NCBI GenBank assembly: GCA_017430235.1
Contig: JAFRNH010000072.1
Span: 1 to 52,539, forward strand
Length of the DNA stretch: 52,539 nucleotides
Origin: Paludibacteraceae bacterium
GTDB lineage: Bacteria > Bacteroidota > Bacteroidia > Bacteroidales > Paludibacteraceae
Direction of reading: 5' to 3'
Below are positions 1-52,539 of the stretch, in pieces. The notes beneath the pieces are model-generated. The model did no database searches, was not told the DNA's origin, and saw only the letters and a program-made list of their open reading frames with translations. Numbering within the stretch: position 1 is the first letter of the stretch; each line of letters opens with the position of its first letter. A program made the position numbers and the translations under genes.

Positions 1-11
1 ATTTATTCTTT

Positions 12-884
12 TTATTTTCCTCTTTCGGCCATTAGTAATTGAATCTCATCTTCATTGATTCCCACCATGGCTTCTCCAAGGTCATCACTTAACTCTGCAA
101 GAATCTTTGGATTGTTATAGTTGGTGACTGCCTTAACAATAGCTTGAGCTCTCTTCTCTGGATTGCCGCTCTTGAAGATACCGCTACCTACGAAGACACC
201 TTCAGCACCAAGTTGCATCATCAGCGCTGCGTCGGCTGGTGTTGCCACACCACCTGCAGCAAAGTTTACTACTGGCAACTTACCGTTGTCGTGTACGTAT
301 TGAACAAGGTCGAAAGGTACGCGTAGTTGCTTTGCTGCCTCGTATAGCTCATCCACACTCATTGAGGTGAGTCGACGGATTTCACTTTGCATCAAACGCA
401 TGTGACGAACTGCTTGCACTACATCACCAGTTCCAGGTTCTCCCTTCGTACGAATCATGGTTGCACCTTCGTTGATTCTGCGCAATGCCTCTCCCAAATC
501 TTTGGCTCCGCAGACAAATGGAACTTGGAACTTGCGTTTGTCTATGTGATAGATATCATCAGCAGGTGATAACACCTCGCTTTCATCAATATAATCAATC
601 TCAATGGCCTCCAATATCTGTGCCTCTGCGAAATGTCCGATTCTACATTTAGCCATAACAGGTATGCTGACTGCCTCTTGGATTCCTTTGATCATCTTTG
701 GGTCACTCATTCTGCTGACACCTCCAGCTCTACGAATATCGGCTGGGATACGTTCTAGTGCCATTACTGCACATGCTCCAGCTGCCTCAGCTATGCGAGC
801 TTGCTCGGGTGTTGTTACATCCATTATTACGCCACCTTTTAACATCTGTGCAAGGTTGCGATTTAGTTCGGTTCTGTCTTCCAT
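12..884 (-). CDS. pdxS: Pyridoxal 5'-phosphate synthase lyase subunit PdxS
   Basis: This 290-residue protein is the synthase half of the DXP-independent vitamin B6 pathway. It joins ribose 5-phosphate, glyceraldehyde 3-phosphate and ammonia into PLP in the cytosol, with ammonia supplied by the glutaminase PdxT. The length and the whole (beta/alpha)8 pattern fit the family. Visible active-site residues are D22 in [11 protein letters not shown]79 in VMAKCRIGH (Schiff-base lysine) and K147 in [10 protein letters not shown] (second lysine); the phosphate-binding [13 protein letters not shown] and GVFVGSGIF loops are intact. The start is the only Met that leaves the conserved N-terminus complete. 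pdxT is not in the window, but the gene ends 11 bases from the left edge, so pdxT could lie just outside. Upstream is a same-strand gene for a ThiD-AraC fusion, and paired direct repeats sit before the promoter, which suggests regulation by that protein. Confidence 0.97.
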
Positions 885-913
885 ATCTTTTTACTTGTTT
901 TTTAATTTTGTTG

Positions 914-921
914 CAAAGGAA
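914..921 (-). promoter_or_regulatory. Candidate -7 box of the pdxS promoter
   Basis: On the minus strand the bases read TTCCTTTG followed by C, one mismatch from the Bacteroidetes -7 consensus TAnnTTTG. It lies about 30 bases before the pdxS start codon. No TTG -33 element is found at the usual distance. The region where it should be is occupied by a direct repeat, as expected for an activator-dependent promoter. This is inferred from sequence only. Confidence 0.5.
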
Positions 922-931
922 AAAACAAAAA

Positions 932-969
932 CCGAAAAGGTAAAATAATTGTTCCGAAATGGTAAAATA
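932..969. promoter_or_regulatory. Paired 16-bp direct repeats, probable AraC-type operator upstream of pdxS
   Basis: CCGAAAAGGTAAAATA (932-947) recurs as CCGAAATGGTAAAATA (954-969), with 15 of 16 bases identical. The period is 22 bp, close to two helical turns. The pair sits between the end of the ThiD-AraC gene and the pdxS -7 box, and the proximal copy covers the -33 position. AraC/XylS proteins typically bind two direct repeats about 21 bp apart, next to or overlapping the -35 region. The adjacent AraC-domain gene is therefore the obvious candidate binder. The repeat is observed; the binding is inferred. Confidence 0.65.
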
Positions 970-981
970 TTATACTGCTAT

Positions 982-2073
982 TTATAAATTGGATGGGTGT
1001 GATTGACGGTAGGCAGAGGCAGAAACGCCTTCGTGGGCGCGAAAGAATTTGCAGAAGATGACTTGTGATGAGAATCCTAATTTTTCTGCGATCTCTTGGA
1101 TGTTCAGTCTTGATGTGTCGAGTAGGATTTTTGCCTTTTGCATGAGGTAGTCGGCTATGACATCTTTGGGAGATTTGCCCACTAGTTTATTGGTTATTTG
1201 AGAAAGGTAACGAGGGGTGATAGCCAGTTTTTCGGCATAGAAGGTTACGTCGTGAGCTTCGTGATAGTGGTCGGTAATCAAGGAGAGCAGTTGGTTGTAG
1301 AGGTCGGCGGCACGAAGGTTATGGTCTTTGCTTTTGATGGCGTAGACTACTTGACTGTGCATGTATTCATGCGCTTTTGTGATGGCTGTTGGTACGTCGT
1401 CGCCCAAGCCCAATCGGGTGGCGATGGCGGAGGATAGGGCGCCTCCGACGCCATGTCTTTGCCAACCTTCGATGTTGTAGGAGGAGACAAAATGTTTGTG
1501 TTTTTTTCCGTACAAAAGGGCGGTCACTCTTCCTTCTGTGTGCATACCTCCGCGCAGGAAGATCCATTCCACTCCCATGTTGTTTAGTTTTTGGGCGGCA
1601 CGGACCATATCATCGTCTGTTTGGATTTTCTCAGCAAGGATTAGTTCGGCTTCGTTGCATCGAATAATCAGTAGTTGGGTGATTGGCAGGATGTATTGGG
1701 TAAAAGAGTGGATAGCTTCATCGGTCATCATACGATTGCCATGGGAGGAGAGGATGCCGGGGTCGCAGACGATTTTAGGGCATCCAACGATTTCCGTTCG
1801 AAGTTGGCGGATGGTGGGTGCATCGCCCATGATACCTAATTTTATGGCTTTAGGATGAAAATTGTCGATGACAGAGTGCACTTGACCAATCACAATATCA
1901 GATGGCAGGTGTAACAATGTATGCACACCAGATTGGTTTTGAACGGTGACGGATGAGATGGCCGTCACCGCGTATCCACCTAAGTCGGTGATGGTTTTAA
2001 TATCAGCCTGAATCCCCGCTCCGCTAGTATTATCGGAGCCGGTTATGCTGAGTATCGGAATGATTGAATTCAT
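982..2073 (-). CDS. ThiD-like pseudokinase fused to an AraC-type DNA-binding domain
   Basis: The 363-residue protein has two parts. Residues 1 to about 250 are a ribokinase-fold domain of the ThiD type, with ITGSD near the start, SGAGIQADIKT, TVQNQSGV, the CDPG strand and the CNEAE motif. Residues about 260-363 are an AraC/XylS double helix-turn-helix (LAITPRYLSQITNKLVGKSP, then IQEIAEKLGFSSQVIFCKFF). In active ThiD the anion-hole motif reads HGTGC, and in pyridoxal kinases GTGD, where Cys or Asp is catalytic. Here it reads HGVGG, so the catalytic residue is replaced by Gly while the substrate-side motifs remain. I infer a sensor of a pyrimidine or pyridoxine-type vitamer that controls pdxS. 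The start codon overlaps the stop of the upstream CHAP-like gene (ATGA). A weakly active kinase cannot be excluded. Confidence 0.85.
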   Translation of the reverse strand: MNSIIPILSITGSDNTSGAGIQADIKTITDLGGYAVTAISSVTVQNQSGVHTLLHLPSDIVIGQVHSVIDNFHPKAIKLGIMGDAPTIRQLRTEIVGCPKIVCDPGILSSHGNRMMTDEAIHSFTQYILPITQLLIIRCNEAELILAEKIQTDDDMVRAAQKLNNMGVEWIFLRGGMHTEGRVTALLYGKKHKHFVSSYNIEGWQRHGVGGALSSAIATRLGLGDDVPTAITKAHEYMHSQVVYAIKSKDHNLRAADLYNQLLSLITDHYHEAHDVTFYAEKLAITPRYLSQITNKLVGKSPKDVIADYLMQKAKILLDTSRLNIQEIAEKLGFSSQVIFCKFFRAHEGVSASAYRQSHPSNL

Positions 2074-2705
2074 TTTGCAGGTTCACCAATAGGTCTGGCA
2101 ACGCCAAGAATACTTTTGTAATATTTAGGATTTTTATTCAATCTGATGGTTTTGCTGCCTCTCCATTGCTCAAGGAAAGAAAATTTGTATCCTACACCAC
2201 CCTCATAAACAATACCCGCATGTCCATAATTATGATTCTTAGATTCGAATGAAATGATATCACCAGCCTTTAATTCAAGATCAGGAGTCCAGTCTATTTG
2301 CACAAACAACTTAGGATATTCTCTTGCAGCATTAATATATATCATATTGGCATTACCAAGAGCTTTGTTACGGATGTTTTGTTTATACAACATATCGATA
2401 TAATATTTTGCAAGTTCAACATCCTGAGTGCCTGTACCACCACCATACTCCTTTGCAGTGGTTCCCTTTAATTCCTTCAAAGAAGTTTGCATTACATGTT
2501 TAAGATCGTCCGATTGTTCATATCCGGAATTTGATGAACTTGATGAACTTGACGAATTTGATGAACTTGATGGTTTGGTTATTTGTTTAGAATAATCTAA
2601 TTGTGGTTTTTGTTGGTAAGATGGAACGTCATTAGGTCCGGAGATAATGGTATTGAAACTAATGCCCAAAACAAAAATAACGACTAAAAAAAGACACTTC
2701 TTCAT
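2070..2705 (-). CDS. Secreted CHAP-like protein lacking the catalytic cysteine
   Basis: The 211-residue product has a signal peptide (residues 1-23), a Ser-rich linker (about 45-65) and a C-terminal region laid out like a CHAP amidase/endopeptidase (about 85-211). In active CHAP domains a QC(V/W)(D/E)L motif carries the nucleophile. Here the corresponding GTQDVELAKYY has Asp95 where Cys is expected; the codon is GAT. The His of GHAGIVYE (H162) and the Glu of FLEQW (E179) remain. CHAP domains normally cut peptidoglycan; this copy may bind it without cutting, or be decaying. Its stop overlaps the start of the ThiD-AraC gene by four bases, so the two are probably translated from one message, although a functional link is not obvious. 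The CHAP assignment rests on motif order only. Confidence 0.65.
   Translation of the reverse strand: MKKCLFLVVIFVLGISFNTIISGPNDVPSYQQKPQLDYSKQITKPSSSSNSSSSSSSSNSGYEQSDDLKHVMQTSLKELKGTTAKEYGGGTGTQDVELAKYYIDMLYKQNIRNKALGNANMIYINAAREYPKLFVQIDWTPDLELKAGDIISFESKNHNYGHAGIVYEGGVGYKFSFLEQWRGSKTIRLNKNPKYYKSILGVARPIGEPAK
2530..2573. repeat. 9-bp tandem repeat in the Ser linker of the CHAP-like gene
   Basis: Units of GATGAACTT, with variants GACGAATTT and GATGAATTT-like forms, repeat four to five times. They encode the Ser/Asn-Ser linker. Because the unit is nine bases, gain or loss of copies changes linker length without shifting the frame. Confidence 0.75.
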
Positions 2706-2746
2706 GATTTTCCCTTTCTTTTATGGCGGGTTAATTCATTTCGATT

Positions 2747-2770
2747 GTAGGGACGTGGCGTGCCGCGTCC
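2747..2770. repeat. GC-rich REP-like hairpin, copy 1
   Basis: GTAG is followed by GGACGTGG, a CGTG loop and CCGCGTCC, an 8-bp stem with one G-U pair in otherwise AT-rich intergenic DNA. A second copy with 21 of 24 identical bases lies at 41037-41060. It sits in the leader region of the CHAP-like gene. Confidence 0.7.
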
Positions 2771-2842
2771 AACCAACAAACAGCAAGCTACCGAAACAAT
2801 TCAATCGTTTATTAACCCATAGTTTATACTAGTTTTTGTTAG

Positions 2843-2850
2843 CAAATATA
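2843..2850 (-). promoter_or_regulatory. Promoter -7 box for the CHAP-like / ThiD-AraC operon
   Basis: The minus strand reads TATATTTG followed by C, an exact TAnnTTTG match. It leaves a leader of about 130 bases that contains the REP-like hairpin. A half copy of the dispersed palindrome (2849-2861) abuts it. Confidence 0.55.
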
Positions 2851-2861
2851 TAGAACTCACC
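2849..2861. repeat. Dispersed palindrome family, half copy
   Basis: TATAGAACTCACC matches the right arm of the complete copies, for example TAGAACCCACC at 5319-5329. The left arm is not recognisable. It overlaps the candidate -7 box of the minus-strand operon. Confidence 0.45.
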
Positions 2862-2929
2862 TTAATGATAGCAAAATAATGTTACAAATTTTTACAACCA
2901 AAGCAAACATCTTCCTGCCATTGGGAAGG

Positions 2930-3433
2930 TCACTTTTTCTCTATCATGCCACATTTCTTCAATATATCCAGCATACGGTCCTCTTCTACTCGTCGCATGC
3001 CGTCCTTCGTGGGCTGTTTTTTATATTCTTCGACAAGATATTTTATCAACAACTTCCATTTTCCCGTTGCTCGGACATACTTGCCATTCAGTTCCATTGC
3101 TGCGAAAGAACCATCTATGTTGCGGCAGATACTCAACACATCATACCCATATCCTTCTTTAACAAGTATTAATTGGCAATCCACATCAATTCCCATGAAT
3201 CTGGGAATCACCTCCTGTTCCAGTTTAGACGCTTCTTCTATCAATACAGACACACAGCTATCCGAATAAATGTATATTCCATCTCGTTCGTGAAAATAAT
3301 ATCCTGACCTTCTAACACACCTTATTGCGGAGGGGTCATCATGTCTAAATATGATCTCCCCTGAACTGGAATAGGAATTCATCACTATTCCAACGAAAAA
3401 GAATACAATTAAAGGAATTCGTTTCATTTTCAT
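2930..3433 (-). CDS. Hypothetical secreted protein, 167 residues
   Basis: I do not recognise the family. Residues 1-22 form a basic start and hydrophobic segment ending before SSSGE, a likely signal peptide, so the protein is probably periplasmic or on the surface. Two features stand out: a paired-Cys stretch (CVRRSGYYFHERDGIYIYSD and a later C) and a basic, charged C-terminus (KWKLLIKYLVEEYKKQPTKD). The start codon lies 15 bases after the stop of the bL12-like gene, so the two are probably cotranscribed. No catalytic motif is visible. Confidence 0.6.
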   Translation of the reverse strand: MKMKRIPLIVFFFVGIVMNSYSSSGEIIFRHDDPSAIRCVRRSGYYFHERDGIYIYSDSCVSVLIEEASKLEQEVIPRFMGIDVDCQLILVKEGYGYDVLSICRNIDGSFAAMELNGKYVRATGKWKLLIKYLVEEYKKQPTKDGMRRVEEDRMLDILKKCGMIEKK

Positions 3434-3448
3434 TTGTCGTTATTTGTG

Positions 3449-3757
3449 TTAGTCACATAATGTCTGCTCTATGTTTTCGACGAAATCTTTTGCCTCCTTT
3501 AGATCTGCATTCGTGTTGTCGCGGATAAGTTTGATAGCTACTAGTTTAGCCCCCTGTCTGACAAGTCCTTTTGCCTCGTTGAGGATATTCTCAGGTATGT
3601 TATCGAGGGATGGCAGGTCCTGCTTATTGTTAGATTGATCGATGGAATCTTTTTCAGAAGAATTATCATAAATTCTTGTATTAGAAGGTTGTTCTGATTT
3701 ATCGTATGCACCTTCATTTTCTTTTTTTCTGTTGAAAAGGAAATCAAAAATACCCAT
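3449..3757 (-). CDS. Small protein with a bL12 C-terminal-like domain
   Basis: The 102-residue protein has an N-terminal MGIFDFLFNRKKE segment and a polar, low-complexity middle (about 15-50). Its C-terminal helix-strand-helix unit resembles ribosomal protein bL12: AKLVAIKLIRDNTNADLKEA, then KDFVE, matching the KIxVIKxVRxxTGLGLKEAK pattern. It is not the ribosomal protein itself, which is longer and has an N-terminal dimerisation domain. Stand-alone bL12-like domains occur in bacteria, mostly with unknown function. It precedes the hypothetical secreted protein on the same strand. Confidence 0.65.
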   Translation of the reverse strand: MGIFDFLFNRKKENEGAYDKSEQPSNTRIYDNSSEKDSIDQSNNKQDLPSLDNIPENILNEAKGLVRQGAKLVAIKLIRDNTNADLKEAKDFVENIEQTLCD

Positions 3758-3887
3758 AGAATAGTTTATTTAATAAAAAACATAAAAATTTGAGTGCGAC
3801 AAGTATAGACATATTTTTTCAGAACACCAAGAGTTCTAAAAAAATAAAGCTAACAAGGCACTATTGGGGGTATTATATTCTCTTGTG

Positions 3888-5276
3888 TTATGGAACGAAA
3901 TCGTATTCTCCCATGAATAGAATCAGTCCGGTTGAGTTTTCGCGGATAACGAAGGCAAACGGATGGTCGCATATCATGTTGAAAGTTGGCATAGCTGTAC
4001 CCCAGTCGCCTACAATGGAGGTGACAGCGGCTGCCTCTGTGCCTTTTTCATCCACGTTGATGAAAAAATCTTGCCGAACTTGGGATATATATATTGAGGG
4101 GTCCATGACTGCATTAGGATAGCTCCCAAATATATCTTGGATTCCTAATTGGGGTAGGACTTTTGTTTCCAATTCGTAACCTCCGTCGCTCTTGAATTTC
4201 GGCATATATAATTTCCCTTCCATCTGTCTGAAAGAAATCGAATCCCATTTAACGGAGTCCCATATTTCGCCGATATCATGTTCGGATTTAGGTAATACGA
4301 CAATCATACTATAGGCATTATTGTCAGACGAGAAATCGCCAGCTGATCCAGAAGGTTTATTGCTTTTTGCACCATAATCTAACTTGACAGCTTGGTACAT
4401 ATCTGTTTCTGAGTATTTCAAAGTTTTATTGTTGATAGTCATGAAATCGGTGGACTTTACGCTGTCGTTTATTCCGTGAAATGGTGCTTCTCCGATGGGT
4501 GTGAATTCCGTCACCCAATTGCCTTTGAAATAACAGGCATTGTTAATCACGAGTCGGGTGTCTCTAGATATATTTATATTAAGTTCCTTGATACAATCGT
4601 TGGTCATGAGAGCCGCCCAATGATTGATGGTGTCTAAAGCACCTTCTGGGTCACCTGTGAAGTCGAGTTTTCTGACGGTTGCGTAGTACTTCTCTGTTGC
4701 GGTTTCCACGAAATTCCTATAGGCTTTCGTATTCTTGTTGATCCACAATGCGTTAGCCGTGTGGATCTCTATGCTGTCGACTCCTGAATTGATGGAGAGA
4801 TAGATCTTCTTGAAAAAGTCGTTCATCTCTTCCAATGCATTGTCTGATTGGAAGCCGAGAGCGTCGGTTATTTCTTTTGCGCCTTTTGGCGTAGCTCCGT
4901 TAGCACAAAATCCCAAGGCGATGTTAAGACTAACGGGAGAGAAGAAATGAATGGGACGTGAACCCCCCTTTTCTCCTGGTTTTCTCATGATGGAGAAACA
5001 TTTTACCCCAAATTCGTTGGTACTTTTTATGTAGTTCAGCTCTTGCTCATTCACCAAAAGAGGGTTGGGTTTGGCGAATGTTGGTGGCATGGTGTTTTTG
5101 TTCAAGAGATCATCCTCTTGTTGTTGAGCCATACTGAAGGTGATGCTATCCACCTGACTGATGTTGAAATGCTCTTGCTCTCCATTTTTGAGCCAAATCT
5201 GCATATCATTAGGTGTGTTTGCATAGAAAGATATGCAACATGAGAATAACGATAATATGAAAACGATCTTTTTCAT
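3888..5276 (-). CDS. Secreted serpin (serine/cysteine protease inhibitor)
   Basis: The 462-residue protein starts with a signal sequence; it may be cut after SFYA, or lipidated at Cys13 in LFSC. Next comes the short Bacteroidales motif IWLKNG...ISQVDSITF, and from about residue 75 a complete serpin fold. The hinge EKGTEAAAVT begins at E410 (P17) and is followed by the reactive loop SIVGDWGTAMP and the serpin signature DHPFAFVI. Counting 17 residues from the hinge places P1-P1' at Gly426-Thr427, with Trp at P2. The small, Ala-rich hinge fits an inhibitory serpin that traps a protease by loop insertion. Known relatives in the phylum include miropin of Tannerella. The target could be host proteases or the cell's own secreted proteases. 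Confidence 0.93.
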   Translation of the reverse strand: MKKIVFILSLFSCCISFYANTPNDMQIWLKNGEQEHFNISQVDSITFSMAQQQEDDLLNKNTMPPTFAKPNPLLVNEQELNYIKSTNEFGVKCFSIMRKPGEKGGSRPIHFFSPVSLNIALGFCANGATPKGAKEITDALGFQSDNALEEMNDFFKKIYLSINSGVDSIEIHTANALWINKNTKAYRNFVETATEKYYATVRKLDFTGDPEGALDTINHWAALMTNDCIKELNINISRDTRLVINNACYFKGNWVTEFTPIGEAPFHGINDSVKSTDFMTINNKTLKYSETDMYQAVKLDYGAKSNKPSGSAGDFSSDNNAYSMIVVLPKSEHDIGEIWDSVKWDSISFRQMEGKLYMPKFKSDGGYELETKVLPQLGIQDIFGSYPNAVMDPSIYISQVRQDFFINVDEKGTEAAAVTSIVGDWGTAMPTFNMICDHPFAFVIRENSTGLILFMGEYDFVP

Positions 5277-5308
5277 TTCTTCTATGTTTGAGTGTTTTTT
5301 TAATTATG

Positions 5309-5329
5309 GGTGAGTCTGTAGAACCCACC
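5309..5329. repeat. Dispersed palindrome family copy (arms GGTGAGTC / AACCCACC)
   Basis: This is a 21-bp imperfect inverted repeat in the serpin leader, 33 bases before its start codon. The arms are GGTGAGTC and GAACCCACC around a TGTA centre. It matches the other copies listed in this annotation. Confidence 0.7.
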
Positions 5330-5398
5330 TATTCTTGTCCTTTGTTTTATTTGTCGATATTAGAGTAAAAATCCTGTCACATATAAAATCTTGTTATG

Positions 5399-5406
5399 CA
5401 AATATA
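5399..5406 (-). promoter_or_regulatory. Serpin promoter -7 box
   Basis: The minus strand reads TATATTTG followed by C, an exact TAnnTTTG match. It gives a leader of about 115 bases that includes the palindrome at 5309-5329. Confidence 0.55.
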
Positions 5407-5524
5407 TAGATAAAAAATTATATACAAAGTGAAGAATTGTAAAAATTAAAAAGATTTCATGGAAGGTGGTGTGTAAAATGAAAAATAAAAAAGGCAAAGA
5501 GATGAAAGAGGTCAATAAAAATTC

Positions 5525-5532
5525 TATATTTG
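5525..5532 (+). promoter_or_regulatory. Promoter -7 box of the flavodiiron gene
   Basis: TATATTTG matches TAnnTTTG exactly and lies about 33 bases before the start codon. No good -33 element was found. Confidence 0.55.
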
Positions 5533-5565
5533 TAAAAACTAATTTTATTCATACCTAATAGTTAT

Positions 5566-6723
5566 ATGTATTCAAATTCTATTCAATATATCGGTTGTGA
5601 TGATGCCGATATGAAGCTTTTCGAAAGTCAATATGTAACCCCGGAGGGGATGTGCTATAATTCGTATCTAATTATCGATGATAAAATTGCCGTGATGGAT
5701 ACGGTGGATCCTCGTAAGACGGATGAGTGGTTGAAGAAGTTGTCTGTGGCTTTGAATGGACGTAAGCCTGATTATCTTGTGGTGCAGCACATGGAGCCAG
5801 ACCATTCAGGATCTATATCTGCGTTTCGTAATTTATATCCAGAGGCTGTGATAGTTGCTTCGGCTAAGGCATTGCAATTCATGCCTCAGTTTGATGAGAA
5901 GTTGAATGTAGGTAATACGATGACAGTGAAGGAGGGTGACACGTTATCATTGGGTCATCATACATTATCGTTTATTACAGCACCGATGGTGCATTGGCCA
6001 GAGGTGATTATGACATATTGTCCAGAGGAGGAGGTGCTATTCTCTGCCGATGGATTTGGTAAATTTGGTGTGATAGATGCAGATCCAGACGATTGGGCAT
6101 GTGAGGCTCGTCGTTACTATTTCAATATATGTGGTAAATATGGAGGACCTGTCAGCACTGTTTTAAAGAAGGTGGCAGGTTTGTCAATTAAGACAATATG
6201 TGCGTTGCATGGACCTATTTTGGATGGTGAAAGAATGGAAGAGGCGATTCGTTTGTATTCCATTTGGAGTAATTATGATATAGAGACAGAGGGTGTTTTG
6301 ATTGCACATGCCTCTATCCATGGCAATACGGCTAAGGCAGCTGAGAAATTGGCAGAGATTTTGAAGAAGAAAGGCGCAAAGAAAGTTGTTGTGGCAGACT
6401 TGTGTCGCGATGACATGGCTGAAGTTATCGAGGATGCATACAGAATGAACAAGTTGGTTGTCTGTGGTGCATCTTACGAAGGAGATGTCTTCCCTCCAAT
6501 GCACATGTTCTTGTGGAAATTGAGTCTCAAGGCATACCAAAACAGAACGATTGGTATGGTGGAGAATGGAACATGGGCGCCATCAGCCGGACGTGCTATG
6601 CGTGCGTTGATTGAGCCAATGAAGAATGTGACTATAGTAGAGCCACTTGTATCGATACGTTCTTCTATGAAGGAGAGTGATATACCTCAGTTGGAGGCAT
6701 TGGCAGATGCAATGTTGGCATAA
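5566..6723 (+). CDS. Flavodiiron protein (O2/NO reductase, FprA type)
   Basis: This 385-residue cytosolic enzyme reduces O2 to water or NO to N2O and protects anaerobes from oxygen or nitrosative stress. The N-terminal metallo-beta-lactamase-like domain keeps all six iron ligands: H75, E77 and D79 in QHMEPDHSG, H143 in PMVHWPE, D162 in FSADGFGKFG and H215 in CALHGP. The C-terminal flavodoxin domain starts near residue 245 with the FMN loop HASIHGNT. The length is that of class A proteins without a fused rubredoxin domain, and no rubredoxin gene is nearby, so the electron donor must lie elsewhere. The gene has its own promoter and terminator and is divergent from the serpin. Confidence 0.95.
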   Translation: MYSNSIQYIGCDDADMKLFESQYVTPEGMCYNSYLIIDDKIAVMDTVDPRKTDEWLKKLSVALNGRKPDYLVVQHMEPDHSGSISAFRNLYPEAVIVASAKALQFMPQFDEKLNVGNTMTVKEGDTLSLGHHTLSFITAPMVHWPEVIMTYCPEEEVLFSADGFGKFGVIDADPDDWACEARRYYFNICGKYGGPVSTVLKKVAGLSIKTICALHGPILDGERMEEAIRLYSIWSNYDIETEGVLIAHASIHGNTAKAAEKLAEILKKKGAKKVVVADLCRDDMAEVIEDAYRMNKLVVCGASYEGDVFPPMHMFLWKLSLKAYQNRTIGMVENGTWAPSAGRAMRALIEPMKNVTIVEPLVSIRSSMKESDIPQLEALADAMLA

Positions 6724-6737
6724 TGGTTAAGATATTG

Positions 6738-6780
6738 TGCGAGGCAAGATTGTATCAGACACTTTTGTCTCGCATTTTTT
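6738..6780 (+). terminator. Rho-independent terminator after the flavodiiron gene
   Basis: The arms TGCGAGGCAA (6738-6747) and TTGTCTCGCA (6765-6774) form a 10-bp stem with one G-U pair. Six T residues follow. Confidence 0.85.
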
Positions 6781-6859
6781 CTGTTCTGTATTTGATACAT
6801 ACGAAAGATTTTTTGCAGTAAAATCAGAGATAATATCTTCGAAAATCAGTATATTTTTG

Positions 6860-6867
6860 TATTTTTG
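6860..6867 (+). promoter_or_regulatory. Promoter -7 box of the rRNA methyltransferase gene
   Basis: TATTTTTG followed by C fits TAnnTTTG. It lies 24 bases before the start codon and after the upstream terminator, so the gene is transcribed independently. Confidence 0.55.
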
Positions 6868-6891
6868 CATCCCCTATAATATAAAACCAAG

Positions 6892-8640
6892 ATGGCAAAC
6901 AGTTTTGAAATGATTGCTAAGACCTTCCAAGGGTTGGAAGAAGTGCTGGCTAAAGAATTGCAAGAGTTAGGCGCTGAGCAAGTTGAAATTATTACGCGAG
7001 GAGTTCGATTCTATGGAGATCAAGAACTGATGTACAAGGCAAATTTTAAATGCCGTACAGCGCTTCGTATTTTAAAGCCTTTTTACAAGTTTGAAGCAAA
7101 TGATACCGATGAGGTATACGAGATAGTAAAAGCGTTTGATTGGTCTCAGTATTTAGATCCAAAGAAAACATTTGCCATCGATTCTGTTGTTTTTTCTGAA
7201 TCATTCAAGCATTCAAAATTTCTGGCATACAAGGTAAAGGATGCTATAGCAGACCATTTTATGGAGAAGTATGGTGAGCGCCCTTCTGTCAGAATAACGA
7301 ACCCAGACATACAGTTGAATATTCATGTATTTCAAGAGTCATGCACCCTATCTTTGGATAGTTCAGGTGAGTCGTTGCACCTTCGTGGATACAAGGTAGA
7401 GCAGACGGAAGCACCAATCAATGAGGTGTTGGCAGCCGGTATGCTGAAATTGGCAGGTTGGGATGGACAAACGGACTTCATGGATCCTATGTGTGGTTCG
7501 GGAACCATTGCCATCGAGGCTGCCATGATGGCTTTGAATATTGCTCCTGGTATTTATCGCAAAGGGTATGCTTTTGAAAAATGGCCTGATTTCAATAAAG
7601 AGATATTAGACAATCTGTTTGAAGATGATTCTGAGGAACGTGAATTCAACCATAAGATATATGCTTCTGATATTTCGTCTGCAGCACTTCGTGTGGCAGA
7701 AGAGAATGTTAAGAGTGCAGGATTGAGTAAGTATATTGAATTATCCCATCAGCCATTCCAGGGTGTGCAACGTCCGGTAAATGAGACGATGGTTATGTTC
7801 AACCCTCCTTATGGTGAACGTCTGAAGGTGAACAGCCTATCAACTTTGTATGAGGAGATTGGTAGTAAGTTGAAGAACGACTTCACTGACATGTCTGCAT
7901 GGATTATCTCCGTACCTTGTGAGGCAACAGATCGCATTGGATTACGTCCTTCAGTGAAGTATCACTTGATGAATGGCTCTATCGAATGTGAGTTCCGTAA
8001 ATATGAGTTGTTCAAAGGTCGCCGTGATGAATTTTTGAAAGAGCGTGCGGATAAGAAAGAGGAGGAAGCGAAAAAGACAGAAGATGAGGCTCCAACATAC
8101 AATGATCGAAATGGTGTCTTCTTGCGTCCGTTCGAAGATCGATGGAATCGTGAATCGATGAGTGAAGATGAGTTGAGTGAATATCAACGTCGTCGCCATG
8201 AGACTTTTGCTAAGCGAGAGATGTTTGAGCAACGTCAGAAAGAACGTGAAGCTCGTCCTAGCTATGGTAACCGTCAAAACGACGAAGAAAGAGGGTATGC
8301 ACGTCGCAATGATGATGACAGAAAAGGGTACGGAAATCGTCGAAGCAATGATGATAGAAGAGGATATGGTCGTCGTAATGATGATGATAGGAATGACTAC
8401 AGAGACGATCGTCGTTCGGAATATCGCGGAGATAGAGGAGATAGAAAAGAGGGAGGAAAATGGCGTGATGATTCAAGAGGTGAACGAAAATTCAGTCGTC
8501 GCGAAGGACGAGGAAGTGAAGGACGCGACTTCAAAGGAGATAGATCCGGTGGTAAGAAATATGACCGTGATCGTTCCAGCAAACGCATGAGAAACACAGA
8601 CATTAAGGGACCACGTCGGTTCCGTGATGATGAGGAATGA
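6892..8640 (+). CDS. rlmL: RlmL-type 23S rRNA (guanine-N2) methyltransferase with an Arg/Gly/Asp-rich tail
   Basis: The 582-residue protein has an N-terminal THUMP RNA-binding region (about 45-155) and a class I SAM methyltransferase core. The core shows the SAM loop DPMCGSGT at D198-T205 and the catalytic NPPY at N304-Y307. The E. coli homologue makes m2G2445 in 23S rRNA; the exact target here is inferred. The core ends near residue 385. A disordered extension of about 190 residues follows; its last 130 are dense in Arg, Asp, Gly and Tyr (RRNDDDRKGYG, RRNDDDRNDYRDDRRSEYRG, then SRREGRGSEGRDFKGDRSGG). Such tails bind RNA or drive assembly on ribosome precursors. They are also known on DEAD-box helicases in this phylum. 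The tail is encoded in part by tandem repeats. The gene stands alone between its own promoter and terminator. Confidence 0.92.
   Translation: MANSFEMIAKTFQGLEEVLAKELQELGAEQVEIITRGVRFYGDQELMYKANFKCRTALRILKPFYKFEANDTDEVYEIVKAFDWSQYLDPKKTFAIDSVVFSESFKHSKFLAYKVKDAIADHFMEKYGERPSVRITNPDIQLNIHVFQESCTLSLDSSGESLHLRGYKVEQTEAPINEVLAAGMLKLAGWDGQTDFMDPMCGSGTIAIEAAMMALNIAPGIYRKGYAFEKWPDFNKEILDNLFEDDSEEREFNHKIYASDISSAALRVAEENVKSAGLSKYIELSHQPFQGVQRPVNETMVMFNPPYGERLKVNSLSTLYEEIGSKLKNDFTDMSAWIISVPCEATDRIGLRPSVKYHLMNGSIECEFRKYELFKGRRDEFLKERADKKEEEAKKTEDEAPTYNDRNGVFLRPFEDRWNRESMSEDELSEYQRRRHETFAKREMFEQRQKEREARPSYGNRQNDEERGYARRNDDDRKGYGNRRSNDDRRGYGRRNDDDRNDYRDDRRSEYRGDRGDRKEGGKWRDDSRGERKFSRREGRGSEGRDFKGDRSGGKKYDRDRSSKRMRNTDIKGPRRFRDDEE
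8290..8420. repeat. Imperfect tandem repeats coding the RlmL tail
   Basis: Three to four units of about 33-39 bp encode RRNDDDRKGYGN, RRSNDDRRGYG, RRNDDDRNDYRD and DRRSEYRGD. CGTCG and AATGATGATGA blocks recur. All units are whole codons. Confidence 0.7.
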
Positions 8641-8663
8641 GTTGATTATCAGATAATTTTTAG

Positions 8664-8700
8664 GGGAGCATTGTCGATGACTTTGCTCCCGTTGGTTTTT
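8664..8700 (+). terminator. Terminator after rlmL
   Basis: GGGAGCA (8664-8670) pairs with TGCTCCC (8684-8690) across a 13-base loop, and a T-rich stretch GTTGGTTTTT follows. Confidence 0.7.
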
Positions 8701-9019
8701 ATTATACGTACATAATTAATCAGATGCAGTTTTCAGGGTTCTTTTGTTTTTATATCATAGTTATGCGTTTTAAGAGTTGCACCAGTAATATCACTTGTAA
8801 TGTTTAATTCTGACAACAAAGATATAAATAAAATTAAAAGGTGCAAGTTTTTTACAAAAAAATTAATAATGTTCTATAAATATGTTGCTTTATGTCTAAA
8901 AACATAAAATCGGGGTTTATAAGATAGGGACAGACCCTAGATTTCAGTACAAAGAGGTTTCTTTATGACTGATTCTAGAGTCTGCCTACTGGAGAAAAAA
9001 CAAAAGTGGGAATAATAAT

Positions 9020-9040
9020 GGTGAATTTGTAAAGCTCACC
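9020..9040. repeat. Dispersed palindrome family copy (arms GGTGAATT / GCTCACC)
   Basis: This is a 21-bp imperfect inverted repeat with outer arms GGTGA and TCACC, 46 bases after the stop of the minus-strand giant gene. Confidence 0.7.
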
Positions 9041-9086
9041 TAATCTCAGAACTGTATGGAATTGTTTCAAATAGTATCATACTTGC

Positions 9087-12000
9087 TTATTTTAATAGTT
9101 TTATCAATTGGTCATTAATTCGTAGGATGTATACGCCAGGGGTAAGCTGTTCTGTATGAAGGATCACTTCTTCGTTGGCAGAACCGCTGATTCGTACAAT
9201 TCCTAGTTCGTCATACAGTTGGTAACTAAAGGAATTGTTGCCCCATAGGATATGAATTGATTCATGGAAATGAATAGGATAGACCATCAGCTGGTTATTG
9301 ATAGGATTGTTTTCATCCCTGTTTTCTACAAAAATAGCATTTTTAAATGCGGTGTTTCTTACTGCACTGGATGGTATGGTGATAGCATCTGTGCTGACGG
9401 ATGATTGACAACCATTCACATCTGTAACGTGTAAGGTGACGTTATACCTGCCTCCATTATAGAAATAGCAATAAGGATTTTCCAAGAATGAGAAGAGTCC
9501 GTAAGGAGAGACATTGGCGGGTGTGTTCATAGGTTCAATCAGTTCCCAATAGGTATTGACGATCTCTCCCTCTGTCAGGTTTCTAAACTCGACCAATTCA
9601 CCTTGTTCAATGTTTACTTGATCCTCCTGTAGTGTATGTGTTTTATTGTTAATGATGTATTCAAAGTCGGCATGTAGCATTGTTACTGATATTGGGATGG
9701 TAGTGGAGTAGGTTGCGCCCGTTTGTTTGGAGACACGTGTGATTGTCATCTCAAAAGGAGCCTGTACATTTGGACAGTATATATATCCATTGACGGGTGT
9801 GTTGGGATAGTAGATGTCTGTGCATGGACCATTCAGTCCTGCTGTATACATCTGAATACCTGCATTGTTTTCATATTGATAGTAATAATCTCCACTAATC
9901 AATTTCCCATCTTCATCTAGATAGAAACAACCTAATTTGAGGGTGTCACCCTGACAGACCAATCCGCTGATGACAATCTCTTCTTCTATTATTTCGGGTA
10001 CGTCGGAGGTGGTAACAAGCACTTTGTTGCTGTAGGTGGTTCCACATTCACTTTCAGCTCGAAGACGATAGTATCTTGATGGCTGTTCTCCTGTGATTGT
10101 GAGAGAGACATCCTCTTCTGATCCGGTTTCGGAATGTAGTTCGTGCCATGTTTCATTGTCGTCGCTGTATTCCCAATGGATGCTTTGTACATGTGAAACG
10201 GAGCAAGCGAGTTGGATGGACATGGACTTTGTCAGTTCGACTACGCCATCCGTGTGCGTAAGATTTTTATTGGCGAAAGAGGCACTGTCGATTATTGGCA
10301 GAAGAGGGGATAGAGATGGCTGATCTGCTATGAGTAGGGATACTTCATTACTATATGAGATGTATTCACCAGAGGTGGTCATTCGACGAAACCATGTTTG
10401 GGATGTGACGGGGTCGGGAGTATAATCAATATCTGTAGCAGAAGATATGTTTACATATTCTCTTACGTATTCATTTTTATATTGCCATTGGTATTTATAA
10501 TCTCCAGAACCACCTTCACATTCTGTCACACGAAGAGTAGGAACGGGAGCTTCTTTGCATACGACAATGTTTCCCTCGCTAAAGATTCGTCCTCCTCTGA
10601 TGGGTGTGATGCGGTATCCGTTGTAACAGCCAGTGGTGTTTTGCAGATAGAGTGCCTTGTTGGTATATTCATCAGCTGTGTACGGCAATGTGGTGACGCC
10701 ATATTGTTTATCAGGCAATAGAGAGTCGCCTTGGAGGATATAGTTCGTGTTGATGCTTTGATCACGAATGATTAGTTCGACGCTATCACGCTCATCTTGA
10801 ACGTATGTTGTGATGGTTAATCCTAAGGCCGTGACATAATCAAATGTCTCACCAGGTTTACCTTTTAGAGCAATGATATTGCTGTAGTTGGAATAACATT
10901 GATTGGAGACTTCCCGCTTTATGTAAATCGAATCCTGTATGGAGATGTGTAAGTTCTGATTTTTCTGTTGCGGTATTTTGGCCCAGTCTTTTTGGTTGTC
11001 GGATTGAAACCATGCATAAGTGAAGGTGTCAGACTCAGATGATGGGACGTATGCCACAGTGCCTTCAATCTCGATTATCTCACCATTACATGGATGCAGA
11101 TTGCTACAGGAGATGCGATTCAGTGAGGAATCAAGAGAAGGGGTGCTGTTGATGAGAAAATGGATTGCTTCACTAGAACATTTTGCATCGGTGCTATCGA
11201 TTGTGCAAAGTTGGATTGTAAAGGTTTGATACGGATCATCAAAGCCTTGATAAGTGATTTCCGATGATGTGATGGCTCTGAAAGAAAGAGTGTCACTAAC
11301 GAGTTGATCGCTTTCGGTGTGTTGAAGTGTCCAGAGACATTCTTTTACTTTCCATTGCTCATTCAGATGTTTGAGAGAATCGATTTTCAATGGATTCAGT
11401 TTTAGTGTGTAATATTGACCCTTGCACACTTGTTTAGGATATGAGATATCTGTGATGGATGGTTCTATCTTCTCTCGAACGGAGATGAAGATAGTGTTAC
11501 TAGTGTCGGAAGAACAGAGGTCGTGTACAATCCTTCTGACGAATAGGGACTGTTTCAGATCTTTCAACAATAAATCTTCAGATGTTTCCAACGAATTATA
11601 TGAGATCCCGTCGTAAGAATATTCCCAAAGAAATTCTTTGGAACTGTTTCCTCCGCTCACTTTCCCACCCTTGATGGTTATTGTGCTATTGTAGCATAAT
11701 GAAGAGACGGGGGCTTCTAAAGGGTCTTGATGCAGACGAGGGAGTGAGTCTATGTTGAAGTAGGTGAAATCGGATTTGCAACCACTCTCTTTATGAGTAC
11801 CAGACACACCATATTCTGTCACTTTTATTTCGGAGACTCGTTGTAGTTTCAATGAGTCTTGCGTATACGACCACGTAACTTGCTTTTCATCATCGAGTAC
11901 AACCCATGTATAGGTGTAGTTTTGCGTATCATAAGCTTTTATTGTAACAGCATCTGATTCGCAACTATCTTTTTCTTGATAGATGGAGGGCTGATGAGTC

Positions 12001-15000
12001 ATAGCCCATAGAGTGAAGGAGAGTGGCTCGCTATATTGGGTGTCGCATACATCTGCGTACAATGCACGGATTTGAATATGATTGTCTTGCGAGAAATCGA
12101 TATCCAGTTTATCCTCGTAACGAATACAATAGTCCAAATCAAGTCTCCTACCCGTTGTCCTGTTAAGAGGAGTGATGGGTACATACTCATGATTGTTGAT
12201 GGAGATCTCCCATCCGTATGAATATCCGTCAAACCCAACATAATCATAATATCCTCCAGTTGGAGACGAAGAGAGAACGAATGGTAATGAGTCGGAGTGA
12301 CAGAAACTGTTTTTCTCCTCGTTTTCTAGAGAGATGACACCTGCTTGAAGTTCATTGTAGAAGGTTAGTTGTATGGTATCGGAATAGACAACGCGGTTAT
12401 CTATCGTAGAGGCTTGCCTTCGTATATAGTAAGTGGAAATGTTGGGAGTGGTTAGGTTCATGATGATGTCGGCACTTAGGGAGTCTGGTTGAATAGCATC
12501 GGTGATGTTTGTCCAAACGTCAAGGTTGCTGCTTAGACATACTTGCCATTGATAATGGAACTCTCTTGGAGTACCGCTTGTTGGAGCATAGGAGAATCCT
12601 TCTGCTAAACGTCCACTGGTGATGGTGGAGAATTGTTCGTTCCTACAAGCAAATTGGTCTTTGTAGATATGTCCGCCGGTACTTTTCGTATAGAACGTTA
12701 GCGGTATGGCCAAGGCAGATGAGAAGCAACCATTTTCTGTGTTGTCTTTTCGTTTGAGATAGACGACGGTTGGTGTTTTCTCTGTAATTTGATTGAACGT
12801 TAGAAGCTGATTGTTAGCACATAGGGTATCTGTACAATCTTCGTCGGCAAACCAATAGCATTCATATCCCAGTTCCGTGTAGTTGATACTCAAAGCATCA
12901 CCCATTTCGATTCCCTCGGTAATGACTTTCCCCTCTGGGGTAGTTGCCTTAATAATCACCTTTGAAGGGTTCGGGGCTTTGTCGGACAGGTTTTGCTTAA
13001 TCGAATTAGAATAGACAGTAGAGCAACCATCATTGAAGGCTCTTCGAACGGTGTATGAGGTATCAATGACATCAAGGTTGAAGAATTGTGCATAGTCGCC
13101 TATACCATGATGAATGTCAGATTTCGTCCACGTGTTGTTGTTCCCGTATTCAAACCACGTTGAGAATTCCTCATATTCTGGGTTGTAAAGATAGGGACCG
13201 AACGTTCCATTAGACCAGATTTCGTAAAGGGGTGATGCTTGGTCGATGGTTCCATTAATCAGAGATCCAGTTTCACCATTACAATAGAGTTCCTTTTCGG
13301 CTGAAAGAGTACCCGCTAGTGTCTCACTTCCATCTAATAGGAGGGTGGAAGCAAGGCTTAGTGTAGGAACGATATACAGGGATATGGTGTCAGAGTTCTC
13401 TGTCTGCTCCATGTTGTCGATGGTGAAATAGGAGACTCTGTAGAAAGAAACTTTTTTCTCTAGTTGTGTACCTGTTGTGTGAGTGAATACGGATTTCAAA
13501 TTGCATGTATCCAAAAGCACACTACTGGTGGTAACAGGTTCGGCTGTGTTGGAGGCAGAATAGAGGGCGTAAGCTCTGGAATTTTCCGTTCCGTTGATGA
13601 GATAGAACCAACGATAGGTTAGGTTGCCACCTCCATCCGCACTGATTCGACCAGCATTGGCCCCACTGCATATCCAATATTTTTTATCAGATGCTGGTGA
13701 TTCATCGAATGAGAGGTGACCTCCATCAATGTCATACGTAGATATGTGAATTGTATCATAGTTGGATGACAGACATCCGTCATACAGCGTTTTTGCATAA
13801 TAGGTGCGTGATGTCTCGTCAATATTATCGGTAGCTAATACTTCCTGTACAGATGTGGTGTCTAATACTTGTAGGTTACGATTCAACCAAACATAATCAT
13901 AATTGTTGTTGATACCCCACATCTTGGCTTTGTCTCCCCTTGCTATTAGAGGTGTGTATAGAATGTCGTCCTTTGTTGTGAGAACTTCATTTTTCACTTG
14001 TACGGTTTTTATCAGGGAGGTGTCTTTATTGCCACATCCATCGGTTGTTACTCTGCAGAAGTAGGTGGTTTGTTTTAACTTATACATCTCTTGTAGAGCT
14101 TGTCCAACGTATGAGCTTTCCGTCTGTTCGTTGATTGGTTCCCAATTTTGCTTGTCGGTCGACTTCAACCATTGATATTCGTATTGGTGGTTGCCTCCCA
14201 GCGCATCGGTTCCTTCAATAAGGGCGAGGGAATTGTTGTAACACATAAGAAGTGTATGATTGTCGATTGTTCCTGCTCTTAGTGGTTGGTATACTCCTTT
14301 TGTATAGGAATCGGTTGAGTGTGTCCGTCCAGGATAATCTCCCACGCAAGAGATGAGTGCATAGAATTCGCAGTTTTCGGAAAGATTTCCGATGTTGAGG
14401 AACGAGTATGCGCCCAAGGCATTAGAACCTTCAATTGTCCCTAGGTATTCAAATGGCAGATTGGCATTCTCCTTGATAACTGAAAAACTTGTCATTCCTT
14501 TACTTTTATACATCCAATCAATCTGATAGTTTCCATCCCCTCCTTTTATCTCGTTGACGGAAAGTGTCATCATTCCATTGTTAGGGCAAAGAGTGTCTTC
14601 CTTTACGCTACATCCGATGGCACTGCTTTTGATTTTTTCAAACACGTTGAAGTGATAGGCAATTGTGTCGGAAAGGCAATTCCCCATACCTTTGGAAACC
14701 ATATAAACATAAACGGCATTGTCTCCACTTGTGAAGCCTTTCCCATTATTGTCGAGGGTGATAGGGTTGCCCGATTTCCAACTGGTAGGGGAGAAGGATG
14801 GGTCGCAACTCCAAAAATAGGTACTTCTGTAGTCTCTTGGTACGCAGAGAGATACAGAGAAAAGGTTGTTTTCGTCGTAGATGTTGTTGCTTGTCAGTAT
14901 GATGTCATCCGTAGAAAGTGTAGCCCCAACGTTGAATAGTAATTGAATCTGGTTGGATGATTCACTTGTGGTGCCACATTCATTTGTGCAGACTAATTTA

Positions 15001-18000
15001 AAGGATGTGTTTTTTGTATAATTCGACAAGTCAATGGTGCATAGAGGAGCATCCGATCCTGTTGTTCCTCGATCGGATGGCACTTTCTTCCATTCTCCGT
15101 CTCCTTCTTTCTGATACCATTGAAAATGAGATGCACGTAGAGAAGCGTCTGCAGTTAGGGAGACAAGTCCTGTTTCTCCTTTGCACACATAGTATGTGTT
15201 TGATAGAGATTCTCCATCGATGAAGAAGATGTTGTTCACTTTGATGGATCCTATGCCAACTACGGAGTGTGTGTTGGAGAAGACTGATTGTCGTGTTCCC
15301 CCGGCTGGAGTATATGATAGTTTACATCTGTACTCTTGTGTAGCATCATGGATGGCGATGACGTTAATTTGAGCGTCGGAACCACAGGTGCTCCAGCTTT
15401 CTCCGTTCCTTTTGTACCATTGATATGAGACTTTTGAGGGTTCAATGACCTTGTTGTCATATTTTGGAAGTTGAAGTGTGTCGATGGAAAGTTGTAGACT
15501 ATCACCGCCGCATACCGTTGAGGTGGAGGTGAGTGATTGGGAGGATAAGATAACGGGAGTTCCGTCAAATCCTTCATTGAGAAGAATGTCTATCTGCTTT
15601 AACTGTTTGCATCCTTTCAAGTCGCTACCGTATCGTTCTATTGTGAAGGATGCTAGATTGTCAGCGAAGTCGTCTGCTTTTAAGGAGTAGTTGATACCTG
15701 TCAGATAACTTTCGTTATGTTTGTATTCTCTTCCGTTTAACCAACAACTGATTTTGTCTGACGCACCGATTTCATTGGAGGTGATGAGGGTGGCAATGCT
15801 ATTCCCCTCTTGTAGGGATTGCGCATTGATTGTGGAGGGTGCTGCCGAAAGATCAAAGGATAGATCTTTTTCGACAAAGACTAATGCACTTGGAGATGTC
15901 TGTTGGTAAATCTCGTTTGTGCAGTACGCATCCGAGACGGTTACGCTATAGGCTGTTGTTTCCTTCAGTCCGTTTGCATGATAGTTGGTTGACAGTCCTG
16001 CTTCCCCTGATAGAACCGTATCTTTTCGAATTTCATTCCATGAGAATAGATAGTTGCCAGACCCTCCTTTTATGGATGACTTGTCGAGTGAGATAGATAC
16101 ATCTTCTCCATAACAGATGGAGTCTTTGCTATTCTCAAGGAGAAGGTTGGAAATGATAGGGTAGGTGTGAACCCTAATGGTGTCTGTCACATGTTGGCAA
16201 CTGATGTTTCCAGACATGAGGTGAGAGGTGCGTGTGACAAGATATTCTTTGTCGGGTAAGTCAAATACGGAGGTGGAAAGCATATTGGAGGTGTATGCTG
16301 TATTCACCAAAGAATTGTTTACTTTCCATTCATAAACGATGTCGTCGCTGGTCTTCTCATTGGGCACAAAGATGTTTACCACGTTACCATAGCAGGCAAG
16401 ATGTTCGTTCTCTTGCATGACTCCTCCCGATGACGTGGCTTGCAACTGGGTAGGTTCGATAGGTTCTTTTGTTTGTGACTGATTGAAGACCAAAGAAGTG
16501 AATTTTGTGCACTCCTTTTTTGTTTTAAAGGCGATGTAGTTCAGATTTCCCATTAGGGGAAGTCGAGCCTTTGCGTTAGCATTATATATTGTGTCATGGT
16601 TGAAGATGAAACCGTATGTGTAGCCTGGTTTTGTATCAATGGAGAGCTCGATGGAGTCGCCCCGAATCAAACAAGGACCTACGATTATATCCTCTTCTTG
16701 TATGGTCAGATTTTCGCCAACAGATATTTTTATGCCTTGTTCGGAGAAGATGGTGTCGCCACAGAACTCAGTTGCCGCATACAAGACGGTGTCGGTGGTG
16801 ACAACAATGGAATTTCGATGGTCGGTGTAAGGTCGGATGATTCCTTGTTTGTCTTCATATCCATAAAACTTTTTCAACCCATAACCTTCTTCATTTAAAA
16901 CGGATGGATTGAGATATGTTTGAGTGAGCAGTAATTTAGAATCGTAGCAAGCAAAGAAATCCTCTTTGTTTTGGTTGACGGCAAGTTGTAGCTTGGGTGC
17001 TGTGTAAGGTGCTATTATCACTACGTTGCTGAAGGATTTGATGGCACTGCTTTCCGATGCGTTTTCTCCTATGGAGGTAGCCATTCTTCTAAAATAGTAT
17101 TTCTTGTCAATCACTTTATTCCAACTGTTTTCTAACAGATGGGATGATGAGATGACTTTCCCTTCCGAATCAAGCATGTTTGTCCATGATATGCTGTCAT
17201 TGGAGTATTGCCATACATAGCTATAGGTGTCATCACCATATCCGCCAGACACGTTTCCTCCTAGAATCAGAGGATTCTTGCTGTTTTTGCAGGTGTATTC
17301 AATCGTGCTGTTACTGCTACTTTTGAATTCAATGTTGTTGCCAATGATGCTTCCGATGTAGTTGATGCATAAGTAGAGCGGCTCACTTACACAGCCAGTT
17401 GTCATTCTCTCTTTCTCGATTTTTATGTAGTTACATTCTGCATTGTACCATTCTTCTCTTTTGATGGTATGAGATATAGTGTGACCAAAAATTGTATTGA
17501 TGACGGATCGCTCGTTCCAGAGATACTCTCCATCTTCATTCTTTTGATTGGTTCGATAACTGATGAAATAACGGCAGGAGGATTTTTCTGGATCGGTGTC
17601 ATTGATCCGTATGGTTATGTTTCTCTCTTCTGGCACTAGTATGCTCAAGTTTCTATTTCCGCTCTCTGTGTAGTTGGCGTATCCTCCGTCCACATCAACA
17701 TAAGTTTTTAGCAGTTGAGGCTGGTTGGATACATTAAGGTTGATGGGGAAAGAGACACTATTTGCACAACCATCTTCAATTTTTACAGTTGCTATGACAT
17801 TGGATTTCCCTTGAAGAATGAATGGAATGGATAGCCTGTCTCCATACGTCTCGGCATTGAACGCTTCGAATTCAGATGAGATGGTGTATTTCAGATTATA
17901 GTTGTCGTCATGAAGAGGATTCTCGTAAGCATTTTTGTATTTTCTTCCGTTCTCAGGAATGAAGAATATGAGCAGAGTATCTTTTAGAAGAGTTCCTTCA

Positions 18001-19325
18001 CAAATTTCAGACAAGGAATCTAGGAGGAAATTGTTTTTGGTAATGGGGTGGTAATGTTGTACGGTCACATAGTTGTGCTCTCCGTTGGCATATATTTTCC
18101 GATTTCCAAAATTCTTCACGAGAACGAATTGTCTGAAATAATATGTCTTCCCTAATTTCAAGAAATTTTTACTTAAACAAAGATCTGGGGTTAAGGAATC
18201 CGTGTTGAGATTGTCCGTTATGGTTTGCCATCCCATGTTGGAGGATGTCTTGTACTCCCATCCATAGTAGGCTCCGTAGATTGATTTTGGATAGGAGACA
18301 TTAGACCAGTTGATGGCTTTCCCTTTGATAGTGAAAGCATTGTTGGAATTACATGATAAATCATCTTCGTCATCACCAATGGGTGGACAGATGAATTGTG
18401 TTAGTTCATCCTCTTCAAATCCATCCAAGGAAAGGGTGTCGATAACTTCTATTTTCAAAGTGTTACTATGACATGAGAAATCTTTGTTGACATAGGTTCG
18501 ATAGATGTAGCGGAGACTTCCATTGAGGAGATGGTTTTCACTGTCTAAGAAATCTGCATATTTTAGGTATTGGTCATAGTCGGACATGTTGGGAGAGCAG
18601 GTGCTCTCTTTCTTTGTGATTTGTTTGGAACCATCGGTGATGTTCCATGAGATCCATTCATGTGTATTGAGCCCATATACAGAGGGGTTTTGTGTGCTGA
18701 TGATGGGATATTGCATATTGTTGTCGGAGTTGTAAAGTCCGTAGATGGGACTTGCATTGGAAGGGGATATGTTGGGTAGTATGGACTCATCCGTGGATAG
18801 CGCTCCTGCGTTGCATGTATACACATTGATATCTTTCTTTTCTTGAAAATTTATCTCTTGTGTACTCCCTTTGTTAAATTCAGCGTGAACATGATAGGTG
18901 AGATAAATGGTGAAGTAGAATTGCTTTGGAAATGTGTCGTTGTTTGTTCCAAGCAATTTCTCTATTGATGTGTTTGAGGAATAGGTGCCACTGATGGCAG
19001 GGAGATCGACGTCATGCCCAGTTCCTCTTCTTGCCTCGTTATAGGTTGCAAGACGAATCACATTGCCATTGTATTTGATGTCTAGTGTGATTTTAGTGGT
19101 GGATTTCTCCACTTTGTCTTCTTGCCACAATCCCCAACCGCCTGTTTCTATTTTTACGGTTGGTGTGATGTAATTGAATTCTAGTAGATCCTCTTTCTGA
19201 TAGTAGTCTTTCGAAGGGATAATATTCCCAGATTTTGTTTTTGTGATATTGTTATTTATTTCAGCTTTGACCTGAGAGAAAGGGAAAAGCAGGATAGAAA
19301 ATAGGAAGTAATATAGTTTTTTCAT
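9087..19325 (-). CDS. Giant SprB-like T9SS surface protein, 3412 residues
   Basis: A signal peptide (residues 1-21, ending VKA) is followed by more than 3100 residues of Ig-like modules of roughly 100-130 residues. Most carry a Cys near the start and a GG(S/D)G(N/D)Y.Y.W turn: VSGGYGDDTYSYVWQYSND, IKGGSGNYLFSW, EIKGGDGNYQIDW and ECEGGSGDYKYQWQY. These resemble SprB repeats of gliding adhesins. A PKD-like domain lies at about 3225-3317 (VTLHVTDVNGCQSSV), and residues 3344-3412 form a T9SS type A sorting domain (SYQLYDELGIVRISG, LTPGVYILRIN). The protein should cross the outer membrane by T9SS and be anchored or shed at the surface, probably as an adhesin. The ORF is unbroken over 10.2 kb. It is the last gene of a three-gene set with a PKD lipoprotein and an OM barrel. 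Ligand unknown. Confidence 0.9.
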   Translation of the reverse strand: MKKLYYFLFSILLFPFSQVKAEINNNITKTKSGNIIPSKDYYQKEDLLEFNYITPTVKIETGGWGLWQEDKVEKSTTKITLDIKYNGNVIRLATYNEARRGTGHDVDLPAISGTYSSNTSIEKLLGTNNDTFPKQFYFTIYLTYHVHAEFNKGSTQEINFQEKKDINVYTCNAGALSTDESILPNISPSNASPIYGLYNSDNNMQYPIISTQNPSVYGLNTHEWISWNITDGSKQITKKESTCSPNMSDYDQYLKYADFLDSENHLLNGSLRYIYRTYVNKDFSCHSNTLKIEVIDTLSLDGFEEDELTQFICPPIGDDEDDLSCNSNNAFTIKGKAINWSNVSYPKSIYGAYYGWEYKTSSNMGWQTITDNLNTDSLTPDLCLSKNFLKLGKTYYFRQFVLVKNFGNRKIYANGEHNYVTVQHYHPITKNNFLLDSLSEICEGTLLKDTLLIFFIPENGRKYKNAYENPLHDDNYNLKYTISSEFEAFNAETYGDRLSIPFILQGKSNVIATVKIEDGCANSVSFPINLNVSNQPQLLKTYVDVDGGYANYTESGNRNLSILVPEERNITIRINDTDPEKSSCRYFISYRTNQKNEDGEYLWNERSVINTIFGHTISHTIKREEWYNAECNYIKIEKERMTTGCVSEPLYLCINYIGSIIGNNIEFKSSSNSTIEYTCKNSKNPLILGGNVSGGYGDDTYSYVWQYSNDSISWTNMLDSEGKVISSSHLLENSWNKVIDKKYYFRRMATSIGENASESSAIKSFSNVVIIAPYTAPKLQLAVNQNKEDFFACYDSKLLLTQTYLNPSVLNEEGYGLKKFYGYEDKQGIIRPYTDHRNSIVVTTDTVLYAATEFCGDTIFSEQGIKISVGENLTIQEEDIIVGPCLIRGDSIELSIDTKPGYTYGFIFNHDTIYNANAKARLPLMGNLNYIAFKTKKECTKFTSLVFNQSQTKEPIEPTQLQATSSGGVMQENEHLACYGNVVNIFVPNEKTSDDIVYEWKVNNSLVNTAYTSNMLSTSVFDLPDKEYLVTRTSHLMSGNISCQHVTDTIRVHTYPIISNLLLENSKDSICYGEDVSISLDKSSIKGGSGNYLFSWNEIRKDTVLSGEAGLSTNYHANGLKETTAYSVTVSDAYCTNEIYQQTSPSALVFVEKDLSFDLSAAPSTINAQSLQEGNSIATLITSNEIGASDKISCWLNGREYKHNESYLTGINYSLKADDFADNLASFTIERYGSDLKGCKQLKQIDILLNEGFDGTPVILSSQSLTSTSTVCGGDSLQLSIDTLQLPKYDNKVIEPSKVSYQWYKRNGESWSTCGSDAQINVIAIHDATQEYRCKLSYTPAGGTRQSVFSNTHSVVGIGSIKVNNIFFIDGESLSNTYYVCKGETGLVSLTADASLRASHFQWYQKEGDGEWKKVPSDRGTTGSDAPLCTIDLSNYTKNTSFKLVCTNECGTTSESSNQIQLLFNVGATLSTDDIILTSNNIYDENNLFSVSLCVPRDYRSTYFWSCDPSFSPTSWKSGNPITLDNNGKGFTSGDNAVYVYMVSKGMGNCLSDTIAYHFNVFEKIKSSAIGCSVKEDTLCPNNGMMTLSVNEIKGGDGNYQIDWMYKSKGMTSFSVIKENANLPFEYLGTIEGSNALGAYSFLNIGNLSENCEFYALISCVGDYPGRTHSTDSYTKGVYQPLRAGTIDNHTLLMCYNNSLALIEGTDALGGNHQYEYQWLKSTDKQNWEPINEQTESSYVGQALQEMYKLKQTTYFCRVTTDGCGNKDTSLIKTVQVKNEVLTTKDDILYTPLIARGDKAKMWGINNNYDYVWLNRNLQVLDTTSVQEVLATDNIDETSRTYYAKTLYDGCLSSNYDTIHISTYDIDGGHLSFDESPASDKKYWICSGANAGRISADGGGNLTYRWFYLINGTENSRAYALYSASNTAEPVTTSSVLLDTCNLKSVFTHTTGTQLEKKVSFYRVSYFTIDNMEQTENSDTISLYIVPTLSLASTLLLDGSETLAGTLSAEKELYCNGETGSLINGTIDQASPLYEIWSNGTFGPYLYNPEYEEFSTWFEYGNNNTWTKSDIHHGIGDYAQFFNLDVIDTSYTVRRAFNDGCSTVYSNSIKQNLSDKAPNPSKVIIKATTPEGKVITEGIEMGDALSINYTELGYECYWFADEDCTDTLCANNQLLTFNQITEKTPTVVYLKRKDNTENGCFSSALAIPLTFYTKSTGGHIYKDQFACRNEQFSTITSGRLAEGFSYAPTSGTPREFHYQWQVCLSSNLDVWTNITDAIQPDSLSADIIMNLTTPNISTYYIRRQASTIDNRVVYSDTIQLTFYNELQAGVISLENEEKNSFCHSDSLPFVLSSSPTGGYYDYVGFDGYSYGWEISINNHEYVPITPLNRTTGRRLDLDYCIRYEDKLDIDFSQDNHIQIRALYADVCDTQYSEPLSFTLWAMTHQPSIYQEKDSCESDAVTIKAYDTQNYTYTWVVLDDEKQVTWSYTQDSLKLQRVSEIKVTEYGVSGTHKESGCKSDFTYFNIDSLPRLHQDPLEAPVSSLCYNSTITIKGGKVSGGNSSKEFLWEYSYDGISYNSLETSEDLLLKDLKQSLFVRRIVHDLCSSDTSNTIFISVREKIEPSITDISYPKQVCKGQYYTLKLNPLKIDSLKHLNEQWKVKECLWTLQHTESDQLVSDTLSFRAITSSEITYQGFDDPYQTFTIQLCTIDSTDAKCSSEAIHFLINSTPSLDSSLNRISCSNLHPCNGEIIEIEGTVAYVPSSESDTFTYAWFQSDNQKDWAKIPQQKNQNLHISIQDSIYIKREVSNQCYSNYSNIIALKGKPGETFDYVTALGLTITTYVQDERDSVELIIRDQSINTNYILQGDSLLPDKQYGVTTLPYTADEYTNKALYLQNTTGCYNGYRITPIRGGRIFSEGNIVVCKEAPVPTLRVTECEGGSGDYKYQWQYKNEYVREYVNISSATDIDYTPDPVTSQTWFRRMTTSGEYISYSNEVSLLIADQPSLSPLLPIIDSASFANKNLTHTDGVVELTKSMSIQLACSVSHVQSIHWEYSDDNETWHELHSETGSEEDVSLTITGEQPSRYYRLRAESECGTTYSNKVLVTTSDVPEIIEEEIVISGLVCQGDTLKLGCFYLDEDGKLISGDYYYQYENNAGIQMYTAGLNGPCTDIYYPNTPVNGYIYCPNVQAPFEMTITRVSKQTGATYSTTIPISVTMLHADFEYIINNKTHTLQEDQVNIEQGELVEFRNLTEGEIVNTYWELIEPMNTPANVSPYGLFSFLENPYCYFYNGGRYNVTLHVTDVNGCQSSVSTDAITIPSSAVRNTAFKNAIFVENRDENNPINNQLMVYPIHFHESIHILWGNNSFSYQLYDELGIVRISGSANEEVILHTEQLTPGVYILRINDQLIKLLK

Positions 19326-19343
19326 TGTGATTGATGATAATTA

Positions 19344-19364
19344 GGTGGGTTCTGTAGGATTCAT
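19344..19364. repeat. Dispersed palindrome family copy, directly after a stop codon
   Basis: On the minus strand this 21-bp element (ATGAATCC ... ACCCACC) starts at the base after the TAA of the PKD lipoprotein gene. It fills most of the gap to the giant gene start. Confidence 0.65.
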
Positions 19365-20306
19365 TTATTCAATGTAAATAGTTTTGGTGCTCCATGTGCT
19401 CCAATTGCCCCATTGATCTTGGCAACGAACACTAATGGTATGATCGCCTGCTTCTTGAAACGCATGTTTGACGGAGGATAATTGCGTGCCGGTGATATAG
19501 GTGCCATTATAAGCACCTTTCCCTTTTTCGTAAACTTTATCACTGCCCCAATCATAGCCAGAAGTATGGTCAAACACTTTCCCGTCGATGCAGTATTCAT
19601 AGAGGATGATTTCATCATTGTCTGGGTCGGTGCAGTGAGTCTCAATTTTGCGGTGTAGGGGATAACCTGTCACGGAAGCTAATGTGAAGTCGGCAATAGG
19701 AGGTCTGTTTACATACAATTTTAATAGGATGTTGGCAGAGCCATACAACCCCAATATGTTCGCGGTTGAGAGAGTGACGACAGCATCTATGGTGAGACTG
19801 TCTTTACCCAGTTTCCCTATGTTTGACCGACCGTTGTTGAAGTAATACTCTTTGGCGGATGATGTCGATTCGATGATGAGAATCTTGTTTCTTGCTGTGT
19901 CAATCTTCACGCAAAGGTGGTTGTCGAACTGCGTATAGTCGTATGGACTATCCCCTGGATAGTACCATGAGTTGGTGGTTCCATCCTCCTGATAATCAAC
20001 GATGGCTAGGTCTTTCCAATAGTAGTAATCGTCTCTTCTCTTTATTAGTGGTTTTACTACGGCTGTGAAGTTGCCGATATAGCCACATATATCATCAAAA
20101 CGATAATCAATTTCGATGGTGTCTCCCCATGTTACATCAATACAGATATATTTCTTTCCGTCGATGGTAGAATCTTTCTCAGCCACAAGAGAGATGGTAG
20201 GAGGATCCGTGTGATCGTAGAAATAATCGTCGCGGGTATCGCAAGCGTAGCATAGCCCGATCAGTATGAAAAAGCAAATTGTTTTGTGGAATTTCATTGG
20301 ATTCAT
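19365..20306 (-). CDS. PKD-domain surface lipoprotein
   Basis: The 313-residue product has a lipoprotein signal ending GLCYAC, with Cys22 as the lipidation site followed by DTRDD, so it is probably on the outer membrane. The middle (about 35-200) is beta-rich without a family I recognise. The C-terminal part (about 205-310) reads like a PKD/Ig domain (PPIADFTL, CTDPDNDEIILYEYCIDG, HAFQEAGDHTISVRCQDQWG). The gene lies 11 bases after the OM barrel gene and 39 bases before the giant surface gene, all on the minus strand. I infer that the lipoprotein anchors or helps display the giant protein. An alternative start at Met4 would not change the mature protein. Confidence 0.75.
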   Translation of the reverse strand: MNPMKFHKTICFFILIGLCYACDTRDDYFYDHTDPPTISLVAEKDSTIDGKKYICIDVTWGDTIEIDYRFDDICGYIGNFTAVVKPLIKRRDDYYYWKDLAIVDYQEDGTTNSWYYPGDSPYDYTQFDNHLCVKIDTARNKILIIESTSSAKEYYFNNGRSNIGKLGKDSLTIDAVVTLSTANILGLYGSANILLKLYVNRPPIADFTLASVTGYPLHRKIETHCTDPDNDEIILYEYCIDGKVFDHTSGYDWGSDKVYEKGKGAYNGTYITGTQLSSVKHAFQEAGDHTISVRCQDQWGNWSTWSTKTIYIE

Positions 20307-20317
20307 GTAGTGTGGTA

Positions 20318-20857
20318 TTATTTGTGGAAATTATAACAAACGCCTAATGAAAAAAGAGGTTTTATGTATTGGTCGTCATTGCCAAACAGAATGTATTCTT
20401 GGGCTTTTATTTCAATGGAAAGGAAGGAACGAGGGTATATTTCCCATGCAACACCCGCATTTGCCCCATAGACAATGCCGCAGATTTCTTTGTTGATTTC
20501 CTTGCATTCCCATTTGTCCCAACCTACACTGGCAGCAAGGTTTAGTGTGATGTAGGACCATCCCCAAGGATTGGCGGGCGAATAATTAAATCCAGGTGAT
20601 AATAATACGATACCGGTAAAATCGGTGTGCCCGAAGGTGGCTATCTCATGGTCGATTTCTGCACATAGAGCACTTTGGGCGTTGAAGTGATAATGATATA
20701 TGATTCCGTAATCATATTTGTTTTTCGTGCCAATACCTCCACGCACTCCAATCGTGTGTATCCCTTTTACATGAGTCAATCCTTCTGCTTGAAGATCGGA
20801 TAGGAAGATCATTTCAGCAAGCAATAGTAGGAAAACAAATAATTTCTTTTTTTTCAT
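20318..20857 (-). CDS. Small outer-membrane beta-barrel protein
   Basis: The 179-residue protein has a signal peptide (1-24, ending LQA) and then alternating amphipathic strands (HTIGVRGGIG, YGIIYHYHF, ITLNLAASVGWDKW, GANAGVAWEIYP). It ends in the aromatic strand SLGVCYNFHK, typical of OM barrels. Size and layout resemble small barrels such as TraO-like proteins of Bacteroidales, but I cannot name the family. As the first gene of the set it could play the role that SprF/PorP-type barrels play for T9SS adhesins, holding the giant protein at the surface. That role is inferred from position only. Confidence 0.65.
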   Translation of the reverse strand: MKKKKLFVFLLLLAEMIFLSDLQAEGLTHVKGIHTIGVRGGIGTKNKYDYGIIYHYHFNAQSALCAEIDHEIATFGHTDFTGIVLLSPGFNYSPANPWGWSYITLNLAASVGWDKWECKEINKEICGIVYGANAGVAWEIYPRSFLSIEIKAQEYILFGNDDQYIKPLFSLGVCYNFHK

Positions 20858-21005
20858 ATCGAAATGGTTTCAATAAATTGAGTGAATGATGCATGATGAG
20901 TGGACACGATAATTGTTGTAACGGTCAAACCCTACAATCATTCTTGGTGTATGTCAATATTATTTGGCAGAAAATTTCGTCAAAACTAGAAGAAATTTCA
21001 TGTGG

Positions 21006-21013
21006 CAAATATA
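21006..21013 (-). promoter_or_regulatory. Candidate promoter of the giant-adhesin operon
   Basis: The minus strand reads TATATTTG followed by C, an exact TAnnTTTG match about 150 bases before the barrel gene start. A second match, TAGTTTTG, lies at 20981-20988. Either gives a leader longer than 100 bases. The operon would comprise the barrel, the lipoprotein and the giant protein. Confidence 0.5.
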
Positions 21014-21083
21014 GAAGATTTAATTTTAATAAAAAAGGATTGTGTTGCTTTTTTGTAAATAAAATGGATTTTTTAGAGATAAT

Positions 21084-21614
21084 TTATCCTGTAATCACTC
21101 TATTCACCTTTTCATCCCAAGGTTCTTGAGGAATGGAAGGTAGAAGTTGGCATGGGAAACAGACACCGATTTTATGACAAGAAAGACGCGCAAGCAGTTT
21201 GTCATAGTAACCTTTCCCTCTTCCCAATCGACTGCCAGATGGGTCGAATGCCATACCTGGTATGATGGCAAGGTCGATTGTAGAGTAGTCTGTGATGGCT
21301 TCTCCTACTGGTTCGTCAATATTGAAGGCTCCCGTCTTCATCATGTTTGTTCCTTGAAAAGTACGGATTTCTGAGTCTTCGCCGATAACCACGGGAAGTA
21401 GAATGGTTTTGCTTTCACTCCAATGCTCGATGAATGCGTGTGTGTATATCTCATCGGGGAGGGACCAGAATAACAAGACTGTTTTTGCCTTTTGGAAGAG
21501 AGGATCTGCTTCAATCATTTGGAGGGCTCTCTTTCCATAATAGTCTTTTTCCCACCCATACATCGCCTTTATCTTAAGGCGTATCTCTTTTCGCACGTTT
21601 TTTTTCTCTTCCAT
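21084..21614 (-). CDS. 5-formyltetrahydrofolate cyclo-ligase
   Basis: The 176-residue cytosolic enzyme converts 5-formyl-THF to 5,10-methenyl-THF with ATP, returning the stored folate form to one-carbon metabolism. The family signature is clear: PGMAFDPSGSRLGRGKGYYD (about 131-150) followed by KLL, plus the N-terminal basic helix RKEIRLKIKAM. The length is normal. Its ATG starts two bases after the stop of the T9SS protease gene, so translation is likely coupled. The pairing with a secreted protease is probably a shared message and not a shared pathway. Confidence 0.95.
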   Translation of the reverse strand: MEEKKNVRKEIRLKIKAMYGWEKDYYGKRALQMIEADPLFQKAKTVLLFWSLPDEIYTHAFIEHWSESKTILLPVVIGEDSEIRTFQGTNMMKTGAFNIDEPVGEAITDYSTIDLAIIPGMAFDPSGSRLGRGKGYYDKLLARLSCHKIGVCFPCQLLPSIPQEPWDEKVNRVITG

Positions 21615-21616
21615 GA

Positions 21617-23803
21617 CTACAACTTGATGACTTTTCTGTAAGCCGTTTTTTGTGGATATATTACTTTAATGATGTATGTTCCTGCAGGATAGTTGCCCAT
21701 CTCAATCGTTTCAGATTCTTTGGGTTTTTCCTTTGAGAAATATTTGATTCCGTTCATGTTGTAGATGGTGAACGAGAGAGACGATTCTTCAAAGAAAATC
21801 TGGACATCATTGGTGGTTGGGTTAGGATATAAAGTTATCTGAGTATTGTTGGAATTGACTAAAGGCACGTCTGTTGTTATTTGAGTGGCGATCCTTGGTT
21901 CTATCAGTAGGGAGGCTGCCCGCTTGTATTGAGGATGAGAGGTGAAAGGTTTCCATTCCCCATGTTCTTTGAAATAGGCAGTGTTACGACCAGAATTCTT
22001 CTCTTCGGTGATGTATATGGAGAGAGGATAGGTGGCGTTTTGTGGCACTTCAATGGCGATGAAGAAGGAGGAGTCTACAGAAACGACTGAGTCGAGTCGA
22101 AGATAGTTGTCGCGAGACATTAAATTACTCTGCACGCTCTCCTGGAAGGTGGTTTTGCGTTGGTTATAATAGCAGTCGGATATTCTTACACGTTGTTTGT
22201 GTAAAAGAGTATTTGGTTCATTTTCTCCTTGGTAAATTTTGAGCCATATAGTATCTGTTTCGTAGAATGTACCTTTTTCTAATAGAAAATGTACGCCGTA
22301 GATGTATCCTTTTTCCTCAAATTTCTCTGCATATTCATTGATGTCATCTGAGTTGGTACCCGCAGGGTATTGCTCTGATTCTGATATGTGTAGTTGTTCT
22401 CCCTCATCTAGGTTTGACAGACGCTTACATGGATGTTGATGAGGTTCCAGTCCGCTAATCTGGGTCTCTTCGCTCTTGATAGGGTCGAGATTAGCGGATA
22501 ATGAGACGCTTCTTCCTTTCCAAACTTTGTTGATTCTGTAGAAGAAATCATGACTTGTAATTCCACATCCGGAAGGTTCATATCCTCCTGATAAAGCTCC
22601 GATGATTTGATGGTTGCTGTTGAATAGCGGTGCGCCAGACGATCCGCCTTCTGTGATTCCATATTTCCATCCATCAACATCCCAATGTGAATTGGATGCA
22701 AAGACGATATTGTCCGAGCAACAATCAAATGTGTTGGAAGTGGGAGCCGAATTAGATTTGCTTATCTTCTTCACATCGCCTTCTGGATGATGAATGGTGT
22801 AGACTGGTCCATCTATCGTGGAGGAGATGTTCCATCCTGCGTAATAGGTGTTATAGTCGGCAGGAGGATTTTCATCCAATAAGAGCAATAGAAGGTCTGT
22901 TTTTTCCTGAATCTTTGCAATAGAGGCACCGGAGAGACTCATCTCCAAACTCCCTTGAATTTTGTCAAAGCAGTGGGGCGTTTCGTAATTGAAATAGAAT
23001 ACGCTGGTGGCTGCCATCTCGTTGGCTGTTTTTCTGTTGTCGAAAGCGATGCAGTGGGCGGCAGAGAGTAGATATGGTGTTCCGTCGTTGGCGGTGTTGT
23101 TGATTAGAGAACCGCTGCAAAGGGTCTCTCCGTTGAAAACGATTAAGGCAACGCTTCTTTTGGATCGTTCTTCAGCATCTTTGGTGCAATTGACATCCAC
23201 CTCACAGGTCTCGGAGATACCAAAAGAGGGTAGTTTGCGAATGTCTTTAAATCCATGGTTCACTTTCCCAATGGATATTTCACCCGCACATCCTTTAGGC
23301 TCGATGTATTCGACGATGATACTGTCACCATCGAGGATGGCGGTTGCTAAGATGCCACTGTCATGATTGTTCTCGCTAGTGAATGCACCCAGTATCTGGT
23401 GTTTGTCGGGGGTGTATATGAATAGTTGTGCACCATCGGCGAGATGGTACTTGTCAAAGATCAGATTTAGACTGAGAGCATTTTCGGAGTGTATTCTCAC
23501 TCTCCATACCTTGGTTCCGTCGGGCAAGTAGGTGATGGATCCGCTATTGTTGGGGGTCAGATTGACCTCGAAACCGTATGCGAATCGTATGCCGCCTTTG
23601 GGGGTGGAACTCTCTTTCTCCAAAAGGTCCATGCTGAATGCAGGCATCTCTTCCCACTCATTGCTTATTCCATAACGCAGACTGCTGCCTTGAAGTTGCT
23701 CGGGCAGAGGAAATCCACCATGACTGATTTGGGCATTGCTGTTGATGAATGCACAAATCAATAGGAGGAGAGTGGAGAGTATATGTTTTTGAAATTTTCT
23801 CAT
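21617..23803 (-). CDS. Secreted lysyl-endopeptidase-like serine protease with T9SS sorting domain
   Basis: The 728-residue protein has a signal peptide (1-24, ending SNA) and an N-terminal prodomain-like region (to about 195). A trypsin-fold S1 domain of the Lys-C (lysyl endopeptidase) type follows. The triad is H250 in LLSAAHC, D303 in KTDLLLLLLDE and S389 in EGGSSGAP; the GDVKKIS and CCSDNI segments are also typical of that group. After a beta-rich domain (about 450-640), residues 658-728 form a T9SS type A sorting domain (LYPNPTTNDVQIFF, TIYNMNGI, PAGTYIIKV). The enzyme probably works at the surface or in the medium, cutting after Lys or Arg. The specificity is inferred. It lies between a glycosyltransferase and the cyclo-ligase in a tight minus-strand operon. 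Confidence 0.92.
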   Translation of the reverse strand: MRKFQKHILSTLLLLICAFINSNAQISHGGFPLPEQLQGSSLRYGISNEWEEMPAFSMDLLEKESSTPKGGIRFAYGFEVNLTPNNSGSITYLPDGTKVWRVRIHSENALSLNLIFDKYHLADGAQLFIYTPDKHQILGAFTSENNHDSGILATAILDGDSIIVEYIEPKGCAGEISIGKVNHGFKDIRKLPSFGISETCEVDVNCTKDAEERSKRSVALIVFNGETLCSGSLINNTANDGTPYLLSAAHCIAFDNRKTANEMAATSVFYFNYETPHCFDKIQGSLEMSLSGASIAKIQEKTDLLLLLLDENPPADYNTYYAGWNISSTIDGPVYTIHHPEGDVKKISKSNSAPTSNTFDCCSDNIVFASNSHWDVDGWKYGITEGGSSGAPLFNSNHQIIGALSGGYEPSGCGITSHDFFYRINKVWKGRSVSLSANLDPIKSEETQISGLEPHQHPCKRLSNLDEGEQLHISESEQYPAGTNSDDINEYAEKFEEKGYIYGVHFLLEKGTFYETDTIWLKIYQGENEPNTLLHKQRVRISDCYYNQRKTTFQESVQSNLMSRDNYLRLDSVVSVDSSFFIAIEVPQNATYPLSIYITEEKNSGRNTAYFKEHGEWKPFTSHPQYKRAASLLIEPRIATQITTDVPLVNSNNTQITLYPNPTTNDVQIFFEESSLSFTIYNMNGIKYFSKEKPKESETIEMGNYPAGTYIIKVIYPQKTAYRKVIKL

Positions 23804-23813
23804 TTGAACAGAA

Positions 23814-24725
23814 CTATATTTTGTTAAGAGACGCCCGACAAAGCACCTCTAATTTATAGAGGTCAAATATAAACATTTGTGGGTGACTGGAGGTTAAGTT
23901 TCGTCTGAAAAGTTTTGAAAAAAGAGATAAAAGAACCGATGTAGGTCGTAATAATCTTGTTTTTCGAAGGAACTCTTGATATTTCAGTATCTTAATATCT
24001 TTTCGAAAATCATCTTTATCCTCAATTTTTTGATAAACAACCCAAAGGTTTTTCAGAGAGGAGTTGGTCTTTTGTAGGAAGTTGTCGTTCTCTTCTTCGT
24101 CGATCTGATGAATGGCAGGGTTGTCGATGTGCAACAAGTGGAAATGAGCTTTTTCCAGTTCCCATCCGAAGAGGGTATCTTCGTGTCCATATTCTTTTAA
24201 GGACTCATCGAATCGAACTTTTTCAAAGACGCTTTTTTTGATTAGGAGGTTGAATGCGGTAAAGGACCGAAAAGGATGACGGTTTCTTTCTGTGGCATTT
24301 CCCATTTCTCGTTGGATTCCATACAGCCAGCGAAGCAGATGTGCAGTGTCGGGTCTCTCTTTTAAATAGTGACATCCACCCAAGATCACATCGGCATTCG
24401 AACTCTGAGCTGCAGTCAGATAGTTTTGGATGAAATGGGAAGAAAGGGGTAGTGTGTCGCAGTCCATGAACAGAAGGAATTCATACTGTGCAGTGTCGGC
24501 CAATTTGTTGCGAATGGCGGAGCGACCTATATTATAAGGTAATTCGATATGCTGAACATGAGGGAGCTCTGCAAGTAGCGCGTTATCAGACAAGAAGGAT
24601 TGAGAGCCATCCTCCATCAGAATGATTTCGTAGGGACAAGAGAGTTGAGAAGCCTGAGCAGACAATTCATGAATCAGTCTTGTTACATTATAATTATAAA
24701 TAGGTATACAGATGGAAAGCGTCAT
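23814..24725 (-). CDS. Family 2 glycosyltransferase
   Basis: The 303-residue GT-A enzyme shows LSICIPIYNYN at the N-terminus, the EDGS motif and the metal/nucleotide motif FMDCDTLP. It also has a C-terminal acceptor-side segment with KEYGHEDTLFGWELEKA. It transfers a sugar from a nucleotide sugar to an unknown acceptor, probably cell-surface glycan. The start at 24725 (MTLSICIP) is preferred over an upstream Met at 24764 because a TACTTTTG promoter box lies between the two. The stop is 10 bases before the protease start. A link to T9SS cargo glycosylation or A-LPS is possible but unsupported. Confidence 0.88.
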   Translation of the reverse strand: MTLSICIPIYNYNVTRLIHELSAQASQLSCPYEIILMEDGSQSFLSDNALLAELPHVQHIELPYNIGRSAIRNKLADTAQYEFLLFMDCDTLPLSSHFIQNYLTAAQSSNADVILGGCHYLKERPDTAHLLRWLYGIQREMGNATERNRHPFRSFTAFNLLIKKSVFEKVRFDESLKEYGHEDTLFGWELEKAHFHLLHIDNPAIHQIDEEENDNFLQKTNSSLKNLWVVYQKIEDKDDFRKDIKILKYQEFLRKTRLLRPTSVLLSLFSKLFRRNLTSSHPQMFIFDLYKLEVLCRASLNKI

Positions 24726-24741
24726 ATTATTTAATTTGGTG

Positions 24742-24749
24742 CAAAAGTA
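24742..24749 (-). promoter_or_regulatory. Promoter -7 box of the GT2-protease-cyclo-ligase operon
   Basis: The minus strand reads TACTTTTG followed by CACC, an exact TAnnTTTG match. It lies 17 bases upstream of the chosen start and decides that start. Confidence 0.65.
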
Positions 24750-24914
24750 CTTATTTTTTTTCAATTGAATATTATTCCTATCAAAAACGGGAAGATGAAA
24801 AACAGGGGAAAAAGTTGCCTTAGGTCTATAGGTTCAATATATTGACATTTGGCAATAAAATTAGTTTGCTAAAATTTTATCATTATTTTTAGTTAAATGT
24901 TGTAAAAAATATAT

Positions 24915-24922
24915 TAATTTTG
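24915..24922 (+). promoter_or_regulatory. Promoter -7 box of the 3073-residue surface protein, with a long leader
   Basis: TAATTTTG followed by CG fits TAnnTTTG. It lies in the 350-bp divergent region after the GT2 promoter. The implied leader of about 150 bases (24929-25077) ends in an A-rich stretch (nine A) just before ATG. No known riboswitch fold was recognised. Confidence 0.55.
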
Positions 24923-25077
24923 CGCCGAATTTTCGATATTTTTACTTTTTTATGGTATGTCGGGCACAGGGGTAGCGAGGTGATTTGTAAGTTGTTGACT
25001 TTGATGCTGATATGGTGAGAAAAGGAAGATAACAAACTACGAAATGGAAATTAAACATTAAATATTAACAAAAAAAA

Positions 25078-28000
25078 ATGAGAAGTAAAATTAGAAAGGT
25101 GACCTGGCTGGTCTGGGTGCTTTTAATGCTGCCCGTCGCGGAGTCGATGGCGGCAACCTTCGGAGGTAACGAAGGAGGTGTGAAGTGGTCTTACGACACG
25201 GAGACGCATTGTTTGACCATCTCTCCTCGTGGTACTTCAGGTACAGTTAATAGAAAAGAGTATGCTAATGGCGTGACAGCCGATTATGGAGGCGTGTGGA
25301 ATTATGGTAACAGTGGAAATCCTGCATGGAGAACAACACAGACCCAAGGCCGTACTAGTTACAATTTGCAGAATCTTGTAAGATGTGTAACAGTAGAAGA
25401 GGGTGTAACTAGAATTGGTGCAGCAGCCTTCTATAATTTCCCAAATTTGGAAACGGTGACATTGCCTTCCACTTTGGTCTCAATCGGTGTTGAGGCCTTT
25501 AGAAAGACAAGCATAACACAATTAAATCTACCAGAGAATGTTCAATACATTGGTGATCGTTGGATAACAGATTGTTTCGATTTGGAATTGATCACAGTTG
25601 ATCCAAATAATACATATTTTAAGGTTGACCAGATTTATGGTGCGTTGTTTACGTATGATATGCAGACATTGGTCCGTTTCCCTATTAAGCGTTGTGTAAA
25701 GGAGGTTCGTATTCCTGAGGGCGTAAAGAAAATGGCAACGGATGCTATGTATCAGTTGGACTGCGTGGAGGAGATTATTCTTCCTTCAACATTGGATACT
25801 ATCCAATACGCTGTGTTCGACTGGTGTAATAATTTGAAAACGATTCGTTTTTCTTCAGAGTTCCCTCCTGTATTCTCAGATGGATATAATTTGAATCCTG
25901 GAGATGACTGGAACTATAGTCAATTAACGTCAGAGGGTAAGGCAAATCGTAATAATATGATGATTTATATGCCTTGTATTCCTGATTCAACTTTTGATGA
26001 AAGAACTGGTGAGTATGAAAGAGTGACACAAATTGATGCAAAGAGAATTAGCGGTTGGTTAGCTGATTTCGTTATTGTGGCTACTCCAGTTGAAGAGACT
26101 GTCAGTGGTACTCCTGTTTCTACGGATAGAGGTATTGCTTGGGTAGAAACAAAGAGAACTTGTGAGAATGATACTACCAAGATTATGGCAGAAGCAAGAG
26201 AGGGTAGCCGATTTATTCAGTGGAGACAAGGTTCTAATGGATTTATTACTAAAGATAATCCGTATGTGTTTACTGCTGGTGTGAGTGATACTTTCTATGC
26301 TTATTTTGCGAAAGGTGAGTATGGTGTTACTGCATTGGTAAATGATACATCATTGGGTCTTACTACTGGTTCTGGTATTTATGCAAGTGAAACAGAAGTG
26401 ACGTTGACAGCTACTGCAAAATCATGTGGTAAATTTGTTAGATGGAGTGATGGTGTAACAACTGCAGAAAGAACGCTTACAGTAGGTGTTAAAGATACAA
26501 CAGTTACTGCAATCTTCAATAGACTGACCAACAAGGTTACTGCTTCGGCTAACCAATATGGTTCTGTTTCAATTTATGATTTGAATGGTAATGTCATTAC
26601 TTCTGGTTCTAATGTTGCATGTGGTGATTCGATTGTCTTTGTAGCTACACCTAATGAATATTGTTCATTTGTTAATTGGAATAACGATGGATCATTGATT
26701 AAGGACAAAGACACGATCATTGTGACAGATGATATTACAAGACGTGGAATTTTTGTTCAAGATTCTTTCCTTGTTACTTTCTATAATGTTGGTAACGTAG
26801 AGTTGTGTAAGGATAAATATGTATATGGAGTGACTCCATCTTGCACAGAACCAGAGAACATTGTAACCGCAGAATATACATATACATTTAAAGGATGGAA
26901 TCCTGCAGTTACTCCTGTAAGAGGTGAAGCTACTTACTATGCTGTATATGACACAATAGCTAATCCTTACGACCTCATTACTGTTGTAGAAAATAATCAG
27001 ACACGTAAGAAATACAAGTTTGGTGAGAGTGTTGCTACTCCAGCAAACCCTACAGTAAAAGAGGGATATGTATTCAAAGGATGGTTTGATGCTCCTGCAA
27101 ATGGTGCAGAGGTTTCCTTCCCATTCAATATGCCTGCTAAGGATACTACTGCATACGCAGTATTAGTTCCTGATACATTCATTTTGACATACAAGACATT
27201 CGATTCACTCTCTGTTATCTCAAGAGAGAGAATTGCTTTCGGTGATGATGTGACCATGCCTACTACAGGTCCTGCTCGTGAGGGTTATACTTTCAAAGGA
27301 TGGTCTTCTTCATTTACGACTATGCCTGCTCGCGACACATTTGTAGCTGCTGTCTATACCATCAATTCATACAAGTTGACTTTGAAAGACATCGATGGTG
27401 CTACACTTTCTGAAAAAACAGTAGAGTATGGTACTCAAATTGATGAACCTGATTTTGATAAAGAGGGTTATACTTGTAATGGATGGAAGAATGGCGAATC
27501 TGTCGCTAATTTCCCATTCAATATGCCTGCTCAAAATGTTACGTTGGTAGCTAACTGTAAGATCAATCAGTATACATTGGTATTTAAGTCTGATGATACA
27601 ACGATAGTTGGTAAGATTATTGATGATTATAAGGCTGCAATTACTGCCAATGAGATTCCTACTGCATCCAAGACAGGTTATACATTCCAAGGTTGGGATC
27701 ATGAAGTTCCTTCTATTATGCCAGCTTCAGATGATACCTTCTTTGCACAATGGACAATCAATAAGTATAATGTGAAGTTTAAGAAGAATGACGATGAGGT
27801 TATCTCTTCAAAAGATTATGATTTCGGTTCTAAATTTGATGTTCCTGCAAATCCAGATAGCTTAGGTTATACATTCCTAGAATGGGCTCCTTCTTTAGGA
27901 GACTCAATTGTTCCTGCTAAGGATTTGACATTCATTGCTCAATGGACAATCAACCAACATACGGTTACTTTCAAGAAGAATGACGATGAAATAATCTCTT

Positions 28001-31000
28001 CTAAGGAGTATAACTTTGGTGAGATGTTTGAAACACCTGCAGACCCAGACAGCGTAGGACATACGTTTGAGGGATGGGAGCCAACAGTTACTTCTAATAA
28101 GGTTCCTGATGAGGATTTGACATTCATTGCTCAATGGTCGATCAATTCTTACAAATACATTGTTGTAAAGAACAATGGTGAGAAGAACGATACAACCGTT
28201 TATGACTACAATGCTGAAATTAAGTTGCCTTCAACTCCAGAAAAAGAAGGTTACACATTCAAGGGTTGGTCAGACTCAACAACTGTAATGCCTGCTAAGA
28301 ATGTCGTTACTGAGGCTCAATGGTCAATCAATCAGTATAATGTGACATTCATGATGAATGAGAAAGAGGTTCTTTCTTCTCAAGATTATGATTTCGGTTC
28401 AACATTTGAGGTTCCTGCTGATCCTGATAGTATAGGACATAAATTCTTGGGATGGAATCCAGAGATTGTCTCTACTGTTGTCCCTGCTGAAAGTTTGGTA
28501 TTTGTTGCACAATGGAGTGTTAATTCATATAACTATACCATTGTTAAGAATAATGGAGAAGAAGATGAAACAACATCTTATTTCTATGGTGAGGAGTTTA
28601 CCCTTCCTTCAACACCAAAAAAAGAAGGTTACACATTCATAGGTTGGTCTGATTCAACTTCTGTAATGCCAGATCACGATGTGACTACTGAGGCACAATG
28701 GAAAGTTAATTCTTATACGTTGACATTTAAAGATGAGTTGTCAGTAGATACTATCATCAAACAAACTACGGTTGAATATGGTAATCCAGTTGTTGCTCCT
28801 CAAGATCCTAAGAAGACAGGTTATTCTTTCGTTGCTTGGGTAGATGAAGATGGTTCTAGACTCACTTCTGCTGTTACTATGCCTGCTTCTGATATGACTT
28901 ATAATGCAACTTATAAGATCAATTCATATATCATTAAGTTTGTTGATGGTGATGGTGAAGTAATCGTATCTGACGGACACAAGTACTCTGATACGTTAGA
29001 GTTCGGTAGCAAGATTAAAGTTCCTTCAACAGTTGAGCCTTGGAACGATGAGGAATTCTTGAATTTGTGGAGTCCAGCATTTAATGCAGACACAACGGTT
29101 CCTGCTAGTAATGTAACGTATGTAGCTCAATATAATGGAGAAAAAGTAAGAGTTAGATTCATAGATGGACTTACTTATGAAGTTTTGGATTCTATGGACT
29201 ATAATACTAGTGCAAAGGTTCTTGAATATACAAAAAATGTCCCAGAACATGAAGGATATACGTTCTCAGGTGAATGGGAGTTGGCTAATAATGATCCTGT
29301 TACTTTCTCATACCAGTTACACTCTCAAGATGTTGATTTCTATTCAATATATGATATAAATTACTATAAGTTGACATTCCTTCGTGATGTAAATGATACT
29401 ATTGATGTCTATGATTCAGTATCATATCAAACTAAGTTCTGTGGAAGAGAGGGTTGCATTTACCCTGATACTGCATACAAAAAGGGATATACATTCACAG
29501 GATGGTCTGATTCATTAGATGCAATGCCTGCTCATGATGTAACAATTATGGCTCAGTTCTCTATAAACTCTTACAATGTAACGTTTGTAAATCTTGCTAC
29601 AGGAGAGAGAACGGTTGCATCTTATGAGTATGGTTCAGAAGTTTCTGCTGCTGATTTTTCAGAAGATGAATGTTATGAATATTTGAATTGGAGTGATCAA
29701 ATGGAGAATGGACAAGATGTGAGATTTCCATTCAATATAGATCAGGATACTACTGTATATCTTCTCAATCAACTAAAGCAATATACTATTTCTTTCATAG
29801 ATTATGACGGTGCAGAATTGTATACAGGTAAACAGTATGGCACACAATACTTGGTAAATAGAGAAGGTGATGAGTTGATTCATAATTACAAGAGCGATAA
29901 TGACGATAAGAGTCTTAGTGTTGACTTGATTCCTAGTCGTGAGGGTTATACGTTTATTGGATGGACATCTGAATATAATGATGCAACAACTCCTGCAATG
30001 GCTAATTCGTTGTTGCTTGAGGTGTTAATGCCATGCTACGATATCGAATACAAGGCTAACTATGTAATTGATACATTCAATGTTTACTTGGCAAAAGACT
30101 TTGATGCTGGTAAGCCTATATTCTACGACACAATCTCGTATGTATTCAACGCAGACGTAACTGAGCCTGAGCGTGAGTCTATTACAGGTTATCATTTTAA
30201 TGGATGGTACACATTCCCTTCATACGAGAATGTTGTCTTCCCATTCGTAATGCCAGCTCATGATACTATAATCTGTTTGTATCAATATTCTCCTAATCAA
30301 CATGAGTTGACATTCAAGGATTATAATGATACTACTTTAAGAAGTACTACTGTAGAATATGGTACTCTAGTTGCAACTGCAGATTCAATCTCTTATGCAG
30401 CTCTTGTTCCAGTTCCTTCTCGTGAAGGTTATACATTCACTGGTTGGAATGACGAAGTTCCTGCAACTATGCCAGATGAGGATGTTGTCTTGACTGCTCA
30501 ATACAGCATCAACTCATATCCTATCACATTCTACTTCGACAAGGATAGTATCTTATACACAGATACGATTGAATATCAATCTGCAATTTCTGTTCCTACT
30601 GTAGAGCGCGAAGGTTATGACTTTACTGGTTGGAATGCAACCATCCCTGGTAAGATGCCAGCTGATACGCTTGAGTTCTATGCTCAATTTGAGGCTATCC
30701 CTTACACATTGACTTTCGTAGACTTTGATAAGAGCGAGATCTCTAAGGCAGAATATACATTTGGAGATTATGTATCTTATCCTAAAGAGGAGCCTACTCG
30801 CGTAGGTTATACATTCATTGGATGGAAAGACTCTTTGGAGACTATGCCTGCTAAGAATGTTACTGTAACGGCTCAATACAGAATCAACCAACACACTGTA
30901 ACATTCTACGACGACAACAAAGTCGAAATCGCTTCTATCAGCGGTGATTATGGTAAGGTTGTAACTGAGCCAGATGCACCAGAGCATGAAGGTTATAGCT

Positions 31001-34000
31001 TTATCGGTTGGGATAAGGAAGTTCCTGCAACTATTCCTGATTCAGATGTTGTTTTGAATGCTCAATATGCAATCAACGACTACTATGTATTCTTCTTGGA
31101 TTACAATGGAGACACATTGCAGATTGATACAGTTCCATTTGGCTCAGATAACATTGCTTATCCAGCTGATCCAAAACGTGAGGGATATGACTTCGTCGGT
31201 TATATCGAGAAAGTGCCAACGACAATGCCTGCTCGTAACGTTATTGCTAAGGCACAATATGTTCTCATACAATACAGTGTTAAGTTCTATGATTCTTTCG
31301 ACAACAAGTTGTTGAGCGACTTCCACGAGAATTACGGAACACCTGTAGTAGTTCCTACAGTTCCAAAACATGAAGGTTATACTTTCACTGGATGGTCTGA
31401 TACTGTTCCTGCAACTGTTCCTGCAAAGAATGTAAAACTTACAGCTCAGTATGCAATCAACGAATATGTATTGACATTCAAATTCAAAGATTCAACAATC
31501 CAAAAAGAGAATGTTGAATATGGTGCTGATGTTGTAAGACCTACTTTCGTTCCTGAAGTTGGTTACCATTTCGTTGAATGGTCTGATAAGGACACTATTC
31601 AAAAGATGCCAGCTAAGAACGTAACAATCACTGCTAAGGTAGATGCAGATTTGCATACTATCACATTCAGAGATTATGACAGTACGTTGATCAGACAGGT
31701 AACTTCTAAGTATGGTTCTGTTCTTTCTACGGAAGACATTATGCCATCTCTTAAGGGTTATACATTTGATAAATGGTCTATCGATATCCCTGCAACAATG
31801 CCGGCTTATGATACTGTTGCGTATGCAGAGTATGTTCCAAACCAATATACAATTACGTATAAGGATTATGACCAATCTGTTGTTCGTGTAGATACATTCT
31901 TCTACAAAGATACAATTAAGGCTATCGAAGGTCCAGAGCGTGAAGGTTATACATTCAAAGGTTGGAAAACAATCCCTACTACAATGCCTATCGGTGGTGT
32001 TGAGGTAACTGCTCAATACAAGGTTAACTCTTATATCATCTCATTTAGATCTATGGATAGCACTAAGATTGAGACTAAGAATCGTGAGTTCGGCTCTGAA
32101 TTAGTAGCTCCTGAGATTCCAGAACTTGAAGGATACACTACTTTGGGATGGGATAAAGAGGTTCCTGCAACCGTTCCAGCAAAGAATGATACATTCTATG
32201 CTCAATATCAAATTAACAAGTACAGTTTGTCATTTGAAGATAAGGAAGACGGAACTATTTATCAGAGTGATTCTTTGAATTACAATTCAGTGGTTACTCT
32301 TCCTGCAGATCCTACGAAAGAGGGTTATACTTTCGCTGGATGGGATATGGATGTTCCAACTAACATGCCAGCTTTGAATATTGTAACGTATGCAGTATGG
32401 AAGGCTAATCCTTATGTTCTTTCATTCGTTGATTACAATGATTCAATTCTTGATATCGACACATTGGACTTCGGTGCTAAGGTTGTTTACCCTGCTGATC
32501 CAGTTCGTGAAGGTTACAACTTTGTAGGTTGGGCTGATTCACTTCTCACAATGCCAGCTTACAATGATTCAATCATCGCTCAATATCAAGTTAAGAAGTA
32601 TGAGGTTATCTTCAAAGATGGCGACAGCATCATCTTCAAGGATTCTTTAGCATACGGTGATACAATCATCGCTCCTGCAGATCCAGAGAAGAAGGGTTAC
32701 CAATTTGATGGATGGAATCCAGAGGTTCCTGTTACGGTTCCTGCTTATGATATAATCCTTACTCCTACATGGACGAAGGCTGAGTTCGTAATCACATTCT
32801 TGGATTACGATAGCACAGTGGTTGCTCAAGACACATTGATGTTCAACGCTAACATTGTTAAGCCTAAGGTTACTCGTGAGGGTTACACATTCACTGGATG
32901 GAATCCAGAGGTTCCTAATAAGATGCCAGGTGCTGATTTGACAACAATTGCTGAATATACGATCAACAAACATGAGGTTATCTTTGTTGACGGCGATGAC
33001 AATATCATCTACAAAGATTCTTTGTACTTCGGTGATACAATCGTAGTGCCAGCTGATCCTACTAAAGAGGGATATGACTTCGCTGGTTGGGATCCAGAGG
33101 TTCCTGTTACGGTTCCTGACGAAGACCTTTTGATTACTCCTGTATTCACTAAGGCTGAGTTCATTATCACATTCTTGGATTTCGATAGCACTGAGATATT
33201 CAAAGATACTTTGTCATACGATTCTAAGATCGCAGTTATTAAAGATCCTACACGTGAAGGTTACACATTCTCTGGATGGAATCCTGTGGTTCCTAACAAG
33301 ATGCCAGGTGAAAACTTCACTACAATCGCTGAGTATACTATCAACTCTCATATTGTTACTCTTCTTGATGATGATGACAATATCTTGTTCAGAGATACTT
33401 TCGTATACGGTGATTCAATCAAAGTTGACACAGTTCCTTCTAAGGATGGATTCACATTTGATGGATGGAACCCTGTAATCCCTGAGTTGGCTCCAGATAG
33501 CGATATTATCGCTCATCCAACTTGGGTTGAAGATGCTTTGGTATTGGATTCTGTTGATGCGTTCGCTGACAACTTCTGCGCTGGTGATGTAGCTCGCGTT
33601 TACTACAGCGTTTCAAGCGGTAAACCAACAAGCTTCACAATCACATTTGACGATGCTACTACAGATGCTGGATTCAAGACTCAAACAGGTACAATTGGTG
33701 AAGATGGCGAAATCTTCATGACAATCCCTGAGGGTGTTGAAGAAGGTGTTTACACTGCTACTTTGCAATTGACAGGTGTGGATAGCACTAGCAACGCGGT
33801 TGACTTCAAGTTCGCTACTAACCTCTCATCTAGATACATTAGTAGAATGTGGGATGACGTAGTTGTATGCGATAACTCAGATGAAGAATTCGAATCTTAC
33901 CAATGGTATAAGAATGGTGAGAAGATCAAGGGCGCAACAAAACAATTCTACTGCGAATTGGGTGGCTTAGACGGATTCTATTCTGTCATTGTTAAGACGA

Positions 34001-34299
34001 AAGATGGTAAGAAGAAACATATCTGCGGTATCCAATGCGATTATGTTCTCCCTCCATTCTCTCTTATCGCTTACCCTAACCCAGCTAAGGCTAATGAACA
34101 ATTCACTCTAGAAGTGAAGGGCTTGACTGAGGAAGAGTTGAAAGATGCTAAGATCTCTGTATTCAGCGTTTCTGGTAGAGTCGCTCTCACAGATTCTGAT
34201 GTTGAATATAAGAATTTAGTTTCTTTGCCTCACGGCGAATACATCGCTTTGGTAACATTTGAAGGCAAGAGTGCATTCTGTAAGATTTTAGTTCGTTAA
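25078..34299 (+). CDS. Giant T9SS protein: BspA-like LRRs plus about 34 Listeria-Bacteroides repeats
   Basis: The 3073-residue protein starts with a signal peptide (TWLVWVLLMLPVAESMA). Next is a BspA-like leucine-rich region (about 55-300; LPSTLVSIGVEAF, LPENVQYIGD, LPSTLDTIQYAVF), then two divergent beta modules. Residues about 562-2815 carry some 34 repeats of about 66 residues of the InlB B-repeat / Listeria-Bacteroides type, each with a GYTFxGW core and a following MPA.....AQY strand. A spacer domain and an Ig-like YQWYKNGEKIKGA segment come next, and residues 2994-3073 are a T9SS type A sorting domain (IAYPNPAKANEQF, HGEYIALVTFEG). It is probably a long rod-like adhesin. The 3' part uses codons such as GGT, CGT, TTC and AAC, which suggests high expression. 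The OmpA-like gene follows after 30 bases with no terminator between. Confidence 0.92.
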   Translation: MRSKIRKVTWLVWVLLMLPVAESMAATFGGNEGGVKWSYDTETHCLTISPRGTSGTVNRKEYANGVTADYGGVWNYGNSGNPAWRTTQTQGRTSYNLQNLVRCVTVEEGVTRIGAAAFYNFPNLETVTLPSTLVSIGVEAFRKTSITQLNLPENVQYIGDRWITDCFDLELITVDPNNTYFKVDQIYGALFTYDMQTLVRFPIKRCVKEVRIPEGVKKMATDAMYQLDCVEEIILPSTLDTIQYAVFDWCNNLKTIRFSSEFPPVFSDGYNLNPGDDWNYSQLTSEGKANRNNMMIYMPCIPDSTFDERTGEYERVTQIDAKRISGWLADFVIVATPVEETVSGTPVSTDRGIAWVETKRTCENDTTKIMAEAREGSRFIQWRQGSNGFITKDNPYVFTAGVSDTFYAYFAKGEYGVTALVNDTSLGLTTGSGIYASETEVTLTATAKSCGKFVRWSDGVTTAERTLTVGVKDTTVTAIFNRLTNKVTASANQYGSVSIYDLNGNVITSGSNVACGDSIVFVATPNEYCSFVNWNNDGSLIKDKDTIIVTDDITRRGIFVQDSFLVTFYNVGNVELCKDKYVYGVTPSCTEPENIVTAEYTYTFKGWNPAVTPVRGEATYYAVYDTIANPYDLITVVENNQTRKKYKFGESVATPANPTVKEGYVFKGWFDAPANGAEVSFPFNMPAKDTTAYAVLVPDTFILTYKTFDSLSVISRERIAFGDDVTMPTTGPAREGYTFKGWSSSFTTMPARDTFVAAVYTINSYKLTLKDIDGATLSEKTVEYGTQIDEPDFDKEGYTCNGWKNGESVANFPFNMPAQNVTLVANCKINQYTLVFKSDDTTIVGKIIDDYKAAITANEIPTASKTGYTFQGWDHEVPSIMPASDDTFFAQWTINKYNVKFKKNDDEVISSKDYDFGSKFDVPANPDSLGYTFLEWAPSLGDSIVPAKDLTFIAQWTINQHTVTFKKNDDEIISSKEYNFGEMFETPADPDSVGHTFEGWEPTVTSNKVPDEDLTFIAQWSINSYKYIVVKNNGEKNDTTVYDYNAEIKLPSTPEKEGYTFKGWSDSTTVMPAKNVVTEAQWSINQYNVTFMMNEKEVLSSQDYDFGSTFEVPADPDSIGHKFLGWNPEIVSTVVPAESLVFVAQWSVNSYNYTIVKNNGEEDETTSYFYGEEFTLPSTPKKEGYTFIGWSDSTSVMPDHDVTTEAQWKVNSYTLTFKDELSVDTIIKQTTVEYGNPVVAPQDPKKTGYSFVAWVDEDGSRLTSAVTMPASDMTYNATYKINSYIIKFVDGDGEVIVSDGHKYSDTLEFGSKIKVPSTVEPWNDEEFLNLWSPAFNADTTVPASNVTYVAQYNGEKVRVRFIDGLTYEVLDSMDYNTSAKVLEYTKNVPEHEGYTFSGEWELANNDPVTFSYQLHSQDVDFYSIYDINYYKLTFLRDVNDTIDVYDSVSYQTKFCGREGCIYPDTAYKKGYTFTGWSDSLDAMPAHDVTIMAQFSINSYNVTFVNLATGERTVASYEYGSEVSAADFSEDECYEYLNWSDQMENGQDVRFPFNIDQDTTVYLLNQLKQYTISFIDYDGAELYTGKQYGTQYLVNREGDELIHNYKSDNDDKSLSVDLIPSREGYTFIGWTSEYNDATTPAMANSLLLEVLMPCYDIEYKANYVIDTFNVYLAKDFDAGKPIFYDTISYVFNADVTEPERESITGYHFNGWYTFPSYENVVFPFVMPAHDTIICLYQYSPNQHELTFKDYNDTTLRSTTVEYGTLVATADSISYAALVPVPSREGYTFTGWNDEVPATMPDEDVVLTAQYSINSYPITFYFDKDSILYTDTIEYQSAISVPTVEREGYDFTGWNATIPGKMPADTLEFYAQFEAIPYTLTFVDFDKSEISKAEYTFGDYVSYPKEEPTRVGYTFIGWKDSLETMPAKNVTVTAQYRINQHTVTFYDDNKVEIASISGDYGKVVTEPDAPEHEGYSFIGWDKEVPATIPDSDVVLNAQYAINDYYVFFLDYNGDTLQIDTVPFGSDNIAYPADPKREGYDFVGYIEKVPTTMPARNVIAKAQYVLIQYSVKFYDSFDNKLLSDFHENYGTPVVVPTVPKHEGYTFTGWSDTVPATVPAKNVKLTAQYAINEYVLTFKFKDSTIQKENVEYGADVVRPTFVPEVGYHFVEWSDKDTIQKMPAKNVTITAKVDADLHTITFRDYDSTLIRQVTSKYGSVLSTEDIMPSLKGYTFDKWSIDIPATMPAYDTVAYAEYVPNQYTITYKDYDQSVVRVDTFFYKDTIKAIEGPEREGYTFKGWKTIPTTMPIGGVEVTAQYKVNSYIISFRSMDSTKIETKNREFGSELVAPEIPELEGYTTLGWDKEVPATVPAKNDTFYAQYQINKYSLSFEDKEDGTIYQSDSLNYNSVVTLPADPTKEGYTFAGWDMDVPTNMPALNIVTYAVWKANPYVLSFVDYNDSILDIDTLDFGAKVVYPADPVREGYNFVGWADSLLTMPAYNDSIIAQYQVKKYEVIFKDGDSIIFKDSLAYGDTIIAPADPEKKGYQFDGWNPEVPVTVPAYDIILTPTWTKAEFVITFLDYDSTVVAQDTLMFNANIVKPKVTREGYTFTGWNPEVPNKMPGADLTTIAEYTINKHEVIFVDGDDNIIYKDSLYFGDTIVVPADPTKEGYDFAGWDPEVPVTVPDEDLLITPVFTKAEFIITFLDFDSTEIFKDTLSYDSKIAVIKDPTREGYTFSGWNPVVPNKMPGENFTTIAEYTINSHIVTLLDDDDNILFRDTFVYGDSIKVDTVPSKDGFTFDGWNPVIPELAPDSDIIAHPTWVEDALVLDSVDAFADNFCAGDVARVYYSVSSGKPTSFTITFDDATTDAGFKTQTGTIGEDGEIFMTIPEGVEEGVYTATLQLTGVDSTSNAVDFKFATNLSSRYISRMWDDVVVCDNSDEEFESYQWYKNGEKIKGATKQFYCELGGLDGFYSVIVKTKDGKKKHICGIQCDYVLPPFSLIAYPNPAKANEQFTLEVKGLTEEELKDAKISVFSVSGRVALTDSDVEYKNLVSLPHGEYIALVTFEGKSAFCKILVR
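32594..33540. repeat. Higher-order repeat (about 372-378 bp) at the 3' end of the repeat region
   Basis: A two-module unit, EVIFxDGD...VPVTVP followed by AEFxITFLDxDST...VPNKMPG, recurs. GAGGTTATCTT starts at 32602 and 32974, and a more diverged unit begins near 33352. This points to recent duplication of pairs of 66-residue modules, while modules further upstream are more diverged. Confidence 0.8.
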
Positions 34300-34329
34300 T
34301 TCATTCAAAGTAGTTAATTAAGTAATAAA

Positions 34330-35832
34330 ATGAATAATTTCAAATCAATTGTGGCTGCTGCTATTGGACTCCTAATTGGAGTCCAAGCCAGCGCACACGA
34401 TAACTTCAATTATTTGAATATCACAGCTGGTGGTGGTCTTCATACTATGCGTCATAATCCTACATTAGGCGAATTTGATGAAGGCTCCAAATTTAAACCA
34501 TGTTTTGGTGGCGCATTCAACGTCAACTATATTCACTTCTTCGGTAGCCATTTCGGTCTCGGTACTGGTTTGGGCGCATCTTACAACCAATCTCGTTCTA
34601 TCCTTAATGGTATGGATGTTAGCTTGGAAAATGATGCTTACAATGGTAATCAAGCTTACGAATATCGTATGCTCTATTCCGATTGGGAAGAGGTTCAACG
34701 TGCTATCGTTGCTGAATTGCCTTTGGGATTTTATGGTAGAACTGACCTCAACGAGAAACTCTCTCTCTTGGTCGGTATCGGTGGTAAACTAACTTTCCCT
34801 TTCTACTATAAGTATGAAGTAGTTGATGGTGATCTTGAAACTCGTGGTTATTATAAAAAATACAATAATGAGTTTTTTGACTTGCCTCAGCACGGATTCG
34901 GTCATGATAATTCTCTTTACTCAGGTTCAACAGATGCTAAACTTGGTTTCTCTGCTTACTTAGATTTAGGCTTTAATCGTTGGATGAATGAGAAAACGGC
35001 TTTGTATTGGGGTGCATACTTCAATTATGGTATTACTGACCTTACGAAGTCTCACCAAACTGCTTTGTACGATGTGAATTCAAACTATTCAGGAGTTCAC
35101 GCTTCCAAAGTAGTTGACAAAGCATCTCTTCTTTCAGCAGGTGTGAAAATTGGTGTTACACTTGCCTTTGGTAAGAAGCCAGAACCAGTTATCAACGATA
35201 CAGTCTTTGTTAAGGATACTGTTAGCATGGATGATCAGTTGATTCTTCAAACTCCTGATACATTGGCTGCAGATTCTTCTTGGATTGATGTGGCTGATAT
35301 GATTGAGAAGTTGCCAGATTGGGATCACTTCAACTATAAGAACAAGGCTGCATTGGAAGAGGCTACTAAAGCATTCTCTGCTTTGTCTGACAGTGCTAAG
35401 GCTGAGATTCCAGAGAACTTACGTGATAAGTTGTTAGGATTGAATACAAACGTAGCTAAGTCTACTATCCCTAACTTGGAAAGCTCGTTGAAGATCAAGC
35501 ACTCTTACGGATTCGCATTCTCTTCTTCTGATGGTCACTTTACGAAGGAACAAACAGATTACATGCACTTCGTGGCAGACTGTTTGAAGATGAACCCTCA
35601 GGCTAAGATCAGTGTGATCGGTTATACATGTAACATCGGTTCTGAAGATCAGAATGAGGTGTTCGGTTACGACCGTGCAATCCACGTACACAACTACTTG
35701 ATCCGTTACGGTGCCTTCGAAGATCAAATCCAAATGGATACGAAGACGTTCCATGATCCAGTTGCTCCTAACGACTGCGAGAAGAACCGTTCTAAGAACC
35801 GTCGTACTGAAATTAAACTGATTAAGAAGTAA
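34330..35832 (+). CDS. Outer-membrane barrel protein with atypical OmpA-like C-terminal domain
   Basis: The 500-residue protein has a signal peptide (1-22, ending ASA) and an N-terminal barrel (about 25-280; LNITAGGGLHTM, FGLGTGLGASYNQS, ALYWGAYFNYGI). A helical module follows (about 316-385; MIEKLPDWDHFNYKNKAALE...KAFSALSDSAK), then an OmpA-like domain (about 390-500) ending KNRRTEIKLIKK. In OmpA-family domains the HTDxxG Asp and an Arg 15 residues later bind diaminopimelate. Here the motif is GYTCNIG, so Cys434 replaces the Asp, while Arg449 and the NRR motif remain. Codon use suggests high expression. The protein may pair with the giant protein encoded just upstream, as an OM-peptidoglycan bridge or surface partner; that role is inferred. 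Confidence 0.82.
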   Translation: MNNFKSIVAAAIGLLIGVQASAHDNFNYLNITAGGGLHTMRHNPTLGEFDEGSKFKPCFGGAFNVNYIHFFGSHFGLGTGLGASYNQSRSILNGMDVSLENDAYNGNQAYEYRMLYSDWEEVQRAIVAELPLGFYGRTDLNEKLSLLVGIGGKLTFPFYYKYEVVDGDLETRGYYKKYNNEFFDLPQHGFGHDNSLYSGSTDAKLGFSAYLDLGFNRWMNEKTALYWGAYFNYGITDLTKSHQTALYDVNSNYSGVHASKVVDKASLLSAGVKIGVTLAFGKKPEPVINDTVFVKDTVSMDDQLILQTPDTLAADSSWIDVADMIEKLPDWDHFNYKNKAALEEATKAFSALSDSAKAEIPENLRDKLLGLNTNVAKSTIPNLESSLKIKHSYGFAFSSSDGHFTKEQTDYMHFVADCLKMNPQAKISVIGYTCNIGSEDQNEVFGYDRAIHVHNYLIRYGAFEDQIQMDTKTFHDPVAPNDCEKNRSKNRRTEIKLIKK

Positions 35833-35856
35833 TTTCAAAATAGGACTATATGATTG

Positions 35857-35894
35857 ACGAGGGATGCGTGTTTCATGCATTCCTCGTTTTTTTA
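35857..35894 (+). terminator. Strong terminator after the OmpA-like barrel gene
   Basis: ACGAGGGATGCGT (35857-35869) pairs with ATGCATTCCTCGT (35875-35887) in a 13-bp stem with two G-U pairs, followed by seven T. Its left arm shares ACGAGGGATGC with the terminator at 36839. Confidence 0.9.
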
Positions 35895-36019
35895 CTATTC
35901 CTTTTACCATTCCTAAAATTAAATTCCATTAAAATATACCACATAATTTGATATTTATTAAAAAATATATTTTTCACGAATAATTAAAAGTGAATCCAAT
36001 ATGTTGTGAGAAAAAATTT

Positions 36020-36027
36020 TACCTTTG
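36020..36027 (+). promoter_or_regulatory. Promoter -7 box of the mosaic OmpA-like gene
   Basis: TACCTTTG is an exact TAnnTTTG match, with GTTGTG about 13 bases upstream. The implied leader is about 120 bases, long like that of the 3073-residue protein gene. Confidence 0.6.
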
Positions 36028-36156
36028 TAGCGCTTTTTGAAGAGATGATTACGGGATGACTGATGAAAACCACTAGATGACGTTTGACGATGTTTGTATG
36101 ACGACGTAAATGTGAATACATCATATTGTTTAAAATTAATCTTAAAATACAAAAAC

Positions 36157-36792
36157 ATGAAAAGTACAATTAAAAGAATCACCTGGCTTGTCTGGGTGTT
36201 TGTAATGCTGTCAGGTGCAAACACATGGGCGGCAGAGTCTTCTGAGAAAGTGATTAGTATGATTGAACAATTGCCGAATTGGACAGATTTCAATTATACA
36301 AACAAAGATGCTTTGAATGCGGCTACTAAGGCTTTCTCTGCATTACCAGACAGTGTGAAGAACCAAGTTCCTGCTAACTTGCGTGAAAAATTGAATAGCT
36401 TGAATGCCAATGTCGCTAAATCTACAATTCCTAACCTCGAGAAGTCGTTGAAAGTAAAACATTCCTATTCTTTCGCTTATTCCTCTTCTGATGGTCACTT
36501 TACAAAAGAACAAACAGACTACATGCGTTTTGTGGCTGATTGCTTGAAGATGAACCCTAAAGCTAAAGTGAGTGTGATCGGTTATACATGTAACATTGGT
36601 TCTGAAGATCAGAATGAGGTGTTCGGTTACGACCGTGCAATCCACGTACATAACTACTTGATCCGCTACGGTGCTTTCGAAGATCAAATAGTAATGGATA
36701 CTAAGACTTTCCACAATCCGGTTGCTCCTAATGATTGCGAGAAAAACCGTGCTAAGAATCGTCGTACAGAGATCAAATTGATAAAGAAATAA
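36157..36792 (+). CDS. Mosaic small OmpA-like protein without a barrel
   Basis: The 211-residue product joins two parts found in neighbouring genes. The signal peptide (ITWLVWVFVMLSGANTWA) matches that of the 3073-residue protein (VTWLVWVLLMLPVAESMA), and the rest matches the last 185 residues of the upstream OmpA-like protein. It has the helical module (MIEQLPNWTDFNYTNKDALN) and the OmpA-like domain with GYTCNIG (Cys145 for Asp), Arg160 and KNRRTEIKLIKK. The DNA is nearly identical around 36577-36655 and 35617-35695. The start at 36157 gives the signal peptide at the N-terminus. With no barrel or lipobox it should be a soluble periplasmic protein. It has its own promoter and terminator. It could compete with or cap the barrel protein; this is inferred. 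Confidence 0.85.
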   Translation: MKSTIKRITWLVWVFVMLSGANTWAAESSEKVISMIEQLPNWTDFNYTNKDALNAATKAFSALPDSVKNQVPANLREKLNSLNANVAKSTIPNLEKSLKVKHSYSFAYSSSDGHFTKEQTDYMRFVADCLKMNPKAKVSVIGYTCNIGSEDQNEVFGYDRAIHVHNYLIRYGAFEDQIVMDTKTFHNPVAPNDCEKNRAKNRRTEIKLIKK

Positions 36793-36838
36793 TCTGACAG
36801 GTTTAGCTAAAGATAAGCCTACAACATTATACAAAACA

Positions 36839-36876
36839 AGACGAGGGATGCCACTATCGGTTGTCCCTCGTCTTTT
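36839..36876. terminator. Bidirectional terminator between the mosaic gene and DUF2851
   Basis: AGACGAGGGA (36839-36848) pairs with TCCCTCGTCT (36864-36873), and TTTT follows on the plus strand. On the minus strand a T-rich run also follows the stem, and the stop of the DUF2851 gene lies in the loop. Confidence 0.85.
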
Positions 36877-38149
36877 TATTGCTGAGTAGATGATGACCAA
36901 TGCTGCAACATAGACATTTGTTCAAATCACAATACTGCGTCTTCAACTCAATTAGTGCTTGTGATTGATAGGCATTGCTCACCTCTTGTCCAAGTTCTTT
37001 CCATCGCTCTATTATGTTGTTTTTCTCTGGCGGAATCCCCTCTAATAGTTGCAGGACACTCTCCTGCATAGTTTGGTTTTCATGTTTCTCTCCATAAATA
37101 TAAAGTAATGGAACAACTGCGTTGATGATGAGTGTGTTTATGGTGCTGTCATCCAAATGCTTGCTTCGATGTGCAGACTCCTTTCCAAACTTATAATGGC
37201 TTTCCCAATAGAGAGAAGTTTTACACTGGAATAAATTTCGTATCTGCTCATTACTTTTGCTTTCCATGATTTTTGAAAACAGATGATCCGACACGTGAAT
37301 CAGTGCAGCAAACTGAGCTATTTTCACATGAGGGAAATTGGAAGGGCGCATCTTAGAGTATTTCCAAAGGGTACCGTCAATGGGTGTCAGTTCAAATTTT
37401 TTACGTAAGTAGTCGTAATGTTTTCGTAAGGCTGCTTCGTATTCGTCTTGTGGTTGGTCATGTAATAGTCCGGCTTGTCCAAGCAATAGAGCTTCCACCT
37501 CCATCAGATTGTTTTTATGTTTTGCTAACACACGTAAGGGAAGTGACTTGGCCAGTAGTTCAAACGGGAGCGCATTGGTGTGCATTCCGAAACTCTTTAA
37601 AAGTACCAGGTAGAATGTGGAGGACCAATCGTTTTTGTTAGATTCCAAGAGTTGAGCTATCTCTCTTGATTTACGATGAATTCGTTCACAAATCATTCGT
37701 GTGAGTTGGAAGTTCAGGTAATCTTTGTCGATGTTGGTCCAAAGTGCACTGCATCGAATCCACCCATTACTTTGAGATAGCAGATCGTAGTTTCGTTTCA
37801 TGTTCGCTTCCAATTCTATTACCATCTGCGGTATGACCTCCCCGTTTTTTCGATAGATACGCATATCTGATTTCTCCACCACATGAAGGATGATGGAGTC
37901 GTAGCGCAGATCGTTTTCATGATGATGTCTGTACCAATCGGAGGCAGACAGGTGTATCTCGATGTTACCAGCCCACATGGTGGTTCCAATCTTCACTTTT
38001 GCATTGAAAAAATCGGGTCCAGCATCTTTGTTGAGCTGACCGACATCAATAATCTCCAATGGAATACCATCCACGGTTTGGATTTGTGTCATTTTGAAAT
38101 GCTTGCATTGCCAGGCATATTGCAGTAGGCTTTCATTCATAGATTTCAT
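36854..38149 (-). CDS. DUF2851 family protein
   Basis: The protein is about 431 residues and matches the Bacteroidetes family DUF2851: LLQYAWQCKHF at the start, GPDFFNAKVKIGTTMWAGNI, EIHLSASDWYRHHHENDLRY, then a long helical part. Near the C-terminus is a Cys cluster (QYCDLNKCLCCSIGHHLL) that could bind a metal. The function is unknown. I start at 38149 (MKSMNESLL) or the Met three codons later, because the upstream Met at 38191 lies ahead of a promoter-like GAACTTTG at 38180-38187. It is divergent from the lipid kinase gene with very little space between the two promoters. Confidence 0.85.
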   Translation of the reverse strand: MKSMNESLLQYAWQCKHFKMTQIQTVDGIPLEIIDVGQLNKDAGPDFFNAKVKIGTTMWAGNIEIHLSASDWYRHHHENDLRYDSIILHVVEKSDMRIYRKNGEVIPQMVIELEANMKRNYDLLSQSNGWIRCSALWTNIDKDYLNFQLTRMICERIHRKSREIAQLLESNKNDWSSTFYLVLLKSFGMHTNALPFELLAKSLPLRVLAKHKNNLMEVEALLLGQAGLLHDQPQDEYEAALRKHYDYLRKKFELTPIDGTLWKYSKMRPSNFPHVKIAQFAALIHVSDHLFSKIMESKSNEQIRNLFQCKTSLYWESHYKFGKESAHRSKHLDDSTINTLIINAVVPLLYIYGEKHENQTMQESVLQLLEGIPPEKNNIIERWKELGQEVSNAYQSQALIELKTQYCDLNKCLCCSIGHHLLSNKKTRDNR

Positions 38150-38198
38150 AATAAGAGTTAACAGATATAATTTTCCCTTCAAAGTTCGCAAATTTTTC

Positions 38199-38206
38199 TA
38201 AATTTG
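38199..38206 (+). promoter_or_regulatory. Promoter -7 box of the lipid kinase gene
   Basis: TAAATTTG is an exact TAnnTTTG match, 22 bases before the start codon, in a compact divergent promoter region. Confidence 0.6.
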
Positions 38207-38228
38207 TATCTGTTTTATCAGTAAAAAT

Positions 38229-39110
38229 ATGAGTGCCAGAAAAAAAATTGCTTTTATCATTAATCCTATTTCAGGAACAAGTAAGAAAAAGGATCTTCCC
38301 GATTTGATCAAATCCAAGATGGATTTGGAAATATGGGAACAGCCAGACATCGTTTTTACCGAGCATCAAGGACATGCCAGCGAGTTGGCAAAGAAATTTG
38401 CCGAACAATCGTATGACGTGGTGGTGGCCTGTGGTGGAGATGGAACTGTGAATGAGGTAGCCTCTGGTTTGATTGGTTCCAATACCTCTTTGAGTATTGT
38501 GCCGTATGGATCGGGTAATGGGTTAGCTCGTCATTGGGGTTTTTCTTTGAAACCTAAGAAGGCGATCGAACAAATTTGTTGTGGTACCAGACATCCTATG
38601 GATTATGGTATCGTAAATGGTTTAAAATTCTTCTGTACATGTGGTACAGGTTTTGATGCTCATGTCAGCCATGTATATGCGAAAGATGGACATAGGGGTT
38701 TCATCACCTATTTGAAATATATTCTTTCTGAATATCGGACGTATACTCCCAATGATTATCAGTTGGAGGTGAATGGAGAGGTCATTAATCGTAAGGCGTT
38801 TGTGATTACATTCGCGAATGCTTCTCAGTATGGTAATGATGGCTTTATAGCGCCACATGCTAGTACGCAGGATGGTGTTATGGATATATGTGTGATGGAT
38901 TCTTTCCCAGTTACATCAGTTCCTGTTTTAGCATGGCAGTTGCTGAAAAAGAAGTTGGATAGAAGTTCGTATACCCACTATTATCGTGCGAGTGAGGTGA
39001 CACTCAAACGTTCGTTCGAAGGAGAATTCCACGTAGACGGGGAAGCCGTTGAAATGGGCAAGGAGATAAACGTCAAAATCATCTCCGACCAACTACATAT
39101 CTGGATATGA
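38229..39110 (+). CDS. Diacylglycerol/lipid kinase family protein (YegS/DgkB-like)
   Basis: The 293-residue cytosolic or membrane-associated kinase shows the DAGK catalytic-domain motifs in order: FIINPISGTSKKK, the nucleotide loop CGGDGTVNEVASGL, and PYGSGNGLARHWG. The C-terminal half is a beta-sandwich domain with FHVDGEAVEMG. It phosphorylates a lipid such as diacylglycerol or undecaprenol-like substrates; the substrate cannot be told from sequence. The length is normal. It ends at a hairpin terminator shared with the convergent thioesterase gene. Confidence 0.92.
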   Translation: MSARKKIAFIINPISGTSKKKDLPDLIKSKMDLEIWEQPDIVFTEHQGHASELAKKFAEQSYDVVVACGGDGTVNEVASGLIGSNTSLSIVPYGSGNGLARHWGFSLKPKKAIEQICCGTRHPMDYGIVNGLKFFCTCGTGFDAHVSHVYAKDGHRGFITYLKYILSEYRTYTPNDYQLEVNGEVINRKAFVITFANASQYGNDGFIAPHASTQDGVMDICVMDSFPVTSVPVLAWQLLKKKLDRSSYTHYYRASEVTLKRSFEGEFHVDGEAVEMGKEINVKIISDQLHIWI

Positions 39111-39138
39111 TGGTGGAGATTTGACGGAATAAGAAGGG

Positions 39139-39173
39139 AAGGCATTATTTTGAAAATAATGCCTTTTCTATTT
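39139..39173. terminator. Bidirectional terminator between lipid kinase and thioesterase genes
   Basis: AAGGCATTATTTT (39139-39151) and AAAATAATGCCTT (39153-39165) form a long hairpin with a short loop, followed by TTCTATTTTTT on the plus strand. The thioesterase stop codon lies inside it. Confidence 0.85.
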
Positions 39174-39540
39174 TTTCGGAGATACCTAACCTGCCGTTAA
39201 TGACGGAGACGACTTCGAATCTTCCTTTCGTACATAACTGATTGTCGGCAAGATTGTAGATGTCTTCGTAAAAGACGTATCGTATACCCTCTTTTTGCAC
39301 GTTGAGTCGACAAACAAATTTATCATTGCTTTTTAAGGAACGTTTGTATTGTAGTTCTGCTTTTGCTACAACTAAAATAATGCCTTCGTTTGTCAGTTCC
39401 ATAAAGTCCAGATTGAGAGTTTGGATATATCTGTGACGGGTATGTTCCATGTAATGCTGATAGTTGGCATTGTTGACAATCCCTTGCACATCGCACTCAT
39501 AATCTCTCACCTCAAATTCATATTCAAAAATGTATTCCAT
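39145..39540 (-). CDS. Acyl-CoA thioesterase, hotdog fold (4HBT/YbgC type)
   Basis: The 131-residue protein fits the 4-hydroxybenzoyl-CoA thioesterase family. The active-site segment YECDVQGIVNNANYQHYMEH holds the catalytic Asp17 followed by the V-N-N-x-x-Y motif. It hydrolyses acyl-CoA or acyl-ACP thioesters in the cytosol; the acyl chain is not predictable. The length is normal. It has its own promoter (TACCTTTG at 39560-39567) 20 bases upstream of the start codon. Confidence 0.9.
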   Translation of the reverse strand: MEYIFEYEFEVRDYECDVQGIVNNANYQHYMEHTRHRYIQTLNLDFMELTNEGIILVVAKAELQYKRSLKSNDKFVCRLNVQKEGIRYVFYEDIYNLADNQLCTKGRFEVVSVINGRLGISEKIEKALFSK

Positions 39541-39559
39541 CTTAGCTTTATTTTTGGTG

Positions 39560-39567
39560 CAAAGGTA
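39560..39567 (-). promoter_or_regulatory. Promoter -7 box of the thioesterase gene
   Basis: The minus strand reads TACCTTTG followed by CACC, an exact match, 20 bases before the start codon. Confidence 0.7.
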
Positions 39568-39581
39568 AGGAAATCTTTTTA

Positions 39582-39602
39582 GGTGTGACCTATAAATATG
39601 CC
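39582..39602. repeat. Dispersed palindrome family copy, degenerate
   Basis: GGTGTGACCTATAAATATG followed by CC shares the GGTG arm and the CTATAAAT centre with the copies at 40998 and 44844. It lies between two divergent promoters. Confidence 0.45.
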
Positions 39603-39621
39603 AGTTGGATAACTTTTTTTA

Positions 39622-39629
39622 TACCTTTG
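39622..39629 (+). promoter_or_regulatory. Promoter -7 box of the LRR protein gene
   Basis: TACCTTTG followed by CACC is an exact match, about 37 bases before the start codon. A TTGG at 39605-39608 is the likely -33 element. Confidence 0.7.
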
Positions 39630-39665
39630 CACCTCAGATATAGAGTGTTTTTTTAGTTGATTTAA

Positions 39666-40997
39666 ATGAATATGAATACAAAAATTACTACTACTATTAT
39701 TGTCGTATGTCTTTTGGGAATTGCGACAATGTTTTCTCTCTCTTATGGAAAATGTGATGATAAGGAGAACATAAAGACTGTGGATAATGGTTGCTTGGAA
39801 CATACGTATGATGTAGTAGAGGATGCTGGAGATGTTAGAGTGATTGACAATAGGAAATCCTTTGTTTCTGGAGAGTTGAAATATGTTGTTATTGATAGTC
39901 GGAATCTTTTTGTATCGGTAATATCAGTACAGAATAAGGAGAAAATAGTCGGGGCATTTTCAATTCCCTCGAAGGTGACACATGAGGGGACGACTTATAC
40001 TGTTACGGAGATTGGCCCTGTTGCGGATATTGGAGAGATTGCATTCCATGGATGTCGTAAGTTGCAATCGATTGTTATACCAAATACTGTTACGGAAATC
40101 CATGGGTGTCCGTTTGATAAATGCTCATCTTTGACTGCCATAAATGTTCTTAATCCTAATGCTAAATTAGATGAAAGTGTTTTCTTTGGATGGGGTGAAA
40201 ACGTAGAAATCACCTTTGATAATGCAGTTTATCGAGGCATTGTTGGTAATCCTTACTATCTTCTTGTGAAAGCAAAAGATAAGACGATTACATCCTGCAA
40301 AATCCATGAAAAATGTAGAATGATTCACTGGGAAGCTTTCAACGATTGTAAAGAACTTCAATCCATTGATATTCCTAATTCAGTTGAATCAATTGGTAAT
40401 CGAGCATTTGTGGGTTGTTTGAAGTTGCGATCTGTTACAATACCTAACTCTGTTAGATCAATAGGTCCGAGAGCATTCCCATTTTGTCATGAACTAATGT
40501 TTAATGTTTATGAAAATATGTTTTATTTGGGGAATGAATCTAATCCTTATTATGCTTTGATATCGACTAAAAACAATTGCGATCCAGAGTATAAAATTCA
40601 TGAAAATTGTGAAATAATTGCAAGTGGTGCATTCCACTATACTAATAAGGCAACTTCCATCACGATTCCAAATTCTGTTAAAGTGATTGGCGATTACGCA
40701 TTTTGTTACAGTAAAACGTTACAGTCTATTACGCTTCCAACTTCTCTTAAAGAAATAAATACAGGTACTTTCTCCAACTGCCCATCTTTAACATCTGTTA
40801 CTATACCTAATACTGTCACGAAAATAGGTAGTTTTGCCTTCTACAATTGCACGAGTCTAAAATCCATTGAAGTCCCTAATTCGGTTACCTCAATTGGTGT
40901 TTGGACTTTTAAGGGAGTCGAAGATGTTCGTTGTTCTGCTGAGATTAGGGAATGTATGGAATCATTGACAGGGGAAATGAGGAGACCATATCGTTAA
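39666..40997 (+). CDS. Secreted BspA-like leucine-rich repeat protein
   Basis: The 443-residue protein has an N-terminal hydrophobic signal segment (about 6-30). BspA/Treponema-type leucine-rich repeats follow, with the recurring IPNTVTEI, IPNSVESIGNRAFVGC, IPNSVRSIGPRAF, TLPTSLKEI, IPNTVTKIGSFAFYNC and VPNSVTSIGVWTF. Such proteins often bind host proteins or other bacteria. Unlike the other large secreted proteins here it has no T9SS sorting domain at the C-terminus, which ends MESLTGEMRRPYR. Its export beyond the periplasm is therefore unclear, or the sorting domain has been lost. The first Met (39666) and the one two codons later are both possible starts. Confidence 0.85.
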   Translation: MNMNTKITTTIIVVCLLGIATMFSLSYGKCDDKENIKTVDNGCLEHTYDVVEDAGDVRVIDNRKSFVSGELKYVVIDSRNLFVSVISVQNKEKIVGAFSIPSKVTHEGTTYTVTEIGPVADIGEIAFHGCRKLQSIVIPNTVTEIHGCPFDKCSSLTAINVLNPNAKLDESVFFGWGENVEITFDNAVYRGIVGNPYYLLVKAKDKTITSCKIHEKCRMIHWEAFNDCKELQSIDIPNSVESIGNRAFVGCLKLRSVTIPNSVRSIGPRAFPFCHELMFNVYENMFYLGNESNPYYALISTKNNCDPEYKIHENCEIIASGAFHYTNKATSITIPNSVKVIGDYAFCYSKTLQSITLPTSLKEINTGTFSNCPSLTSVTIPNTVTKIGSFAFYNCTSLKSIEVPNSVTSIGVWTFKGVEDVRCSAEIRECMESLTGEMRRPYR

Positions 40998-41018
40998 GGT
41001 GGAATCTATAAATTTATT
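40998..41018. repeat. Dispersed palindrome family copy, directly after a stop codon
   Basis: GGTGGAATCTATAAATTTAT follows the TAA of the LRR gene with no gap. Its GAATCTATAAATTTAT part nearly repeats the copy at 44844-44863. Confidence 0.6.
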
Positions 41019-41036
41019 TCGTAGGATTTTGATCCA

Positions 41037-41060
41037 GTAGGGGCGTGACGTGCCGAGTCC
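41037..41060. repeat. GC-rich REP-like hairpin, copy 2
   Basis: GTAGGGGCGTGACGTGCC followed by GAGTCC matches 21 of 24 bases of the copy at 2747-2770. The hairpin is weaker because the stem differences are not compensated. Confidence 0.65.
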
Positions 41061-41079
41061 GTTCCCGTTGTAGTGTGAA

Positions 41080-41124
41080 AAAACGACTTACATTCGCAAG
41101 CACCATGCTGATGTAAGTCGTTTT
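41080..41124. terminator. Bidirectional terminator between LRR and GH30 genes
   Basis: AAAACGACTTACAT (41080-41093) pairs perfectly with ATGTAAGTCGTTTT (41111-41124), a 14-bp stem with a 17-base loop and A/T-rich flanks suitable for both convergent genes. Confidence 0.85.
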
Positions 41125-41147
41125 CTGATAATTTATTGGAAGAACCG

Positions 41148-43322
41148 TTACTTCACTTCTGCCTTAAACGATTTGTCTTTGTTTGATAAAATATAAACGC
41201 CGACAGGAAGGTTCATCTTACCGATGGTCTCATTGACGCTCTCTTCCTTCGTGAAGATGATGTTGCCAATCTTCTTTCCTGTTGGGTCGTAGATGATATA
41301 TTTACCCAATGGCTTGGTGTCTGTTTCTGCATATATATTCTTTACACCTACCGATTCTGCATTGAAGTTGATCCAATCGATATTTGCATAACTGCCATCG
41401 ATGACAATGCGCATCGTGTGTTTGCCTTCTGTTAATTTGGCAGTACCATTGACGGTGGTGTAAGTATCCCATGTGCCATCTATGTTTGGTACACTGATCT
41501 TTCCCGTGACGTCAGTGCCATCTATCTCGATGTGAAAAGAAGAATTGTCACTTCCAGAAGCTACTCGTGCACTCCAATCGTAAGTGTCTGAGATCGTTAC
41601 ATTGACTGTATATTCCATCCATTCGCCGGCATTGGTCCATCCAACCATATAACCTCCCTCGTGAGCGGTGATATCCACTCCTTCCTCTCTGTATTCTTTT
41701 CCTTTGTTTTCTTCTTCATCGTCAGAATAAGCAACGCCACTTCCTCCTAAGTCAAAATCTTCTGCTTCGATCTTACCTGGAATGACGCTTGGTGTCCCAT
41801 GATATGGAGCTCTTGGCACACGAACGAGAATGGAGACGGATGATTGACCTTCCTTGCCCTCGTTATCTTTCGCTACAGCTGTGATATTGTATGTTCCTGC
41901 TTTCAGAGTACCGATGTTCTGTGAGTAAGGTGCAGAGGTGCTTTCTCCAATCACTTCATCGTTGAGATAGAACGTAACGGATTGTATGCTTCCGTCTTCG
42001 TCACTTGCCTCTGCGGTGACTGTGATATCTGAACTCTCATCCAATTTGTCACTTTCTGTTGGTGAGGTGATTTTCACCTTTGGCGTACCTTTCTTACCTT
42101 GACCGATGAATGTGCTGACACTCTGTCCATCCAATGTAACCTTGAAGGTACTTCCACTGCCTGCGATGTCACTCTCTTTGGAGACGTTCTTCTGTCCGTT
42201 TGTTACATATCGTTCCCAAGTGCTTATTTCCGTGCCAGGTATTGAAAAGGTAATTGTTTGAGATGATGTGTTTTTGTTAACAGCTACAATCACGATGTCA
42301 TTATCCTTCTTAAAGGCGGATACATTCACGTTGTTGGCAGGTTTTTGTGTGGCATCGATTCTGACGAAACCAGGACGAACGAATTTAGAATAATGTGCAA
42401 AACAGTAACCACGTTTAGTCACATTGCCATTATCCTTTATCAAACTGTAAGATCGACGGATGTACCACCATACATAGGTCTGAAAATTACCTACTACCAT
42501 TGCATTTGTCATGTGATCGGACACTTCCAAGGCTTCTGGCCATGTGTCGGCATCACTTGAACTGTTTGGGTAATATACCTCCGTCATCCATAGCTCTTTC
42601 CCTGCACCTTTGGATTCCCAAAGAGGATAGGTGAAATTGCTAACTTGTGTGCCGTATAGGTGAGTGGCAAGTATATCCAAGTTAGCCAATGCCTTATCAT
42701 CTTTTAGTATAGGGTCGGAAGTGCTTTTGGTATATTGGAAAGACTCTGGAGCCATTACTCGGCAGTTGATGTCTTTGGCATAATCCCTCATAAAGGTTGC
42801 CATGTCATTGGATGGCCACCAAGTCCAGTCAGATCCATAATCTGGCTCGTTTTGAATGGACATGGCATACAAGTCGATGCCATTCTGCTTCATATAGTCG
42901 ATGAATTTGTTCAAATGCTTCACATAATCACCATAAGAACTTGTCTTTAATCTTTGTGAAGAACTATATGACTCTGTCATATTGCTTGGCGGACTCCAAG
43001 GGGATGCGAAGACGTAGGCTCCTTGCTTAATAGCATATTTGGCCGTTTCAATCTCTTTCGACCAGTTGCTTTCAACAGGGTCTACGTGAATACGTAGGAC
43101 AGATAAACCTAGTTGGTTATCTCCATTATCAAAGGCTGTTTTCCTTTGTGATTCAGATAAGTCATTAATCCATGTTGGAAAGTTGATTCCTCCAAATCCA
43201 CGGATGACCTGGTGCTCTTTGTTGATGTCTACATTGACAGTTTGTGCAGAAAGCACTGCCGGAAGAAGAGTTAGCGAGGCCAACACCCATTTCCTCAAAT
43301 GTTGCATGATGTGGTTTTTCAT
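41148..43322 (-). CDS. GH30 glucuronoxylanase with Ig-like, CBM6 and T9SS domains
   Basis: The 724-residue secreted enzyme cuts glucuronoxylan. After the signal peptide (1-26) comes a GH30 subfamily 8-like catalytic domain (about 28-405). It contains GFGGINFPTWI, the acid/base E159 in SIQNEPDYGSDW, the nucleophile E248 in LWMTEVYYP, and YVWWYIRRSYS, whose Arg contacts glucuronate in XynC-type enzymes. A bacterial Ig-like domain (about 412-505), a CBM6 carbohydrate-binding module (about 509-645; KIEAEDFD, WTNAGEWMEYTV) and a short T9SS sorting domain (about 655-724; YIIYDPTGKKIG, LPVGVYILSN) follow. It points to a life on plant fibre. The gene is single, not in a polysaccharide-utilisation locus with SusC/D. 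Confidence 0.95.
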   Translation of the reverse strand: MKNHIMQHLRKWVLASLTLLPAVLSAQTVNVDINKEHQVIRGFGGINFPTWINDLSESQRKTAFDNGDNQLGLSVLRIHVDPVESNWSKEIETAKYAIKQGAYVFASPWSPPSNMTESYSSSQRLKTSSYGDYVKHLNKFIDYMKQNGIDLYAMSIQNEPDYGSDWTWWPSNDMATFMRDYAKDINCRVMAPESFQYTKSTSDPILKDDKALANLDILATHLYGTQVSNFTYPLWESKGAGKELWMTEVYYPNSSSDADTWPEALEVSDHMTNAMVVGNFQTYVWWYIRRSYSLIKDNGNVTKRGYCFAHYSKFVRPGFVRIDATQKPANNVNVSAFKKDNDIVIVAVNKNTSSQTITFSIPGTEISTWERYVTNGQKNVSKESDIAGSGSTFKVTLDGQSVSTFIGQGKKGTPKVKITSPTESDKLDESSDITVTAEASDEDGSIQSVTFYLNDEVIGESTSAPYSQNIGTLKAGTYNITAVAKDNEGKEGQSSVSILVRVPRAPYHGTPSVIPGKIEAEDFDLGGSGVAYSDDEEENKGKEYREEGVDITAHEGGYMVGWTNAGEWMEYTVNVTISDTYDWSARVASGSDNSSFHIEIDGTDVTGKISVPNIDGTWDTYTTVNGTAKLTEGKHTMRIVIDGSYANIDWINFNAESVGVKNIYAETDTKPLGKYIIYDPTGKKIGNIIFTKEESVNETIGKMNLPVGVYILSNKDKSFKAEVK

Positions 43323-43425
43323 TTCAGTACTACAGTTTTAATTTATATACAATAGTGTCTAATATAATGTCGATAATATGGTTCTAATTGTAGAAAACGA
43401 GTCTTTTGTTCTCATTCTCACCTTG

Positions 43426-43433
43426 CAAAGATA
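43426..43433 (-). promoter_or_regulatory. Promoter -7 box of the GH30 gene
   Basis: The minus strand reads TATCTTTG followed by C, an exact TAnnTTTG match, about 104 bases before the start codon. Confidence 0.6.
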
Positions 43434-43508
43434 AAAATACATTCTTTAATTTTGACGATATAAGAAAAAAAATTATATTTTCGAGAGATTTTTGCTTTAA
43501 AAATCAAA

Positions 43509-43528
43509 ATGAATTCATAGATCCCACC
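43509..43528. repeat. Dispersed palindrome family copy (ATGAATTC / ATCCCACC)
   Basis: ATGAATTCATAGATCCCACC resembles the minus-strand form of the copy at 19344-19364. It lies in the divergent region between the GH30 and CapA-like genes. Confidence 0.55.
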
Positions 43529-43594
43529 TTGAAAATTATGATTTTTTGTATCTCTCTGTAAATATGTGAGATAAATAGATTAAAATAGAATTTG

Positions 43595-44848
43595 ATGACA
43601 AAACAGGTCGGTAAATTATTGCTTTTATTTAATCTCATTGCCGTGATTCTAATGGCGTGCACTTATCAACAGCCAACTCCCAATGAATCGCACGAGATGA
43701 TGGTGGATACTACTCCCGTCGTCCCGAAGAAAGATACGGTCTACTCTTTGAAAATTAGTGCGGTAGGGGATTTGATGGTGCATGATTATCAGATACTCAG
43801 AGCTCACCGCAGTGACACGGACTCATTTGATTTTTCACCTGTTTTTAAGCAAGTTCAACCCTACTTTGATGAGGCAGATATTCTTTTGGGTAACTTGGAG
43901 ACCGTTTTTGCAGGAAAAGATAATGGAAGAAGCAATAAGGTTCTTGGTTATTCTTCTTTTCCTTATTTCAATTCACCGAATGCTTTTGCTGAGACGTTGG
44001 CTGAGGTTGGTTTTGATCTTGTGACCACTGCCAATAATCACACGTTGGATGCATATCCGGAGGGTGTGGTTGCCACATTGAATTTATTAGATTCATTGGG
44101 TATCAGACATGTTGGAACGGCTCGAGATTCGGCGGAAAAACGACAACTGTGTCTTATAGAAAAGAATGGAATCCTTGTTGGATTCTCTGGTTATACCTAT
44201 AGCTTAAATGGCATTCGTCGTCCGAAAGACAAACCTTATTTGGTGAATGAATTCGTTAATTATGATACGATAAAGATAAGAGAGATGTGTGACGAGATTC
44301 GTCGACTGAAAGCAGCTGGAGCTGATTTTGTGGTCTCCTATGTTCACATTGGCACAGAGTATCAAAAGAAACCGAATGTATACCAGCGAAAAGTGGCCGA
44401 TTCCCTATTTCACGCTGGGGCTCATCTGATCTTGATGAGTCATCCTCATATCTTACAGAAAATGAGTGTATTGACATCGAAAGACTCTTTGCAGAAGAGT
44501 TTGGTGGCTTATTCATTGGGTAATTTCATCTCTTCGCAAGTGGGTACAGAGAGTACGTTTAAAGATATTGGCGCCATTTTGGAGGTGGAGGTGAAAAAAA
44601 GGAATGACACGACTTCCATTAGTGCGGTCTCTGTGATTCCCACATATTCTTATTGGAGAAAAGACCATATAGGGGTTCTCCCAGTCATCAAGGCACATGA
44701 TACACCAGACAAGGTGATTAAATTAAGGAGGAAAGATACAGTGAAGATTAACAAAGCATATTATCATACATTAGAGGTACTTCGCGGAGATATGGATAGT
44801 ACGTTGTGGAAAATTGAGGATGAACGGTATCGCTTGGAGTGGAAGTGA
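43595..44848 (+). CDS. CapA-family lipoprotein (PGA_cap metallophosphatase-like)
   Basis: The 417-residue protein is a lipoprotein (VILMAC, Cys22). It has the CapA/PgsA metallophosphatase-like domain: SAVGDLMVHDYQ, GNLETVFAG, TTANNHTLDA, SYVHIGTEYQ and MSHPHILQKM. CapA proteins take part in poly-gamma-glutamate capsule export in Bacillus, but many homologues in Bacteroidetes have no known substrate, and no capB or capC is nearby. ATG at 43595 is preferred over TTG at 43592. The gene ends inside a dispersed palindrome copy and is followed by the PCMD gene. Confidence 0.88.
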   Translation: MTKQVGKLLLLFNLIAVILMACTYQQPTPNESHEMMVDTTPVVPKKDTVYSLKISAVGDLMVHDYQILRAHRSDTDSFDFSPVFKQVQPYFDEADILLGNLETVFAGKDNGRSNKVLGYSSFPYFNSPNAFAETLAEVGFDLVTTANNHTLDAYPEGVVATLNLLDSLGIRHVGTARDSAEKRQLCLIEKNGILVGFSGYTYSLNGIRRPKDKPYLVNEFVNYDTIKIREMCDEIRRLKAAGADFVVSYVHIGTEYQKKPNVYQRKVADSLFHAGAHLILMSHPHILQKMSVLTSKDSLQKSLVAYSLGNFISSQVGTESTFKDIGAILEVEVKKRNDTTSISAVSVIPTYSYWRKDHIGVLPVIKAHDTPDKVIKLRRKDTVKINKAYYHTLEVLRGDMDSTLWKIEDERYRLEWK

Positions 44849-44863
44849 ATTCTATAAATTTAT
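44844..44863. repeat. Dispersed palindrome family copy, overlapping a stop codon
   Basis: AGTGAATTCTATAAATTTAT contains the TGA stop of the CapA-like gene in its left arm. Confidence 0.55.
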
Positions 44864-44893
44864 CGTTTGCCCGATTATTTTCACATTTTAGTT

Positions 44894-44901
44894 TATCTTT
44901 G
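44894..44901 (+). promoter_or_regulatory. Promoter -7 box of the PCMD gene
   Basis: TATCTTTG followed by CAC is an exact match, 23 bases before the start codon. TTTG at 44866 is a possible but distant -33 element. Confidence 0.65.
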
Positions 44902-44924
44902 CACGCAAAGGAAAGACAAATTAT

Positions 44925-45872
44925 ATGAAACGACTTGTATTTTTATTGAGTATTTTTTTTAGTATTGGTTTTGCATCGGCACAATTAGTACCCCTGAATT
45001 TTGGCAATTTTGAATCGTGGACTACTCGAAGTGTGAAGGAGTCTGCGATAATTGGTGGCGCGACCAAGAGCATCTATGTGTTAGGACCCAGCGAACATAT
45101 ATCGGCAGACAAATTGGCACCCTATCAGTATGGGAAGAAAACGTTTTGGTCTTCTTCTAACACCTATGCCAAGGTGGCTGGAATCACAAAGGCTAGTTGC
45201 TCTGTGGAACCTGAAACACGAGATAGTGGTAAATGTGCAAGATTAGACACCAGGATTGAGAAAGTGAAGGTGTTGGGTCTTATCAATGTCTCGGTGCTTG
45301 TTTCTGGTAGCTTGTTTACTGGTGAGACGATAGAACCGATTAAATCAGCTGATGATCCTTATTGCAACATCAGTTTTGGCGTTCCATTCAACAAAAAACC
45401 GAAGGCACTCGTATTGGATTATAAATGTAAAATCTCCAAAAACAACTATGTGATGAAAATCTCCGGTATGAGCTCAAAACGCATTGATGGTGTGCAAGAC
45501 CGTGCCGAGATCATTGTCTATCTTCAAAAAAGATGGGAGGATGCAGCGGGGAACATTCACGCAGTCCGTGTAGGTACCATGCGTACGCAACTGACGGAAG
45601 ACGTGCCAGATTGGAAGAATGCGCAACGAATGGAGATTCATTATGGAAATATCACCCAGACCGATTATTATAAAGATTATATGCAGTTGACCAATCGCTA
45701 TCGTGCCAAGAATAGCAAAGGTATGGTGGTGCCGATACAAGAAGAGGGATGGGGAAGTGAACAAGACACCCCCACTCATGTGCTTGTGATGGCAACTGCA
45801 GGAAACCACGGTGCGTTTATTGGAACCGTAGGTAATACATTATGGGTGGATAATATTTGTTTTGAATATTAA
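44925..45872 (+). CDS. Secreted PCMD-domain protein
   Basis: The 315-residue protein has a signal peptide (1-19, ending ASA) and a PCMD (putative carbohydrate metabolism) domain: NFGNFESWTTRS near the start, GKCARLDTR, FNKKPKALVLDYKCKIS, ITQTDYYKDYM and GNTLWVDNICFEY at the end. The fold is a jelly-roll like that of carbohydrate-binding modules; the true role is unknown. The complete domain with no extra parts is the usual form in the phylum. A palindrome copy starts one base after the stop. Confidence 0.85.
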   Translation: MKRLVFLLSIFFSIGFASAQLVPLNFGNFESWTTRSVKESAIIGGATKSIYVLGPSEHISADKLAPYQYGKKTFWSSSNTYAKVAGITKASCSVEPETRDSGKCARLDTRIEKVKVLGLINVSVLVSGSLFTGETIEPIKSADDPYCNISFGVPFNKKPKALVLDYKCKISKNNYVMKISGMSSKRIDGVQDRAEIIVYLQKRWEDAAGNIHAVRVGTMRTQLTEDVPDWKNAQRMEIHYGNITQTDYYKDYMQLTNRYRAKNSKGMVVPIQEEGWGSEQDTPTHVLVMATAGNHGAFIGTVGNTLWVDNICFEY

Positions 45873-45873
45873 A

Positions 45874-45894
45874 GGTGAATTGATAGGACTCACC
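45874..45894. repeat. Dispersed palindrome family copy, one base after a stop codon
   Basis: The arms are GGTGAATT and GACTCACC, 21 bp in total. It starts one base after the PCMD stop and just before the bidirectional terminator. Confidence 0.7.
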
Positions 45895-45902
45895 TAAAGA
45901 AG

Positions 45903-45953
45903 GAGAATCATGCCATTCGAATTTGCATTTGCAGATGGAATAGCATGATTCTC
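45903..45953. terminator. Bidirectional terminator between the PCMD gene and xseB
   Basis: GAGAATCATGC (45903-45913) pairs perfectly with GCATGATTCTC (45943-45953), with further ATTC/GAAT pairing inside and T-rich DNA on the plus side. Confidence 0.85.
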
Positions 45954-45955
45954 TG

Positions 45956-46147
45956 TTATTTTTCCTCTAAAATTGAGTTAACTTCTTCTGTCGTTTTGTA
46001 TAGTTTGTCTTTGCAATATTTGATGAGCTCTGTGGCACGTTTGGCCTTCGTGGTGAGTTCATCAATCTCTAATTCATTAGCCTCCAACTGAGATAGAATC
46101 TCTTCCAACTCCGTAATAGCACTTTTATAATCTTTGATCTTAGCCAT
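45956..46147 (-). CDS. xseB: Exodeoxyribonuclease VII small subunit
   Basis: The 63-residue helical protein matches XseB: YKSAITELEEILSQLEANEL, then EIDELTTKAKRATELI and CKDKLYKTTEEV. With XseA it forms exonuclease VII, which degrades single-stranded DNA. Its start is three bases after the PorE-like gene's stop, so it is translated from that message. The large-subunit gene is not next to it in this window. Confidence 0.93.
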   Translation of the reverse strand: MAKIKDYKSAITELEEILSQLEANELEIDELTTKAKRATELIKYCKDKLYKTTEEVNSILEEK

Positions 46148-46150
46148 ACA

Positions 46151-48130
46151 TTAATACATTTTGTAAGTGGTCTTAAGCACTCTGAATTCAGTGCGTCGGT
46201 TGATAGAGTCTGCAATCTCTTTTTGCTCGTTGCTGATGAGTGAATTGATGTATTCCTCATCGAGGACATCGCCCACCTTCAAGAAACTATATTTCTTTTG
46301 GATGGTTTTATCAACTGTGACGGGTTGCGTCTTTCCATATCCCTTTGCAGTGAGTCGCTCCGCTTCAATTCCTTTCTTTATAAGGTAATCGACAACAGAC
46401 TGAGCTCTTTTACCTGAGAGTTGCAAGTTGCCTTCGGCTGATCCGACACGGTCGGTGTGAGCACCAATCTCGATGGTGATATTTGGATTATCGTTTAGAA
46501 TCTTCACAAGTTTATCCAATGCCGTAGATGACTCTGGAGTCAGTGTCGCTTTTCCGAATTCGAAGAATATATTATCCAATCCGACAGGCTTGCTGAGTGA
46601 TGCCAAATTGAAGTGTATAGGGAAGGTTTTGGAGTCTTCCAAATCCATGGTGACAGCCTCTTCCTTTTGATTCAGATATCCTCTGCAGTTTCCCAACATC
46701 ACATAGTGAACATTCTTGTTGAGTGAAATTTTGAAGGAACCATCTTTTTTGGTGTGTAACTTCATGTTTGTACCATCATCGCCGACAATTCGGATGGTGG
46801 CATCTCCTAGGGGCTCTCCACTTAGGTCGGTTACTTTTCCGTCGATCAGATATTCGATAGGAGGAAGTTCAAATTCATATAGCTTGTCATATCCTTTTTT
46901 CTCGCCTCTGTTGGATGAGAACATACCTTTCTCCATTCCAGTGATAAAACTGATACCGAAATCATCTCCGTTAGAGTTGATAGGATACATCATATTGGAT
47001 ACTTCCCATTCGCCATTTTCCAGCTCTGTAGCGTAGAATAGATCGAGTCCTCCAAATCCAGGGTGTCCGTTGGATGAGAAGTAGAGTGTGCCGTCTTCTC
47101 TCATGTATGGGAACATCTCGTCGCCTGGCGTGTTGATACTAGGTCCTAAGTTGACAGGTGCTCCGTATTGAGAACCGTTTTTCTCACTTCTCCATAAGTC
47201 TTTGCCACCAAATCCTCCAGGAAGGTCGGACACGAAGTATAGATATTTATCATCAGGTGATACTGTTGGGTGTGCAAAGGTGATGGAACTATCTTCTGAT
47301 AATTTCACTTCTGTCACCTTACCCCATTTACCCCCGGAACGAGTTACTGTGCATATCTGTGCACCACGATTTTCACCCTTCTCCACATAACAACGTGTGA
47401 AATACATGGTCTTACCATCAGCAGAGAAGGATACGGAACCCTCGTCGAGGTCGGTGTTGATATCCCCTTCCACTGGTTCTATGTTATCCCACTCACCGAG
47501 AGCGTTGCGTCTTGCCGAGTAGATGTCGTTGTTTCTCACACCTGTGATTTTGCTGGCATTACCGCCGATTTCTTTGTTTTCACGAGTGGAGTTGAAATAG
47601 ACGATATCTGGATCTCCGCCAGGAAATGCTGGTGAGAATTCAGTTCTCTTTGAGGCAAATTTGGTTTGTTTAGAAACGATATAGCGAGTAGGGTGTTCTT
47701 TCCATTCAGCAGCATCCAGAGATGACTGTTTGCCGTTGATTGCACGAATATCATCTGGATGATTTTGTAGGTAGATGTCATATTGAGCGATGGCATCTTT
47801 CTCCTTTTTATTTTTCCTTAGGGCATCAGCGTAGTAGAGGTATACGATAGAGTCCTTATAGTTGTAACGAACAGCGTTCGAAAAAGCTCTCTCTGCCTTT
47901 TCGTTTTCGTTGATAAGAGAGTAACACTCACCCAATCGGAATGCAGAATAGGCTTTCATCTGACGGTCTTTCACCTTCACTTTTGGATAAACCTTATTGT
48001 AGATAGATGCGGCGTTGTAGTATTCGCCGACCTCATATTTTTTGTCCGCTTTTTTCAACTTTTGTTTGAGAGAGCAATTTGAGAAAAGCAGAGTCGGAAG
48101 CAATATTAAGATTAAGTATTTGAGACGCAT
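46151..48130 (-). CDS. porE: PorE-like T9SS lipoprotein: TPR, beta-propeller, CRD and OmpA domains
   Basis: The 659-residue protein is a lipoprotein (LLFSNC, Cys19). TPR helices (about 22-140) are followed by a PD40/WD40-type propeller (about 165-415; FSPAFPGGDPDIVYFNSTR, VSFSADGKTMYFTR, TVSPDDKYLYFVSDLPGG). Next come a carboxypeptidase-regulatory-like domain (about 420-505; GKVTDLSGEPLGDATIRI) and an OmpA domain (about 515-655). This domain order is that of PorE of Porphyromonas gingivalis, which links the T9SS to peptidoglycan. Unlike the two OmpA-like proteins at 34-37 kb, the ligand motif AHTDRVG is intact, with Arg 15 residues on. It supports an active T9SS for the four sorting-domain proteins of the window. 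Other OmpA/TPR/PD40 paralogues exist, so porE is the best call but not certain. Confidence 0.82.
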   Translation of the reverse strand: MRLKYLILILLPTLLFSNCSLKQKLKKADKKYEVGEYYNAASIYNKVYPKVKVKDRQMKAYSAFRLGECYSLINENEKAERAFSNAVRYNYKDSIVYLYYADALRKNKKEKDAIAQYDIYLQNHPDDIRAINGKQSSLDAAEWKEHPTRYIVSKQTKFASKRTEFSPAFPGGDPDIVYFNSTRENKEIGGNASKITGVRNNDIYSARRNALGEWDNIEPVEGDINTDLDEGSVSFSADGKTMYFTRCYVEKGENRGAQICTVTRSGGKWGKVTEVKLSEDSSITFAHPTVSPDDKYLYFVSDLPGGFGGKDLWRSEKNGSQYGAPVNLGPSINTPGDEMFPYMREDGTLYFSSNGHPGFGGLDLFYATELENGEWEVSNMMYPINSNGDDFGISFITGMEKGMFSSNRGEKKGYDKLYEFELPPIEYLIDGKVTDLSGEPLGDATIRIVGDDGTNMKLHTKKDGSFKISLNKNVHYVMLGNCRGYLNQKEEAVTMDLEDSKTFPIHFNLASLSKPVGLDNIFFEFGKATLTPESSTALDKLVKILNDNPNITIEIGAHTDRVGSAEGNLQLSGKRAQSVVDYLIKKGIEAERLTAKGYGKTQPVTVDKTIQKKYSFLKVGDVLDEEYINSLISNEQKEIADSINRRTEFRVLKTTYKMY

Positions 48131-48181
48131 ATTGTATGATATTGTTATCAGTAATAAAAACGGATTGTTACCTCTTTTATT

Positions 48182-49216
48182 TTAATTTAAGGAGTTCCAT
48201 CCTTGTGCTTTCAAATCTATTTCATCGCCTTGACGGGTGATGAGACGGCAACCAAGTGCTTTGTCGGTGGTGTGTCCGATGACTTTGATTCCCGGAATCT
48301 TTTGAACAATCTCGTTCGCAGACAATGGAACGGTGAAGAGCAGTTCATAATCTTCGCCTCCGTTGAGAGCAGCGGTTGTTAAGTTCATATTAAATTCCTC
48401 TGCCATCACAGCCGTTTGATAGTCGATAGGAATACGATCTTCATACACGCGACAACCTAATCCGCTTTGATTGCAGATGTGTAGCAATTCGGAGGATAAT
48501 CCGTCGGAGATATCCATCATTGCGGTTGGTAGGATATTGTTTTTCGCCAACTCCTCGATGATATCTTTTCTTGCTTCTGGTTTTAGTTGGCGTTCGATGA
48601 TGTATTCTTTCCCTGCGAAATCAGGTTGGATTGATTCGTCACCTTTGAAGATGTTCTTCTCGCGTTCCAAGAGTAGAAGACCCATGTAGGCTGCACCAAG
48701 GTCGCCCGACACACAGAAGAGGTCGGTGTTTTGAGCGCTGTTCCTTTGAACGACTTTTCCTTTTTCTCCTTCACCAATGCAGGTGATGCTGATGGTCAGT
48801 CCTGTCAGTGAGGCAGAGGTGTCGCCACCCACCAAATCCACTCCGTATTTTTCGCAGGCAAGTCGGATGCCAGCATATATCTCGTCAAGATCCTCTATGG
48901 AGAAACGTTTGGAGATACCTAAAGAGACCGTGATTTGTTTGGGTTGCCCGTTCATAGCGTATATGTCAGAGAAATTGACAATGGCCGATTTGTAACCCAA
49001 ATGCATGAGTGGACAATAGGTTAAATCGAAATGAACCCCCTCTAAAAGCAAGTCGGTTGTTACCAGCACTTGTTTGTCTTTGTAGTCGAGGATGGCAGCA
49101 TCATCGCCAACACCCTTTAGTGTGGATTCGTTTTTTAACGTGAAGGATTCGGTTAAATGTTTAATCAGTCCGAATTCACCCAATGTAGATATCTCGGTTC
49201 TCTCTTTATTTCCCAT
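48182..49216 (-). CDS. thiL: Thiamine-monophosphate kinase
   Basis: This 344-residue cytosolic enzyme phosphorylates thiamine monophosphate to thiamine pyrophosphate. The motifs are in order: GVGDDAA near residue 35, TTDLLLEGVHFDL, the VGGDTSAS segment and DISDGLSSELLHI, with NGGEDYELLFTV near the C-terminus. The start at 49216 (MGNKERTE) matches the family N-terminus. This ATG lies inside the end of the upstream gene, an 11-base overlap in another frame, so translation is coupled. An upstream in-frame Met at 49300 would read through the neighbour and is rejected. Confidence 0.95.
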   Translation of the reverse strand: MGNKERTEISTLGEFGLIKHLTESFTLKNESTLKGVGDDAAILDYKDKQVLVTTDLLLEGVHFDLTYCPLMHLGYKSAIVNFSDIYAMNGQPKQITVSLGISKRFSIEDLDEIYAGIRLACEKYGVDLVGGDTSASLTGLTISITCIGEGEKGKVVQRNSAQNTDLFCVSGDLGAAYMGLLLLEREKNIFKGDESIQPDFAGKEYIIERQLKPEARKDIIEELAKNNILPTAMMDISDGLSSELLHICNQSGLGCRVYEDRIPIDYQTAVMAEEFNMNLTTAALNGGEDYELLFTVPLSANEIVQKIPGIKVIGHTTDKALGCRLITRQGDEIDLKAQGWNSLN

Positions 49217-49895
49217 TTTGATCTTTTTTGTTTTCAAGATTTTTCGTGGTGATTTCTCCTCTGATGAAATCGCCATTTTTCTGAATGAAAGGAAGAGCAT
49301 TTCCTTTCCAGTATTTCTTATATTTTCTTTGTCTCAATTGATCTAGAAATTCAGGGGTGTTGTTAATTACCCAGATGGTGTCGCTTTTCGTGAATTCGTA
49401 GTGAATGAAGTCAATTTCAAATTTCTTTACGAATTCATCGACGGTAAGGCTATCATGCTTTAATGAGTCGACATCAGCAAAGTCGGCCAACGTGATTTGT
49501 GGCATTTGCTTAGGTTGTTGAAGCGAATTGGGTTTTACCATCTTCATGATGCCATCACATTGTGCGCTGCACATCCACCAGCTTAAGCCGAATATGGTTT
49601 GCTTCTCTATGGTCCATCTCTTTAACGCAAAGTAACCTTGGTCTGAAGTTTTAATCTTCAAGTAATCATTTTCTTTGTATTCCAATATGCAGGCAGTACT
49701 ACCATTTTTCATTTTCAAAGTGGTCTCTTTTTTATCTCTGTACCCATTGATGAGTGCGCTCCTTGTTTCTTGGTTCAATTGCAATTGACTTTTTAATCCT
49801 GTGACGAAATAGTTCTCCAAAGTCTGAGCCTGACAATGAAGTGATGCCGCAAGAGCCAATCCGAAGAAACTTATAAGGAAAAGTATGTGTTTCAT
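49206..49895 (-). CDS. Secreted hypothetical protein (DUF3256-like)
   Basis: The 229-residue protein has a signal peptide (1-23, ending CQA). A beta-rich region without a clear catalytic motif follows (NGSTACILEYKENDYLKIKT, GLSWWMCSAQCDG, DTIWVINNTPEFL). The pattern is weakly like the Bacteroidetes family DUF3256; I am not sure. It overlaps thiL and heads the cluster thiL, porE-like and xseB from a promoter at 49915-49922. An envelope role next to porE is possible but only positional. Confidence 0.65.
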   Translation of the reverse strand: MKHILFLISFFGLALAASLHCQAQTLENYFVTGLKSQLQLNQETRSALINGYRDKKETTLKMKNGSTACILEYKENDYLKIKTSDQGYFALKRWTIEKQTIFGLSWWMCSAQCDGIMKMVKPNSLQQPKQMPQITLADFADVDSLKHDSLTVDEFVKKFEIDFIHYEFTKSDTIWVINNTPEFLDQLRQRKYKKYWKGNALPFIQKNGDFIRGEITTKNLENKKDQNGK

Positions 49896-49914
49896 ATATA
49901 AAAATCCATTTTCG

Positions 49915-49922
49915 CAAAGTTA
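49915..49922 (-). promoter_or_regulatory. Promoter -7 box of the hypothetical-thiL-porE-xseB cluster
   Basis: The minus strand reads TAACTTTG followed by CG, an exact TAnnTTTG match, 19 bases before the start codon. Spacing downstream (overlap, 51 bases, 3 bases) allows one message of four genes. Confidence 0.6.
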
Positions 49923-50006
49923 TAAAAAAGAATTGGATGATGGTACAATCCATACGATTTTTCGTCTTCTGATTTGTGCTGTCTATTGGTGGCAGACAGA
50001 GGGGGC

Positions 50007-50912
50007 TCAACCTCGCATGGCTCCAATGGTTAACAGAACCACGCCAATGAGGATTCCACAGAGCAGCAGACCTTTTACTTTCAGATTTTTCTCTTTTAGG
50101 AACAATGCTCCGAATAGGAATGGTACGACGGCACCTGAACGTCGAATGGTGGAGACGATGGAGATGAGAGCTCCATCGGATGAGAGTGCCCAGTAGTAGA
50201 CATAGTCGGCTACCATTAAAAAGAGGGATATGCCTACGATGCTCCAACGCCATTGAAAAGGAGTTGTGTTCTTTCTGTTGGGATACCATAAGGTGAAAAG
50301 AACGATGAGCATGATGACGGCTTGATAGAGGGTGCTGTACACTTGTACGGCTACACGGTCGAATTCGTGCATCAGGTGCTTGTCGTATAGACCGCTGGCA
50401 GAACCCAATAGCGTAGCGAGGACAATCAACCACACCCATTTGTTATGTTTCCATGAGATACCCTCTTTTAGTCCGGCAAGCGAGAAAAGATAGAAGAATG
50501 TGATGGTAATGATAACCCCGATAGTTTGCAGTGGAGTCAGTCTTTCGGAAAAGATGAAAAAGGCACCAATCACAGTCCATACGGGTTGTGTGGCGCGTAT
50601 GGGAGAATAGATGGTGATGGGTATGTTTTTCATTCCGAAATAGGCGGATATCCATGAACCGAGTACGATGACAGATTTCAGTAAGATGAACAGATGTGCT
50701 TTCAGTTCCACTTCGGGTACGTAGAAGTGTAGTGATTTCATGCTTTCTGGCATAATGGAAGAAGCTGCCAGAGGGAAAAGGAATAGAATGGCGGAAATGA
50801 TGATGGACAAAGTCAAAACGGGAATGACAGCATTCTCTTTCAATGACATCTTTTTGAACACATCATATATGCCAAGCAATATGGCAGAGCTAAGCGCTAA
50901 TAATACCCACAC
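50007..50912 (-). CDS. EamA/DMT-family transporter
   Basis: The 301-residue inner-membrane protein has about ten hydrophobic helices in two halves, as in the drug/metabolite transporter superfamily. The first half starts WVLLALSSAILLGIYDVFKK and contains SPIRATQPVWTVIGAFFIF; the second contains LIVLATLLGSASGLYDKHLM and IVSTIRRSGAVVPFLFGALF. The substrate cannot be predicted. It lies 52 bases after the YciO-type gene on the same strand, with no promoter box seen between, so they may be cotranscribed. Confidence 0.88.
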   Translation of the reverse strand: MWVLLALSSAILLGIYDVFKKMSLKENAVIPVLTLSIIISAILFLFPLAASSIMPESMKSLHFYVPEVELKAHLFILLKSVIVLGSWISAYFGMKNIPITIYSPIRATQPVWTVIGAFFIFSERLTPLQTIGVIITITFFYLFSLAGLKEGISWKHNKWVWLIVLATLLGSASGLYDKHLMHEFDRVAVQVYSTLYQAVIMLIVLFTLWYPNRKNTTPFQWRWSIVGISLFLMVADYVYYWALSSDGALISIVSTIRRSGAVVPFLFGALFLKEKNLKVKGLLLCGILIGVVLLTIGAMRG

Positions 50913-50964
50913 AACTAAATAAAGAACTGAAATTAAAAGTTAAAAAATGAAATGAATATTGCGA

Positions 50965-51576
50965 TTACCAGATGAGATCACCTTTCCCTTGACGAACAAT
51001 GACTGGCTCGTCGCCCGTGCAATCGACAATAGTGGAGGGGTCTAATGAACCATATCCGCCATTGATGACTACATCTGCGATGTTCTCATATCGTTCGTGA
51101 ATCAATTCGGGGTCGGTGAAATATTCTTGAATCTCGTTTTCATCATCACGCACAGAGGTGGAGAGGATGGGGTTGCCTAACCCCTTGACCAATTCGCGTA
51201 TGATGTTGTTGTCTGGAATTCTGATTCCGACTGTTTTCTTGTTTCGGAAAAGTTTAGGCAAGTTGTTGTTACCGTTCAAGATGAAGGTGAAAGGACCGGG
51301 CAGGTTCTTCTTCATCAATTTGAAGGTGTCATTGTCCACTTTGGCATATTCGCTAATGTGACTCAGGTCGTAGCAAATAAATGAGAGATTAGCTTTCCTG
51401 ACATCGATGTTCTTGTATCGGCAGATTTTTTCTACCGCTTTTGTGTTGAAGATGTCACACCCCAGTCCGTAAATGGTGTCAGTGGGATAAACGATGAGAC
51501 CTCCGTCACGAAGAAACTGCACCACTTTGTCAATCTCCCTTTGATTGGGGTTTTCTGGATATATTCTAATCAGCAT
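50965..51576 (-). CDS. YciO/TsaC-family (YrdC-like) protein
   Basis: The 203-residue protein has a complete YrdC-like domain: [15 protein letters not shown], the basic KNIDVRK segment, [24 protein letters not shown] and ILSTSV. TsaC/Sua5 proteins make threonylcarbamoyl-AMP for the t6A37 modification of tRNAs. In detail this sequence is closer to the E. coli YciO branch ([12 protein letters not shown] and the KLMKKNLPG segment), whose tRNA role is weaker or unclear. Which role applies depends on whether another TsaC/Sua5 gene exists in the genome. Confidence 0.88.
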
Positions 51577-51636
51577 ATACTATATGTTACAAGAGTTTTG
51601 CCATCATATTGGGACAGAACCCTTTAAAATTCGGTG

Positions 51637-51644
51637 CAAATTTA
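51637..51644 (-). promoter_or_regulatory. Promoter -7 box of the YciO-DMT genes
   Basis: The minus strand reads TAAATTTG followed by CACC, an exact match, about 60 bases before the start codon. The first transcribed stretch includes the GGGTTCTGTCCC motif shared with 8926-8953. Confidence 0.6.
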
Positions 51645-51697
51645 CAGAAAATGCGACGAGTCACGAAATATTTATAAATTTTATTTGAGTGGAAATG

Positions 51698-51727
51698 TTG
51701 TGTTTTCAAAAAAATGTGTTAAATTTG
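51698..51727 (+). promoter_or_regulatory. rpsO promoter
   Basis: TTG (51698-51700) and TAAATTTG (51720-51727) are separated by 19 bases, the standard Bacteroidetes -33/-7 spacing. The start codon is 30 bases after the -7 box. Confidence 0.75.
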
Positions 51728-51756
51728 CGCCCGATTTAATTAAAAATTTTTGAGTT

Positions 51757-52026
51757 ATGTATTTAGATTCTGCAAAAAAGCAAGAGATCTTCGGACAATA
51801 CGGAAAGTCCAATACCGATACTGGGTCACCAGAGTCTCAGATAGCGCTATTCTCATACCGTATTACCCATTTGACTGAACACATGAAGTCAAATAAGAAG
51901 GATTATAGTACACAAAGATCTTTGAAGATGTTGGTAGGAAAGCGTCGTCGTATGCTTGATTACTTAAAGGAACAAGATATTGAAAGATATCGTTCTATCG
52001 TCAAAGAATTAGGTCTTCGTAAGTAA
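51757..52026 (+). CDS. rpsO: 30S ribosomal protein S15
   Basis: The 89-residue protein matches bS15/uS15 over its full length: DTGSPESQIALFSYRI, LTEHMKSNKKDYSTQRSLKM, VGKRRRMLDYLKEQDIERY and a C-terminal LGLRK. It binds the 16S rRNA central domain early in 30S assembly. It has its own promoter and a strong terminator, so it is monocistronic here. Confidence 0.98.
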   Translation: MYLDSAKKQEIFGQYGKSNTDTGSPESQIALFSYRITHLTEHMKSNKKDYSTQRSLKMLVGKRRRMLDYLKEQDIERYRSIVKELGLRK

Positions 52027-52053
52027 TTCTTCTTGGAGAGAGAAAAAAATGAA

Positions 52054-52080
52054 GGGTGTGTCAAATGGCACACCCTTTTT
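52054..52080. terminator. rpsO terminator, probably bidirectional
   Basis: GGGTGTGTC (52054-52062) pairs with GGCACACCC (52067-52075) around AAAT, followed by TTTTT. An A-rich run on the left side would serve the convergent SecD-like gene. Confidence 0.92.
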
Positions 52081-52122
52081 GTTTGGTTAAATCTATATGT
52101 TTTTGCTTGAAAAGAGACAATG

Positions 52123-52539
52123 TTATTGAGACACATTCGTTGTCTCTGTGAATTCCTCTTCGACAATCTTAACGTTTATGTTCAAGTTTCCTGAATTTAA
52201 TAGTGCGGCTATTTCTTTTGCTTCCTCACGCGAGAATGCTCCTGAAATTTGGCTTTTCCCACCTGTGATAGCATCGCATACCCGTGGTGCAGAGTAAATA
52301 CGACCGTTCAAAACAATGGCGATTTGCTTGCCGATATTTTCCCTTGTGAGATTTTCCCATGCAACAGCGGCTTCAGGAGTCATTTCTAGAGATACGTAGT
52401 TATGACTATTATCGCTTCTCGTTTTTGCACTTGTGATGATATCGCCACTAATAGCAGCTTTCTTCTCTTCTCCGTCCGACTTGAGGGCGATTAATTCGAA
52501 AGTCTCTTCATTCTCTTCTTCATCGTAAGAGTAATAAGG
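52123..52539 (-). CDS. SecD P1-head-like protein lacking the membrane domain (5' end outside window)
   Basis: The visible 138 C-terminal residues match the P1 head of SecD/SecDF: AISGDIITSAKTRSDNSH, SLEMTPEAAVAWENLTRENI, GKQIAIVLNGRIYSAPRVCD, ITGGKSQISGAFSREEAKEI and NVKIVEEEF. In a full SecD the chain goes on after this point to GPSLG and a membrane domain. Here it stops at TTNVSQ, with a TAA at 52123-52125 and no transmembrane segment. A convergent terminator directly downstream suggests that this is a natural end. It is therefore either a stand-alone P1-type paralogue or a truncated secD; the upstream part is needed to decide. SecD helps pull secreted proteins across the inner membrane. 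Confidence 0.8.
   Translation of the reverse strand, partial: PYYSYDEEENEETFELIALKSDGEEKKAAISGDIITSAKTRSDNSHNYVSLEMTPEAAVAWENLTRENIGKQIAIVLNGRIYSAPRVCDAITGGKSQISGAFSREEAKEIAALLNSGNLNINVKIVEEEFTETTNVSQ

Follow-up and report, generated by a model that had tools for sequence, protein, structure and literature searches.

The window, a stretch of 52,539 nucleotides, is a whole contig of the Bacteroidales genome G000 (2.71 Mb in 111 contigs, 88% complete). At one of its ends, on the same strand, lie pdxS, which codes for the lyase subunit of PLP synthase, and, 97 nt upstream of it, a gene in which a ThiD-type pseudokinase is fused to an AraC-type helix-turn-helix (HTH) domain (Table 1). The contig starts at the end of pdxS; in relatives, pdxT comes after pdxS. 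A first-pass annotation, made from the letters of the sequence, had described a ThiD-type domain joined to an AraC DNA-binding domain beside pdxS, and the reading frame, the Pfam matches and the PdxS equivalog models bear this out. The HTH_18 match of the fusion, at 67.3 bits against a Pfam cut-off of 33.6, places it among AraC/XylS domains. Homology of the sensor to ThiD spans residues 7-246, and the score with the ThiD equivalog model TIGR00097 (181.6 bits) stays below the cut-off of 204.95, outside ThiD proper. G000 additionally encodes an ordinary ThiD with an HGTGC motif and a second kinase of the same Pfam family, whose motif is HGTGD and which by eye resembles pyridoxal kinases.

Table 1 Features of the fusion locus, in positions of the window.
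Feature	Position	Strand	Basis and remarks
pdxS, PLP synthase lyase subunit	12..884	-	exceeds the cut-off of two PdxS equivalog models
TTCCTTTG, presumed Bacteroidetes-type -7 promoter element of pdxS	914..921	-	34 nt from the start of the downstream half-site
Candidate tandem operator upstream of pdxS	932..975	-	direct repeat 954-969 / 932-947; GGAACA at 950-955
Fusion gene, ThiD-type pseudokinase and AraC-type HTH	982..2073	-	363 aa, ATG start; ORF and Pfam matches
AraC-type HTH_18 domain	1003..1239	-	Pfam, residues 279-357, E 1.5e-18
ThiD-like (Phos_pyr_kin) domain	1327..2034	-	Pfam, residues 14-249, E 5.9e-55
HGVGG replacing HGTGC	1441..1455	-	last Gly (1441-1443) at the catalytic Cys position
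Arg138 replacing Asn of the NXXE motif	1660..1662	-	Lys/Arg in 47/47 fusions, Asn in 68/68 other ThiDs

Three further genes of the window were noted. A 211-aa gene (2070-2705, minus strand), by eye one for a secreted amidase-like protein, overlaps the start of the fusion by 4 nt; a gene of similar length precedes the fusion in locus L006 and a different one in L007. A 3073-aa ORF (25078-34299, plus strand) contains many similar repeats, which we take to resemble Listeria-Bacteroides cell-surface repeats. A gene that by eye is ThiL-like (thiamin-monophosphate kinase; 48182-49300, minus strand) lies about 46 kb from the fusion, and no link between them was seen.

Among 200 sampled genomes of the same family, 34 carry the fusion, as confirmed by reading frames; pdxS is adjacent or nearby in 20 of them and absent from 14. 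Thirteen more fusions were collected from named records (L055-L063) and, at the level of the order, from 295 sampled genomes (G217, G489, G253, G309), with duplicates counted once (L078 is the G253 contig; L065, L069 and L071 apparently correspond to G117, G048 and G133). Among the named carriers are Prevotella sp. UBA1705, Bacteroidales bacterium KA00344 and Hoylesella shahii. The fusions form a single well-supported clade, one side of a branch that separates them from 68 other ThiDs (bootstrap/SH-aLRT 100/100), in a tree whose root is not determined. They were seen in Bacteroidales only, in searches that scored up to 10 candidates per genome in the family sample and up to six and up to five in two wider searches, limits that together with the wider thresholds would miss weak cases: many fusions of the short form would not reach cut-offs of 1e-45 and 1e-55, and G309 itself matched at 6.5e-51. 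In the second wider search, none among the matches listed outside the own genome covered the HTH part.

In the family sample pdxS occurs in 25 genomes and is of two types. The close type (20 genomes) is 85-100% identical to the PdxS of the window, the distant type (5 genomes) 67-69%. All 20 close-type genes have a fusion within about 2.1 kb, next to pdxS, across pdxT or divergent from it, G103 being the single case at about 2.1 kb; the five distant-type genes have no fusion in the 12-14 kb of sequence surrounding them, nor was any found by the genome-wide search of the sample. The 13 fusions from outside the family sample all adjoin pdxS. Separately, the tblastn match of pdxS in L060, like that of pdxT in L062, falls in two pieces, possibly through a frameshift or an insertion. 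PdxS and PdxJ are mutually exclusive, as judged by comparing the lists by eye: PdxJ is missing in 25/25 genomes with pdxS and present in 165 of the 175 family genomes without it. Twelve of the 14 fusion genomes that lack pdxS have pdxJ; the other two, G036 (98% complete) and G117 (78% complete), keep the fusion with neither gene.

Just upstream of the pdxS promoter lies a putative tandem operator with a period of 20-22 nt. In the window it is a direct repeat, TATTTTACCATTTCGG followed by TATTTTACCTTTTCGG, identical at 15 of 16 positions and 22 nt apart; it was matched by none of 2000 shuffles at spacings of 20-23 and, with any spacing from 16 to 60 allowed, by 4 of 1000. Regulators of the AraC/XylS family bind close to the promoter, at two direct half-sites separated by about two turns of the helix. 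From the Bacteroidetes consensus we take TTCCTTTG to be the -7 element. The 34-nt spacing between it and the downstream half-site recurs in 25 of 42 sites, and a spacing of 33-34 nt to a -7-like box is found in 32/42 (30-39 allowed), counts in which the automatic choice of half-site was left unchanged where it looks wrong (L035, L150, L060, L036, G019, G048, G110 and G133, the last four having further repeats). At this spacing the half-site overlaps the -33 region, a layout used by AraC-type activators that touch RNA polymerase.

A motif search de novo over 25 promoters from relatives reached a log-likelihood of 322, against 120 ± 5 (maximum 138) in 40 shuffled sets, statistics that are inflated by the relatedness of the promoters; L058, L041 and L063 have low-scoring sites (6.5-9.7). 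With at most 3 mismatches, a 29-nt pattern drawn from such pdxS sites matched once per genome in nine genomes of the window's genus, at pdxS in 9/9, and its reversed control matched once across the nine genomes together. For the held-out locus L168, 9/1000 shuffles were as good; for L171, 129/1000 with the pdxS matrix and 5/1000 with a wider one; for L169, 335/1000 within 300 nt and 1/1000 over 480 nt, a stretch widened after the site had been seen by eye. None of the five distant-type pdxS promoters has the operator.

The site also occurs at the fusion gene, depending on the arrangement. Where fusion, pdxS and pdxT follow one another as an operon it precedes the fusion, clearly in 2/6 loci and weakly in 4/6 (12-17 of 300 shuffles as good). 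In 12 loci with pdxS first or separately promoted, no site at ≤5/300 shuffles stands before the fusion itself. Without pdxS in the genome, the fusion promoter has a site at that level in 8/13 cases and not in 5/13; in G036 (locus L036) the operator stands before the fusion itself.

We consider it likely, judging from gene linkage and promoter comparisons, that the fusion regulates the transcription of vitamin B6 (PLP) biosynthesis genes as a one-component system. Its ligand, its binding to DNA and the sign of its action are all inferred here, and it is probably an activator antagonised by PLP. A repressor with PLP as its co-repressor is possible though clearly less likely: it too would act at an operator that overlaps the -33 region, but the near-constant distance to the -7 box suits a contact-dependent activator, and the PdxR proteins described in the accessible part of PMC5320631 activate pdxST, with PLP as anti-activator.

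The sensor half is an altered kinase. The motifs SGAGIQADIKT, TVQNQSGV, CNEAE and HGVGG are all present as the first-pass annotation had quoted them, and its reading of HGVGG as the loss of a catalytic residue stands: the motif aligns to HGTGC of ThiD, so that Gly occupies the position of the catalytic Cys in the window protein. Among 47 fusions (near-copies included; 44 distinct kinase sequences) this position is Gly in 30, Asn in 12, Ala in 3, Ser in 2 and never Cys; in the alignment Cys is present in all 68 other ThiDs (67 from records and the own ThiD of G000). The absence of Cys is conserved throughout, the Gly in 30/47. CNEAE had been taken for a substrate-side motif, wrongly: it aligns to TPNxPEAE, that is, to the metal/phosphate motif NXXE, with Arg in place of the Asn. 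The fusions have Lys (28) or Arg (19) there. According to the text available from PMC5931981, NXXE is close to magnesium and to the phosphate donor, and the GXGD loop has its glycines at the donor phosphates; in adenosine kinase, a change of the NXXE Glu to Lys abolished activity (PMC3118340, available portion).

The pocket, which had been called intact, is so in part. Gly12, Asp14, Gly20, Asp24 and Gly80 are invariant in 47/47 fusions. The position of Gln45, which we presume to touch the ligand ring, has Gln in 37/47 and is otherwise variable, and the phosphate side carries the Lys or Arg. Twelve of the 47 are of a short form, in which some 50-60 residues are missing from the C-terminal half of the kinase. 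In all 10 pairs compared, including the short form and genomes without pdxS, the dN/dS of the kinase part is 0.04-0.14, a ratio that is rough in the 3/10 pairs with dS >1; the kinase part is under purifying selection. Because both the Cys and the Asn are replaced in 47/47 members of a strongly constrained domain, the site looks like one that is kept in altered form and not like a decaying enzyme. This bears on the idea of a pure scaffold, in which the kinase domain would be a ligand-free dimerisation module and regulation would run through protein level (autoregulation) or partners. The shortened members and the variation at some pocket positions agree with it, but a Lys or Arg at the NXXE Asn throughout looks like a maintained site and selection is strong even in the short form; we regard a scaffold as improbable.

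The same operator is predicted at pdxJ. Scanning the 200 nt upstream of pdxJ with a matrix trained on pdxS promoters only gave scores of 6.3 to 16.6 in 12/12 fusion genomes, which represent three genera only (g4, g5, g20) and include four near-copy promoters, against -17.7 to -1.0 in 36/36 fusion-free genomes, hand-picked from 153 with pdxJ and no fusion seen. Only two of these controls, G099 and G125, share a genus with such fusion carriers, and G120 belongs to the genus of the window. In G095 the tandem is plain to the eye, GGAACAATTGTTTTCCGGTTCGGAACA. Looking simply for pairs of GGAACA words at a distance of 20-22 nt, a cruder measure, gave overlapping ranges (10-12/12 matches in fusion genomes versus 6-11/12 in controls). 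With the wider matrix, in the first eight pdxJ cases, 9, 6 and 3 of 300 shuffles were as good in three and none in five. The expectation that the gene stays beside pdxS holds for 20 of the 34 carriers in the family sample; the other 14 are unlinked, and 12 of these have the putative operator at pdxJ instead.

Some pdxJ regions have features of their own. In G019, G048, G110 and G133 (L196, L200, L201, L202) the upstream region holds not two but at least 3 GGAACA-type repeats, about 21-22 nt apart. The control G125 (locus L206; 77% complete, no fusion seen) shows one operator-like half upstream of pdxJ, which breaks off at masked bases; the genome may have lost its fusion, or the fusion may be missing from the assembly. 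In genus g5, the four genomes that have a long fusion and no pdxS (G004, G106, G095, G081) have two PdxJ matches each.

Other targets were sought more broadly. Strict patterns derived from fusion promoters matched that promoter in 4/4 and 7/7 genomes and gave one extra match, with 3 mismatches, in G081. They missed the pdxJ sites, which came from scanning pdxJ promoters directly; the strict patterns are thus not sensitive and may miss other targets too. A looser half-site search of 8 genomes returned 67 matches versus 17 in the reversed control. Seven were fusion promoters; of the 60 others, 20 were inspected, 19 lying inside ORFs and one between genes, 271 nt from the next ORF. As far as this non-exhaustive search went, the operator is located at pdxS, pdxJ and the fusion itself. 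A search for RNA families, which covered 7 loci with pdxS and the locus of the genome's own ThiD, found nothing but one tRNA, and so no TPP riboswitch at those loci.

On this comparison of promoters, the regulator appears to be tied to B6 as the product rather than to any one gene set, and the presence of the operator at both pdxS and pdxJ argues for a B6 vitamer as the signal and against HMP. The first-pass annotation had proposed B6 or HMP; B6 is favoured, and HMP is weakened because B6 is what pdxST and pdxJ both make. A sensor on the thiamin side, whose ThiD-like pocket would still bind HMP or HMP-P and couple B6 synthesis to thiamin supply, would suit the descent from ThiD and the five conserved positions retained in every member. 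We nonetheless think it quite improbable, given the common product of the two pathways, the sites located so far in a non-exhaustive search and the lack of a TPP riboswitch at the loci searched. Least plausible is that the protein has remained a kinase of a B6 vitamer and regulates on the side, as a trigger enzyme: the long form does have a nearly complete ThiD domain, but the catalytic Cys and the NXXE Asn are gone in all 47 members, and G000 already encodes an ordinary ThiD as well as another kinase of this family.

We return to the B6-responsive activator. A ThiD kinase domain would have lost its catalytic residues, had its metal/phosphate motif rebuilt with a basic residue and been taken over as the sensor by a regulator of AraC type, whose HTH would bind the tandem GGAACA-type operator with half-sites 20-22 nt apart, the downstream half overlapping the -33 region of the pdxST promoter or, in species with the other pathway, the pdxJ promoter. 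The kinase pocket may hold PLP (or PNP), whose phosphate would lie close to Lys/Arg138 and to the glycine-rich loop. Transcription would be activated when B6 is low and the regulator silenced by PLP, a negative feedback as reported for PdxR. In its broadest form, to which we give moderate confidence, a vitamin kinase would thus have become a dedicated PLP receptor, with catalysis lost and a magnesium-binding Asn turned into a phosphate-gripping Lys or Arg; joined to the AraC domain, it would constitute a Bacteroidales family of B6 regulators tied to the product, serving either pdxST or the unrelated pdxJ through the same operator. The original suggestion of a B6-synthesis regulator of AraC type, built on an altered ThiD-like domain and distinct from PdxR, fits the loss of Cys in 47/47, the linkage to pdxS and the putative operators at pdxS and pdxJ.

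If true, this would give a group of bacteria associated with gut and rumen (habitats taken from several record titles) its B6 regulator. It would also be a clear case of a pseudokinase serving as a vitamin receptor, and of one regulator with one operator for two non-homologous routes to a single cofactor. PLP binding and a defined operator are predicted, both open to ordinary assays. In the open-licence literature, no ThiD-AraC fusion or B6 regulator of this type was found among the matches listed; a Roseburia paper that surfaced in the search is, in the part available, unrelated in content. The accessible portions of the surveys of B6 genes and regulators PMC5320631, PMC9997740 and PMC6593275 make no mention of AraC.

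Several known systems are close to the fusion. PdxR, of the MocR subfamily, is likewise a one-component regulator adjoining pdxST with an enzyme-derived sensor. As far as described in the available part of PMC5320631, it activates pdxST with PLP as anti-activator and its operators are direct repeats two or three helical turns apart; direct repeats are shared with the fusion, for which PLP control is predicted. The two differ in both domains, since PdxR combines a GntR domain with an aminotransferase-like domain and the fusion has a Pfam match to neither a GntR winged HTH nor an aminotransferase-like domain, and in that the putative operator of the fusion stands also at pdxJ. By analogy, the fusion would resemble PdxR by function, not by descent. 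ThiD, the bifunctional HMP/HMP-P kinase, is homologous to the sensor domain, from which it differs by its score above the family cut-off, by the catalytic Cys and NXXE Asn that the fusion has lost and by the absence of an attached HTH. With AraC/XylS regulators the fusion shares the C-terminal HTH_18 and a tandem site by the promoter, in its case a predicted one; their usual sensor is of the cupin type or another kind, whereas that of the fusion is a pseudokinase. Metabolic enzymes turned into sensors of their own pathway are known in ThiR, NrtR, BirA and others, with other enzymes and other vitamins. By its predicted domains, the fusion is an AraC-family regulator with a former ThiD as its sensor.
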